From the NCBI GenBank assembly GCA_023053575.1, contig JAKZAP010000015.1:17246055-17310054 (forward strand): a stretch of DNA of 64,000 nucleotides. The letters are read 5' to 3'. Origin of the DNA: Branchinecta lynchi. Taxonomy: Eukaryota; Arthropoda; Branchiopoda; Anostraca; Branchinectidae. This document shows positions 1 to 64,000 of the stretch, piece by piece; position 1 is the first letter of the stretch, and every line of letters starts with the position of its first letter. The notes beneath the pieces were generated by a model. That model did no database searches, was not told where the DNA came from, and saw nothing but the letters and a program-made list of their open reading frames with translations. Made by a program: the position numbers and the translations under genes.

Positions 1-547
1 ACTTCGTTGTATTCTGAAATGCATTTCCGTCCAGTCGACAAGTGAGGTTGGCGTATTTATGATAGGAGTTAGAAAACTTTGGATTGATGCGTATTTGTGT
101 ATTATTAAAGGACCCCCACTATTTACTCTTCAACTTACAGTATTTTAAAATATTTAGATACTATAAAACTATGCTGTACTTTCAACAAATAACCCACAGG
201 TTTGGCTGTTTTAAGCCTTTTCCGAGACCCGTTGACAAAAACTTACGAAAACAGGGAAACAATTTACATAGCCGTTTTTTCTGATGGAAAAACTTCTCGC
301 AGACAACCGTCGACAGCGTGATACACAGCGAAGGTAGCAAAGTTACGAATCGAAGGTACAAAATGTCATAGTGGCAAGTTTGCCTTGTTTATTGGTATAC
401 CATTAACCGTAACCAGCAGCCCTTGAAATCAGATTTTTGAAAAAATAAATTGATTTTAGATATAGCTGTTATGACAATCTTCAACTTGGTTTTATAGAAA
501 GATACTGTCAGAGATGTGTCGGGAGACATTTTTTGAAAGACAAGAAG

Positions 548-760
548 ACAAAAGACATTTTTGAGTGTAAGGACACGAAATGTTTTGTTCGATTTCCCTG
601 AGCAGAAACCAATACTCACCTTGCTAAATCATTTGCAAGTTCCTCGGCAAGTTCGGCAAGTGTGAATCACTTCCTGTGAAAGGGGCTTTGTCTGAGGAGC
701 AGCATGATGAGTATTGGTTTCTGCTCAGGGAGATCGAACTAGACATTTCGTATCGTTACA
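548..760. repeat. Short inverted repeat pair
   Basis: Bases 555-617 and 706-755 are inverted copies of one another, both containing GAGTATTGGTTTCTGCTCAG when read in the same sense. About 90 bp separate them. A second shared motif (CGTCGACAGCGTGATAC) occurs directly at 308 and 1827. No gene is visible between 1 and 760. Confidence 0.6.
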
Positions 761-765
761 AATTA

Positions 766-1181
766 GTTGCGATTTTGCTGATACCATGGTATCTGTTACC
801 ACGGTAACTGGGTCTGCAATTAGTCGTTTTTGCAGTTATGTAGTATCTGATACGTGGTGCTCTGCAAAAACGACTATTGCCGAAACTGTACTTTTCGAAG
901 TCATCTCAAAAGAAAAACAGATATCCAGTTACATCACTAAGTGCTAAACTTCTTTCTCTCCAATCTCACAAAATATGATGAAAGTGAGATGACTTTTCAG
1001 ATACCAGGACCAGTTACCATGGTCGGACCATAGTATCTGAATATCTGATACCACGATAACTGGCCAGATACCGCGATAATTGCAAAAACGCCTTTTGATC
1101 GTGGTATCAGATACCACGATAACTGCAAAAACGGCTTTAGACAGTGGTATCAGATACCATGGTATCTGCAAAAAACGCAAC
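766..1181. mobile_element. Inverted-repeat MITE, TA target site (copy 1)
   Basis: The element has terminal inverted repeats GTTGCG(T)TTTTGC..GATACCATGG, and further palindromes of the ATACCATGGTAT type inside. It is flanked by TA at 764-765 and 1182-1183. A related copy lies at 37158-37475, also between TA dinucleotides. TA duplication is typical of Tc1/mariner-type non-autonomous elements. The open frames inside are translations of the palindromes and not genes. Confidence 0.65.
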
Positions 1182-1184
1182 TAT

Positions 1185-2112
1185 TAGTGTGTCTGATCGA
1201 CGAAGTGCCAGTTAGCTATTCGTGATTGTAAAACCGTTACTAGATTGACCAAACCTACAGTAGAAAGCTGTAAATATAAAGATATAAAAATTTTGCTGGG
1301 ATACTTTCTGAGAGATCAGTTGCCGGCAGAAAATCCAATTCCGCGACAAATCTTATGCGTTGTGCAAAAGGCCGATTCAGACTTAAGGTGATGCATCCGT
1401 GTTTGAGTACCTGCTCACTTGCTCCCAACACGTAGCAATTCAGTAACCTAGCCAAAAAGTGTAATATCCATTATCTACCCATATTATGTCTGGGACACCC
1501 TCATTATGATTGATACGACCTGATCTTATTGTAATCCCGACATCTAACCGCAACATTTATTGTGATTGATCAACCTCATCAATCGCTAAAACTGACTGAA
1601 ATATTCGAAAGAAAACTGAAGGCTGAGAAAAAAATAAGAATTAAAGTAATAGGCCCCCGGGAAAATGTAACAAGACCAAAGTTTTCGGTGGGATACCAAA
1701 AGGGCTTATGAATCGGACTTCTTCGTACAGACACTAAGGCCTTGTGGACTTCTCCGTTTCGGTGCAGATCACGTGATTTTTTAGTTTTTTTAATCCATAA
1801 TCGACTCCTCAAAGTCGACCGTCGACAGCGTGATACTCATCGAAGGTAGCAAAAACACGGCAAGTGAATCAGCTTGGTTTTGTTAGAGGGGTTAGAATGT
1901 ACCGTATGAAATTGGGTTCTCTGGGATCACAAATATAAGGAGTGATTATGTAAAGTTTACGTTAGTATTATAGGTAAGACCGGTCAGTTAGCAAATGAAT
2001 GAATGAACTTGTTTGACCCACTGCACTACACGAAAACTAGTGGAGTAAAATACGAGATACTGAAAAAGGAAATAGAGTAGCAATGAGCGAAAACAGTTAC
2101 ACTAAAACATAA
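1185..2112. other. No recognisable gene
   Basis: This stretch shows only short chance open frames. The motif at 1827 repeats one at 308. No RNA gene, RT or transposon end was recognised. Confidence 0.5.
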
Positions 2113-2245
2113 ACGGTTGCCACATGTCGCACGATACTGGGAATTGTCACTCTATTTTGTTTTTGTCACTCTTGTCCTACATAGGACATAAAAATCGCTC
2201 TATTTCAGCAAATGACCAAATGTGTAATTTTTGCAACAAGGAAAA
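2113..2245 (+). mobile_element. Truncated hAT-type MITE left end
   Basis: From GGTTGCCACATGTCGCACG onward this matches the left part of the complete element at 43991-44285, including a shared TGTCCTACxTAGGACA palindrome. The right terminal inverted repeat is missing, so this is a truncated copy. Confidence 0.6.
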
Positions 2246-2281
2246 TGAACTTGTCATTTAATTTTCCAGCGTGAGTGGCTT

Positions 2282-2325
2282 GAGCCTGAAGAGGACCCTT
2301 GCCGAGAATGGCCGATATATAGCTC
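2282..2325 (+). ncRNA. Decayed hammerhead ribozyme motif
   Basis: The order is stem I strand GAGC, core CTGAAGA, a GGACCCTT...AATGGCC stem II, then GATA, then TATA and the partner strand GCTC. The invariant GAA before stem III reads GAT, so this copy should not cleave. About 40 bases later comes AGCTGACTTATCCGTTTTGC, the tail shared with the copies near 9150 and 58575. This supports membership of one dispersed ribozyme-bearing repeat. Confidence 0.5.
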
Positions 2326-3234
2326 TAATAAAATGTAGCTGACTTATCCGTTTTGCACCGTCAAATACAGTGAATGATATGTTCGATTTCAAAACGGGGC
2401 AACATTTTCCTGAAGGAGGTGAGGTAAAAGACACGAGAAGGCTACAGCATTGTACAATATGGCAATATATCTCCGACAAAACCGACGCTAATACTCTGAA
2501 AAAAAACGAAAACTCTTGCGATAAAAATTCCCAACAACAAAATGAAAACACGACAATGAAAATATTGGTTCCAAAGCAAAAGTCATAATTTTTGCTTTCG
2601 CGGTTTTGCCCTTTTGCTATTTTTTGTGGAGGGATTTTTGCTTTCACTGTTGTTGCCGTCACTGTTTCTTTAGTAGTTATACTCGGATACCAGTTGGCAC
2701 GGGATAAGTGATGAGGGGGTAGGCTGCTGACGTGACATGAAAGAAGACAACAGGAACTGAGCCGCAGGATTTGCAATTATAGATGTGTACGCTGTTTTTT
2801 TTTGTTTTTGTTTTTTTCCCAGATGCTTAATAAGCAGACAACGGGTTTCCTGGAGACTCCTCCCGGTTAGGAAACCAAGGTAAATAACCTGATCGGACGG
2901 TTCAAGTACGGTGCTCCTCAGTTTAACAGGTTGGCAAATGGAGAAACGGTCATTATAGAACAACATATTTGATTTCGAGGAAACGTTGAACCAATTATTT
3001 ATACTCCTCTTCAAGGATCTCATAATTTTAAGTAAGAGTAGGAATGAGTCTGCTCAGGTTAAGCGGATCATCTGCGTATGTTATCAAGGACTAATCCAAC
3101 CCTTATAAAATACACGAAGTACGGATTTTGAGTGTGCGAAGAGATCGGGTAAAATAGCTGATCTTTGACAGATAACTTCCTCAACAGAAATCTCAACAGT
3201 CCCGTGAGCGTCATTTGGGACTTTGATACAAGCC

Positions 3235-3560
3235 TTAAGCCAATTGTACATATGATATGGAATGTCTTTTATCTCCCGCGCAGCCTAGGTGACTACCGAA
3301 ATATCGGTACTTCTTGAAAATCACTATTCGACCAGCTCTGTATAGATAGATAGATAGATTAGTGTATTTCAAAAGCCCACGGGCCATATACACAAACAAA
3401 CAAAAACAAAAATATAACTTAAACAATCAGACTCCTTCTTAACTCTAAAGATTTATCTATGTACAGGCCCACTCGAGTAATAACGGTAGGGTTACTATTG
3501 CTCAAAATTTCAGGAAGTGATAAAGTCACACCCTCCAGATAAATTTCCCTTAAATCAGAA
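3235..3560 (-). pseudogene. Non-LTR retrotransposon 3' end (C-terminal RT tail and 3' UTR)
   Basis: On the minus strand a short frame ending VGLYIDKSLELRRSLIV and a stop resembles the last residues of the RT fragment at 16525-17009. It is followed by TATATGGCCCGTGGGCTTTT, almost the same 3' UTR motif as there. The copy ends in an AGAT microsatellite at 3341-3359. It is severely 5'-truncated, as expected from incomplete reverse transcription. Confidence 0.55.
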
Positions 3561-3784
3561 AGTTTCGGGCATTTACGGAGAGTTTGAAAGACGAGCAGCT
3601 AACAATCCAGTGTGTTTCACCACCCCAACTTGGACACTCAGATTTACTTCAGACAAACATTTTAATTTTTTGGAATATCCTCTTATGGCCGGATTCGGGG
3701 CTAACAGCTTGTCTGGTAATTTATAGTTTCGCAATGGATTCGCCACGTACTTCTATATCGAATCTTTTAAGCTTAACTAAAAAG

Positions 3785-3870
3785 CCAGCTTATTTTATTT
3801 TAATTTATTTATTTATTTATGACCCGCTTGCGTAACAGCGGAGTATGAATAAAACACAAAAGTAAAATAT
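3785..3870 (-). repeat. Non-LTR 3' UTR remnant with TTTA-type tail
   Basis: Read on the minus strand, ACTCCGCT...CGGGT..AATAAATAAATAAAT is the 3' UTR type also seen at 14040-14110 and 59581-59640, where RT frames precede it. Here no upstream RT frame was recognised. Confidence 0.45.
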
Positions 3871-5238
3871 ACATATTAAAACGCTTAAACAAAACAATGT
3901 AAATAAACACGACAACATTCTTTTCATATAAATAAAAAACACACTAAATAGACCTAAAATTTGTAAACAGTGACAAGCACGTTAATCGGGTTCAGGAATG
4001 AAAAACTGGCTAAGAATTTCATGGGCTTATTATCTTGTAGCTGAATAAACTACATTATATTGACTTTGCTTAGTTGTTTTTTTAGTTTTTCGTCTTGGGC
4101 TCTGATAGTAACGTTCAGAGTATGTAGCCTACTGCTGGCCCGACAAGACAAAGTTCTTCTCGACTTGGAGAATTTGAATTTCAACAAAACCATGCTTTTC
4201 AATGGCTTTTTCGGGAATCATCTACTGTTGTAGTAGGTAAATATTTCAGCAAAGAGGGACAAGCACATAGAGTTACCATTAATCCTGAAGTAAAAGTTCA
4301 CTCGATGAAAACTGGTTACATGACTAGGGAACAAAAAAGTAACGCATCTTCATCAGGTCTTCAAGTCTATTAAAGTGAATCAGTGTAACTAAACTGTCGC
4401 ATCTTAGCCGTATTCGGTTGAGCTTTAATTGACTTATTAATACACTTTTACTTCTACCAAATTTCGATTTATTACCGGATTCCCAGCCAACTACTGTTCG
4501 GACTAGAAAAGTATATTAGTTCGTACTCAGCGTGGAATTTTCCTCCTACACAGAATCTCTGCTCGACTGCAGGAACAACTATTATTTTCACCAAGTTTCC
4601 CGTTTTGGAGGTATTCCGAACGAACTACTTTTCCGGCAAGAAAAATTGTTTGAGATTTGGGTTCCATGTTTATCATTGACTGGCCGTCGGCCGCTAGCTT
4701 TAAAATAATACTTATCCACCTAATTTGAAGCACCTTCCCATCCCTAAATATGGGTCACATAGCCCACCAACGGATTAATTAGGACATCGACATCAAGCGT
4801 TTACGAATGAAATTCCTAGTAATTATAAGATAATTGATTTACCTTCCTTTCTTCAGAAATCCCTCGACGGTGCGTATTAGACTGCCCATTCATACCATTT
4901 ATCTTGAATCGTTTCTATATTTCTTTCCTACCTTGAATTCGGATTACCGTGTAGCTCTATATATTATCTTACCGCTACCGGAGCTACCTACTTTATTTTA
5001 TAGCTAGGCGCAATAAGCAAAGCCATAATAGCCGTTGCAATCTGCGAAGACAGACTTTTTCCTATATTGTGACAAAAACAGCCATTTTTCAGGCAGACAT
5101 TTCTTGCAATAAATAATAATTAATGTTATAATTGCGCAATCAGCCGTCACGTAAAACGACCCTGCGATATATCAAAGAAATAAAAACACATGAGTTCAAC
5201 CGAAAATTAAGGAAGACGAGTTTCGTAAATTAATCTCA
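3871..5238. other. AT-rich stretch; possible decayed family B at 4380-4760
   Basis: Mostly AT-rich sequence without recognisable genes. Between about 4380 and 4760, motifs such as CGAACTACTTTTCCGGCAAG and ACCGGATTCC resemble minus-strand family B units, but no ends can be defined. Confidence 0.35.
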
Positions 5239-5247
5239 GTAAAATAA

Positions 5248-6409
5248 GGCACTGTCTAGGGAACCGGGATCTGTACTTTATGTTCCATGGGCTGCCGAAC
5301 CGGTAGTTCTCACGGAAAGCAAACCATATGAGCTGCGATTCCGGGATCTGACGTCATTGACTAACCGGAACTTGTATGTGCTGGCTCCCGTTCCGGTAGT
5401 AAGTGGAAATAGCTCACGGAAACTTCATCGCACCAGCTTCTCGTCCGGTAGTCTCACGGAATTGTGTACTCAGAAGGTAGGGAGCCGGTAGTTCATACCG
5501 TAAACTGTACAATTGGAGCTTGTGTTTCGGTAGTATCTACGTGGAATGTAGAACTCACGGAATAGTTTGTGTGAGAGCTAGGATTCCGGGATTTTCACTG
5601 ACTTAGAGAAAATAACATGGGAAAAAATTTACTACCGGAACCCATGTATTGAGAGCTAAGGTATCGGTAGCAACAACTATTTGATTGAAAATTGTCAGGT
5701 CACGGCTACAGATGGCTATGGGTTAGGGTTCCGGTAGTGCAAAAAAAAAAAAATTACAAACTCATAGATATGTTTCAATATTGACTTTGAGTCCGGCATA
5801 GCTCATGGAACCAACTTCTATGAGTTTGTAATTTTGGCAGTACCGGAAAAATAGTCACTTCCGGTTTCTTAGTCTGCACTGACATGGGTCGGTGAGTTCA
5901 TTTTTTTTTTTTTTTTGCACTACCGGAACCCTAGCCCATAGCCATCTGTATCCGTGAGCTGATAATTTTCAATCAAATAGTTGTTGCTACCGGTACCTTA
6001 GCTCTCAATACATAGGTTCCGGTAGTAAATTTGTTCCCATGTTATTTTCTCTAAGTCAGTGAAAATCCCGGCATGCTAGCTCTCATATAAACTATTCCGT
6101 GAGTTCTATATTCCACGTAGACACTACCGGAACACAAACTCCAATTGTACAGTTTCCGGTACCAACTACCGGCTTCCTAGCTTCTGAGTACACAATTCCG
6201 TGAGACTACCGGACGAGAAGCTGGTGCGATGAAGTTTCCGTGAGCTATTTCCACTTACTACCGTAACGGGAGTCAGCACATACAAGTTTCCGTTAGTCAA
6301 TGACGTCAGATCCCGGAATCGCAGCTCATATGGTTTGGTTTCCGTGAGAACTACCGGTTCCGTAGCCCATGGGACATAAAGTACGGCTCCCGGTTCCCTA
6401 GACAGTGCC
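5248..6409. mobile_element. Long foldback element with 9-bp target duplication (Mutator-like)
   Basis: Two arms of about 510 bp (5248-5762 and 5895-6409) are near-perfect reverse complements around a spacer of about 130 bp. Each end starts GGCACTGTCTAGGGAACCGG reading inward. The direct repeat GTAAAATAA lies immediately outside at 5239-5247 and 6410-6418. Long inverted arms plus a 9-bp TSD fit a non-autonomous Mutator-like element; Merlin (8-9 bp) is an alternative. CCGGTAGT-type motifs recur along the arms. It contains no open frame worth calling. Confidence 0.88.
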
Positions 6410-6418
6410 GTAAAATAA

Positions 6419-7200
6419 AGCGTTAGATACAGTAGAATTGTGCTTCTTCGAAAACCTCTCTAATTTTGGTCGGCCGGCTCTGAAACAGTCCAGTGGGAAC
6501 CATAAATTTGGAACTAAAATGACAGTTTCATTGGAGTTGAGTTTCATTGGACTATATTTAAAGACAAAAAAAATACACAATTAACACTCCTGCCAGGAAA
6601 ATACAAAAGGAGTGCTTGGCTAGGGCAGGGAAATAACTGATATTAATTAAACAACTAACTGAAACCACACCTTGGACTACACATTGTTTCTGCTCAGATG
6701 TCTGGAGATAGTTGACCACTTTACAACTAAGTTATGCTTACAGAAAATTACACGCGGCTATGGCTGTTTTTAGCCTCTTTCCATGTCCCTTGCCTTGGAT
6801 GACAATCTTGGCAAAATTTGCATAACCGGTCTGACGAATAAGCTCCTTGGAAACAGTGATCTTGCTTGGATATGTCGCGTAAAGATAGACACGTGATAAT
6901 CACTATTTTCCGAATATATGAGGCAGAGTACACTTATGCAGAGAAGAATCTCGGAAACGAGAACGGATGGAAATACTACTGAAGTAGAACGAATACTATC
7001 GAGTGACTTCGCTAGTACCGAGCGAAAACAATTGTAATTGTTATTCGCAGGTATTGGTGAGTTGCTCGCTGTCTTTATTTTAGGCTTCCGATTCTTCCAG
7101 TTTTGGTTTTAATTTTCCATTTATTGTTGGTTTTCTGCTCTATTTTGTTTTTCTTGTTGTTGATCTTCATCCTCGTTTTGGCACTTTTCCTCGAAATTTT
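6419..7200. other. No recognisable gene
   Basis: Only short chance frames. The segment near 6750-6850 weakly resembles 180-260 (GGCTGTTTTxAGCC). No element end was defined. Confidence 0.4.
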
Positions 7201-7206
7201 CTGTCT

Positions 7207-7248
7207 GCGCTGAAGAAGGGATTCGGTCGTCTTCCCGAAATATTCGCC
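7207..7248 (+). ncRNA. Candidate hammerhead ribozyme
   Basis: GCG precedes the core CTGAAGA. A stem II GGGA...TCCC follows, with one unpaired A next to the core, then GAAA, TATT and the partner strand CGCC. Stem I would be only three pairs (GCG/CGC). Stem III would be one A-U pair closing a two-base loop, a minimal form reported for retroelement hammerheads. All invariant core bases are present. The short stem I lowers confidence. Confidence 0.42.
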
Positions 7249-7316
7249 TTTTATTTCAGTATATTCGTCGGTCTTTACAAACCACATTTTCTTTGGTTTC
7301 TTCGTTGATTTTTATT

Positions 7317-8335
7317 GGCACTTGCCTTCCGGCCAAGTGCCATATACCGATTACATTTCCGTCGGTTAGTCCGGTGTTTTGCGAGTTAGCGTACTTCCAG
7401 ATATGCTAGGACAATGAAAATTGGCAGGCGTATCAGGGACCCGACCAAACTAACTTGGAAATAGTCACTTGCCCCATCCGACCATCGTGGGGGGAGAGGG
7501 GAAATAGGGACATGCATAACTTTCGAACGGGTAATCGGATCTTAATTAAACTTGATATCTGGAAAGATCTCGTGTCTCAAATATCTCATTTAAAGTCCGG
7601 ACCAGATCCGACGAATCTGGGGGCGGAGTCGGAGGAGAGAACCGGAAATCGTGTGAAACTCTCAGAGTGGAGCGATCGAGATGAAACTTGGTACGAAGAG
7701 CAATCACACGCTCTAGATACATCACTGACAGGACTGGACCGGATTCGGACACTGTGGGGGGACTTGGAGGGACGTTCCGGAATTCCGGCGATCCGTAGTT
7801 AATGTACTTCCAGGTGGGCTAGGATGATAAAACTTGGTAGAGATCTCAGGGACCCGACCAGATTAACTTGGAAACAGTCACTTGCCTGATCTGACTATCG
7901 TGGGAGGAGGGGGAGACGGCGGAATCTGGAAATTAGTAGCATGCATAACTTTCGAATGGGTTATCGGATCTTAATGAAACTTGATATCTTTAACTACCTC
8001 ATTTCTCAGCATGTCCCATTTCAAGTCCGGACCGGATCCGATGAACTGGGGGGGGGGGCGGAGGGGAGAACCGGACATCTTTTGACACGCGTAGATCAGG
8101 ATGAAACTTGGCGGGAAGTACAGGCACAAGTCCTAGGTGCATCAGTGACAGAATCGGACCGAATTCGGATACCGAAGGGGGGAGCTGTAGGGAATGTCCA
8201 GAATTCCGCTGATCGTGACTATCGTGAGTTAAGGTACTTCCAGATGTGCTAGGACGATAAAACTAAGCTGGAGCATTAGAAACTTGACATCATTAGGTTA
8301 GACATAGTCACTCTCCGATCCGACCATCCCTTAAA
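7317..8335 (+). repeat. Family A dispersed repeat, copy A1
   Basis: It opens with the hairpin GGCACTTG-loop-CAAGTGCC followed by CATATA and a CCGTC-rich stretch. It continues with the family hallmarks ACGATGAAACTTGG, CCCGACCAGATTAACTTGG and ATAGTCACTTxCCCGATCCG. These recur about every 400 bp, with G runs between. The right-end motif seen at 51361-51389 is not present, so the copy is probably 3'-truncated. Open frames here are repeat translations. Confidence 0.75.
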
Positions 8336-8905
8336 GAACTCATCTTAACCGCAAAGTACAAAAATACTTTTAAGCAAAGTTTATTTTATTACGATCGCCA
8401 TGAGCACATGATCCTTTTTGCCTCAAGGATTTTGCTTAGAAATTAATTTTTAGCACCCTTAAAGCGCGCATGGGATGTTTTTTTTTGTTTTTGTGTGGTT
8501 TGCCCTATGTTTCGTTATTAGACTATAGTTTGACTGCTCAAAAGGTAAATTAAATTAAAGTTAAATTTGAGTAAAGGAAAAAGAATGTTATTGAGATGAG
8601 TGGAGGTCGGTTAATATTAGTAGATTTGAATTATAAGTAATAAAAAAAAAAAAAAAATGTAGTTAAAGAATTTTTGTTACAAAATATAAATGAGATCATT
8701 ATTTTCCAAGTATTAGGGGAAAGAATAGTAAATAAAATATGGTTTTAATTTTGAAAGTTAGGTGACGTGAATACTTAAAATTGGGTAAAAATAGATTCAA
8801 ATTAACGTCACTGAGGGATGGAGGAGTAGCCACAAAAAGTACGAAATCTGATTTCTTAGTTTTTAAATAATATAAAATAAATTAAATTACAAAAGATGCT
8901 ACGGG

Positions 8906-8937
<32 letters not shown>

Positions 8938-9009
8938 CGCGCATCTCAAACGAAAAGTAAAAAAAAAAAATCGACCGTCACGTCCATCCTCTGACCCAGC
9001 CTAGCAAGC
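8336..9009. other. AT-rich stretch with A homopolymers
   Basis: A runs occur at 8641-8657, 8909-8934 and 8959-8968. No gene or element end was recognised. Confidence 0.5.
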
Positions 9010-9011
9010 TT

Positions 9012-9185
9012 TTATTCAAACAATGTTTACAACGGACACGTCAGCTTGACAGGTTTGTTTCCTTCCCCGAAGTTGAACCAGAGGATTGACAGCCTGACGA
9101 GGACCCTTGCCAAGAAGGGCCGAAATATTCGCTGATGAAGAATCATAGCTGACGTATCCGTTGTAAACATTGTTTGATTCATTGA
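9012..9185 (+). mobile_element. Hammerhead-bearing repeat with inverted ends
   Basis: The ends are inverted copies: CAAACAATGTTTACAACGGA near 9018 and its reverse complement near 9160-9180, each followed inward by ACGTCAGCT. Between them lies a hammerhead motif. The same end-ribozyme-end layout occurs at 58283-58606. Related to Penelope-like or retrozyme terminal repeats by inference; no Penelope protein was found beside it. Confidence 0.6.
9090..9134 (+). ncRNA. Hammerhead ribozyme, type I, minimal stem III
   Basis: Stem I is CAGC/GCTG. The core is CTGACGA (9094-9100). Stem II is GG-A-CCCTT paired with AAGGG-CC around the loop GCCAAG. The second core box GAAA is at 9122-9125. TAT then forms the loop of a one-pair stem III, and UUC precedes the predicted cleavage point before GCTG at 9131. 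Every invariant core base of the hammerhead is present. Hammerheads with very short stem III are known from Penelope-like elements and retrozymes. Confidence 0.65.
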
Positions 9186-9191
9186 AGAACA

Positions 9192-9713
9192 TTGTTGCTT
9201 CGCCGCATTAAACATTTAGTGACCGAAAAAACTATGAAAACAATCTATTTCGCTATATTTTATCCATACGTGTGCTATGGTTGCTCACTATGGGCAAGTA
9301 ACTTTATTACGTGTTATAAAAGAATTCAGAAAATACAAAATAAAGCAATAAAACTTCTTTTTCACAATGATGTTAATAATTCGACACCTTCTGAAATTTT
9401 CTTTAAAAATAAACTCTTTGATGTTTCAAAAACAAGGGATTATCAAATTAGCATTTTTGTTTACAAATACTTTAATAATTTACTGCCTTCCTCTTTTGCA
9501 AATTTTTTTTCTACGAATAGTGATTACCACAATTATGAAACAAGGGGGTGTGGGGATATAGTTCATGAAATCCGGCAAACAACTCGTGCATCGTTCATTA
9601 TTAGAAATTTTGCTACGAGTGTTTGGAATTCAATCCCAATTAAAGTCCGTGAGGCCCCGCACCTTGCTGCATTCAAAGCCACAGTGAAAAGGTTCTTCCT
9701 CACAAAAGAGTAA
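9192..9713 (+). pseudogene. Non-LTR retrotransposon ORF2 C-terminus (CR1/L2/Jockey type)
   Basis: An open frame of 173 residues reads like the region after the RT palm in CR1/L2/Jockey-group elements: IYFAIFYPYVCYGCSLWAS, then RIQKIQNKAIKLLF, and finally SVWNSIPIKVREAPHLAAFK before the stop at 9714-9716. The catalytic palm and the endonuclease are missing because the copy is 5'-truncated at about 9190. A 3' UTR follows, ending in AATCT-type repeats at 9957-9998. The frame is intact over its length, suggesting a fairly recent insertion. Confidence 0.88.
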
Positions 9714-10000
9714 GCAAGAGTCAGTCGCTTTCTTTCTTTTTTTTTTCTTCTTCTTTTTTTTTTGTTTAGTATTTGGTTTAGTAATTAGTAATTAGAAATG
9801 TATTGTTAGTAGAAGTATTTATTTTTCAGTAGTAGTAGGATTTATTCTTCATTAGTAAATAGATGTGAATTTTGTTTTTCGCCTGTTATTTAACAAGTCC
9901 CCCGGGACTTTCCCTGCAGGTGATGCAGACAAATGTTACGCGTTGGTTTTATATTAAACATAATCTAATCAATCTAATCATAATCTAATCTAATCATGAA
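9714..10000 (+). repeat. 3' UTR and AATCT-repeat tail of the RT fragment
   Basis: T-rich 3' UTR followed by repeated TAATCTAATC units (9957-9998). Short 3'-terminal repeats instead of poly-A are typical of the CR1/L2 group. Confidence 0.7.
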
Positions 10001-10107
10001 TAAATGTTTCAAAGTCAGCTTGGGCTCAAAGAATATCTAGCAAGCTTGGCGCATCTTAACGGGCAAGGGAAAAAAAATACTTTAGACCATCACGTCCATC
10101 TGACCCA

Positions 10108-10140
10108 GTCTTGCAAGTGCCATATGAGCTTCCAGCTCTT
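10108..10140 (+). repeat. Family A right-end fragment
   Basis: CAAGTGCCATATGAGCTTCC and AGCTCTTGTT match the defined right end of family A at 51361-51389, without the body of the element. Confidence 0.5.
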
Positions 10141-10249
10141 GTTCTGTGATGTCAGGGTAATGCTGTTTACGAAATTATCTTCGTTTAAAATATCTGCTAA
10201 CCGCAAGGTCTTCCAGGTGGAATCTGATCTGTTTAATTTCGTTTACTGG

Positions 10250-11671
10250 TTTTTGGGATCCCAAAACGTAAGTGGAGGGATACCTATGACATCGCAAAAG
10301 TTGTCCGTCTGTCCGTCCGTCCGTCCGTCCGTCTGTAAGCACGATAACTCTCGAAGGGAATGAGATATTTTGATGAAACTTGGTGTGAGGGTTCGTTGGG
10401 TCGTCGGACCAGTCAAGTTCGTAGATGGGCTTTGTAGCTCTACATTTAGGGGTGGGGGAGGGGATTCAGATTAAGGGACAAACAAAATGTTTTGAAACAG
10501 CTAATGTGATAGTCGATTATGGGGTAAGAAGACATGCTGAACACGATGGTGAAAACCGTTTTGTCATCGGACAAGTAGTTCGCCCGGAATCCGGCCAAAA
10601 CCGGAAAGTTTGTTGAAAGTAAAAGTTTTATTTGAAGTTGATTAGATGTCCGATTGAGGGGTACGAAGACATGCTGAAGACGATGGTGAAAATTATTTTC
10701 TCGACGGACAAGTATTTCGCCCGGAATCCGGCCCAAACCGGAAAGTTTGTTGAAAGTAAAAGTTTTATTTGAAATTGATTAGATGTGCGATTTAGGGGTA
10801 GGAAGACATGCTGAAGACGATGGTGAAAACTATTTTCTCGATGGACAAGTCTTTCTCCCGGAATCCGGCCCAAACCGGAAAGTTTGTTCAAAGTAAAAGT
10901 TTTATTTGAAGTTGATTAAATGTTCGATTTAGAGGTAGGGAGACATGCTGAAGACGATGGTGAAAACTATTTTCTCGATGGACAAGTATTTCGACCGGAA
11001 TCCGGCCCAAACCGGAAAGCTTGTCAAAATTAAAAGTTTTATTTGGAGTTGATTAGATGTTCGATTTAGGGCAAGAAGACATGCTGAACACTTATGTGAA
11101 AACAAGTTTCTACCCGGACATGTAGTTCGTCCGGAATCCGGCCAAAACCGGAAAACTGTTGGAAGTCAAAGTTTTATTTCTAGTTGATTAGATAAGCGAT
11201 TTAGGGGTAAGAAGAGATGCTGAGTCCCTGTGTGACAATCGTATTTTACCCGGACATATAGCTCGACCGGAATCCGGCTGGAATCGGAAAATTTGTTATA
11301 AGCTAAATTTCTATTTGAAGTTGATTAGATGTGCATTACTGGGGAAAGAAGATACCCTGATTTCGTCTTTGAGCTTTCTTTTTTCGCCGGACAAGTAGTT
11401 CTGGAGTTCGGCCGGAACCGGGAAATTGGCAGAAGTGGCAGGAAGTTTTCGTCAAAACAGATATGACTTATAGGGGTAAACACACATGCTGAATCCAAAT
11501 CTGAACTTGGTTTTCTCAGGTGATTAGCTATTTGGCCTTAATCTGTTTCTGAATTTTAATTGTAAAAATGTTTAAGGAGTCTGGCGAAGACTGGATCTGG
11601 CTAAGACAAGACCCAGTTGTCTGGATCAGATATTGAATTTTTGGGATCCCATCGAAACCTTTGGTCTTGTT
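10250..11671 (+). mobile_element. Family B repeat, copy B1, with internal tandem units
   Basis: The left end is the palindrome TTTTTGGGATCCCAAAA followed by CGTAAGTGGAGGGATACC, ATGACATCGCAAAAG and a CCGT microsatellite (10309-10333). Then come about six tandem units of about 137 bp, each with AAGTTTTATTTGAAGTTGAT, AGAAGACATGCTGA, GGACAAGTAGTTCG and GGAATCCGGCC. The right end repeats the palindrome as TTTTTGGGATCCCATCGAAA and finishes CCTTTGGTCTTGTT. No protein is encoded. B2 follows after seven bases in the same orientation. Confidence 0.85.
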
Positions 11672-11678
11672 GTTGTTG

Positions 11679-12790
11679 TTTTTGGGATTCCAAAACGTAA
11701 GTGGAGGGATACCTATGACATCGCAAAAGTTGTCCGTCTGTAAGCACGATAACTCTCGACGGGAATGAGATATTTTAATGAAACTTGGTGTGAGGATTCG
11801 TTGGGTCGTCGGACCAGTCAAGTTCGTAGATGGGCTTTGTAGCCCTAAATTTAGGGGTGGGGGAGGGGGGTCAAATTAAGGGGCAAACAAAATATTTCGA
11901 AACAGCTAATTTGATACTCGATTATGGGGTAAGAAGACATGCTGAACACGATGGTGAAAACCATTTTGTCATCGGACAAGTAGTTCGCCCGGAATCCGGC
12001 CAAAACCGGAAAGATTGTTAAAAGTAAAAGTTTTATTTGAAGTTGAATAAATGTTCAATTTAGGGGTAGGAAGACATGCTGAGGACATTGGTGAAAGCCG
12101 TTTTCTCGACGGACAAGCAGTTGGCCCGGAATCTGGCCCAACCGGAAAGTTTGTTAAAATTAAAAGTTTTATTTGGAGTTGATTAGATGTTCGATTTAGG
12201 GCAAGAAGACATGCTTAACACTTATGTGATAAAAATTTCTACCTGGACATATAGTTCCCCCCGAATTCGGCCGAAACCGGAAAATTGTTAGAAGCTTAAG
12301 TTTTATTTCTAGTTGATTAGATAACCGATTTAAGGGTAAGAAGAGATGCTGAATCCGCGTTTCACAATCATATTTTACCTGGAAACTTAGTTCGACCGGA
12401 ATCCGGCTGGAGTTGGAAAATTTGTTATAAGTTAATTTTTTATTTGAAGTTGATTAGATGTTCATTATTGGGGAAAGAAAATACCCTGAGTTCGTTTTTG
12501 AGCTTCCTTTTTTCGCCGGACAAGTAGTTCTGGAGTTCGGCCGAAACCAGGAAATTGGCAGAAGTGGCAGGAAGTTTTCGTCAAAACAGATATGACTTAT
12601 AGGGGTAAACACACGTGCTGAAAACTTGGTTTTCTCAGATGACTAGCTATTTGGCCTTAATCTGTTTCTAAATTTTAATTGTAAAAATGTTCAAGGAGTC
12701 TGGCGATGACTGGATCTGACTAAGAAAAGACCCAGTTGTCTGGATCAGATATTGAATTTTTGGGATCCCATCGAAACCTTTGGTCTTGTT
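11679..12790 (+). mobile_element. Family B repeat, copy B2
   Basis: Same ends and order as B1 but with fewer internal units and a point change in the left palindrome (GGGATTCC). It lies head to tail with B1 and is separated from it by GTT repeats. The tandem pair suggests unequal exchange or insertion next to an existing copy. Confidence 0.85.
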
Positions 12791-13254
12791 TTTGCTGTTC
12801 TGTTTCTTGTCCTGGAATACCTCCCGAGGATTAGGATGAGGTTTAGCAAAATTGTAGCACATTTTCGACGCTGTGACCGGCGTTTGAGGGTGCAAAAGCA
12901 ACGGACTGAATTTGCCAGTATTACTAAGCAAAATTTCAGCGCTGAGCAGAGAGGTGAACTCGGTTCACTCATGCAAGTTACACTCTATACAACATTAAAA
13001 ACATGCATATATTTGCGGCGATACATCCCCAGTTCCTGTCGCCCAGGTTGCTCGGCCAAACTCACCAAATTAAGCTTAGTAATTTGCATTGACACTGAAT
13101 ACCCACATAACGAAACGCACTGTTGAATCCATAATTTGAATTCCTCTGACAACGTGGTTTTTCAGGTGCAGTAGCGAACGGTAGTAATTCAAAGAAGCTG
13201 CTGTATGCTTGGCTACAAAGTCAGGGTCTTCCTTCTCGGCAGTAATCACACCAG
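12791..13254. other. Unassigned stretch with two open frames
   Basis: A minus-strand frame (13076-13279, 67 residues, containing AASLNYYRSLLHLKNHVVRG) and a plus-strand frame (12752-13126) are present. Neither is recognised. The minus frame looks protein-like in composition but begins inside the ribozyme-repeat motif at 13258. Confidence 0.3.
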
Positions 13255-13366
13255 ATGGATAAATATTCTTTGAGCCCAAGCTGACTTTGAAACATTTATT
13301 CTAACAATGTTTATGAAAAATCATAGCTGACGCATCCGTTGTAAACATTGTTAGAACAGATGGATA
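13255..13366. repeat. Ribozyme-repeat derivative lacking the ribozyme core
   Basis: ATTCTTTGAGCCCAAGCTGACTT-type sequence is joined to an inverted pair (CTAACAATGTTTA..., TAAACATTGTTAG) and AGCTGACGCATCCGTTGT. These are the flanks of the hammerhead repeat at 9012-9185, without the ribozyme. Confidence 0.55.
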
Positions 13367-13689
13367 GTATTGATAGTGCGCCCCCCCCCCTCAGTAATCT
13401 TTCCTTATTGATCTACAGTAATAATAATTTTAAAAATATTATTCACTAATTTCATACAAAATACTGTGATCTATCAATCTTTAGAAGTATTAAATGCATT
13501 TTGTCTTTGCCATTAAACTATTCATACAATTTTTCTATTTAAAAACAAAAACATAACTTTTCGAACCTCGGAAGTTAAATAGTCAACTTATAGAGCTGAC
13601 TTCTCCGTTACGTACTGATGTCTGATCCATTTAACTTAGGTACGTACAAAACAAGTGACATGCAATCTCTTAGCTCTTGACATAATGCC

Positions 13690-14038
13690 CTGGGAAAATG
13701 TCTGTTCTGGATCCGACCAGTTTGGGGGGAGTTACGGGAAGGTGAATCCGGAAATTACTGACTTGCGGAGTTTGCGAACGTAGTGAAACTTATGGGTGAA
13801 AAGAACTAATGATCTAGATATTCAAAACATGTCTCCAAACCGCATGCCGCATTGGCTGGGATAGCTAGAGTGGGGAGGGGGAGGACCGTAAACTTTTGAT
13901 ATGGTAAAAAACCAAACGAATGGGGCGACTGGGATGCAAGTGGACAGTACCGAGTTTATGCTGCCTAGTTTTTTATCTGGAATTCGGACCGGATCCGGCA
14001 ACGGTAAAGGAGGAGGGTCAGGCGGAAACCGTAAATTT
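13690..14038 (+). repeat. Family A partial copy A2
   Basis: Motifs GGATCCGACCA, GGTGAATCCGGAAATTACTG and CGGACCGGATCCGGCAACGG parallel those at 45660-46020. Ends are missing. Confidence 0.55.
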
Positions 14039-14039
14039 G

Positions 14040-14285
14040 CTGATATAAGTAAGTAAGTAATTTATTTGTAACCCGCCATTTCGAAAAAGCGGAGTAAATA
14101 AAAGACATAAAGACACAGAAAAAGCTTCGACCTGAGTAAAACTTGATAGCCAGTACGAGAAGATGCCTTAGATAATCTGTATATGTGGCTGAACACGATA
14201 TGGCTCTGGTACGGAAGTTTGAGGGCGAGGCGCGTACCGGCAATAGTACGGCTTTCCTAGGAATCAAACTAGTAGAGTGAAACAT
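14040..14285 (-). pseudogene. Non-LTR 3' fragment (probable RT C-terminal tail)
   Basis: On the minus strand a frame beginning near 14285 (SLIPRKAVLLPVRASPSNF) resembles the linker before the WNSLP motif in CR1/L2-type RTs. It is followed by the 3' UTR motif ACTCCGCTTTTTCG...GGGTTACAAATAAA and an ACTT microsatellite. The frame is degraded, so the assignment rests mainly on the 3' UTR. Confidence 0.42.
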
Positions 14286-14399
14286 TTGCCCTAGATTATC
14301 CGAGGCAATGCCGGAAATGCTCAGGCTCGCGTGAAATTAAGATACCTTATTCCTAGGTCCAATCATAGGGGGGGGTTTGTGACACTCTCGTCTATTTCT

Positions 14400-14437
14400 T
14401 GGACCACCTACTCTTAACAAGTGCCATATGAGCTCGT
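14400..14437 (+). repeat. Family A right-end fragment
   Basis: AACAAGTGCCATATGAGCTC and TAGCTCTTGTT match the right end of family A. Confidence 0.5.
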
Positions 14438-14522
14438 AGCTCTTGTTTTTCAATCTTATGAAAAACCGTACTGAGGTACCATTATAACAAGCCAACGAGT
14501 TATAAGATTTAAGGCATGATGA

Positions 14523-14780
14523 ACAAGACCAAAGGTTTCAATGGGATCCCAAGATTTAATATTTAATCCAGTCAGTTGGGTCTTATGTTGGGTTATATCC
14601 GGTCTTTGCCAGACTCCTTGAACATTTGTACTATTCAGATTTAGAAACAGATTAAGGCCAATGGCTTTTCATCTGAGAAAACTGAGTTCAGATATGGATT
14701 CAGCATTGAAGTTTACACCTATACGTCAGACTTACTTTGATATGATTTCTGTCAAATGTCCGGTTCCGAAAAACTGTATG
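14523..14780 (-). repeat. Family B truncated copy
   Basis: Starts with GACCAAAGGTTTCAATGGGA, the reverse complement of the family B right end, continues with the sub-terminal GTTGGGTCTTATGTTGG motif, and is cut off about 250 bp in. Confidence 0.6.
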
Positions 14781-14789
14781 CACATTGTC

Positions 14790-15060
14790 ATACTTTTATT
14801 TGTGTAATTTGGGGTAGTCGGATCTGGAACATGTTGCCGCGATGTGTGGAAGAACCGGTGTCTTTGAGCTCTTTCCAGAGAAAATTGGAAAAGTATCTTT
14901 TCGAGTCTTGAGAGTTGGTGTGATTTTTTTTTTTTTTTTTATTCCTGATATATAGAATTGCTGTCGAGTTTGACGCGGATATGGGTTGTCACAAGTGATT
15001 TTCTTAAGAGATATAATTTTCTTCTTTTCGAGTTCCTGGATAAGTAAACAATCAATCAAG
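14790..15060 (+). pseudogene. Non-LTR ORF2 C-terminal remnant
   Basis: The plus frame IWNMLPRCVEEPVSLSSFQR continuing KLEKYLFES-stop (about 14816-14912) is the WNSLP...SLSSFK...KYLF block that closes CR1/L2-group ORF2 proteins. The 3' UTR runs to AATCAATCAA near 15050. Everything upstream of the block is missing. Confidence 0.7.
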
Positions 15061-15210
15061 TCGCGGATTTCGAAGGATAGAAAAACAACAACATCAAGTT
15101 ACCTTAAATTAAACTTGCAAGCAATAAGGATGTTGTATCCCGATCAGTAGATTGCAGTTGATGATGGTCCAGTCGAGTCGCTTTTCGAATCCCTCGGGTG
15201 GTGTTTCGCT

Positions 15211-15507
15211 CCCGATGAAAAATTTATCTCAACATAGTACTATGAAGTAGTACGAAAAAGTAGCGTGCAGTACTAAGGATGCTACTACATGCTTCTACTT
15301 CAAGGCTATCGTGTTACTGCATACTACTATATGCTACTATTAGCAAGACTGGATGCTACTATGGCAAGACAGGATGCACCTGGATACTAACTACTACATA
15401 AGATTGGTCCCCTCTGAGGCACATTAAATGATAGTATTCTTTGCTATTACATAGTATTACATGTAACGTTTCCGTACCACTACGCAGGCTACAAATTTTT
15501 CATCGGG
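15211..15507. mobile_element. Family C MITE, copy C1
   Basis: Terminal inverted repeats CCCGATGAAAAATTT / AAATTTTTCATCGGG. The interior is made of TACTA and GCATGCTACTA-like motifs without a coding frame. CT on both sides (15209-15210, 15508-15509) is the apparent 2-bp TSD. Two further copies are at 44568 and 52553. Confidence 0.85.
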
Positions 15508-15684
15508 CTGGTAGCAGCTGATTCAGACAGGCTGTTCCGCAGATAAACAGCTAGAATCGGTTGTTGAGGAAGTGGTGGCAAACACGAGAGGAGTAGGACA
15601 CGGGACAGCTTCAGTTACCAACCAACATTGACCAGTTTATTATTGAAAGAAAGAAAATGCCAACTTTTGTTCATTTTTTTTTAG

Positions 15685-15889
15685 CCCGTCTCAGGAGTGT
15701 CAGAAAATATTCAAAGCCAACTTCCCCATTGATACGGTGGCTTCACGGACAAAGCTTTCCGGTTTTGGGATGGACATGCTGGAAGGGATTGACCCGAATC
15801 CGGACAATTTCGTCGGCGCCGGAATCCTGCACACCCGAACGCAGCAAATTGGATGTCTACTCCGGCTGGAACCAAACAAGCAAGCCCAG
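15685..15889 (+). CDS. AP2A: AP-2 complex subunit alpha, penultimate coding exon
   Basis: This exon encodes part of the C-terminal appendage (ear) of alpha-adaptin, the large AP-2 subunit that recruits clathrin accessory proteins to endocytic pits at the plasma membrane. An open frame of about 68 residues follows a pyrimidine tract ending in TTTTTTTAG and stops at a CAG|GTACAA donor. The frame contains [25 protein letters not shown] and [15 protein letters not shown], which match the end of animal alpha-adaptins (known forms: [23 protein letters not shown]). The exon starts in the third base of a codon, so the previous exon should supply the first two bases. It ends in phase 0 and joins in frame to the exon at 23832. 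No upstream exon was recognised in bases 1-15684. Family assignment is confident; the exact 5' splice site is inferred. Confidence 0.93.
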
Positions 15890-16524
15890 GTACAATTTCT
15901 TTCCTATAACCTAGCTTTTGGCGGTGAGGAAGGGGGTGAATCAGGGTCTGGACCCTTGTTCTCCAACAATCCGTATCACGGGAAAATTCGTACTCCAACT
16001 CCAGACCCTGCTCCGTACACTGTTAGAAGTTTGGCAACACTTAACACACCGTTGCGCATCCTTGCGGTAAATCTTATGAGAATATATCTGAAGTGAGGTA
16101 CAACTGATTCTTACTTTAATCGCACTTTCAGCGAGATAAGGCGGTGATCCTGGTTTAAGAGTATCTCAATTCAATTCAGTATAATCTAAAAAACAGATAA
16201 CAGACAAGCCGATGGGTTGGTTTTACGTCAAAACATAAGCAACTCGCTGGTTGTAGCTTGGTTGGGTAGATTGTTGTTGTTACATCGGCTCACTGGCATC
16301 CCTTCGTCCGCGCGTTTTTTTTTAAGCCATCCAGGGTAGAAGCGTTGATCGTTTTTTCAAAAAAGGCCGTTCCAGAGTAGTACGCTCCGAACGGAGAAAA
16401 CACCATGTCGCTCGCGCCTCTTACATCTGGTGAGTTGGAGCTTCTTGGAATGGCCTCTCGTCGACTTTGATTGGGAGCTCTGGAATAATCCATGGATAAT
16501 ATATATAATATATTTGGAATGCTG

Positions 16525-17102
16525 GACTGGGCCCTCGTGATCAATTTCCAGGTTTCATATATGAAGTACTGAGAGTTATTGAAGACCAGGAAACACAGAA
16601 ATGGCTTGGAATTATTTCTTCATCGGATACCCTTAGAAGTTATAGTATGGTGAAGACAGTTTATGAACCAGAATTTTATTTTAAGCTTAATCTACCCGCG
16701 ATTTATTTGAGGTACTGGATCCAACTGAGGGCGAATTGCCTACCACTCCACGGTAGAAAAAAAGTGTTTGATAGGAATAAGAAGAGTCCGGATGGGAAAT
16801 ATGCGTGTCCCCTTTGCGGTGGTGAAGATGAGGATATTGGCCATTTTCTAAGCCGGTGCCAGGAGCTTTCGGATCTCCGTAGGGAGATTTTCGGTGGGTA
16901 TATCCCGACACTCCCTGGTATCCTGAAGTGTACATCCGCCCAGGCTATTAGTAAGATTTGTAGGTTTGTGTCTAGAGCGTTAGAATATAGAAAGCTTTCC
17001 GTAGATTAGTTGTATGTTGATTGACGTTTCTGTGTATTAATAACCTGTACCTGTATATGGCCCTCGGGCTTTTTCAAATACAATTATTATTATTATTATA
17101 TT
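16525..17102 (+). pseudogene. Non-LTR retrotransposon C-terminal zinc domain and 3' end
   Basis: The frame opens before 16562 and ends at the TAG at 17007-17009. It contains CPLCGGEDEDIGHFLSRC, the Cys-Cys-His-Cys knuckle that follows the RT in many non-LTR elements, and before it the usual YWIQLRANCLPL block. The 3' UTR has TATATGGCCCTCGGGCTTTT and then ATT repeats (17083-17099), shared with the copy at 3235-3560. RT palm and endonuclease are absent. It sits in sense orientation inside the AP-2 alpha intron. Confidence 0.82.
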
Positions 17103-17194
17103 GGAGTCGTAAGATCTTTTTGACCATCAGGACGTCGCCAGGTTTACGTCGATATGAGAGACTGGGAAGCTTCAACCGTTCATGGTACTGTAGG

Positions 17195-17933
17195 TTTTTG
17201 GGATCCCAAAACGGAAGTGGAGGGATACCCAAGACTTCGTAAAAGTTGTCCGTCTGTCTTTCCGTCTATGGGTACGATGACTATCGAAGGGAATGAGGTA
17301 TTCTGATTAAAGTTGGAGTGAGGACTCTTTAGGTCAAAGGAGAGGTCGAGTTGGTAGATGGGCTCTATAGCTCAACATTTAGGGGTGGGGGTTCAAATTA
17401 AAGTGCGAACAGATTTGTTTTAAACATATAATGAGATAGTCGATGTAGGGGTAAGAAGACATGCTAAACACGAATATGAATCTCATTTTCTCGCCGGACA
17501 AGTAGTTCGCCCCGAATACGGCCAAAACCGGAAACTTTGTTAAAAGTCAAAGTTTTGTTTGAAGTTGATTAGATTTTCGATCTTTGGATAAGAAGACATG
17601 CTGAAGATTTATATGAAAATAATTTTCTCATAGGACAAGTAGTTCTCACGGAATCCGGCCGAAACCGGAGAATTTGTAGAAGTAAAGCAGGAAGATTTGA
17701 TCAATTTCGTCAAAGTAGGTATGACGTACAGCCTAGGGGTAAATACACACATGCTGTATCAAATATAACATTTTTTTTAGAGATAGACATTTTTTAATTT
17801 CATCAAAAATATATAAATTAAACAAACAATTTACTATTAACGGCCACTTTTAAGACAAAAGAATCCTGATTGTGGCCGCAATTCTAAACACCATGAATCC
17901 GCTTTGGATCCCATTGAAACCTTTGGTCTTGTT
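17195..17933 (+). mobile_element. Family B repeat, copy B3
   Basis: Left palindrome TTTTTGGGATCCCAAAA, then GGAAGTGGAGGGATACC. It has two to three internal units and the right end TTTGGATCCCATTGAAACC...GGTCTTGTT. It lies within the AP-2 alpha intron in sense orientation. Confidence 0.82.
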
Positions 17934-18354
17934 ATTTTCTTGGACGTCTTGATGACTCGTCTCTAACTCCCTCCTAGGCTTTGACATCCATTTTATGGTG
18001 ATGCGAAGAAACTATCTTACCGTACTCAAAGGCACTGTAGAGTTTCTTAAAGGGCCTCTCTTGCTTATTCTGCATTTCATAATATACCTAGCTCCCATAT
18101 GGAATTATAAGCTTCTAAAATCGCCACCTTTCTGCATCGATTCTTTTTGTCCCTACGAATTTTCAGCGCTTTTTCGGCCGTACCTAGTTTTACCCGTCAG
18201 AAACGCAAAGTTTACCGAAATCATCAGCGAACTCTCTCACACATAAAGGATATCAGAACCTTCTGTTTTTTACTTCTTTTATTAGCTTAGTTTTCCAACT
18301 GCACGCATACAACGGATCTATGTTTTACAGCCAGCTTAGGCTCATGGAATATTT

Positions 18355-20544
18355 CCCGTATGGAAATAATTTAGACGTTTCCAGCTGTTCTGGCCTGTTT
18401 TCAGCTGTTTTCAGTTGTTTTCAGCTGATTTCAGTTGGAAACACCTGCTTCCAACTGTTGAATTTACAGCTACTGGCGATAGACGTCGATGTTACAGCTG
18501 TCTATAGCTGCTTGGAACTGTGAACAGTTGTATCAAGCTGTACTTCTTACGTCTAGTCCGGATACGCGTAGGAGACACAGCAGTATGTTACTGTATACAC
18601 CTGTCTGTTGGCGTATACAGCTGTAGTTCTTACGTCTAGTCGGGATACACGTTGGAGACACATCAGTATGTTACTGTATACACCTGTCTGGTGGCGTATA
18701 CAGCTGTAGTTCTTACGTCTAGTCGGGATACGCGTTGGAGACACAGCTGTATGTTGCTGTATACACCTGTCTGATGGTGGGGACAGCAGTTTCTAGTTGT
18801 AAGCAACCGTTTACAGTTGTCAGTGTTTGAGTCATAGCAGCATGTCACTGTATATAGCTGTTTCATGGTTGAACACAGGAGTGTTTAGCCGTAACATTTC
18901 TGCACCACGAAGTCCGTGTCAAGAGAAGTGGGAAGTGAACCGTGCTAAAATAGATCAAAGAGGATGTTGTGTAGTAATGCATTCTTCTTAAGAATAAACA
19001 GCATCATCAGATGTTAAACTAAATTCCAGTTTATCATAAGCGGGAGCGAGTCTTTTCTAAACAGATATTGTTCCAGAAGCAGTTTGCAGTCGAGTTATTT
19101 TCTCGCAGGTTCAGGTAGAAAAGACCTACGCATCGTACTATATAGCAATCGTTTAAGGCGCGTTCTACAACATACTAGCTATTGTAAAAAAAGTGTTTAT
19201 GCGGTTAGAAACACCTGCATGTCTGAGAATGTTTCGCGTCCGGTCAACACAGCCGAAATCAACTTTACGAAATAAATACGGAATGTATACAATATATTAA
19301 ATACGTATTTAAACTCCCGTATGTGTGACAGTCGTTTCAGATACAGTTGGCACACCTGAACCCAGCTGTAGGTAATTACTAGTACACGGAACTTAATACC
19401 TGTATGTCTGACGGTTGTTTCGCATCCAGTTAGTACAGCTGTATTCAACTACACGAAATAGTCCTTACACGCGAACTTAACAACCGTATGTCTGACGGTC
19501 GTTTTGGATACAGTCGGCACAGCTGAACCCAGCTATAGGTAATTCCTATTACACGGAACTTAACATCTGTATGTCTGACGGTTGTTTCGCATACAGTCAG
19601 CACAGCTGTATTCACCCGTATGGAAATAATTTAGACGTTTCCAGCTGTTCTGACCTGTTTTCAGTTGTTTTCAGCTGATTTCAGTTGGAAACACCTGCTT
19701 CCAACTTTTGAATTTACAGCTACTGGCGATAGACGTCAATGTTACAGCTGTTTATAGCTGTGAACAGTCGTATCCAGCTGTACTTCTTACTTTGGGAGGT
19801 GTACACTGTTTTTAAAAGCCGTGGAAATGCTTGAAGTCGAGAGCTGTCATCCGTGTTTTTGCTAACTTCTCTTTTCTTTGAAGCGCAAAATATTTCAGAA
19901 GCAGGTTTCGCAGTCGAAGCCCGCTCTATACTGCTAAAGCGTCTTCTGGTAATTCGTTTAGAGTACTGCCGTTTATTCGATAATTTGAAATTTTTTTAAT
20001 TGCATCAGTATACCAGAATGCAAATATTTCTCCATACATAATATCCCTGAGTCTTGACTGAGTTGGATCACAGCAAATTAAGCATAAGTTGAAGTTGGAG
20101 AGAAGCAACCGCCGAAAGAAGTTATACAACACAACATAGCAGTAACGACACAGTTGGTATCATCTGTGTTTCATACGGACACGGACCTTGGAAAACAGCT
20201 CGTTACAGCTATATTTGAGACACCTGTTGAAAACGTCAGATAATACTTTTGTGTGTTTACAACTTCATACAGCTATATCCACCTGTGTTTGGGACAGCTG
20301 TTGAAAACGTCCCATAATACTTCTGTACGTTTACAGCTGTTTCAGTGACACCTGTTGGATAAACGAAAGTAATTGCGACAGCTGAAAACAGTTAAATACA
20401 GTAGGATACAGCAACTTACAGCTGTTTTACAGACAGCTGATTAAAACAGCTGTAAATATTACACGTGTTGAAAGCGTCCCATAATACTTCTGTTACTTTT
20501 ACAGCTGTCAACAGCTGAAAACGTCTAAATTATTTCCATACGGG
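18355..20544. mobile_element. CAGCTG-rich element with terminal inverted repeats
   Basis: Starts CCCGTATGGAAATAATTTAG and ends with the exact reverse complement. A direct copy of the first 180 bp recurs at 19614-19795. Between the ends the sequence is saturated with CAGCTG, ACAGCTGT and related E-box-like words. There are tandem units of about 83 bp (18530-18780, GTATACAGCTGTAGTTCTTA) and longer units with TATGTCTGACGGTTGTTTCG (19320-19620). No coding frame. The left flank is a ribozyme-repeat motif; no clear TSD beyond TT was seen. Confidence 0.8.
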
Positions 20545-20639
20545 TTAGAGCAGGGAGGCTGGATATAATCGACAAGTTCTAACAAGAAAATCGCTAAATC
20601 TAGGCGGAAACTAATGGTATTTTAAAAAAATATTTTTAC

Positions 20640-21083
20640 GGATCGATTTCAAATTCGTTTATTTCCATGATGTTTATTTCCGTTTATATGTTACAATTTT
20701 TTTATTTTTAAAACACAATCCGAAAACAAACTTATTTACAAAACATGTCAATTTAAAATTCATAATTCCGATCCGTTGAAAAACTTCACAAAATAGGGAA
20801 CAAATGACTTGAGATGCCGCTCCGTAAATTTTATGTGCGGTTTCTTGAGTTGTATCTTTGGTGCGTCTGTGCTGCGGGTTGCCTTAACTTGCAGATTTGT
20901 AGTTACAGGTGGTAAAATGGACCGGTGCACATCCGAGGCCAGACATTTTTTGCCAAATTTCGCTAGGAGCCCATGTCTCCTATCAGGGAAGGTTTTCAGA
21001 CGCAATGTCTTTAGGCTTTCTTCATAGGACTCGGATTCCTGTCCAAGAATTATACAGCAAGCTCTCTTCTGAATCCCTTCCAA
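20640..21083 (-). pseudogene. Non-LTR ORF2 C-terminus (CR1/L2 type)
   Basis: A 107-residue minus frame starts GIQKRACCIILGQESESYEE and continues with the LADRR-like TFPDRRHGLLAKFGKKCL block, typical of the end of CR1/L2-group ORF2. It ends at about 20760. The 3' UTR closes with repeats of ATGGAAATAAAC type at 20650-20690. The copy is 5'-truncated at about 21085, just before the usual IQKRA motif. Antisense within the AP-2 alpha intron. Confidence 0.82.
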
Positions 21084-22315
21084 CTTATTGAAAGATTATT
21101 TTTAGTAAGAGTTGTGCTTTAATGATTCCAGGTTTCCTAGAGGTAATGGTCCTTTCGACACTCCTGAGTCTGAGTGTTATGTTTCCTTTTGCGACTTGGT
21201 GGCGAGTGTGGGGAACTGGGGTATTTAAATTGGTTGTCAGCTGTGAATCCGAGCACTTTTTCTTCTTCCACACTTTCCAATCAATGGGGTTCTTAGCCCT
21301 TGGACCCCTCTTTCCTTCTTCTGCCTTTTAGAGGTTATGGCTTTTTTGGCTGAATTAAGTACATCATTCATCATCATCATTCATTATCTCTTATAAAACT
21401 CTTATAACAAAAAACAGCGTAGGCATTAGTCAAGTGATATAAAATGGGGGGGGGGCAGGTATTGAGACACAGACCAGCCAACTGGTGTGTGACGGCAGAG
21501 TTTGCTAAAAATGTAATTAATAATAAATGTAACTAAAAATTACAAGTATAAACTGTCTCACTGATAATAACTGGACATATGTTTTTGTATGTTTTAAGTT
21601 TTTAAGGACATGGCTACCTTTTGTTGCTACAGGACCTGACCTCGTTTTAGAAAAGCTCGAAACTTGCCTGGAAAGTATCCTAATTAAATTTCCATGCTGT
21701 CCTGACATATCAAGAAACAGAGGTTTTTTTTTCAACGCTTGTAAGTCCCGAGGCATTCAAATTGTAGGCTATGCCTTTTCTTTCTTTTGAACCTGGTTAA
21801 ATAAGGAATTTTCTGGTTATTTACTTTGGTACTCGACTTTTTCTTCACTTTGTAAATCACTTCAGGGAATTCGAGTTCATGTAAGAATTAGGGGATTCTG
21901 TTTGAAAACAAAAACATTATTAAATAGAAATATTGAAGTAAGATTTATTTCTCCAATTTGTAAACCATTGTATTAGCTTTAGTCTAATATTTTTGTCATG
22001 TTTTTAGTTTTAGTTCCCAGATAGCTTTCGCTGAAGGAAGATTTTTTCTGGAAATTTGAAATGTTTTTGAGGTAACTGGGTAACCTATAGTTTTGTATGA
22101 CGTGCTTCCAAGGACAGTCGGACCTGTGGTCTTGAGGTCCAAGCAGAAACTCGGACAAGCATCGTGTAACTCGATAGCATGGTGCCACAGCATCACCATG
22201 GTGCCACAGCACCACCATGGTGCTCTTCCTCAGCTGTCCCTCGTTAGGATTTAGATAAGAGATAGACAATGTTCACAACATTGATTGCCGAACCTGTTGG
22301 TTTTATGAGTACGGT

Positions 22316-22487
22316 CAAGGCCGTATTCAGGGGGGGGGGGGTTAGGGGGTTGACCCCCCCCCCCCCCCGAAACTTACAATAATAGTCATTTGTATAGGCT
22401 TTTCACTCTGATCTATGTCTTTTTTGCGCTTTTGTGTCCGACCCGCAGGCTACCCCCCCCCCCAAATAAATTCCTGGATTCGGGCCT
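22316..22487. mobile_element. Poly-G/poly-C MITE, copy 1
   Basis: Inverted ends of the type GGCCGTATTCAGG / CCTGGATTCGGGCC flank G and C homopolymers and the shared core TATAGGCTTTTC...GATCTATGTC. GAGTACGGT is duplicated immediately outside (22307-22315 and 22488-22496). This fits an 8-9-bp TSD. Confidence 0.75.
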
Positions 22488-22887
22488 GAGTACGGTACAT
22501 TGCAAACAATACTACAAGATATTTGTCAGGAAATAGCCGGTCAAAATAAAACACTAAAAAGCTAAAATGTCATTTATTATACAGTCGCCATTTATTTAGG
22601 ATTTCAACGAACGCTGTCACAAAGCTCTTTTTATAGTGTTCGGGTATTGCATTGATGGGTTAAGCGACAGGCTTTTACCTTACCTTTTTTTCGAAATAAC
22701 ACACAAAACAGAACCGGAACTTTTTGTGCTTTAGCTCGGGGTTATCAAGGTTTTGGTGGGCAATATGGGGCTGGAAATATGTGTTGAAAACGTGGTTGAC
22801 AGATGGAAAAAAAAAAGAGAGGAGAGAAAATGACAAAGAGCAACGTCAGGCTGATAACCTTTACAGAAGTCATAGGTATCCCTCCAC

Positions 22888-23793
22888 TTACCAAAGGTTT
22901 CGATGAGATCCCAAAAATCCGACATTTGATTCAAACAGTTGGCTCATGTCTTCGCCATTCAGTCTTCTTCATATTCCTTGAATATTTGTACTGTTAAAAT
23001 AAAGCTCAAAACTGGACTCAGCATATCTCCTTGCCCCGATACCGAATTTCTGATCGATTTCAGAAACAACTTTGAGCTTCAACTAAATTTCCAGCTTCAG
23101 CCGAATTCGTGATGAACCATTTGCCCAGCAAGAAAACTAAGTTCAGATATGGATTCAGCGGACCTCCTTACACTCTCAATGAATATCGTAATAGCTTATA
23201 AAACATACATGTGTTTACCGTAAATTCGAAACCCCTCCTCTGCCTCTAAAGATAGGATGAAGGACCCATCTACGAACTTGACCTGTACTTTACCAGTGAA
23301 TCCTCATTGAACAACATCGTCGCTTGAACAACATATTTCCTTGTTTGAACATTACATATCAACGCCTTCGACCTTCGATTACACTAGATTACTCCGACGT
23401 CCATAGAAGAAACAAATGAATGTCGTCGACCACGCGCGGAGCTATACTAGTTTGAGAATAAAGGGGTAGGGACTGTTATAGCCGAAAATTGGTCGACAAA
23501 TTTTGTGTACGGTTTTTGCCGGATTCCCGGTAAACTACTTGTCCGGTAAGAAAATAACTCTTATATTCGGATTCAGCATGTCTTCTTACCCCTTAATTGT
23601 AAACCCCCACCCCTAAATGTAGGGCTGCAGAGCCCATCTACGAACTTGACCTTACCCTTGACGCAAACAACCCCTCACACCAAGTTTCATCAGAATATCT
23701 CATTCCCTTCGAGAGTTACCGTGCTCACAGACAGACGGACAACTTTTGCGATGTCATAGGTATCCATCCACTTACGTTTTGGGATCCCAAAAA
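22888..23793 (-). mobile_element. Family B repeat, copy B4
   Basis: Minus-strand copy: the right end (CCAAAGGTTTCGATGAGATC) is at 22891 and the left palindrome (TTTTGGGATCCCAAAAA) ends at 23793. A left-end fragment of another copy (GTCATAGGTATCCCTCCACT) abuts at 22869-22890, so this was also a head-to-tail pair. It ends 38 bp before the AP-2 alpha terminal exon. Confidence 0.82.
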
Positions 23794-23831
23794 GTAGTTT
23801 ACAAAAACGAAAGTAAGATTTTTTCTTTCAG

Positions 23832-23909
23832 ATGTATCGGCTTACAGTTCGATCCAGCAAAGCAACCGCGTCTCAGGCTATTTGCGAGCTGCTCTTGGAC
23901 CAGTTCTAA
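23832..23909 (+). CDS. AP2A: AP-2 complex subunit alpha, terminal coding exon
   Basis: This is the last coding exon of alpha-adaptin. It follows a strong acceptor (TTTTCTTTCAG) and begins in phase 0 with MYRLTVRSSK. It ends QAICELLLDQF followed by TAA at 23907-23909. Known animal alpha-adaptins end with a very similar MYRLTLRTS...LCELL..QF sequence, where the preceding exon ends NLQAQ, as the exon at 15685-15889 does. The intron between the two is 7942 bp. A family B repeat on the opposite strand ends only about 38 bp upstream of this acceptor, so the polypyrimidine tract lies between repeat and exon. The 3' UTR continues past 23910; no convincing polyadenylation signal was identified. Confidence 0.93.
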   Translation: MYRLTVRSSKATASQAICELLLDQF

Positions 23910-24812
23910 GCCTCTTTTACATGTTTTGTCATACTCCAGTTATCACCGCCCACTTTTAACTCACCTGCCCTTGTTTGTCCATCGTGTCATCGGTGTGAAG
24001 TGAGTACTGGCATTTTCTTGTGGGGTAAGCTACAGCGGGCTAGAAATACGTCAATTTTCTTTCCGGGATATGCCAGTTTTCTTCTGAGACGCTAAGTGTT
24101 GGTTGGAGTTATGCTAAATTATTTATTCATTTTGCTTGGTCACCGTGTAGGGTTGTATTTCGCGTATCTTGTCGTAGCTGTTTATTTGTGCGGAGAGTTG
24201 AGTTTGTGTCTATACTTGATGGGGGGGGGGGGGGTATGACCGATTAACATTGCCCTGAAACGAAGCAAGGAACCATGGATCGGGAAAAAAGACCCGCATC
24301 ATTGAAGATGAATAAGTGCTTATATCTCCGGTTTTATATCAATAATAGGTACGACCTTGCCTATCATGCTGTAAACACAGGAGGATCAGTGCGTAAGCAT
24401 AGCTTGTTCATACTGTTTATCGGTTCAAAGGCTCAATTTGTATGCCGTAAGTTACTGTTTTGGTCTTTGGGGATTAGTCAAGTGGATATTAGCTCTCCGG
24501 ACCCGATGTACACTTATTGTAGCACCCGCACCTTGTCCACACCGGTTTGGGGAATGAGTATTCCCTTGGCATGAGTGGGGGCTGGAGGGTGGTCAGGAGA
24601 GGTCGTAAATGTAGCCGAAGAACATCCACGGTGAAAAAATTTCCAACTTTTGAGGACCAAGGACTGGTTTGCCATATAACGAACACCATAACGGTGCAGA
24701 TTAAACTTCACTTGCCTTGTCGCAGCCGTTCTGTCTGTTTGTGAACCGAGATCGTATGCTGAGGGTTGGTGTTTAGACTTGGACCAGGGGGGGGGGGGGT
24801 ATACCGCGAACC
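23910..24812. other. AP-2 alpha 3' flank; no other gene seen
   Basis: Contains the start of the AP-2 alpha 3' UTR and a G run at 24221-24234. Open frames at 24275-24574 and 24514-25011 are not recognised. Confidence 0.45.
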
Positions 24813-25058
24813 CCTCATTTTTGTATACCCTATGCCAACGCTGGGTGTATCTAGCGTTTGACATACCATATGGTCTACTAAAAAAGGTGGTTGGTACCCC
24901 AGTCTTGACCTGCTCCATTACAAAGGAACTGTGATTGGTTAATTTCTGAGCTTCACGCAGCTTATCAGTTTGATGGGTTGAAGTATCTGAAATTTGGCAT
25001 AGTGGTGCCAAAAGCTAGATACACCCAGCGTTTGGCATAGGGTATCCGAAAATCAGGA
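24813..25058. mobile_element. Small foldback element
   Basis: TATACCCTATGCCAACGCTG near 24823 and its reverse complement near 25020-25050 form inverted arms of about 45 bp around 150 bp. No coding frame or clear TSD. Confidence 0.6.
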
Positions 25059-25059
25059 G

Positions 25060-25960
25060 TTTGTGGTAGACTTCGGGGAGCGGAGGAGGAGAGGTTGTCA
25101 GTATGCCTCTTATTGTAAGGTAGAGTTACGGGCCAACAGCATCCACAAGTGCGTTAGTTGCTTACCCAGTATCCGCGATAGATAAAACCATAGAGTTGTG
25201 TAGCAAGTACAGACACCGTGAAAGCTCAGGTTCCAGTAATTTACGCAAGAAAAATGCGTCATCCTACGAATCAGTATCACAGTAGAAAACACCGTAAATC
25301 AGTGTACCATGTAATCAACACATACAGAAGAGGCTATGGTTGTGATAGGAATTTGGAATGAGTTTCGGCAGAGATCAAATTCAAGTCAGGTACTGTGTGT
25401 ACTCAGCTAACTGCTAATTTTCATATGCTGGTGGGCCAAAAAGGCGGTCAAGCCTTTTAAATTCATTATTAACAGGATTAACTCATCATGTGCCTGCTGC
25501 CTGTTCAATACTTAATTAAGGACTAATAAAAAAAAGTGGTTCGGGCAAAAAACAGGGAAGTACGAGGAGCCCAATGCGCAAAAACTCGTCCCGGTTGGAA
25601 AAACCCATACCGCTATCAGGTATCATTCTTACTACCACAGATTGGTATCTTGTTTTGTCTTTATTGAGGTTTTTGCATACAGTGAGGTTAATTACCCGTT
25701 TGTTTCACCGGGGACTGGGAATCGGAGAGGAGATTACGCCCAGAACTCTTTTTTCGCAAAATCAGAGGCACAAATTACTAATACTATTTTACACTTTGGA
25801 CCGGTCTGAGCCTCCAGGGACACTTAGGTTGTTCACTAATAGGCGCCTGTCATCCAAAATTATAAAGTAAATAAAAAAATTAACGCCAAAAAGCAAAAAC
25901 TACCTAAGATTCTCCTCAAGGTCGTCACGGGTGGTGATTTATCACCTGATTTTGTGTTTT
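25060..25960. other. No recognisable gene
   Basis: Only short frames without recognised similarity; the frame at 25574-25870 was considered and not assigned. Confidence 0.4.
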
Positions 25961-25970
25961 TTGGCATTTC

Positions 25971-26763
25971 AATCAATCAATCAATCAATTTATTTAATTC
26001 GTGATATTACACATCACATAATAAAATTACACTAAGACAGGAAATTTCTTTACTAAATATATACAATCATTTTAACCATTCGGTGGCTCGGGGCAATAAC
26101 ACAGTCGGCGGAAAAGTCGGTAGAAATGGCCGGAACGGCATTCTGCATTCTCACGAATTGCCTTTAAAAGTGGATTTTCGGAAACTTCTACCCTTGCAAC
26201 AAAACTAACTATCGCTTTCCGTCTCATAACATCAAAGGATTCAGTTTCATTTTCTAAAAACATTTGACTAGCAGAGTAACGTCGATTATATGAAAGGAGA
26301 TGACGGAATGCATTGTTAAAACAAACTTTTAATTTACGCATCGTCGTTTCAAGATAGTTATCAAAAAGTGGGAGACAATATAGTTGCGTGCAATACGTCT
26401 TAAATAAAAGAATTCTCACCGACAAAGTACAAAATTTAAAATTACGAATTAAGTGGTTCGCACGCGCACAAAGACCCCGATACTGACTCGAAATTGCTGA
26501 ATCATCATACAGATCATCGTCTAAAAAATAACCTAAGTACTTCACTTTATGCACTCTCTTCAAGACAAAATCACCAAGTCGAATAGCCGGAAATATCAGG
26601 GATTTAAAATGTTTCGGGATAAAAATCATGTAATTGCATTTTGCAGAATTGAAAATAATGTCATGCATCGCTGCATAATTTGCACAAATCTTCAACAGGA
26701 GATTTAGTGCGTTCGCCGACGGCGCCATTAGAACCATGTCATCAGCGTAAGCGATCATACTCA
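25971..26763 (-). pseudogene. Non-LTR reverse transcriptase, palm to C-terminus
   Basis: A 228-residue minus frame begins at MIAYADDMVLMAPSANAL, so it carries the catalytic YADD motif of the RT palm (motif C). It continues with the thumb region KVKYLGYFLDDDLYDD, then the long CR1/L2-type tail (LLFKTYCTQLYCLPLF, RKLKVCFNNAFRHLL), ending CYCPEPPNG. Fingers, early palm and endonuclease are lost by 5' truncation at about 26763. The 3' UTR ends in TTGA repeats (25971-25989). The frame is uninterrupted, which suggests a young copy. Confidence 0.9.
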
Positions 26764-26765
26764 GT

Positions 26766-27617
26766 TTGGGTGATGTTCACATCAAAAATGCCGTAGCAAT
26801 CAAATCATTTCCCCCAAAATCGCCAAAATATCCGCGATATAAAATCACTTCTAGTAGCGTGCCTCAGTTTCTTGAGCTTCATTCTGAGACTACCATTGAG
26901 GCTACAGACTTTCTGGGTGTCTGCAAGGTCCCCTGTTTGGTAGGACGGATCCTGTTTCATCGTTATTGTTGATACGACTTTATCCTAAACACGGCTTGTC
27001 GCTATCACTTTCGCATCATAAACTTAAAGGACCCGTCGTACCGACAGTGCCGATGCAACCTACTTCGGGATTGCAGTCATTAATTCTTAAACCTGGAGAC
27101 CCAAATTTCGTATGTTACATTCTAAATCCGCTAACGACGTCAAACGTCCAAGGGTTTGGGAAAAGGATTGAAGCAGCCAAAGTTGTCGATCATTTTCAAA
27201 AGCAAAGCTTAGTTTTACAGGATTCGGATAGCTTTGATCATTGGAACATAAATAGTATTTAGTTTGAGGTGTGCTTTAAATAGTATTGTTCCGCAAAAAA
27301 TCGGAAGAAAAACAAACAACTTGTCCGACTATAGTTGCTTCTAATTAAACAAAGTGTACCTACTATAGCCCCTGATAGGTTGGATGTGTAATCACTTGGT
27401 TTTAGAAATCAAAATAATGTAATGAAGAGAAAAATTAAAAAAGGTTTACACTACTTTGTGCGTCCCTTTGACACAAATGTCGCTTCTACCGACCACGCTA
27501 CGATGCTGTTTTGATTTTTGCTGAGACATGTGTCAAACGAAGCTCGGTCGATCTGTTCGCGGGTTAATATGTCACGCTCAATTCTACCCAGTGAAACATC
27601 ATATCTCTTATACTGAA
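26766..27617. other. No recognisable gene
   Basis: An open frame at 26966-27262 (+) has no recognised motif. The rest is AT-rich. Confidence 0.4.
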
Positions 27618-28432
27618 AGCTTGTTCACACGGGGCTGAAACAGCGGCCGATTCTCGATCAGCGGCTGATTTACGCACGTAAATAGCGGTTTAAAAAAAAA
27701 AAAAAATCAGCCGCTGATCTGCCAAATTGGCACAGTCCCCGTTCGGGATAAACTAAATACTTTGGAATGTTACCTTTGATGACTCTGGGGACATTAAACA
27801 GACTGTAATTAGGTGAATTAGTCGAGCTTGGCGAGTTTTAGGTCAACCCAGTTCAGATTCTGTCAGAGCAATGTGAACATAACATGATTTTTACATTGAG
27901 CTTACAAGGATTACTAAATGATTTCGAAAAAACGTAGAACAATTTTCTAATTTCAATAGCGTATGTTCTATTTATGTCTTATATTTTTTTCAATGTTTTT
28001 CTTTGATAAAATAATAATTTGAATAATTTTTCCATTCAACCTTCACTGAAAAGTGACTGAACTGAAATGATTGCGTTCTGTTCTCGTATAATTTATATTT
28101 ATGATTAGTCATATTTCATGTTCAGTTTTAAAAACAAAAATGTTTAGATTAATTTATTTGCTTTTTAACTTGAAATTTACCGAGTCGCCTGAAATCTGTC
28201 ATTATTCCATTTGTGGCTTTTATCTATTCTAAAGACTACAAATCAACTATATTTGGCTCTGACAAACTCACAAGATGTTTGTATTAATTTTATATACTTT
28301 GTTACAAATAAAAAGAGTATTCGAAATTATGTTTTTCTTTTTAATTCTCCCGTCAGCCCCAAACAGTTGATCCATCGTCTGAACACATCAGCCGCTGTTT
28401 AGGTGCTTATTTCGGTCCCGTGTGAACAAGCT
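27618..28432. mobile_element. Terminal-inverted-repeat element, 815 bp
   Basis: AGCTTGTTCACACGGGGCTG at the left is matched by the reverse complement of GGTCCCGTGTGAACAAGCT at the right. Sub-terminal AGCGGCTGAT words occur at both sides. The interior is AT-rich and non-coding. A CACACGGG-type end suggests a hAT-like origin. TGAA occurs on each side, but one base off symmetry, so the TSD is not settled. Confidence 0.65.
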
Positions 28433-28760
28433 ATGAAGCATAATTTAAGATTTCTATACTTTGTAGTTTGTATTATTCTAATTCCTAAATTCAAGTGATT
28501 ACATATGCCACCTGTCACGTGACGACTTGCTTTTGGCGTGCCATAGTAGTTAGACACTCCTTTTTTATTTATAAGCTTTTTTAGTCGGACAGTCGGGTCC
28601 GGACAGTCACTGCCAAATATTACAGCGGTGCGAACTTCCGACGCCCAGAATTCCTCGTCCTCTACCACTTCAGTAACCAGTTGAACCAGTTTATTTGGCA
28701 AATTGCGAACTTCGGATGTCAGAAAAAAAAATACCGTTTGAGATCTGATTAAATTGGGTT
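28433..28760 (-). other. Unidentified open frame on the minus strand
   Basis: A minus frame (28399-28701 from its first ATG, open a little further upstream) reads NKLVQLVTEVVEDEEFWASE and continues SEVRTAVIFGSDCPDPTVRL. It is hydrophilic and protein-like, with a SEVRNL/SEVRTA near-repeat, but matches nothing recognised. It overlaps the right end of the inverted-repeat element at its C-terminus. It could be an exon, a gag fragment or chance. Confidence 0.25.
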
Positions 28761-29196
28761 GGGGTCGTTATCCGCTGATTCTACGCCCGCCACAGTGGTA
28801 AATGCATTAAACTAATTAAAATGTAACCGGCCAGAGGTGTTTCAATATGTACCCAATATTTCGAGTTACGATCTTGGCTTTGCGCATAAGAAACTGCGAT
28901 GTTCTTTATTTGAAAACACAACTTGAACTGAATGCAAAATGAACATAACCACGCTTAAATACTCTGGTACCTACGTCGGGGTCTTACTTCTGGTAAAAAC
29001 GAAGAGTTTTCGGGTTAGATCAGATAAGCCAAAGGGATGGTAGGTCTATGTTCAGAACATTCGTCGTTATCGGCAGATTCTACTAAAAAGCTCAACGTAG
29101 CGGTAAATACAGGAAACTAGTTAAAATGTAACCGGGCAGAGGTTTTCAATATGTACCCAATATTTCGAGTTACCATCTTGGTTTTGCGCATAAGAC
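28761..29196 (+). repeat. Direct repeat pair of about 135 bp
   Basis: 28761-28890 and 29062-29196 share TTAAAATGTAACCGG, TATGTACCCAATATTTCGAG and TTTGCGCATAAGA. The pair is spaced about 300 bp. No coding frame. Confidence 0.65.
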
Positions 29197-29199
29197 AGT

Positions 29200-31235
29200 G
29201 TCATTGTTTGGCGAGGTTATGACTGCTTTTCGCTTCAAATTACCAAACAGAATTTTGTTGTAAAAACAAGGGTAGCACACCGTACGACTATAGCTTGGTC
29301 TGAAAATAATGATTTTGCTGAACAGTCAGCAAAACTTGGATAGTAGTGAAAGAAAACTTTTTCCTTTTTTACTTTCTTCTGTTTATTCTTATCATGAGCC
29401 CAAACCCTCTCTTGTTTTTAAACGGTTGGAAAATAAACTAATTCAAATAAACAAGCAGTGCTGGTCCTTGCAAAGGGTAGTACACTATTAATTACTTTGA
29501 TCAGTTTGGGCTCACAAAGCATTTTATACTTATCCAAATAATTAATTAAAATGACAGCGCTGAATAGTACGTACCAAGTCGTAGCTCCAGTACAGTTATA
29601 GCAAGTACTGAATTGTTATAGAAAAATAGTCATCCCTATAGAGAAGCCTATCCATTTACTACTAATGAATTTCGTAGCCTACCAGGATCTGACACGAGAC
29701 TACAAAATGGGTATGTCCTGCCTGCTGCACTGTCACACGTTTGATAACATTTGGCACAAGGGTAGTTTGAATGGATGTCATTAGCAAGTGTTACAGAATG
29801 TTCCTGTGACCTTTCCTGATATTTGTTCGTTAAAGGGACATACCACACCATGTGCACGTTTTACACAAGAAGCGCGTAAGCCCCATAACACAATTTTTCT
29901 GCAACATAAACTGGTACTCTTTTGTCTGTAACTGTTGAAATTGTCCGACCTTTTGGTATGAAACTCAATACTGTGTAGCCTAGTTTAAGAATTGAATTGA
30001 TCGCTCTTTTCGCATTCAACCGGGATTTATTTTGATACATGTTTATTAGGTTGGTTTAATTAGGGATTTCTTTAGTTTACTTTGTTATATGTCCGCATTC
30101 CTTGGATCTGAAGTAGTTAGTGGAGTTCTGGATTCCGGTGACCTGTCCGTTCCGGATTCCGGTGATCTGTCAATCCCAGTATGTGTTATATAGAAGCTTC
30201 TAAATAATCCTTATTAATTCCAGATTTTTGGCGGAAGTCCATCGGGTGGGAGGAAGGGGTTAAGAGCTGGCCTGCACTAAATTTCTTTTTCGTCAGTTTT
30301 TCCTTTTTATTATGGCTCAGCTAATTATTAAATTGAGACGTACGGAGAATCGGCATTATGTGTGTAATGGTCATCAGCTATTTTTAAGTTGTTTTATCTG
30401 AGATTTATTTGTTAGTATTCCTTCAGGCTCTTACTGCGAATCGTACTTGATGGCACTACTAACCCCACTTTTGGTTGCTCTTATATTGTTTAACTATAGC
30501 GAGTGGCCTGTATGGAAGAGTTTTGTGTGCTTGGAGTGTTAGTGTAGCCCCTTACTAAGTTATAACTCTTATATTGGTAAATTGCTGAAGATGTAATTTT
30601 TTACAGAGGTGGAACCATCTGGTGAACCCGCTATTTTTCGAATCTCCCATTAAAATACGAAGTAGACAAATTGAGAAGATGAAAGTCACACAACCCGGTG
30701 AGCTCATGATGTTGATTAGAGAGCTATTAAATTTGCAGAACATTTGCCAGATGGTTCGGTCTTTTCTCGAGTAGATTCTGCATGTTTTCAGTCAGACAGG
30801 TAAAGCCAAGACCATTTTACAAGAATGGATCTATCCGCGGAAATTTCTGGCCAAATAGCTGTTAAAACAGATGCAGTACCAAAGTTCCAGTAACACTAGT
30901 AGCGAAAGGAAATACTATTTGGTGGTTCGTGCTGCTGCAGACAGGCTAGATAGCAATGGCTACCACTGTTTGTTATAGCCGAAAGGACATCAGCAGAAAC
31001 ATGTATAAGCTGCAGAACATTTACAGAAGAATGCGCAGCTTCATCAGTTTCGAGATAAAACTGTCTATTCCTTGATTTCGTATTGGCTGACTTTGACCTT
31101 CGTCTGCCTGACTGGTTTTTGCTTCATATGCTCTTACCGTAAACCCATCCAAGCTAGAGCATTATAGGCTCTTTTGTATGAGAGTATATTCTAGGTCATG
31201 TAGGGTTCATTTTTAGTCAAGTATCTAGTTAGACT
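29200..31235. other. No confident gene; one possible exon at 30606
   Basis: Sequence is mostly unique-looking. At 30606-30697 a TTTTTTACAG acceptor, a frame RWNHLVNPLFFESPIKIRSR continuing QIEKMKVTQP, and a CCCG|GTGAGC donor look like a spliced exon, but the protein is not recognised. Nothing else stands out. Confidence 0.3.
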
Positions 31236-31237
31236 CC

Positions 31238-31445
31238 AGGTAAGCCCGGAACCAAAAATAATTGAAAAACAAAATAAAAACCCGGGCTAAGTAATTGTGT
31301 TCTTTTTTTGTAGTGTGTCAGTTTTCGTCAAGTCAGAATTTGGTAAACGTTCTTGATAGTAAGCCCGGGATTCAAAAACAATATAAAATAAATAAAAGCC
31401 CGGGCTAGGTAATTGCGTTCATATTTGTCAGTTTTCGTCTAGTCG
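31238..31445 (+). repeat. Tandem duplicate with internal CCCGGGCT inverted motif
   Basis: Two units (about 31241-31331 and 31359-31445) share TAAGCCCGG...AAAACCCGGGCTA-GTAATT and GTCAGTTTTCGTC. Each unit has its own TAGCCCGG/CCGGGCTA inverted pair. Confidence 0.6.
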
Positions 31446-33690
31446 GAACGGGTCGGGTCTATCAGAGTGCTACGGCGTGTATGACGGTTATTGCTGATAA
31501 TTCTTATCGTTCAAATTCTCTTATAATCATATTCCACCGAGACCGGACAGCCACAGTTTTCATTACGGATGACTCGTGGAAAAAGCACCAAAAAACTGCC
31601 CCTGTCTCAAAATATGTGTTTCCTTAAAAAAAACTCTTTTTACCTATTATCTATTTCTTTTTATCTATTTGTTGTTGTTGTTTTTTTTCAGTCCCATCCA
31701 GGTAGCGCGAATGAAAAAGGCAAACCGAGCACATTTATTTATGCCCGACCCGAGCCGGTTTTTTGTTGAGTAAATCTGTTTATCCTCCTCTCTACCTAGG
31801 TAGAAAGCGATGCCCACTCCCCGAAGCCTCTGAAAAGTCTTGTAGTTTAGCCAGTGTATTATATTTAGAGGAAATAGACCTTAGAGAATTGACCCGGCCA
31901 ACAAACGGGTCTGGCGTAACATCATAACCGTAAGCAAACTGGATTCCTCGGAACTAGTGTAGTAATAAAAGTAATGGTTTATCATACAGTTATGGAGAAC
32001 AAAACAGCGTAAGTTGAAAATACAGGCATGAATTCATGCCCGTATTTTAAGGAAATAACGAATAAAATATATATGTATTTCCTAGATTTATTTTGACGCC
32101 ATTTTCACGAGCCACTGCACCAAACTGCAAGCATTACTTTATCAAACTGCTTGAGTAGAAAATAATCAAATAAAGATCAGAAGATGCGAGCAAAACATAA
32201 TAATCTCTTCCTTACACTTTGATATTCGTCACACTATTCTGTGGAGATTGACGTTATTTTCTAATCAGCATCATCAAATGTAATTGAAACTGCGCGTGTA
32301 ACGGTTTTAGCACACATTACTCCCAGAACTTTTGCACATAATTTGGTTGGTTCGCATGACTAATTTGGCTCATTAACTAATTGTCCGTTTTTTAGCATAC
32401 ATGCATTATAGTCGGTTATTTGTCTGCGGAAAATGTTCCATCACGTCATTGCTAAACTAGACCTCGTTTTGTTGGCTGAGTCATTCCAGGGGATTCTATG
32501 ATCTCAGTTGAAGGACTACAAGGTATCATGAGAACTAAAAGGCGAAGGGGGCCTGTCGGTAACGCTCGTGGCTTTCCACCTAGCAACCCGTACAGGCCCC
32601 CCTGCGTAGATTAGGATTTAGTGCTTTTATTTGTAACCCTAGAGAAAGAAACACCAGGAATATCTAAAGACCCATCTGGCAGCGTAAGCTTTTCCCCTTC
32701 ATTTCCACCTTATTCTTACCATCCAGGAAGACTCCTTGTTGCCTTCAAAGGGGCACCAAACTATTATCCTATTAACTTGGTGACAAGATTATGTTTACAC
32801 ACCGAGGGAAAAAACTTCAAGCAAGAAAATATGACAAAAATAAATTCACTAGCCAGAAAAAGATGTTATCATTTATCACATCAGTACTGATGACTGCTGA
32901 TCTCTAAAGCTAGCTAGCCTTTTTTAGTCTTTTTCACCAGTGCCTCCGACGAAATTTCTTTCAAGTAGACCGGAATTCCTTTCATCTTGAAAGGAATTCC
33001 CGTCCCGCTAGACTTTTTTCTAGTCGTCTTCACGAACGGAATCTTTTCTAGTTGACCGGAATTCCTTTCTACTCGACGGGATTGCTTGTCCGTGTAATCG
33101 CTACATTATACTGTTTTTGATTGGATAGATATCTATACGCTCTCCATAAAATTTGGCCGCTTTTTTGGCCTTTAGGTATCCTATCGTAAAGTTACTTCTC
33201 GGTGTACGTTTATCCAGGTTTGTTTTGCTATTTTCGATTCCTCTGTGGCCTCACCTTGTTTAAAACTGTTTAAAATGCCTCTTCCCCTCTTTTCGCTTTA
33301 CCCAACTCTGTTCTGTCGAGCGTCATCAAGTTTGTCATTCCTGGCTTCCGACTCCAGTGCTGAGTGCTGGCTGACTTTTCGACGGGGCTAATGCGCGACT
33401 TGACATAAAGCGAAAGCCTAATCGCTTATTCACCCATCAGATAACTTATCCCCAGATCTCACGTGTGATTGTAATTGTTCCTCTAGCTCATCTGGCGGCA
33501 ATTCGAAATTAGATTTTATGAAGGACGCATAGAGCCGAGCGGCCTGAGAGGCGCCGGACGCGTATACACTTATAAACCGTTCTAGGGACAATCAGTAGTC
33601 TAACAGGACCCCTTGAAGGTAACCAGGGGTATTTCCCTGGAGGGTAAGAATAAGCTCCCATTTCCGTCAATTTCTTTTCGTTTGATGTCA
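31446..33690. other. No recognisable gene
   Basis: Short frames only. At 32955-33080 GACCGGAATTCCTTTC-type words repeat in both directions. No RT, transposon end or RNA gene was recognised. Confidence 0.4.
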
Positions 33691-33693
33691 GTG

Positions 33694-34627
33694 GGCCTGT
33701 AAGCTCCGCTCCAAAAGAGATTGCAACCTACCCGACGAAAAAGGATCCGGTAAAACATCTTATCTTTCTCGATTGTTTGGTTCCTGCTTTGGAAAGAAAA
33801 TTCAGTAAGAGATACAATTCTTGAAGGTTTAAAATCTTATACCACAGAAGTATGTACTGCACCCTGTTGGTCGGTTTTAGCACATTCGAGTCATGGACTA
33901 GCTTCCCTAGTTGTCGGTATTCGCCGTATTCCAGTTGAGCACCCTAGCTGGATTAGTTGGATTGCACCCTAACCAACGAAAACGGATCCGAGTCAGTATT
34001 AGCAGTTCGCCATATTCTGGTTCAGCGCTTCTAAGGAGACTAGTCTCTGTTAACCCCCCTGTCATATAACTATGGACTGACTAACACTATATTATTTTCA
34101 TTTTCGTTACAAAGTCTGGATACTAACTCAGCTCAGTGTACAAACTGAATATTTATCACTAATAATTCCACTCTATGGCTCACCGTCACTACTTGTCACA
34201 GACATAGTAAAATGGAGGAGTAGAAAATCTGCAATACGCTTTCTAGGCAATAGAGGTTCTGCGTATGTCTCAGTAGTAGGAAATGAAAGTTACCCACTAC
34301 CATATGCGTTCGGCTTTTCTATGTCTACACAAGTGATGAATATGAGACGGTGGGGAATTAATAGAAATTAATCCAGTTGGAGTGCTGAACTGGAATACAG
34401 GAATAGTGACAACTAGGAAGATAGTCTGTGACTCGAATTTGCTAAAACCGATCAACAGGATGCGGTACATACTTCTGTGGTATAAGTCATGAAACCTTCA
34501 AAAATCGCATCTCTTACTGACTTTTCTTCCAAGGCAGTAATTAAACAATCGAGAAAGATACAACGTTTTACCGGATCCTTTTTCGTAGGGTAGGCTGTAA
34601 TCTCTTTTGGAGCGGAGCTTGCAAGCC
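33694..34627. mobile_element. Foldback element with arms of about 280 bp
   Basis: GGCCTGTAAGCTCCGCTCCA at the left mirrors TGGAGCGGAGCTTGCAAGCC at the right. The arms extend through matching CGAAAAAGGATCCGGTAAAA and ACCACAGAAGTATGTACTGC segments to about 33975 and 34360. The spacer is non-coding. No TSD was identified. Confidence 0.72.
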
Positions 34628-35009
34628 AGCAAATTCTTGAATCAGCTGATTGTTGTTTTTATTCCATCCCAGGCAAAAACGACTAGCCAGGAACAGGGTC
34701 CCACTACCACGTAAAACGGGCGAACGGACCCATGTTCTTCCATCGTGATCTTTGGAAACTTGGAGCTATGTTCTTAAAGTTTTGTTCAAGAACAGGGCTC
34801 ATCTGTCATTAGTAGAAGATTACTGAAAACCAGACGCTGAAATGTAACACATTTAAACTAATCAACCAAAAAAGTTAAAGTATTCTCGGTGGTTCTTTCT
34901 ACTACGGTATTTCGTTGCACATGGGGAGTAGAGTTAGGGGGTGCATGACTCAGTCAGGTCAAACCTCTCCTGAGTTCTTGTGCCCCCCCAAGTAGTTTAG
35001 GAGTTGTGA

Positions 35010-35500
35010 CTGTTTATTAGACGTGGGGGGCTGCTCCCGGTTTGGTGCTCCATGGGAGGAACTTCTGGAGTTCCGGCCGGATTCCGAGCATACGAGGGAT
35101 TTCCTCAAATCAGGTTTCTGGTCTTGGAGTTTTTTCATCAGCTGTGATGGCAGCTCCGCGGTCGCGCGTGAGGAGCTGCAACCTGTATGGTGCTTCCATG
35201 TGATATACTCCCGTGATCCGGCCGGATTTTCCGTTTCCACAAGCGGTTGACTGTCTCTTCAGATCTGATACTATTTCCTGGGATTCGTTCCTAGAGTATT
35301 TTTCCGGTGACGTCAGCTCCTCGATTGTGCTTGAGAGGCTGCTCCCTGTTTAGTGCTCCCATGTGATATACTTCCGAGATCCGGCCGGATTTCGGGTTCC
35401 CACCCTCGGTCGAGTTTCTACGCAAATCTGAGATCTTGTCCAGGAGTTCCTTCCTACAGTATTTGCCGGTGATGTCAGCTCCCCAGTTATAGTGCATTAT
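35010..35500 (+). repeat. Three diverged tandem units of about 160 bp
   Basis: Units share GGCTGCTCCCxGTTT, GTGCTCCATGxGA and GATCCGGCCGGATTT words. Frames on either strand are by-products of the repetition. Confidence 0.5.
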
Positions 35501-35922
35501 GAATAGTTAGTTTGTTTGTATTTACAGTTTTTCTGAAATGAGAAACTGTTTGCCACAATTGACATAAAAGCCCCAACAGGTGGCGAGTGGCTCAGTGGAC
35601 CAACTACAGTGGAGTACACCACTGTAGAACGTCCCCAACTGATGCCACAAGCTGCCCTAAGTAGTTTAGGAGTAAAGTGTATTTCTGTGCTACGTTGACA
35701 GACGGATGGGTAGATTATGGACCAATTTGACAGCATCTCTTGATATCAGTAAACAAAACCATTTCTCATGACGATCAAAATGTCTGACGGTCAAACCGTC
35801 CGTCTGTCAGAGTTTCACATTTTATGTAGCGTTAGTATAGAATAGGGTATGTTTTATGATGTGTGATCTATGTTAGTAAAGGGGTTGATTGGCTGTTCCG
35901 TTTTGCATCGTCAAATATGGGG

Positions 35923-36375
35923 TTGACTGGCTCTGTGGAACTAGCCACACTCGTGAGACCATGATCCCCCGCCAATAGTTTAGAAATTAAATAGTTGCAT
36001 TTAGTATCGCGTGTGATTTTTGGTCGTAGTTTCACATTTTATGTAGCGCCAGTATAGGCTCTAAGGACATCGTCACGCAGGGGAGAGACCCTAAGGGAGT
36101 AATTGGCTCTGTGGACCAGTCCACACTCGCGAGACCATGATTCCCCGCCAGTAGTTTAGAAATTTAATAGTTGTACCTAGGATCGTGTGTGATTTTTGGT
36201 CATAGTTTAACGTTTTATGTATCGCTAGTATAGACTCTACCGACATCGTTACAGGGAAGACCCTAGGAGTGATTGGCTCTGTGGAACAGTCCACACTCGC
36301 GAGACCATGATCCCCCGCCAGTAGTTTAGAAATTAAATAGTTGCACCTAGGATCGTGTCTGATTTTTGGTCGTGG
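35923..36375 (+). repeat. Tandem array, three units of about 175 bp
   Basis: Units start near 35926, 36100 and 36274 with ATTGGCTCTGTGGA. They contain CCACACTCGCGAGACCATGA, CCCCGCCAGTAGTTTAGAAA and GTGTGATTTTTGGTC. No protein is indicated. Confidence 0.75.
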
Positions 36376-36616
36376 CAGTCCCTGTTTTAATTTTCTATTT
36401 CTTCTTTCTTGAGAGTTGAGAGAATATAGCAGGATCCCCCTTGAAACAACCCATTTGGCAAAATTGAATGAAACGAAGTTTACCGTATTCCAGTGTAAAA
36501 CCACCTTGTGGTTACGTTCCCATTATTCCCCCTGTGATCATCAACGTTTGACTAAAGTGCTGCTAAGATACATTTTTAATTCGCCTTATTCCAGCTCACT
36601 GCCTCCAGTTGGACTA

Positions 36617-36922
36617 CACTGTAAAAAGTCTCTCCTTTATCGGACTTTAGTAGTTGCACGACACCGATTTGGGACATCTTTATTCCTAATTTAGAGCATT
36701 AAAATCCCAATTTGGAGAATTTTTATCCGATTCAGGATTAAAACGCTAGAATGCAAAATACTGTAGAGTATACTGCAGTATTTTGCATTCTACCGTTTTT
36801 ATCTTGCATCGGGTTATAAAACTCCGAATTCGGATTTTACTTATCCGAATTAGGAATAAAAATGTCCGAAATCGGTGACGCACAACAACTCAAGTCCGAT
36901 AACGGAGAGACTTTCTACAGTG
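36617..36922. mobile_element. Foldback MITE at a TA site
   Basis: CACTGTAAAAAGTCTCTCC at the left and GGAGAGACTTTCTACAGTG at the right are inverted, with arms running about 100 bp (ACCGATTTxGGACAT, ATTCCTAATT). A central palindrome ATGCAAAATACTG...CAGTATTTTGCAT forms the tip. TA flanks both ends (36615-36616, 36923-36924), as expected for a Tc1/mariner-type MITE. Confidence 0.8.
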
Positions 36923-37010
36923 TAGTTTCTCCTGCGTCTCATATTCAGTACCTCTGTAGTCAAATAGATCCGCAAGTTCATGAGCAGAAAATCAGCAATA
37001 TGTTTCCCAG

Positions 37011-37105
37011 GCAGGGCCGTGTAGGCTTTTCCCTCTGATCTATGTCTTCCTTTGTACTTGCAGGCAACCCCCCCCCCCCCAATTAATTCATGGATACCGG
37101 CCTGT
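37011..37105. mobile_element. Poly-C MITE, partial copy 2
   Basis: Shares GTAGGCTTTTCCCTCTGATC, TATGTC, a C run and CATGGATACCGGCCTG with the element at 22316-22487. The left end is truncated. Confidence 0.55.
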
Positions 37106-37157
37106 TCCCGGCAATGCAACTTTTGCCCTGTCTTTGAGGAGAGAGGGAAAGATATTA

Positions 37158-37475
37158 GTTGTGTTTTTGCAGATACCATGGTATCTGTTACCATGGTAAC
37201 TCAATCTGCAATTAAGTCGTTTTTGCAGTTACCGTGGTATCTGATATACGGTTGCTCTGCAAAAACGACAATTGCCGAAATTGCGCATCCCAAAAGAAAA
37301 ACTGATATTCAGTCATTTCACTAAGTGGCAAACTTCTTTTCTACCAATTTGACAAAAATTGATGAAAGTGAGATGACTTTTTCAGATACCACGATAACTG
37401 GCCAGATACCACGATAACTGAAAAAACTACTTTAGACCGTGGTATCAGATACCATGGTATCTGCAAAACCGCAAC
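37158..37475. mobile_element. Inverted-repeat MITE, TA target site (copy 2)
   Basis: Same family as 766-1181: GTTGTGTTTTTGCAGATACC at the left, the inverted counterpart at the right, shared interior GATGAAAGTGAGATGACTTT. TA lies on both sides. Confidence 0.7.
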
Positions 37476-37479
37476 TATT

Positions 37480-38937
37480 ACTTCTTTCTCATGACTCCGT
37501 ATTTTACTATCTCTCATGACATTTGTTGACAACGAGACAATTGGGGACTTTAGAATCTAGTCCGCTTATATCATGGAACCAGGAATAAGGTGAATCCAAG
37601 TTCTCCAGCAGGAAAAGGCGCGAACCTCCACGATGAGGATTCATGTACTACCTCTATGTGGTGGATCCTGGTAATCATCAAGGGGCACTCTCAGATACTT
37701 GTCCGCTTGCAAGTGCTGAACTGGTATAGGATCAATTGATAGTTTCTCGGATCTGAGGTAAAAGCACGATTCGTCAGTCAGAGACGATTCTAGAAGTTAG
37801 ATTTTAATGAGCGTGTTCCACCCTACTTACACTAGTTACAACGATTTTTGGCGTCACGGCTGGAACACATCTTCTATTTTCGGCAAAATATTAGGCCATG
37901 GGTTAATACGGCCAATGACATCGTGGAGATTCTTGGTTATCGCGCTTGCCACGCCCCGAATAGTTACTTTTCGAGAAGCGTAGTAACTTATCACGAGGTT
38001 GGAACGAAAATAGTAACGAATTGACTATTGTCAGAAGGGTGGAATACGCTCAGTGTGTTTCGTTAAAGCCCTAAGAAACTCATCAAAACCCTTCGGTTCG
38101 TTTGCTTTTGCCCACCCAGGCAGAGAAGATTGGAGTTTGAGTTGAAAAAATTGGAACAGCAGAAACATAAAAATGCAATAAGTACTTTGGCTCTGTGTCT
38201 GCCCATGGAGGATAAATTAATTAGTTTGAAGAAAGCTGGTCATCAAAGATAGAGAATCCCTTCACAATTAAGATCGTGACCAGTCTTTAGTTACTAATTT
38301 AGCGTTTCAGTCGCTTTTCGGCCACATGATGCTGTTCCGTTTTATGACATTGTAAAAAGGATATTAAGTTTGCGTGTGTTTCAGTTATATAGGTGATTGT
38401 CTGATATACTGGTTGCTAAAGATCATGTAAAGCGATATGAAGTTTCTCATGTAAGGAGGTGGTATGGGGACTTTGCTGACCCCTGGTCATTTCGGCTCGC
38501 CAGGTGGCCTTTCGTCGATTTATGCCCTCAAGAACAGGAAGTTCGTTAAAATAATGTATGTCAACTTTCCATTGGGAATTAACTACCCACTCAAGTGAAA
38601 ATCGCTAATAACAGACACATATGTAGTGTTATTAAGTCTCGTCGACCTGGACTCATTCCCCATCATGCGATTTGGCGCTAGCGCTTGTTTTGGTGTCCCT
38701 AAACCAGTGTAACATGTCTCAAACTTGTTTGCCAAATTGGCACAAAGATATGTGTGCCGGGTGATCAGTTTTAGCGCGTTTTGCGGCCAGCCTTCGTCAG
38801 AACAGTCCTGAGTAAGTGTTTTATTTTCAAGCCGATAGTTTTAATCCGATAAGAAACCATATTTCAAGACTGTAACAATACAAAATGAAGTAAAATATAA
38901 ATAATGAGCGCAAAGGCGGTGACAGGCCAACTACTCT
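37480..38937. other. No confident gene; one possible exon at 38117
   Basis: After a CCCACCCAG acceptor-like site, the frame QRRLEFELKKLEQQKHKNAI (38117-38250) looks like a coiled coil and ends at a stop. It could be an exon or a gag-like remnant; no similarity is claimed. Confidence 0.25.
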
Positions 38938-39290
38938 GTCGGAAGTTTCATAACAGACAACTCAAGGATGCGGGGTTTCAACACGCAACAGACAACACTT
39001 GGAATGTTATCTGTGGCGGCGACAAACGTTATGCATGAAATGTTATTCATAATACGTATTGCCAGGAAGAGCTGGAAAACCGCCAAAAAGACATTTGCTG
39101 ATTTTTTTATGTTACGACAAAAGAAAAGCCAGCAGATGCTTTTTTGCCGGTTTTTCGGCTCTCCCAGGTAATGCTTGTTATTCTTAACATTTCATGCATA
39201 AAGTTTGCCGCGACAACAGATATCATTCCAAGCGTTGTCTGTTGAAACCGCGCATCCCTGTGTTTTCTGTTATGAAACTTCTGACATTGT
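38938..39290. mobile_element. Foldback element, about 350 bp
   Basis: TCGGAAGTTTCATAACAGAC at the left mirrors CTGTTATGAAACTTCTGACA at the right, with inner matches GGTTTCAACA...ACAGACAAC and CATGAAATGTTA. The arms are about 110 bp. No clear TSD. Confidence 0.7.
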
Positions 39291-39299
39291 AACGATCCT

Positions 39300-41040
39300 G
39301 CTAAGGTGTTCTACCACTTTGAAGCTTTTTTCTGATCTGTCTGAATAATATTTTATTTGGTAATATGATAAATAACTTCCTTCTTGGAGTAAAGTTGCTT
39401 AGAGAAACAGAACAGGAGTACATAAAAAAAGACGAAATGGAGTCTGAATGGCGGTTTGGGCATAACATGCATTCAAGGGTTCTTGAAAAGTTCATAGAGA
39501 TAAATGATAGTATTTTAGCTGTTACCTATATACGAGTTTGCATTTGAAAGTAGCATAGAAGAGACAATGAACGGTTTGGACATTTTGGTTGGAAAAAGTG
39601 ATAGTACGTTTTTAAGCGACTCTAGACATTGAAAATCCGTTCACTCTCCTGAGAGCTATGCTTCGAACAGACGGTCAGGGTCCAGTCCTTGCGGATGAGA
39701 ATTCGTTCAAGGGTTGTCGGCACCAATCATCAGTTCCATGCGGAAAAGTTGAGATTTTCACCTTTAGTGTTAATCACCTTTAGTTTCACCTGTATAAACC
39801 TTACTTAATGGGAAAATTCGGCCGGGAAATCCTGATCGTCTGTATAAGACATGAGTCTCCAAACGATGCAGTTTTCTCGCATTTACTTTGGTGGTGTCTA
39901 GATGATCGGAGACATGGAAGCCAAACTCCCCATACCAGATAGTAGATCCGAGGGAGGAATCATTGGAAGTTTTGGTGTAAACCGGGAGGCACCGAGGCAG
40001 GGCCTGAGGCACAGAACCCTGTACACCTTGCGACGCCAGTAATTCCCCCCTCCAGTTGATCATATTTCACTGCAACTACTGCACACCATGTGGAGACGCA
40101 GCCAGCAAGATGGTAGTTAGGAATTATAGTTTGTAGCAGTGTATTTGTAGTTTAGAACTCGTAAACTATCCCGATACGGTGGAGTGGAAGGGCGTGTGGA
40201 ATACCCTTGACTGCAAGACGTGCTGAAGAAATCTCTTGGACGCTTTTTCATAAAACAGAACATTAAAAAATAGCCACTTGATGGAACTCGTTTGCAGTAA
40301 AATAGACATTAAGACGTCTCGTTTTACAGAGACGGCTAGCACGTTTTCTCGTTATCACACCGGAAAGGCGCTTACAGAGCAGTGTCAGTATTTCTAAGTG
40401 GGAAGCCGTCGTTTTCCAGGAACATCTGAATTGGTCACGGAAGTGGTATACATGTACAAAGTACCTCTTAATGGACTATTACAGTACCGAATTGATGTTC
40501 CTTCAGACCAGTTGTATTTCTTCGTTGTTAGTTAATATTTCAGTTGCTTACTGCGAAGTGTATCCATATAGTAAAGTCTATAAATGGGGAACCGAAATTT
40601 TTGTTCAGGAACATTTGAAGCAAACAAAGTATCTTTTCATGGACTCTTCTAGCACCGAAATGCCAGTTCTTAAGACCACCACTAAATTTCTTTGGTACTT
40701 GATTAATTAATTAATAATTATATTACCCATCATACTGTACACATACACAAAAAACGGAGTAGGAAAAATGAGGAAAAGCTACACAAGAACAACACTACGT
40801 AATCAACAACAAATTAGCAACTATTTCAGGAGTCTATACATATCGCTTTGTCGAATCAAGATCGTGCATATACCGCAGTAAACGTTTCTGCACAGCGATT
40901 TACGGGCTGGCCTACTCCATACTTCCTTGATATGCTGCTGTTACTTGACCAAAGCGGAAGTCTCAACAGATGTTTTCAGATTTCAGTTTATACTGCGAAC
41001 GAAGAGTGATTAATACAAACAGAATCCTGTTTTCTCTCAT
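39300..41040. other. No recognisable gene; short tandem near 40420-40680
   Basis: CAGGAACATxTGAA and ATGGACTxTT words recur twice between 40420 and 40680. Open frames at 39365 and 40471 were not recognised. Confidence 0.4.
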
Positions 41041-41047
41041 CGAGCTC

Positions 41048-41522
41048 TAAAGACGGCTTCACATTGCCACTTAAGAACGAAAGTTAAGTAGCAAAAGTTA
41101 AGTTCAGCAAGCCTTTCATACTGTACTTAGGCCTTTCACACCAAGAAGCTGAAGCTAACTAAATTTTCTTCATTTTTTCCTGGATTTTACCCTTTTCATC
41201 ATCAGTGAATAATTCAAAATGAGAAATAAATGGTTTACAGTAGCTCAGACGATGAGTTAGCACAGGAAAGTTCTTTCACGTACAGAATGTATAATTGTTT
41301 CCTCAGAATCCATCTTGATTTTTGTTTTCTGACAACTTTTCTCCTCTCTTCCTTAGGTGCACTTAAATTTGAGTGTAAAGTTGAAAAATTTTCAACTTTG
41401 AAAAATACTAAAGTTAAGTGACATTTCTTACGTTAAGTGCGACTGTAGACGCATAAAGTACACTTAAGAGGCCTGAGTACTCCAGTGTGAAGGGGGTCTT
41501 AAGTCAGTGTGAAGCCGCCTTA
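41048..41522. mobile_element. Terminal-inverted-repeat element, about 475 bp
   Basis: AGACGGCTTCACATTGCCAC at the left pairs with the reverse complement of GTGTGAAGCCGCCTTA at the right. AAGTTAAGT words recur at both sides of the interior. No TSD settled and no transposase. Confidence 0.62.
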
Positions 41523-42074
41523 ATCACATCGCCGCCAGTTTGGGTTGCTTTAGCCAGACTAGAAACGATGACGCAGAAGACCTTATGCAGCTTCTTACAC
41601 CCATCTGAATAATAGTTATACTTTGAACAGACGATGAGTATCCGGTGCTCGCTGGCTTGATTTCCTGCCAGTTTTTTTTTTCGGTACTATCATCAGTTCC
41701 ATGTAAAAAAAATTAGACTTATTTAACTTAATGATGAAAGAGGAGAAAAGCCGGCCGGAGACCTGATCGGTGTTCGCACTCTTATCCAGCACGTTTTGCG
41801 GTCACAAGTTATTCAGGACATGATTTCACACTCCTACTGCTGTGGAAAACCTAATGATGGTCTATAATATGAGAAATGACAAGTAGCGACTGCTCGGTCT
41901 GCGCAGAAGCAACCTTGGTTAAACTCGCAGCCTGGCAGCCTTAGGTGTTGAGTGTATTTTTTAAAGGACGTATTCCAGCTTTTCGGCGGTGAACTTTTAT
42001 TGCTTACATGATGAGAAGAGGGAGAGAGATTTGACATTTGTTTCGTAGAAAGAGACGAAACGGTTTACCAGAGC

Positions 42075-42180
42075 AAACACTAGGGAGTACTGCCAAGACC
42101 TATGCTTGCCACACTTCGCAATCGGGCCAGACTCGTAGCGCAGCCCATGACGCTTGCGGCATTTAAAGCGAGACGAACTT
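42075..42180 (+). pseudogene. Possible non-LTR ORF2 C-terminal scrap
   Basis: The plus frame ATLRNRARLVAQPMTLAAFK followed by ARRT-stop resembles the end of CR1/L2-type ORF2 (LR...LAAFK). It is too short to place in a clade. Confidence 0.35.
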
Positions 42181-42239
42181 GAGGGCTCAGAAATGTATAG
42201 TAAAGCTAAGATGCGGTCTGCATGCATCATGGAAACAAG

Positions 42240-43980
42240 GGAGGTTATATCTTCTTTTTTGTTTGCTGTGTTCAGAGCATGAAGTTATTGGAGCCATCGC
42301 TGGTGCAAGACTGATTGAGGTTTGGTAGGGACGTTCTCTATCGCTAGTGTCGCTACCATTCCAGTCTCTGTCACTCTATTCAGGTTTGGTGCTACTCCCT
42401 AGTGTTATTTTGCTCCGAAGTTTACGCGTCGCTACCCAAGCGTCGTGATACTGAGATCGTGTCGGTAAAGTATGTATTAAGCTAGTCGAAAAATATGGGA
42501 AGAGCCGTTGAGCTGGGTATATGAGCCTTTACGCTGGAGTATGACTTCGGTGGATTTTGTGTTATTCCAGAGGTTTCTGTCATCTTGCTGCTTTGATCTA
42601 GCGTAGCAATCACTAAAGGGGAGAGTTAGGACTTAATAACTTGAAAAATGGTTTAAGCCATTCTTTCGCGGATGTAGTTGATCAATAGCTTAAGATTATC
42701 CCGTATCGCGCATTTTTTCCACCCAACTAGAACTCCTTATTTGAATAAATCTGCGTTGAGGCCAGCCTTTCTACGAGTTATTAATCTGTTTTAATTGACC
42801 TCCCTGGGGCAAGCAGGCAGAAACCATGTTCAGCTGTGAACATTAAACTTTCGGTTTGTCCTTATTGATTGTTCTGTTATCTACCCGTGCTTAACTCTGT
42901 ATGTGGTATGTGAGATGAATGGGTGTAGTCTGTTGAAATGCTGATTCTCCGGTTGTTTAATTTCAGATAATAAAACTTAGGCAATTTGGTACGACATGGG
43001 ATTGACAGGCACATTCGGAAAGGTCTAGAAGTATGTTTCTGTTCTGCTATTTTGGTGTAAAATAAAGATTGTTTTTTGGAAATGAATTGTTCTTAACTTC
43101 TTCGTAGCTGGTCCCAAGCTGGGAAGAGAAAAGAGGAGGTTTGAGAAGAGTGAGCTTGCTACCTGCCCCGTAAAAGAAAAAGCAAAAAAAACGAATCGTC
43201 GACATTGGCCTTCGTTCAGTGTTGGGACGAGTACTCCAAATATGTACTTAAAGGGCACCTGACACTCAGAGTTAAAACTAGTCAAAATGTCTGGGGGGGG
43301 GGGCAAGGTATTTACTGAGTGGCTGGTAATTTTTCTGAAAAATCGACTTGTTTCGAAGAAAAATCGGCTATTTTCAAGAAAAAACTCGGCTATTTTGACG
43401 AAAAATTTGACTTACTGCTTTAAAACTTAGCTATGATGCATAAAGCAAATTATACAAGGCTTCGGCTGTGTTTAGCTTTCAGTATAAGGTACTACTTCCA
43501 GATTATGTCGTTTACTATAAAGTATCTGGCAAGAAATGTATTCAAGTAAAAGTAGTGCTCGAGTTTTAATCACCGCAAGTTGACAGAACAAAGTCTTTGC
43601 AGCTTTGACTGGAGCTTCCGCCATCTAGTAGTATGCTTACCAAGCATACTTAAACGACTGCCCAAGTTTCATCAGTTTTTCTGAAGGATTTAAATCCTTG
43701 AATCCTTCCAAAGAAGCATTTCAGTATGCAGGTGTTGGTCTAAGCGAAATTTGCTTGAGACAGTACCTGCTGGAAATGCGTTGGTACTTAAAGTAGTGGG
43801 CTAAGTATTAAGTACCACCCGGCAAGTTTGCCAGAGTAAAACCCCAAGTACTTCGGTTTTGTACTTCAGTAGTAGCCTACTTGAAGTTGAAGTAATATCC
43901 AACTCTGCCTTGGATAAATTCGTGAAACGACATCACTGCAACAACAAAACTTCATGCCAAATCGATAGTCTTCGTCAACG
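42240..43980. other. No recognisable gene
   Basis: A G run lies at 43291-43302. CTCGGCTATTTTGACGAAAA-like words repeat at 43320-43430. No element ends were found. Confidence 0.4.
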
Positions 43981-43990
43981 CTCTTACAGC

Positions 43991-44285
43991 CAGGGTTGCC
44001 ACATGTCGCACGGTAGTGTGAATTTTCACTCTGTTTTGTTTCTGTCACTCTTGTCCTACGTAGGACATAAAAATCACTATTTCAGAAAATGACCAACTGT
44101 GTCATTTTTGCAGCAGGGATTCCAACCAGAAGCGTCTATTTCAAGTTTTTTTTCATGAAAGTAAAATTAAGATGTGTCATTTTACAGAGGCGATTCCGAC
44201 CAAAAGAGAATATTTCATGATCCCAATTCACTCTCTGTTTAGGGCCAAAAGTCACTCTCTACATAATTTTGATGTGGCAACCCTG
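43991..44285. mobile_element. hAT-type MITE with 8-bp target duplication
   Basis: Ends CAGGGTTGCCACATG / ATGTGGCAACCCTG, a typical hAT form. The flanks CTTACAGC (43983-43990) and CTTGCAGC (44286-44293) are an 8-bp TSD with one later change. A truncated relative is at 2113-2245. Confidence 0.82.
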
Positions 44286-44446
44286 CTTGCAGCACTGATG
44301 GCGCAGGATCAGTGCTTCCACTCTTAGGGAGATTACCCTATTCTAGTGTAAAATGGACTGTTTCAGATATATATTTTCAATGTAGGGAATAAGGGGAATC
44401 TTTGTAGAAACCACAGTTTTGGTGGCAATCTAGGTGGATTTTTATA

Positions 44447-46020
44447 GCACTTGCCTTTCAGCTAAGTGCCATATAGCGATCGCAATTTTTGTCCGTCCGT
44501 CTGTCGGTCCGTGTTTTGTTAGTTTGGACATTCCACATAAGCTAAGACGATGAAACTTGGCAGGCATCCCGATGAAAAATTTATCTCAAAATAATACTAT
44601 GAAGTAGTACGAAAAAGTTGCATGCAGTACTAACGATGCTACTACATGCTTCTACTTCAAGGCTACCGTGTTTTTGCATACTACTATATGCTACTATTAG
44701 CAAGACTGGATGCTACTATGGCAAGACATGATGCAACTGGATACTACTTCATAAGATTGGACCAGTCCGAGGCACATTAAGTGATAGTATTCTTTGCTAT
44801 TACATAGTATTAAATGCAACATTTTCGTACTACTACCATACTACTACGCAGGCAAATTTTCGCAAATTTTCCATCGGGATATCAGGGACCCTAAAAGATT
44901 AAATTAGAAATAGTCACTTCATCGATCCGAGCATCGTGGGGGAGAGTGGAGGGAAATCTTGAGGTATTTCTAACGTTTGAACGGGTGATACCGATTTTAA
45001 TGAAACTTGGTATTTGGAAAGTGTCTAAGACGACCCACTTCAAATTCGGCCCGGATCCGGTGACTTTTGGGGGGAGTTGGAGGGGGAACCGGAAATCTAG
45101 AGAAACGCTTAGAGTGGAGGGATCGGGATGAAACTTGGTGGGAAGAACAAGCATCCGGGCACTGTGTGGGGGTGGGGGTCCGGAATTGTAGTGATCCTCG
45201 AGTTCGATACTTCCTGATGTGCTTGGACGATGAAACGGGGAAGCCGGATCGGGGATCCAAACAGGCTGACTTGAGAATAGTCGTTTCCCCGATATGACCA
45301 TCGTGGGGGAGTGGATGTATGGGGAGCTCGGAATCTAGTCGCATGCCTAACTTTTGGGCGTGAAAAGAGTTATCGCCTCAGAAGTTCTGTGTCCAGTCCT
45401 GATCGGTTCTGATTTGTGTGGGGGGGGGGGAGTTTGGAGTCGAGGGAATGGGATGGAACTTGATAGGAAGAACAAACATTAGCCCTAGATACATAATTGA
45501 CAGAACCAGATCGTATCCGGGCTTTGTGGGAGAGGTGGAGGGTCTTTCCCGTGATTCCAGTGATCGCCAGTTAGGATAGTTCCAAATATTCTAAGGACGT
45601 GATGAAAGTTTGCAGACGTATTAGTGACTTAAGGACCCAGATATAATGCGCTAGGAAAACTTGTTGTCATGGATCCAACCATCTTTGTGGAGTTGAGGGA
45701 AGGGGAATCCGGAAATCACTGCCGTCCGCAAGTTGCGAACGGGTGGTCCGATTCGAGTAAAACTTTATGGGTGGTAAGAACGGATGCCCTAGAAAAGCAA
45801 GACGTGTGTCCGAACCACATGCGGCCACGGTTGGGAGAGCTAGAGGGGGGGGGGTCCGGAAACTTTTTGACCTGCACAAAAACCAAACGGAAGAACAGAA
45901 TGAGATGCAAGTTGGTCATGTTGTACCGAGCTTATAAGACCTTGGTTTGTTTTTTGGCATCTGGATCGGATTCAGCCACGGTAGGTGAGGAGGTGAAGCG
46001 GGAACCGGAAATTTGTAGAT
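44447..46020 (+). repeat. Family A repeat, copy A3
   Basis: Begins with the left hairpin GCACTTGCC...TAAGTGC, then ATATAGCGATCGCAATTTTT and GTCCGTCCGTCTG. It continues past an inserted family C element with ATCAGGGACCC, GTGAAACTTGG-type units and G runs. The right end is not present. Confidence 0.75.
44568..44878. mobile_element. Family C MITE, copy C2, inside family A
   Basis: CCCGATGAAAAATTT to AAATTTTCCATCGGG. AT is duplicated on the two sides, and removing element plus one AT restores the family A phrase GGCAGGCATATCAGGG. This fixes both the borders and the 2-bp TSD. Confidence 0.9.
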
Positions 46021-46039
46021 AGGCTGTTCTCAAATTCCA

Positions 46040-46574
46040 GTAAAACTCCTCCATTTCAAGCGTCAGAGCCGAAGTTGACTCCTGATCCTGTGTGCCAGCG
46101 ACTACCTCGTTATGCTGAAGTTTTTCAGCCCGTCTTTCCGACCTCGTCTTTGGGCTCCGATTGTCTGGCGCTCCAGATTCTCCCCAAAGTTCCTCGAAGT
46201 AATCATCATGGATGCCCGACCCCTCGTCGACCGTGAGGTTGCAGTCCAAAACATCGGAATCCTGATTCGTCCCCAAAAATGGGCTTCCCAGGTCCATAAG
46301 AAGAATTCAATTCAGCAAAGTCTGTACCAAGCAGTTCTTCATTTCTTAGGTTATCTGACACAGCGACCCGTAAACTCTTAGCCAGTTCCCTCCCCTCATT
46401 GGTCTTCAACTGGATTACTACATCCGCCGATGGATAGCTTTTGACGTTCGAGTAGACGCAGCCTATCCTGTAACCCATTCCGTATTGACAATGAAAGGAT
46501 CGATGAAATCGCTTCCAACAAAAGTGACGTCACTCCCGCTGTCAATTAGGAACTGTACTAATTTCCCGTTTACA
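46040..46574 (-). pseudogene. LTR retrotransposon aspartic protease and linker, broken
   Basis: The minus frame after 46574 contains LIDSGSDVTFV, with the D-S-G catalytic motif of retropepsins. A stop then interrupts it. The next frame (46206-46478) continues with protease-like GYRIGCVYSNVKSYP and ELLGTDF, the late protease block. The linker frame (45932-46297) contains SPKTRSERRAEKL, like the segment before the RT in Ty3/Gypsy polyproteins. No RT or integrase follows because family A sequence abuts at about 46020. The protein would process the gag-pol precursor; this copy cannot, given its stops and frame changes. Confidence 0.78.
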
Positions 46575-46582
46575 CTACCTTC

Positions 46583-46951
46583 TAGTGTTGGGCGATATTC
46601 GATATCGATAACGATATATCGATATATCGGACCAAATATCGATATCGAAACGTGAATATCGATATCGAAAACGATATTTGTTCAGTCATAATTATTCTAA
46701 ACAATCAACATAACTTACATTTTTGGATCCGAAATGGGAGCAATATATTTTCCGTAATTCAACTCTATTTATTCGGAGTTCGAGATGATACAAGATGCTA
46801 TGTAACAACCATTTTGTTCTTAAATTTTGGCGAACCGAGACGTATCCTATAGTGAAACCTCGAGTGAAACATGGTAAAGAAATATCGATATATCGAATAT
46901 CGAAAGTGAAAATATCGATATATCGAAAAATCAAAATATCGCCCAACACTA
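46583..46951. mobile_element. hAT-type MITE inserted in the LTR element
   Basis: Ends TAGTGTTGGGCGATATT / AATATCGCCCAACACTA. CTACCTTC flanks both sides (46575-46582 and 46952-46959) as an exact 8-bp TSD. The interior has repeated ATCGATATATCGAT palindromes and no coding frame. It separates the gag zinc knuckle from the protease. Confidence 0.93.
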
Positions 46952-46959
46952 CTACCTTC

Positions 46960-47477
46960 TACTTTTCGAGATAATTTTTGAAGACTCCGCACACAACGCT
47001 ATGCCGTCTAACGGTCGATTCCGTAACGTAGCTAGTTGTGTCGCTTTGTGAGTCTTCCGTGGGAACTCGTTTTTCACAGTAACCTTTGCAACATTCGGAG
47101 GCTTTTCGACCAATTCCGGACAGTCCCTTTTCATGTGCTTCTTGTCACCGCATTGAAGACAGCCCTTTCCTTTCACCGCCCCTTTTGCCGGTGCTGAACC
47201 CGAGGAAAACCTTTTTTCCTCTGTGTTCCCTTTCCATTTGTACCCAGCTAATTTACTCGATGCCGCAAAATTTTCTGCAGCCGCAACAGCCTCGTCAGCT
47301 GTTTTCGGATTTAGCTGTCTTAAATATTGCTCTACCCCTGAAATCTCGTGCTTCTCACAAATTGTTCTAGCAGTAACGATTCAACGACATGGTCCATTTT
47401 CTTTCCCGGATCCGTACTCGTGTCAGTATCGACGTCAGTAACCCCAAGCCACCTTCGCAGAAATAACTCTAATTTAT
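46960..47477 (-). pseudogene. LTR retrotransposon gag: capsid C-terminus and zinc knuckle
   Basis: The minus frame KLELFLRRWLGVTDV leads through LLLEQFV to a frameshift, then YLRQLNPKTADEAVAAAE, the SCAN-like end of a Ty3/Gypsy capsid. The nucleocapsid knuckle CLQCGDKKHMKRDC follows (CX2CX4HX4C). It breaks at the hAT MITE. This part of gag packages RNA and forms the particle core. At least one frameshift makes it a pseudogene. Confidence 0.82.
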
Positions 47478-47484
47478 CTTTAAA

Positions 47485-48121
47485 GCACAATGGACACTTC
47501 TAATGCTTTATTTTGTATTAAATGCTTCACAAATAAACATTTCCGACTTCCTTTAGAAGGCGCTACGAAAATCGGCCGCTTTCTTGTTATCCCTTGTCTT
47601 TACCTCTCTGGCATTTCGGCGATCCAAATCTTAGGAGCTGGGATATCGTGGCAGGAAATTCAAAAACTCCCAGCAATGCTTGATAGAAAAGGATATATTT
47701 GAGATGTCACCAATAAGTCAAGCCGCAGATGCAGTTTACCTGATTGTTCTAGTGTGTCATCAGAAGTTCCATGTTTTAAGTGCCTATTAAAAGTTTTTCT
47801 TTGTGGAATAGAGTTGTGAAGCTTGTTTAACTTGCTTTATAAAATGTACCAGAATATGCAATAAATATATAAAAGATAACATAGGTACAAAAATCATTCA
47901 AAAACAAATAGCCTATTCAAATCTGAATTAGACAAGCTGAGTTAAGTAACATCACTTTTATCTTTGTCCAAGCTAGTAAATTGAGCATGTACTGGCCCAA
48001 AATATTACGCTTTGAAATATCACAGAGAGGAAACTGCTGAAAAAGCTGCTGAGCTAGGGGGTAAGCATTGTTCCTAGGTTGTTACAGAGTGGGATTGGGG
48101 TAGTTTGATGTACCCATTGAA
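47485..48121. mobile_element. 637-bp insertion in gag with 7-bp target duplication
   Basis: CTTTAAA lies on both sides (47478-47484, 48122-48128). Removing the insert and one repeat joins the gag frame across the site without a shift. The ends (GCACAATGGACAC and the reverse complement of GTACCCATTGAA) share CAATGG near the termini, an imperfect inverted repeat. The interior is AT-rich without a recognised protein. The superfamily is unknown; a hAT relative is possible. Confidence 0.75.
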
Positions 48122-48615
48122 CTTTAAACTCCTGAAACGACATTGATTCCGTCTTGACTAACACGGAATTTAGCTCGATAGCTCTCCGGAGTGACGTGAT
48201 TATTTTTTCAGGATCGAGTTTTTCACTGCCGCAAAATCGGTGAGTTGCGCGTGTGATAAATTCGCTATCGCTTCCAGCGCTTTCCCAGAAAGTAATGGCA
48301 TGAGTTTTAGAACCTTATTTGAATCGTCCCATGAACACAAATGTGCTGCATTTTCGAAGCCCGTAAGAAAGAGATCAATATCATTCTTTTCTGTCATTTT
48401 TTTGTAAGCTAGGCTCTTTTGAACGCGGGAGCCCTGTAATACGGTGTAACAAGACATCGCGGTCCGATGCTAATTGTTCGATTTGTTTACTGTGCGCGTC
48501 TTTGATGAGTTCCACTTGATCTGAATGGGACGATTTCAGCTCTTCCATCATCGTATCAAATTTGTTTACTAATGCTAGAACTGCCTGTTCCATTATTTCG
48601 TTTGATAGTTCGTTT
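48122..48615 (-). pseudogene. LTR retrotransposon gag: coiled coil and capsid N-terminus
   Basis: The minus frame begins KNELSNEIMEQAVLALVNKF, continues with a heptad-rich segment, then shifts frame into MTEKNDIDLFLTGFENAA and LMPLLSGKALEAIANL, the N-terminal half of a Ty3/Gypsy-type capsid. A further shift leads to VTPESYRAKFR and SFQEFK, where the 637-bp insert interrupts. Several frameshifts show decay. Confidence 0.8.
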
Positions 48616-48619
48616 TTAT

Positions 48620-51018
48620 GGCACTTGAGCATACTCAAGTGCCATATAGCGATCGTAATTTCTGTCGGTCTGTCGGTCTGTCTGTCTGTCGTTCTGTCGT
48701 TCTGTCGTTCTGTCGGTCTGTCCAGGTTTTGCTAGTTTGGGCACTTCCACACAAGCTAGGACGATGAAACTTCACAGGCATATCAGGGACCCGAGCAGAT
48801 CAACTTACAAATAATCACTTCCCCAATCCAACTTTCCCCGGATCCGGGAGTCCGGAAACTGTAAAGTAAAACGGGACCAAAAAGTAAAACGGGAGCAAAA
48901 CAAAACGCTGGCCGAAGGCGGGATCGAACCAAGAACCTTTGGGTTGACAGTCTAGTATTCTACCACTGAGCTATGCGACCATGTATCAAAAAGCGAATGC
49001 GGGAATATTTACGGTTTAAAGATGGTTAGTCCAAGTCAAACAAATCTAGGTAAACGTTTGGCAGGAATATCAGCGAACCGACCAGATTAACTTGGATATA
49101 ATCATATTCCGTATCCGATCATAGTGGGGGGAGTGGAGGGATGGGAAATCCGAAAACTATTAACATGCATAACTTTGGAAAGGGTAATCAGACATACGTG
49201 AAACTTGACCTTTGTGTTGCCAGTCCCGTTTTCTACCACTGAGCCATGCTATGATGTATACAAAGCGAATGCGAGAATAGATACGGTTTAAAGATGGTCA
49301 GTCCAAGTCAAACAAATCTAGTGAAACTAGTGAAACGCTTAGCAGGAATATCAGGGAATCGACCAGATTAACTTGGATATAATCATATTCCGGATACGAT
49401 CATAGTGGGGGGGTGGAGGGATGAGAAATCCGGAAACGACGGTCTGTCGGTCTGTCCCGGTTTTGCTAGTTTGGGCACTTCCACATAAGCTAGGACGATG
49501 AAACTTGGCAGGCGTATAAGGGACCGAACCAGATTAACATGGAAACAGTCACTTCCCCGATCCGGCCATCGTGGGCGGGGGGGGGGGTGGAGCAACAAGA
49601 AATCCGGAAACTAGTAACATGCATAACTTTAGAACGGGTAGTCGGACTTGCGTGAAACTTGACATATATCAAGAACAATTGCCGATAACTGGGGGCGGGG
49701 GGGGAGCTGGAGGGGGGCACCCAAAACCTCGTGAAACGCTTGCACATAAGCTAGAACGATGAAACTTGGCAGGCGTGTTGGGAAACCGACCAGATTAACT
49801 TGGAAATAATCATTTCCCCGATCCGGCCATCTTGGGGGCAGTGGAGGGATGGGAAATCCGGAAAGTAGTAGCATGCCTAACTTTTGAACGGGTAATCAGA
49901 TAGGCCTGAAACTTGACATATGTCAAGAACAAGTGCTTCTGAAGCTCAATTTCAAATCCGGACCAGATCCGATAACTGGGGGGGGGGCTGGAGGGGGCAC
50001 CGGAAATCTCATGAAACGCTTCCACATAAGCTAGGACAATGAAATTTGGCAGGCATATCAGGGAACCGACCAGAAGAACTTGGAAATAATCACTTTCCCC
50101 ATCCGGTCATTGTGGGAGGAGTGGAGGGATGGGAAATCCGGAAACTAGTAACATGCATAACTTTGGAACGGGTAATCAGACATGCAAGAAACTTGACATA
50201 CGTCAAGAACAAGTGCTTCAGATGCTCAGTTTCAAATCCGGACCAGATCCGATCACTGGGGGGGGGGAGCTGGAGGGGCAACCGGAAATAGGGTGAAACG
50301 CTTCCAAATAAGCTAGCACAATAAAACTTGACAGGCATATGAGAGAACCAACCAGATTAACATGGAAATAATCGCTTCCCCGATCCTGCTATCGCGGGGG
50401 GGGGGGAGGGAAGGGGAATCCGGAAACTAGAAACATGCATAACTCTGGAATGGATAATCGGACATGCATAAAACTTGACAATTGTGAAGAACAAGTGTCT
50501 CAGATTTTCAGTTTTAGATCTGGACCAAATCCGAAGAGAGGGGGATTAGAGGGGGGACCGGAAATGTCGTGAAATGTTTAGGGTCGATGGATCGGGATGT
50601 CACAGTAGTGGGGTTGGAAGGGGTTTTCCCGGATTTCCGGTGATCACGAGTTAGGGTACTTCGAGGGGTACTTCCACATGTACTAGGACCATGAAACTTG
50701 GCAGACATATTAGGCACTCTTCCAGGTCAACTTGAAAATAGTTCTTTTCCCGATCCGATGATCATGGGGTAGATTCTATTGACATGCATAACTTTGGAAC
50801 AGGTGATCAGACGTGCATGAAACTTGTCAAGTGTCAAGAACAAGTGACTCAGATGATCAATTTCAAGTCTGGAACGGATCTGATAACATCGGGAGGAGCT
50901 GAAGGCTCTCTTGATGCGCTTAGAGTCGAGAGATCGGGATGGGACTTGGAGGGAAGAACAAGCATAAGCCATAGATACATTGTAGAGGCTTAACGGCCTG
51001 CCATTCAATTTGCAAATA

Positions 51019-51049
<31 letters not shown>

Positions 51050-51389
51050 GACAAAAAACAGGACCGATCGTGTAACAGTGGGGGGAGTTGGAGGGGGTTT
51101 TCCCTAATTCCGATGATCACGAGTTAGGGTACTTCCAGATGTGCTATGACCGTGAAACTTTGCAGGCATGTTAGATTGGCTTGAAAATATAGTCCCTCCC
51201 CCGATCCGATCATCGTTGGAGGAAGATACAGTTGTCAATGAGTGGTATAACCATTTCAGATCTACTAGATCAAGCCCATTTTCTGATGAAATGAATATCG
51301 GGAGAGAGATCCAGCCTTGAAAACTGCAAACCGTATCTGACAAACATGCTAACTGTTCTTACAAGTGCCATATGAGCTTTCAGCTCTTG
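48620..51389 (+). mobile_element. Family A, complete copy A4, with defined borders
   Basis: TTAT flanks both sides (48616-48619, 51390-51393). Removing the element and one TTAT restores the gag frame of the host LTR element. The left end is the hairpin GGCACTTGAG...CTCAAGTGCC followed by ATATAGCGATCG and a CTGT microsatellite (48660-48723). The interior holds diverged units, 258-280 bp apart in the best-preserved part, marked by AGCTAGGACGATGAAACTTG (48755, 49487, 49746, 50026, 50306, 50680, 51134). G runs of 8-13 lie between them. The right end is ACAAGTGCCATATGAGC...AGCTCTTG. No protein is encoded. Confidence 0.88.
48909..48980 (-). pseudogene. tRNA-like sequence (anticodon position GTC)
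   Basis: Read on the minus strand, GGTCGCATAGCTCAGTGGTA has an A-box, and GGTTCGATCCC matches the B-box consensus. The acceptor arms GGTCGCA/TTCGGCC pair except at one position. The anticodon and T stems are poorly paired, so a working tRNA is unlikely. A related 5' half recurs at 49226-49256 together with the same upstream flank, so it is part of a duplicated family A unit. Confidence 0.65.
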
Positions 51390-51391
51390 TT

Positions 51392-51775
51392 ATCTTCGGT
51401 TAATATGGCAGATACCGTCGGATTTAGAGTAACAAGTCCACCAGAAATCCTTTGCTCGGATTGTTGCAGAAGGATGACCCTGCTGCCTGCCTGAATGTCA
51501 ACCGTGGCGAGACTTTGCGTAACTCCACGCAGTGGAACTAATTCCTGGTGTTTGAAATTCTTCCCTGAATTCTTGGACCTTGTTATTCCACCCTTTGCCG
51601 AATCTGCCACTTTACCAATGATACAAACTATGACCCCAAGAGTAACCGTAAATCCAATCGGCTATGTTCGTCTCTCTATCGCCAGTCACCAGTTGTCAGG
51701 GTTTGAACTGAGCTGCACGACAGCTAACTGTATACTTAACTTCAATTACAAAAATCTCATAACATAACACTTCCC
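51392..51775 (-). pseudogene. LTR retrotransposon gag N-terminus and leader
   Basis: The minus frame from about 51610 (MADSAKGGITRSKNSGK) runs through VDIQAGSRVILLQQSEQRI to LTED at the family A insertion, where it continues in frame at 48615. Upstream, TGGTGACTGGCGATAGAG (about 51690) has the form of a primer-binding site. A short TGTTATG...CCTGACA segment (51696-51772) might be the remainder of the 5' LTR. The LTR call is weak because no second copy was found. Confidence 0.6.
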
Positions 51776-51924
51776 CTAGCTTCGCTGAATGAAATAGCCG
51801 GACCAATCAGATTGGTTGGCAGGATTTAGCTATCAGGGGTCGGATACTTCATAATAATAGTTGCGTAAAACAAATAATATAAACGGAACATGTCAGATCA
51901 TGACACTATTTCACTGTATGCTTT

Positions 51925-52265
51925 TTGGGATCTTCGGAAAGTTGTCATTTCGTCTGTCTATTAGTACGGATTGAGATATTTTGCCCAAACTTGGTATGAG
52001 GATTCACTGGATAAAAGTAGGCATACATGTCAAGTTCGTCAATGGGCTTCGTAGCTGTGTATTAGGTATAGGAGAGGGTTCCAAGTTAAGGGTCAAGACA
52101 TGTATTTATATATTTTATATATAGACTATAAACATACATTTATGTTTTTTAAACTAATGAGATAGTCAGTTTGGGGCAGTGAGATGTGCTGAACCCATAT
52201 CTGAAACTTGTGTTGTCGCCGGACAAGTAGCCCTAAGTTCGTTTAAATAAAAATTGTTTTGGAAA
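51925..52265 (+). repeat. Family B, degraded copy
   Basis: TTTTTGGGATCTTCGGAAAG, GAGATATTTTGCCCAAACTT and GTCGCCGGACAAGTAG follow the family B order with deletions. The right end is missing. Confidence 0.6.
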
Positions 52266-52552
52266 CCGGCTATAGTGTCAAGATAGAGGATCGGAAAACA
52301 CGCTGGGTCAGTATAAATGAGGTTGTAGTTACAAAGAATGATGGAACAGAATATCCTATCAGTTTTCGAGCCACACATTTCCGGTGGTAGCCTGCGCCTA
52401 GACCGGATAGTATAAACAGGAAGGAATTGAACCTAATAGACCTGGTTAAATGGCTGATCAGGGATACATAGTATGCCTCCGTAACCTGGTAGAGGCTGGA
52501 CAAGACCCGATAGTCTATGTGTTCGGTGGATTCGATAGTTCAGTGGATCTCA

Positions 52553-52845
52553 CCCGGTGAAAAATTTGTCTTAAAATAGTAGTATGAAGTTGTCCAGAAA
52601 AAGTAGCATGCAGTACTAACTGATGCTACTACATTGCTTCTACTTCAAGGCTACCGTGTTACTGCATTCTACTGCATGCTACTATTAGCATGGATGCTAC
52701 TATGTCAGAACCGGATGGTACTGGATACCATCCGGTATCCAGATCCCGATAGTCTGAGGCACATTAAATGATATTAATCTTTATTACCTGCAACTTTTTT
52801 GTACAGATATCATACAACTATGCAGGCTACATATTTTTCATCGGG
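52553..52845. mobile_element. Family C MITE, copy C3
   Basis: CCCGGTGAAAAATTTG to TATTTTTCATCGGG, with CA on both sides as the 2-bp TSD. The interior shares ATGCTACTA motifs with C1 and C2. Confidence 0.82.
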
Positions 52846-54415
52846 CAAACATAGGTAGGTAGGTACGTTTTTATTTTTAACCAAAACATAAAATAACATT
52901 ACTAACATCCTATTGCAGCAAAAAGAAATTCCTAAGGACTTGTGCTGCAATTTATTAATACTACTTGTATCTAATAAATAAATAACTAAACACAACAACC
53001 TACAATTGTCCACCTAGCTTATGGCTTAAATAACAAGTAGCTTATGTCAAGTAGCAAATAACAAATAGCTGAGACACTAAGTAGAGATCTATAGGTAGTT
53101 GACCATTATCTGCTTTTCTTTTGGAGCTTGTAGAGCTTCCATAAAGAATAGGAAAAGCTGAAGAATAGTTGTCTGTTATGTATCTTGTAAAAAGTATATT
53201 AGAAAAGAATTGTATGTAAAACTGACCTCGGCAACTTATCGGAGTCCCTTTATTTACGTATAACAAGGCGTGGTATGATTGAAACGTTAGCAAGTCTACT
53301 TTTAGTGACGTTTGCTATCTTAGGAATGCAATGCTTTTTAGTTGAGTTTTCATTTGTGAACAATCCGTTCCAATCCAATTCGTGTCACCCTTTTTTGTGG
53401 AGTTCATAACCCTTGAACAATGATAAAAATCAAGTTGAAACTTGGTAAACTTGTTGACATTGGGGTCTTGTTGTGACAGTTGGGGGTTCAGTCCTCTCAC
53501 ACCTGCTCAATTCAGAGGCAATTGAGCCCAGATCTCGCAGTGCCTAATGTTTCTATCTTTACCAGATATGACGGTGAAATAATTTCATTTCATTTCTTTG
53601 GCCATTTCATTGATTTGGAGGAGCTTTTAGGAGTTGCCCCTCTTCCACCGCCCCCTTCATGGACAACTGATGGGCCAGGATTGCCAATAGTTGCGTTTTT
53701 GATTGCCGTTCTCAGTTCTTCTGATTTCTCGTTTTCGCTCACCTTCCGAGTTCGCAGTTTGCTTAGTTGTCGTTTTTGCTGAAACTGAGACCGTGTCAGT
53801 TCTCGGTTCTACAAGTTCTATAACACCTGCGAGTGAAACGGCGAACTGTGACACAGACGCGGTTCTCGGTCCGAGTTCGCCTGTCATGAATAAATTAACC
53901 CAAACAATTGAAAGTCCTGGAAAGTGTATTTGGAAATGGATGATTACGTACAACTTGGATGTTTTGAATACAAGAATGGCCTTTTCACTGTCAGATATAA
54001 CTACCCTTTACTGACTTATTAGGCAATTTTATGAATGATTTGCCGGGATGCTTATTTTCCGTTTTTATTCACCTGCGTCTTGAAACGGCGAATGTGTCAG
54101 GCGTCAGGCGAACTGAGTGTAAAAACGGAAATTAAGCTGCAACGGCGAACTTACAGGGGAACTTACACTGGCGATAAAAAACGCGACTAATGGGTCAAGT
54201 CCACGAACTGTGATAGCCGTGACAGGTATCAAATTCAATTTTTGGTATACTTACCAGTATACTAGGATCTAGGTAAATTTGTGGGTATTAACAGATCTTA
54301 TTGTCTGGAGGAATTATTAAAACTATCCCGTCATTTCGCAACTGGGACCAGATTGCCTAGTGATTTAAATTCGTGAAGCGTCAAAGCTGGTTATGACGTA
54401 AACACTGTTTGTATT
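52846..54415. other. No recognisable gene; ACCT-type tail at 52851-52866
   Basis: A GTAGGT repeat followed by TTTTTATTTTTAACC could be the minus-strand 3' end of a non-LTR element, but no RT frame was recognised. Between 53690 and 54180, GTTCGC and GGCGAAC words recur in both directions. Open frames were not assigned. Confidence 0.35.
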
Positions 54416-54419
54416 TTCA

Positions 54420-54577
54420 GGCCCGTATCCAGGAATTTATTTCGGGTGGGGGGGGGGGGTGCCTTTCGGTGGGGGGGGGGGGTGGTCTGCCTGCGGGTCG
54501 GACAAAAAAGACATAGATCAGAGGGGAAGTCATTTTTGTATGTTTCGGATAGGGGTTTCAACCCCCCTGGATACGGC
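54420..54577. mobile_element. Poly-G MITE, copy 3
   Basis: GGCCCGTATCCAGGAATTTA at the left and CCTGGATACGGC at the right, with G runs and the shared GGTCGGACAAAAAAGACATA segment. Confidence 0.68.
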
Positions 54578-54742
54578 TCGACTCATTATTTTCATCATTT
54601 GTTGCTTTAAAGTGGTTAATTTCTCTTGATATGCTTGATATGCCTTTCTCCATGAAATTATTTTTCAACATTTGCAGATTGCAATTTTTGACGAAATTTT
54701 GACCGCAAATGACGACTTCGGTAGCAACACTGAATTGTAGGC

Positions 54743-54898
54743 AAGGCCGTATCCAGGGGGGGGGGGAACCCCCCCCCCCCCCCGAAACATACACAAATAA
54801 TCAGTTTGTATAGGCTTTTCCCTATGATCCATGTCTTTTTTGTCCAACCGCGCCTCCCCCCCCCTCCCCCGAAATAAATTCCCGGATACGGGGCCTTA
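54743..54898. mobile_element. Poly-G/poly-C MITE, copy 4
   Basis: AAGGCCGTATCCAGG at the left and CCCGGATACGGGGCCTT at the right surround G and C runs and TATAGGCTTTTCCCTATGAT. It lies in inverted orientation to copy 3, about 165 bp away. Confidence 0.7.
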
Positions 54899-54904
54899 TT
54901 TTAG

Positions 54905-55735
54905 GGCACACTTTTTTTCCGAGCGACTGAACTAGCGACATTACGCTATGCGAAAAAGGCCGCCCAAGTCACTGGCCAAATTTCACATCTCCTGAATTCC
55001 CCCTTACTAAATGTTCGTCCAATCATAGTATTTTCACTGATGAAACATTAGTAGACGCTTTAGTCCATTCGACAGCTGGAGAAATCCATACGTCAACTTT
55101 TCATCTAAATAGAAAGGCACTGAAAAATACCCTTTATAGTCGATGGTTTGAAGAATTTAAGAACAAATTTAGTTCTTGGTCAATTCGCTTTTTTACTTCT
55201 AAAGAAGATTTATTAGCGGCTTCAAAAGTTCAGCCCTCTTACCATTTAACGCAGATTATCACGGGTCAAATGGGTTAAATTTTTTCCTTCACAGAATAAA
55301 CAAAATTGATACGGAGTTGTGCCTTTGTGATGAAAACGAAACACGCTAACATTTTCTTTTTGAGTGCCCTGTTTTTGTTCGTGAACGCTTAGATCTATTA
55401 TTGCACCTTAATAGGATCGATGTTCCTTTTCCATTTCATCTTGATTTGGTTTTTAAATTTAGAAACGTTAGAAATATTGTGTTGGAATATATTCGGAAAA
55501 CTAAACGTTTGGATTTGGAAATATAATTTGATTTAGAAGTATGTGATTTTTGTTTTATTTTTTGTTAATGGAATTCACTGTGTGTAGGCTATTATTTAAT
55601 TTTTTTTTTCTTTTTTGATTAGTTGTTTGTACAAAATTATGTGATCTGTAGTTTATTTTAATATGTTTAGTTTAGTTCCTTTGTTAGTAGTGAAATGCCC
55701 TAAGGCTAAATCACTTAATAAATTCACTCAGTGTC
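54905..55735 (+). pseudogene. Non-LTR ORF2 C-terminal region with zinc motif
   Basis: Plus-strand frames (with one shift near 55275 and one stop) read RKALKNTLYSRWFEEFKNK, SYHLTQIITGQ, then FLHRINKIDTELCLCDENET and HFLFECPVFVRERL. The C-X-C...H...C arrangement after TG(H) is the C-terminal knuckle of I/Jockey-type elements. The frame ends RLDLEI-stop at about 55525. The 3' UTR ends TGCCCTAAGGCTAAATCACT. RT palm is missing. Upstream (54905-55020) two frames are open and not assigned. Confidence 0.78.
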
Positions 55736-55739
55736 CCCA

Positions 55740-56200
55740 ATTTTCTGGTAGTTGGTAACCCCTCGATAAAAGTATATGGAGGGTGTTGTAATACCAAGAC
55801 TTAACCTTCTAGATTATGACAGGGTCCCGCAGAGTCGTGCCGACCTTCCCGCGGATCAATCAATAAATCCTGTTATCACACGAGGCCGATAAGGAAAAAT
55901 GTTTCAGTTGTGGCATCCAATGTCAATTAACATAACGAAAACAAACGATGTCGTCGAAACGGAGATAGCTAATTTAACAACATTCCGTAAATGCTCATGC
56001 CATTGCGCTTACTTAGGGTTTCAGAATTACAACTGTCACTCTTACTGTTTAACGACTTAGCCTACTCACAACCAAAAATAGAAAAACGTGATTTTCATGG
56101 TTTTACTTCATCAGCTAGTTTTCCCTTTTAAGATTATGTGCGAGGGATACGTCGAGTTCGGATATTTGGGTTGCACATCCGGCAAAAACCGATCACATAA
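55740..56200. other. No recognisable gene
   Basis: No element end or coding frame of note between the RT fragment and the family B copy. Confidence 0.45.
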
Positions 56201-56207
56201 AAAAAAG

Positions 56208-57122
56208 CAAGACCAAAGGTGTCGATGGGATCCCAAAAATCTAAAGATTTGATCCAGACAATTGGGTCTTGTCTTCGCCAGGCTAATTATCATATATATT
56301 TTGACGAAACTGACCGAAACTTCCTGCTTTAAGACTGCCAACTTTGTGGTTTCGCCCGAATTCCGAGCGAACTACTAGTCCAGCAAAAAAGAAAATTCAG
56401 AAACGAAAGTGGCGTATCTCTTATCAACTTTAAATAAAACTTTGACTTAAAAAAAAAATGCGGGTACAACCGGATTCCGGACTAATTATATGTCCGGGTA
56501 AAAAATGATCATCATATACAGACTCAGCGTCTCTTCTTACCTCTAAATCTATCATCTAATCAACTTCAGATAAAGCTTTTGCTTTTAACTTATTTTCCGG
56601 TTTTGGCCGGATGACAGTCGAACTAGTTGTCCGGAGAGAAATTGTTTTCACCATCGGGTTCAGCATGTCTTCTTACCTCTAAATCAGACATTTAATCAAC
56701 TTCAAATGAAACTGTTACTTCGAACCAACTTTCCGGTGTTGACCGGATTCCGGACAAACTGCTTGTCCGGCGCCGGAAAATAAGTTAAAAGCAAAACTAA
56801 GAGAATGATTTTCACCGTCATGCTCAGCATGTCTTCTTACACCTATATCAAACATTTAATCAACTTCAAATGAAACTTTTACTTTTAACCAACTTTCCGG
56901 TTTTTGCCGGATTCCGGACGAAGTCCCTTAATTTGAACCCCCACCTCGAAATATAGGGCTACAGAGCCCATCTACGAACTCGACTTTACCCTTGACCCAA
57001 ACAATCTTCACACCAAGTTTCATCAAAATATCTCATTCCCTTCGAGAGTTATCGTGCTTACAGACGGACGGACAACTTTTGCGATGTCATAGGTATCCCT
57101 CTACGCTTTGGGATCCCAAAAA
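56208..57122 (-). mobile_element. Family B repeat, copy B5
   Basis: Right end AAGACCAAAGGTGTCGATGG at 56210, left palindrome TTTGGGATCCCAAAAA at 57122, four to five internal units with CATGTCTTCTTACCTCTAAA and TTCCGGxTTTxGCCGGATTC. Confidence 0.83.
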
Positions 57123-57124
57123 CT

Positions 57125-58265
57125 AAATCATAAAATCCGTCACGATAACAACAGGAAAACGATGCGGAACCAAAGAACCTTAAAACTTGCAAGGCTGGTT
57201 CAAAATGAAACATACAATTTGCCTTTTCGTGGGTTTGTTCTGACGATTTGAAACCAAAACCCTTGATATAAAAATGATTATGAACTTAGAAATCACGAGA
57301 ATGTATCGTTTTGTAAAAAGGATTTTTTTTTTTTTTTAACCTGGCTGTAATGATGCGCACTTTAAAGGCGCTAGAAATTCATCTGTAAGCAAAACCCTTG
57401 AGGCAAAAACGATAACAGGCCCCTGGGGATCACTGAGAACCGCATGCAAATAAAAGTAAAATAACGAAATATAAAATGTGCGTGTTAAAAGTGTATATGT
57501 ACAAATCTGTGATTATTTACAATTCTGAGTTATGTGTATATTTACAGTTTACTGACTGTTTGTACTTTGTAAAATCAACAAACGTTTAAATCAAATGTTT
57601 CTATTTTTGTCTGCAGTGAATGGTGAGCTTGTGCGACTTAATCAATTCGCATACTTACTTTGTCTCTCAAGTGCGTTTTCTAAATGAGACCATTCTGATT
57701 CCGGAATCTAACGGGGATAGATGGGGTTCGTTTCCTCTTTCGGAAAACGAAAGGAAGGCGATGTCTGTTCAAAGTCATCCAAGATCTATTCTGAGAGTGA
57801 AGTGGTATGAAGGAAAATATCTGAGAACTAGTCGACCAGTCCTTAGTACTGTCGTTCTTGCTAGTTCTTAGTCTTGTCTACTTACTAGTCATTCTTACTA
57901 CTACTAGTGTCTTTCTTGTTAGTTCTTATTCCTGAATACTAGAATTTCTTCTAGTTTCGGGGCGGTGATTCGTGTTAGGGATTTTCTGTCTGGAGATAAT
58001 CTTGCGAAGATTTTAACACCGTTGCTCTTCGACAGACCTTGCTTGCATCTTCTTTTTTACCTTTTTTAACACAATCTCGTATTCAAACTCTTTTTTTTAA
58101 TTTGGAAAACTCTTATGCCGGTTTTCTAAATCTCAATCTAGTTAAATTTATACATGTTTTTCAAAAATTGTTAACATAAAGCATACTTTTTCTGTTGAGT
58201 TCCGTCGATTGATTGATTTTTTTTTATTTTGGTTAAAGTTTTAGGTGTATATGTATTTAGGCTAG
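57125..58265. other. No confident gene
   Basis: A frame at 57620-57871 starts just after TTGTCTGCAG and contains ETILIPESNGDRWGSFPLSE. It is not recognised. CTAGTxxTTACTAGT words recur at 57840-57930. Confidence 0.35.
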
Positions 58266-58282
58266 TAGAACTAATATTTGAT

Positions 58283-58606
58283 AGTGCAAAACGGATACGT
58301 CAGCTGAATTTTATTCGATCTATAAATATTCCTTCAGCCCAAGCTGACTGCGAATCATATTCGATAGTGCACAACAGATACGTCAGCTGAATTTTATTAG
58401 AGCTATATTTCTGCCCTTCTTGGGAAGGGTCCTGTTCAGGATCAAAGCCGCTCAAGTTGGAAAAACGAACCCTTTCATTGTTTTTCCACAAGTTTTTTCC
58501 AGCTTGAGCGGCTTGAGCCTGAGGATGACTCTTGCCAAGAAGGGCAGAAATATAGCTCTAATAAAATTCAGCTGACGTATTCTTTTTGCATTATCAAATA
58601 TTAGAA
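58283..58606. mobile_element. Compound hammerhead-bearing repeat with inverted ends
   Basis: TTTGATAGTGCAAAACGGAT at the left is inverted as TTTTTGCATTATCAAAT at the right, each with ACGTCAGCT inward. Inside are two facing hammerhead-type segments: one on the minus strand (about 58390-58440, core CTGAACA, decayed) and one on the plus strand (58515-58558, intact core). A third, decayed minus copy follows at 58607-58690. Confidence 0.65.
58515..58558 (+). ncRNA. Hammerhead ribozyme, type I, minimal stem III
   Basis: GAGC, core CTGAGGA (58519-58525), stem II TGACTCTT...AAGGGCA with some mismatches, GAAA (58547-58550), TATA, then GCTC pairing with GAGC. The A-TA-U-A arrangement gives a one-pair stem III and an AUA cleavage triplet before GCTC. 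All invariant core bases are present; stem II has decayed slightly compared with the copy at 9090. Confidence 0.58.
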
Positions 58607-58734
58607 CTATGTTTCGACCCTTCTTAGCAAGGGTCCTTTACAGTCTCAAAGCCGCTCATGCTTGAAAAACACGAGTTCTTCCACAAGTTGTCTTTTCTTC
58701 TTTTTTGCAGTTCAGTTCAGTTTTATTAGATTCA

Positions 58735-59576
58735 AAATAAGTGAACAAAATAAGTTTCGACCCCTACAAAGCTCCATGGCCCGTTACATAGGGGTTAATA
58801 CCAAAATAATCAACAAATAAACGAGTCTCTTCACTATAACAATAAAATAAAGAAAGAACAGTTGAAGAATTTGTTTTATTTTTACTTAGCGCTCCATCCT
58901 CAAAGTTCACATCCAGGTCCACGTCGATCTCCCACAATCACTGCTTTTCAACAAATAAATAAATAACTAAATTAAAAAAATACTCAAGCCTAGCATCCAG
59001 GGATGTCGCCCTATCCTCATTATTGATCTTAACTTACCTGCACACATAATACTTAAATTAACATATTCGAAACACAAAATATATATTCCCGAATGCGTTT
59101 ATTCCCCATTATATTTTGGAACCAAAAATGTTTTTAGCTTGGTCTTAAAGGTGCCAAACGACTGACTGCTACGGACATTATCGGGGAGACTCTTCCATAC
59201 TTTGCTACATGCAGGATTGAAATCTGATGTCAGTCATCTCACGGTCTTGGTTATGGGTAATTGTAGGGGGTCCTTGTTGCATAGATCATGAGAGCTCCTT
59301 GAGTCAACGGAATCGGGAAAGAAAGAACTGAAGCAGCGAGGCAGATGACCATGAAGATATTTGAAAATCATCGAAGAGCACGAGACGACATAAGAGTGTG
59401 TAGGTATTCATGAGCGGTTTTGGATGTCCTTTGTTTGTTTCGTAGATTAACTAGCGAGACTTTTGATGGATTACGTTAATTGGATGGAGCAGAGACTGGA
59501 AAGTAGACGTCCAAGTTGAGTTGCAGTAAGTTAAATAAGGCCGAATAAGTGAATAGATCAGGAAAAACGTGTTTAA
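58735..59576 (-). pseudogene. Non-LTR retrotransposon (element 1), 3' half
   Basis: Minus-strand frames with shifts read LIYSLIRPYLTYCNSTW, the post-palm block, then CSKVWKSLPDNVRSSQSFGT and FKTKLKTFLVPKYNGE-stop near 59100, the C-terminus of a CR1/L2-group ORF2. The 3' UTR reaches ATTTTGAATCTAATAAAACT near 58735. It continues the RT at 60749-61130, from which it is separated by the inserted element at 59581-60744. Confidence 0.78.
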
Positions 59577-59580
59577 GCTT

Positions 59581-60744
59581 TAATAATAATAATAAAAATT
59601 TATTTCTTACCCACTTACAAAGGGAAAAAGTGGAGTACAAGGAGAAAAAACAAAGAACTACAAATAACACAAAATACAAGAAAAAGAAATAACAATTTAG
59701 CAAAAGAGGCGGATAAGACGATTGTTAGGACCAAGACGGATTGGCGCTTCATCAGTTAACCACTGAAAGAACAATATCCGTTGCCGGATATTGACTAATT
59801 AACCTTCGGTTCCGAAATGAACGTGGTAAATAAAGTAAGAACTTACAATACCGATAGTAATCCGTCTTGACCCTCTTTACGTCACCTTTATTCAGAAGCA
59901 TATAAAACCCAGCACAAAATAACACAGAATGGTCGCAGAAACTCGAGTACAGCTTTGTAAGTGCTTGTCGCCGGAAATGTCCACGATTTCCAACAATTTT
60001 AGAATACCCCAGTTTAAGCTTAATCTGAATATCCCGAATTGTCTGAAAACGAAAAGAACTTAGAGAATTGCAAACAGAAATCCCAAGCCATCGAAAAGAA
60101 GTGACTTGTGGTACAGAAAAAGAAATGCAATCCAAAGGATGAGACGAACTGACCCCATTAAATATAAGAAATTCACATTTATCTACGTTTAGCAATAATC
60201 CAATTCTTGCAAATGCAGCGGCGACGGAGCGGACAGAACGCGCTAAACCGGCCTCAATTCGGCTAATAAGAAGCAAATCGTCAGCATAAGCTAAGTATGA
60301 TACGTCTGTGAATCCTGTAAAACAAGAACTACGTATACCAGACAAAACATTTTCAATAGAAGCATTAAAGATATGAGGGGAGAGAACTCCCCCCTGTCTA
60401 ACTCCACACTTAACTGGTATATGTCCGAAAAAATCACCACTTCCTGACTTTAATCTTAAATAAGAATTTGAATACCAAAACTTCAGAACCAGAATCACAG
60501 ACGCATTCACACCAAGTTGACTAAGAGCATACCAAGCTTGAGCATGGCAAACGCTATCGAATGCTTTAGATATATCAAGGGTGCAAAAATGAAGACTATA
60601 ACTATTCCGAGTGGCTTCCTTAATAAGCTGAGCTAAAACACGATGAGCATGTTGACAGCTCAGACCTGACCTGAAACCGAACTGGTTAGCCTCATAATTG
60701 ACAAATTCATCGATATGTGGAAGTAGAACGTACTCAAATAATTT
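59581..60744 (-). mobile_element. Non-LTR retrotransposon (element 2), 5'-truncated, inserted in element 1
   Basis: The minus-strand frame (called from 60846 but foreign to this element upstream of 60744) encodes most of an RT: KLFEYVLLPHIDEF (fingers), QFGFRSGLSCQHA, CTLDISKAFDSVCHAQAW (motif A), GVRQGGVLSPHIFNA (motif B), YLAYADDLLLISR (motif C, catalytic YADD) and FRWLGISV (motif E region), ending at about 59752. The frame is intact for over 300 residues, so it is young. The 3' end carries ATT repeats at 59581-59592. AAGC (minus strand) occurs at both borders (60745-60748, 59577-59580), the likely TSD. Confidence 0.9.
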
Positions 60745-60748
60745 GCTT

Positions 60749-61130
60749 ATAATTTGCTCGAGTAATCCCAAGAAGATGTGATATTTTTGCCCCAACCAGC
60801 TTGATTTGGTTTCTAGAAGCAAGGTTCTCTTCCAACGAAACCCCAAGGAAGCGCACGCGTCTATTGTTAGGTCGAAACAAAGGTCCTTTCGTGGTAGATA
60901 TAGTTGATAATGACGGGCATGCCTGGCCGGTTCTAGAAAATATGAGAAAATGTGATTTAGCGATATTCAAAACAAGTCGGTTAGCATCAAACCAGTGCTA
61001 CCTCCGCTCCATAAGTAGGCTAAGTTTCTCTTCCAAAGCTAGTTCTGTGTCTTCCTCACATAGTAGATTACTGTCATCTGCGAAAGCAACTAGGTCTGCA
61101 TAAGAGGGTGACTGAATATCAGTTGGTGCC
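60749..61130 (-). pseudogene. Non-LTR retrotransposon (element 1), palm fragment
   Basis: The minus frame SPSYADLVAFADDSNLLCEE contains the FADD catalytic motif of the palm. It is followed by FDANRLVLNIAKSHFLIFS and VRFLGVSLEENLASRNQIKL, up to KISHLLGITRA at the border with element 2. It resumes at 59576 with LIYSLIRPYLTY. The copy starts abruptly at about 61130 through 5' truncation. Confidence 0.82.
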
Positions 61131-61134
61131 AGCT

Positions 61135-61824
61135 TTTTCTCCTCTTCTCTTTTTCAGTTAAAATTAATGACGAACTTTGCAAAGGCTAAGGGCCTATTTT
61201 TTTGGATTGTATTAGTATTTTTGAAGGATGTAATTAGGAAGCATTCTCTCATTTGCAAATCAATTCAATTCATTTATTGATATCCGCCAAAAATATGATA
61301 AAATATAAATAATAGGTGTACAACTGACCAATATCTAGATAAATATTCTTTGAGCCCAAGCTGACATTGACTTTCAAAATTAAATATCTAGTATCTAGAC
61401 CATGCAATTTCAAAATTTTTACATTCAATTCATTTTAAAAGGTTGCACTAGCATAAATGACCTACCTTAAACTTGAACCAAAATACAGTCATCAATCAAT
61501 CAAAGTAACACATCAGAAAAAGTGTGCTATATAGTAAAAAAATTGAAAAAAAATGTTCTCGTTTCTTTTTCAAAATATCAATGTTTTTTTTTTAACCATA
61601 ATTTTCTGTCATAAAAGAACTAAATTGAAATTTAGAAAACCAGAAGTTCCTAAAATTAAAAAATGTAATTTTAATACGAGATAAATTGGTAAATGTTAAA
61701 AAAGGTAAAAAAAAAAAAGATGCAAGCAAAGTCTGTGGAGAGCAACAGTTGGAAAATTACGTCTAGATAGGAAATCCTTAAAGGTTAACAGAATAGGGCT
61801 AAGATACGACAGTCTGGTTACCCA
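61135..61824. other. AT-rich spacer with a non-LTR-like tail and ribozyme-repeat scrap
   Basis: ATTCAATTCATTTATTGATA near 61263 may be a minus-strand 3' tail. GATAAATATTCTTTGAGCCC (61340) is the ribozyme-repeat derivative motif also seen at 13258. The rest is A/T-rich without genes. Confidence 0.45.
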
Positions 61825-62480
61825 CTTTATTAGATCAAGACCAATCGGACTTCGGTCCGTATCTTGGTGACTCTGAATAACTTTGTGCCGATCGCATGGT
61901 CTAGCACCGGCGACGCATCTTTCAAATGCCTGCCTTATCAACTGTCGATGGTAGGTTATGCGCCTACCATGGTTGCAACGGGTGACGGGGAATCGGGGTT
62001 CGATTCCGGAGAGGGAGCCTGAGAAACGGCTACCACATCCAAGGAAGGCAGCAGGCGCGCAAATTACCCACTCCCGGCACGGGGTGGTAGTGACGAAAAA
62101 TAACGATGCAGGACTCATCCGAGGCCCTGTGATTGGAATGAATACACTTTAAATCCTTTAACGAGGACCTATTGGAGGGCAAGTCTGGTGCCAGCAGCCG
62201 CGGTAACTCCAGCTCCAATAGCGTATATTAAAGTTGCTGCGGTTAAAAAGCTCGTAGTTGGATATCGGTCTCGATCAGGTGGTGCCGCCGTGCACTGCCT
62301 TGATTGGACAATCCACCGGACTGTCCGGGGTGCTCTTAACCGAGTATCCTGGGTGGCCGATACGTTTACTTTGAACAAATTAGAGTGCTTAAAGCAGGTG
62401 CTCCGCGCCTGAATATCACAGCATGGAATGATGGAATAGGACCTCGGTCTTATTTTGTTGGTTTTACGTAACTACGAGAC
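61825..62480 (+). rRNA. Partial 18S (small subunit) rRNA, fragment
   Basis: About 655 bp match the 5' third of eukaryotic 18S rRNA from CCAATCGGACTTCGGTCC onward. Landmarks in order: GATCGCATGGTCTAGCACCG, AACGGCTACCACATCCAAGG, the universal GCCAGCAGCCGCGGTAA, AAAGCTCGTAGTTGGAT, ACTTTGAACAAATTAGAGTG and ATGGAATAGGACCTCGGTC. Similarity stops at both sides (the start of the gene and everything after GGTTTT...CTACGAG are missing). This is an isolated fragment, not a working rDNA unit. The V4 region is intact and could place the organism. Confidence 0.95.
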
Positions 62481-62639
62481 GAAAAAACAAAAATCGCTTA
62501 CAGGAGTCAAAATAATTCAGTGTATTCAAATCAAAGGTATAAAAATAAGTTGGCTTTTCAGATAAACTTTAAGACAAATCACCACCCCGAAAATAGAAGA
62601 AATGCGTGACTACATCTTTTACTATAAAAGCCATCATTA

Positions 62640-63330
62640 GAGATAAGGGATGCCCAAATATCTCAAAGACTCACAAGCTTTAAGAATTGAATCATTTATA
62701 TGGACATATACTGGAAGAGAAATTTGTTCACGGGATTTGGTCTAAAGACCATAAACTGGCACTTTTCTGGTCGGAAAATCAGGCCATATTCTTTATAAGA
62801 TTTAACTAGCTAATTTACATTATTCTGAAGGCCCGATGGAGAACGGCTAATAAGGAGCAGGTCGTAGGCACACGCTATAAGAGAAGCTAGGATAACTTTG
62901 CCATAAATAAAAGAAAGACTGTATACCATCGAAACATGCAGCGACCGTTGTATTGAAAATTGCTGGAGAAAGAATCCCACCTGACGAAGGCACCGATTTA
63001 GAACAACACTAAAACCTATGAAAGAACCCTTCCAAAGAAGATCCAAACCACCGACGCAACAGGAGTACTATCCTCACTGGTACACCATTCTTCAGCAGAG
63101 ATCTAAGGGCCCAAGCGTGGATAATACTATCGTATGCTGAAGCAATGTCTAGGGCTAATTACTGAAACTACAAGAACTGAAAATACGAGACACAGGAGTG
63201 GGAGCCATATCGAGGTTCAACCCTTTCCTGAAACCAATTTGATTCAAACCTTGATTAGAGGTACCAATTTACGGGAGGAGTGTTTCAAAAAGTTTACTCA
63301 AATGACACGCAGTAGTTATTACCTCCTTTC
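62640..63330 (-). pseudogene. Decayed non-LTR reverse transcriptase
   Basis: Minus-strand frames, broken by stops and shifts, show LSKLFETLLP, NQIGFRKGLN, then LDIASAYDSIIHAWALRSLL (motif A), LLLRRWFGSS, and ACAYDLLLISRSPSGLQNN where YADD has become AYDL. EKCQFMVFRP follows. Order and spacing are those of the RT fingers and palm. It lies about 160 bp from the 18S fragment and on the opposite strand. Confidence 0.8.
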
Positions 63331-63358
63331 TTTGGTAGGGGGGTAGTTGTTGATTTAA

Positions 63359-64000
63359 AACAAGAGCTGAAAACTCATATGGCACTTGTCGGAACAGTTA
63401 CCATGTTTGTCCCCCTCTAGCTCCCCCCCTCCCCAGTCCCCCCCCCAGTGATCAGACCCACTCCGAACTTGAAACTGAACATTTCAGACACTCATTCTTG
63501 ACAATTGTCAAGTTTCATGCACGTCCGATCACCCGTTCCGAAGCTATGAATGTCACCAGATTCACCATTCCTCTACTCTCCCCACGATGATTGGATCGGG
63601 GAAGGGACTATTTTCATTCCAATATGTTTGAGTCCCTAATAGGCCTGCCAAGTTTCATGGTAATACCACATCTGGAAGCACCCTAGCTCGAGGTCACCGG
63701 AATTCCGGGAAACTCCCTCCAGCTTCCCCCACCGTGACATGATCAGGTCCTGTTTTGTCAGGAATGTATCTAGGATTTACGCTTGTTCTTCCAACCAAAT
63801 CCCTCAACTTTCAGCGATTCACGAGATTTCCGGTGCCCCCTCTAGCTCCCCCCCCCAGTCAGATCCGGTCCAGACTTGAAACTGCCAACACACTTCTGCT
63901 TAGTACTTACCAAGTTTCATGCACGTCCGATCACCTGTTTCAAAGCTATGAATGTCACTAGATTCCGAATTCCCCACCCCTCTACTTCCCCCATCTTGAT
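63359..64000 (-). repeat. Family A repeat, copy A5, running off the window
   Basis: Begins with AACAAGAGCTGAAAACTCAT and ATGGCACTTGT, the reverse complement of the family A right end. It continues with minus-strand units (CCAAGTTTCATGxxAAT, GATCGGGGAAG, C runs). The left end lies beyond 64000. Confidence 0.78.

What the first reader, a model, noticed from the sequence alone, without database searches (positions are those of the whole stretch)
48620..51389. Family A: complete element with hairpin ends, 4-bp TSD and G-run tandem units
Its borders are fixed because removal at TTAT restores the gag frame of the interrupted LTR element. The left end is a GGCACTTG hairpin; the right end repeats AAGTGCCATAT and adds an AGCT hairpin. 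It lacks protein and does not match the end rules of Helitrons or classical TIR elements. At least five more copies or fragments occur here, and left ends lie beside TTTTTAT, suggesting a target preference.
Basis: partly seen in the sequence, partly recalled or inferred. Interest (0 to 1): 0.75.

Follow-up and report, generated by a model that had tools for sequence, protein, structure and literature searches.

The report
Parasitic DNA copy of a Helentron
This 2.8-kb repeat is a gene-less hitch-hiking copy of a known class of rolling-circle jumping gene (a Helentron), and a protein-coding relative with matching ends sits in the same genome; it is an ordinary kind of element, with some useful detail about how it picks its target sites.

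Summary
The element is real and well bounded, but not a new class. Twenty of 20 fetched full-length copies share both ends. The "4-bp TTAT TSD" is coincidence: 1 of 20 right flanks begins TTAT. Paralogous empty sites show insertion inside T-runs, without duplication. The anatomy is that of a HINE, the non-autonomous Helentron kind that includes DINE-1 and pearl: subterminal inverted repeat with an adjacent inverted partner, GTCY-type microsatellite, central tandem units, second subTIR, 3' palindrome. Three copies of an autonomous Helentron (15.8-17.0 kb) with the same terminal signals are in this genome; the C4 copy also has the microsatellite and 281-bp G-run units. Its 2,787-aa frame carries Rep, PIF1 helicase, AP-type endonuclease and, unusually, an N-terminal USP-type deubiquitinase domain. 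It is a sister subfamily rather than the proven direct driver. Exact 3' ends, all subfamilies together, number 11,926. New detail: a rule VTTTT^T fits most flanks and head-to-tail junctions read, and bears on a T-assignment that the key paper left open. New member of a known kind.

The parts
48616..51389 (+). whole non-autonomous element, minimal unit TTATGGCAC...CTCTTG (2,774 bp); because of T ambiguity equally TATGGCAC...CTCTTGT = 48617-51390
   Evidence: 20 of 20 fetched copies share both ends; best-matching empty sites give a net gain of 2 T
48613..48617 (+). left T5 run: target T-run plus the first element T(s)
   Evidence: empty sites L048 and L049 have GTTCGTTTTTATC; filled site has 5 T left and 2 T right
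48617..48627 (+). 5' subterminal inverted repeat TATGGCACTTG
48636..48646 (+). inverted partner CAAGTGCCATA, closing the 5' hairpin
   Evidence: DNA fold z -8.7
48661..48722 (+). TCTGTCGG / GTCY-type microsatellite; the same unit is in the autonomous C4 element
   Evidence: TRF
48909..48980 (-). tRNA-like segment (A- and B-box-like stretches and anticodon position GUC are read by eye, labels recalled)
   Evidence: Rfam tRNA 26.7 bits, below gathering 29; aligned 72-nt segment in 20 of 20 copies; listed at E<=1 in 4 of 20 and at gathering in 3 of 20
49208..49264 (-). second, partial copy of the tRNA-like segment (direct repeat D14, 81%)
49697..50574 (+). about 3.1 tandem units of 280 bp with G-runs
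   Evidence: TRF; the autonomous C4 element has 2.6 units of 281 bp
51362..51372 (+). 3' subterminal inverted repeat CAAGTGCCATA
51374..51386 (+). 3' palindrome GAGCT-TTC-AGCTC; the loop varies between copies and subfamilies, the stem was fixed in the pattern searched
   Evidence: 11,926 exact matches with any loop, control 0

Best explanation
The element is a HINE: a non-autonomous, rolling-circle DNA transposon of the Helentron (Helitron2-like) type. SHOWN: fixed ends, no TSD, insertion inside T-runs, recent amplification (median pairwise divergence 2.5% among 20 copies), and an autonomous Helentron in the same genome with the same terminal signals, microsatellite and related tandem units. 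INFERRED from the family: an HUH Rep protein nicks at the 5' end, recognises the 5' hairpin/subTIR, one strand is peeled off with the PIF1-type helicase, the reaction ends at the 3' subTIR plus palindrome, and the strand is joined into a T^T step without duplicating the target. INFERRED from my flank counts: insertion usually falls after the fourth T of a run of five or more, VTTTT^T, so copies are left with 5 T on the left and n-3 T on the right. An existing copy's own TTTTTAT end is then itself a good target, so new copies stack at the ends of old ones.
For: Ends identical in 20 of 20 fetched copies. Partner ends: TTTTTATGGCACTTG-loop-CAAGTGCCATATAGCGATCG and ACAAGTGCCATATGAGCTCGTAGCTCTTGTT in 3 of 3 autonomous copies, 98.8-99.9% alike over their long alignments; the C4/C15 alignment runs from border to border, C4/C13 reaches the right border but its long alignment starts about 80 bp inside the left one. 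The C4 element carries TCTGTCGG x 8.8 and 281-bp units x 2.6; the HINE's first 217 bp match it at 84% and its last 31 bp at 90%. Protein: PF14214 Rep, PF05970 PIF1, Exo_endo_phos and DUF6570 all above cut-off; Rep, helicase and endonuclease motifs (labels recalled) align with three relatives; the two best of 368 hits are sea-cucumber proteins, 40-41% over the whole query region. Empty sites at three loci, best-matching empties: T5 to 5+2, T7 to 5+4, T6 to 5+3, net +2 T. Left T-run is 5 in 18 of 20 and 6 in 2 of 20. Junctions: 88 of 100 listed (of 154 found) have a pure-T gap: 2T 37, 3T 21, 4T 6, 5T 17, 6T 4, 7T 3, fitting insertion into a left T5 run (2T) or a right T-run (5T).
Against: The autonomous copies found are a sister subfamily, not the direct parent: 84% over the left end and a different 3' loop (CGT against TTC). 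The family's immediate driver may be another, perhaps decayed, Helentron. The VTTTT^T rule is loose: autonomous copies have 7, 7 and 5 left T; for the L020 site one empty relative has T6 (net +3) and for the L010 site one has T5A (L052, L054); one LTR empty copy has TCTTT (L050); 3 of 87 right flanks lack TT; the 3T junction class (21 of 88) is not predicted by T5 targets alone. Left-flank counts rest on 20 HINE copies and 3 autonomous ones, because the wider search did not complete. The lone 3' hairpin does not beat shuffles. No transposition was observed; the mechanism is by family.
Confidence: 0.96

Rival explanations
1. A novel class of element that makes a 4-bp TTAT target-site duplication.
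For: At this one locus removal at TTAT gives the observed empty site.
Against: 1 of 20 copies has TTAT on the outer right; 3 of 87 listed flanks outside one repeated cluster, 16 of 100 with it. T5AT or T6AT is on the left of 20 of 20. An autonomous Helentron has the same terminal signals.
Confidence: 0.01
2. A MITE or other non-autonomous TIR transposon moved by a cut-and-paste transposase.
For: Short inverted repeats near both ends; related pearl elements were first filed as MITEs (PMC7492417, passages).
Against: The repeats are subterminal and asymmetric, no TSD, 3' palindrome outside the right repeat, and the relative with the same ends encodes RepHel.
Confidence: 0.01
3. A HINE whose direct driver is a different Helentron subfamily with a TTC loop, not the C4/C13/C15 elements (a variant of the best explanation, not exclusive of it).
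For: Left end only 84% to the C4 element, different 3' loop; other, decayed or short Rep-like frames lie on C1 and C22.
Against: Terminal signals are otherwise the same; 8.5 kb downstream of one C1 Rep frame holds no matching end.
Confidence: 0.45
4. Head-to-tail junctions are rolling-circle read-through concatemers, not stacked insertions (concerns the junctions only).
For: 55 seamless CTCTTG-TTATGGCAC junctions; in L058 the first two units are 99.0% identical and of nearly equal length (2,709 and 2,701 bp).
Against: In 3 of 4 loci read, the joined units are different subtypes: L024 (2.9% apart, 613 gap positions; copy 1 is 0.75% from L026), L059 (about 0.75 and 1.35 kb), L060 (no mutual match). 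Stacking into T5 predicts both the 2T and the 5T classes.
Confidence: 0.2

Closest known systems
HINE / DINE-1 (non-autonomous Helentrons; Thomas et al. 2014, PMC4067079, passages and section 6)
   Same: subTIR of about 11-15 bp, inverted partner close to the 5' subTIR, microsatellite, central repeats, 3' palindrome, T-rich target, no target-site modification, autonomous Helentron in the same genome
   Different: New sequence family as far as I could check (no Repbase/Dfam here); left T5 in most copies read; tRNA-like insert; autonomous relative only 84% alike over the left end, where that paper reports >95% or 98% for its pairs
Cg_HINE of Crassostrea gigas, and pearl (Vojvoda Zeljko et al. 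2020, PMC7492417, passages)
   Same: 11-12 bp subTIR, left IR separated by 1-12 bp, GTCY/GTCC/GTCK microsatellite, satellite-like central units, palindrome after the right subTIR, oligo-T target, no TSD
   Different: 280-bp G-run units here, against ~160 bp units for pearl in that text; here an autonomous relative with shared ends was found, which that paper could not link for its elements
Helentrons with OTU or tegument-type (VTD) deubiquitinase (PMC9741609, passages)
   Same: RepHel plus AP-type endonuclease plus a deubiquitinase-type domain
   Different: The autonomous element here has a USP/UCH-family (PF00443) domain on the N-terminal side; the passages read name only OTU and VTD in Helitrons

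Membership tests
Helentron / HINE | subTIRs near both ends with palindrome at the 3' end | tested here: met
   as a lone fold the 3' hairpin does not beat shuffles
Helentron / HINE | insertion at TT / T-rich target without TSD | tested here: met
Helentron / HINE | autonomous element with the same ends encoding Rep, helicase and AP endonuclease | tested here: met
   sister subfamily, not direct parent
Helentron / HINE | HINE has no coding capacity; microsatellite and central tandem repeats | tested here: met
   longest ORF overlapping the element 93 aa; repeats. The ORFs were not searched against family libraries
Helentron / HINE | rolling-circle, single-strand mechanism | not testable with these tools
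   inferred from the family
canonical Helitron | 5' TC, 3' CTRR, insertion between A and T | tested here: not met
   ends TTATGG...CTCTTG in T-runs
TIR transposon / MITE | terminal inverted repeats flanked by TSD | tested here: not met
SINE retroelement | 5' Pol III head, A-rich or repeat tail, TSD | tested here: not met
   tRNA-like segment is internal and antisense; no TSD

The most novel reading that the evidence does not exclude
The family belongs to a Helentron lineage that carries a USP-type deubiquitinase where relatives carry OTU or tegument-type ones, and that inserts at a fixed place in a T-run, VTTTT^T. Each copy's own TTTTTAT end thus recreates a target, so copies stack head to tail at their left ends, youngest outermost.
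Probability: 0.5. Interest if true: 0.45.

Novelty: new member of a known kind. Interest (0 to 1): 0.33.

Why it matters
It settles an apparently unclassifiable repeat and gives a HINE/autonomous pair with thousands of ends in one assembly. Thomas et al. (section 6) state that it is unclear how the terminal Ts are shared between element and host. Here the empty sites (+2 T in the best-matching empties) and the 2T/5T junction classes give a specific, testable assignment. If active, the USP domain would be a further deubiquitinase type in Helentrons, supporting the idea that these elements need such an activity.

Tried and rejected
(1) 4-bp TSD: rejected on flanks of other copies. (2) I first read the 55 seamless junctions as rolling-circle concatemers; comparing the joined units went against this in 3 of 4 loci read, so I now favour stacked insertions. 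(3) A functional tRNA gene: ARAGORN found none in the window; in 20 copies Rfam lists 4 at E<=1 and 3 at its gathering score, so I call it a tRNA-like relic. (4) The 3' hairpin as a strong fold: not supported by shuffles. (5) Direct parent of family A on C1: 8.5 kb past one decayed Rep frame has no matching end. (6) A strict five-T left rule: autonomous copies have 7, 7 and 5. (7) Print searches: 'helentron'+'tRNA' (7 papers), 'helitron'+'ubiquitin carboxyl-terminal hydrolase'+'endonuclease' (1 paper), 'helitron'+'ubiquitin-specific protease'+'OTU' (2 papers), 'helentron'+'echinoderm' (2 papers). I read passages of PMC9741609 and PMC4067079 from these and only listings of the rest; none of what I saw describes a USP-bearing Helentron or a tRNA-carrying HINE. 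The library lacks most subscription papers, and Repbase/Dfam could not be searched.

Full report
WHAT IS THERE. The stretch 48620-51389 carries the features listed: a 5' hairpin, a TCTGTCGG microsatellite (48661-48722), G-run tandem units of 280 bp (49697-50574) and a right end that repeats CAAGTGCCATAT and adds GAGCT-TTC-AGCTC. The longest of 14 ORFs of 60 aa or more overlapping it is 93 aa. The window lies in an unnamed 575.7-Mb assembly of 216 contigs. A DNA search of it returned 59 match rows, of which 21 are full length (40 of 15,881 first-look candidates scored, so a lower bound). I fetched 20 of those 21. All 20 have the same left and right ends. Their pairwise divergence outside gaps is 0.6% to 3.4%, median 2.5%, so the family is young. 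Several further rows are a subtype lacking query positions about 499-1035.

ENDS AND TARGET. On the left, 18 of 20 copies have exactly 5 T before ATGGCAC and 2 of 20 have 6. On the right, T-runs after CTCTTG vary. One search found 1,127 right ends with the TTC loop and lists 100: 97 begin TT and 16 TTAT. Without 13 rows of one repeated cluster on C1 the figures are 84 and 3 of 87, with T-run lengths 2 (29), 3 (20), 4 (17), 5 (10), 6 (4), 7 (3), 8 (1), and 3 rows under 2. The proposed 4-bp TTAT duplication is therefore not a property of the family.

EMPTY SITES. The three other copies of the interrupted LTR element that one search found lack the insert: L048 and L049 read GTTCGTTTTTATC, L050 GTTCGTCTTTATC. 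For two other insertions (L020, L010) empty relatives were read too: T7 in L051 and L055 and T6 in L052 for L020; T6 in L053 and T5A in L054 for L010. With the T5, T7 and T6 empties the net gain is 2 T at all three loci (5+2 from 5; 5+4 from 7; 5+3 from 6); with L052 it would be 3. The element can then be written TATGGCAC...CTCTTGT inserted at T^T, with four host T to its left. I did not test the gag frame.

JUNCTIONS. Exact seamless junctions CTCTTG-TTATGGCACTTG occur 55 times, control 0. With a gap allowed there are 154, of which 100 are listed; 88 of those have a pure-T gap: 2T 37, 3T 21, 4T 6, 5T 17, 6T 4, 7T 3. The rule VTTTT^T predicts two classes: insertion into the T5 run at the left end of an older copy leaves 2T, and insertion into the T-run to its right leaves 5T. 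Of four 2T loci read, three join different subtypes (L024, L059, L060), and one (L058, three units) joins units 97-99% alike. The 3T class is not explained in detail; T6 targets or slippage would do it.

AUTONOMOUS RELATIVE. The Helitron-like Rep family PF14214 gave 9 matches in the genome. Three closely alike elements on C4, C13 and C15, of 15,789, 16,950 and 15,915 bp, begin TTATGGCACTTG-CC..-CAAGTGCCATATAGCGATCG and end ACAAGTGCCATATGAGCTCGTAGCTCTTG. The C4/C15 alignment runs from border to border; the long C4/C13 alignment starts about 80 bp inside the left border. The C4 element has TCTGTCGG x 8.8 and 281-bp units x 2.6 just inside its left end. Its single open frame, stop to stop, is 2,787 aa in C4 and 2,783 aa in C13, and is split in C15. 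Pfam: UCH/USP, DUF6570, Helitron_like_N, PIF1 and Exo_endo_phos, all above their cut-offs. Rep HxH, helicase and endonuclease motifs (labels recalled) align with three relatives. Of 368 proteins found, the best 120 are listed; the top two are from sea cucumbers, 40-41% identical over the whole query region (only the 7,986 candidates sharing most words were scored).

USP DOMAIN. None of the 120 listed relatives shows PF00443 in its precomputed domains; many show OTU (PF02338) or the tegument-type domain (PF04843). A search with the USP part among proteins of comparable total length found one protein, P0124, 26% identical, whose USP lies at its C-terminal end, where the others have the endonuclease; shorter or fragmentary relatives would have been missed by the length limit. 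The Cys, His and Asp boxes (labels recalled) align with USP12 of PDB entry 5k1a. The passages of PMC9741609 that I read name OTU and VTD domains in Helitrons, not USP. Activity is untested.

tRNA-LIKE PART. The 72-nt antisense segment 48909-48980 aligns end to end with the Rfam tRNA model (26.7 bits, gathering 29). An aligned segment is present in 20 of 20 copies, but Rfam lists only 4 of 20 at E<=1 and 3 of 20 at gathering score, and ARAGORN calls none in the window. It looks like a captured tRNA or tRNA-derived repeat that has been copied along with the element; whether it is transcribed is unknown.

COMPARISON. Thomas et al. 2014 (PMC4067079: passages; section 6) and Vojvoda Zeljko et al. 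2020 (PMC7492417: passages) describe the same architecture for HINEs. The element meets the features of the class that I tested and fails the tests for canonical Helitrons and TIR elements. What is left open is which subfamily is the direct driver, whether the T-run rule holds at all 5' ends, and why exact 3' ends (11,926) outnumber exact 5' ends (4,002 and 3,408 with two patterns) about three to one. Subfamilies with other 5' ends sharing this 3' end, or faster decay of the longer 5' signal, would both do.

CHANGES ON RE-CHECK.

Noticed in passing
G000 C4:9637352-9645712 (-), L056; C13 and C15 copies: Autonomous Helentron with a 2,787-aa frame bearing an N-terminal USP-type deubiquitinase domain with aligned Cys, His and Asp boxes, followed by about 10 units of a 42-aa charged repeat; one other USP-Helentron protein was found in the length-limited protein search.
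   Followed up: partly
window 48909-48980 and 49208-49264 (-): tRNA-like segment present in 20 of 20 fetched copies of the family, plus a partial second copy.
   Followed up: partly
genome-wide: Exact 3' ends (11,926) are about three times as many as exact 5' ends (3,408 and 4,002 with two patterns).
   Followed up: no
C1:15296878-15472787: Cluster of 13 listed 3' ends with near-identical flanks, in the same region as four decayed Rep-like frames.
   Followed up: no
targets of L020 and L010; e.g. C5:8668372-8670674: Empty relatives of both targets occur together; the L020 target belongs to a unit repeated about every 867 bp in short arrays on many contigs.
   Followed up: no
window 10250-10340: TTTTTGGGATCCCAAAA palindrome followed by a GTCC microsatellite: looks like a different HINE-type 5' end; a 3' end with the autonomous CGT loop lies downstream at 14418-14447.
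   Followed up: no
C4:9635914-9635936: A HINE abuts the 3' end of the autonomous C4 Helentron through a 5T junction.
   Followed up: partly
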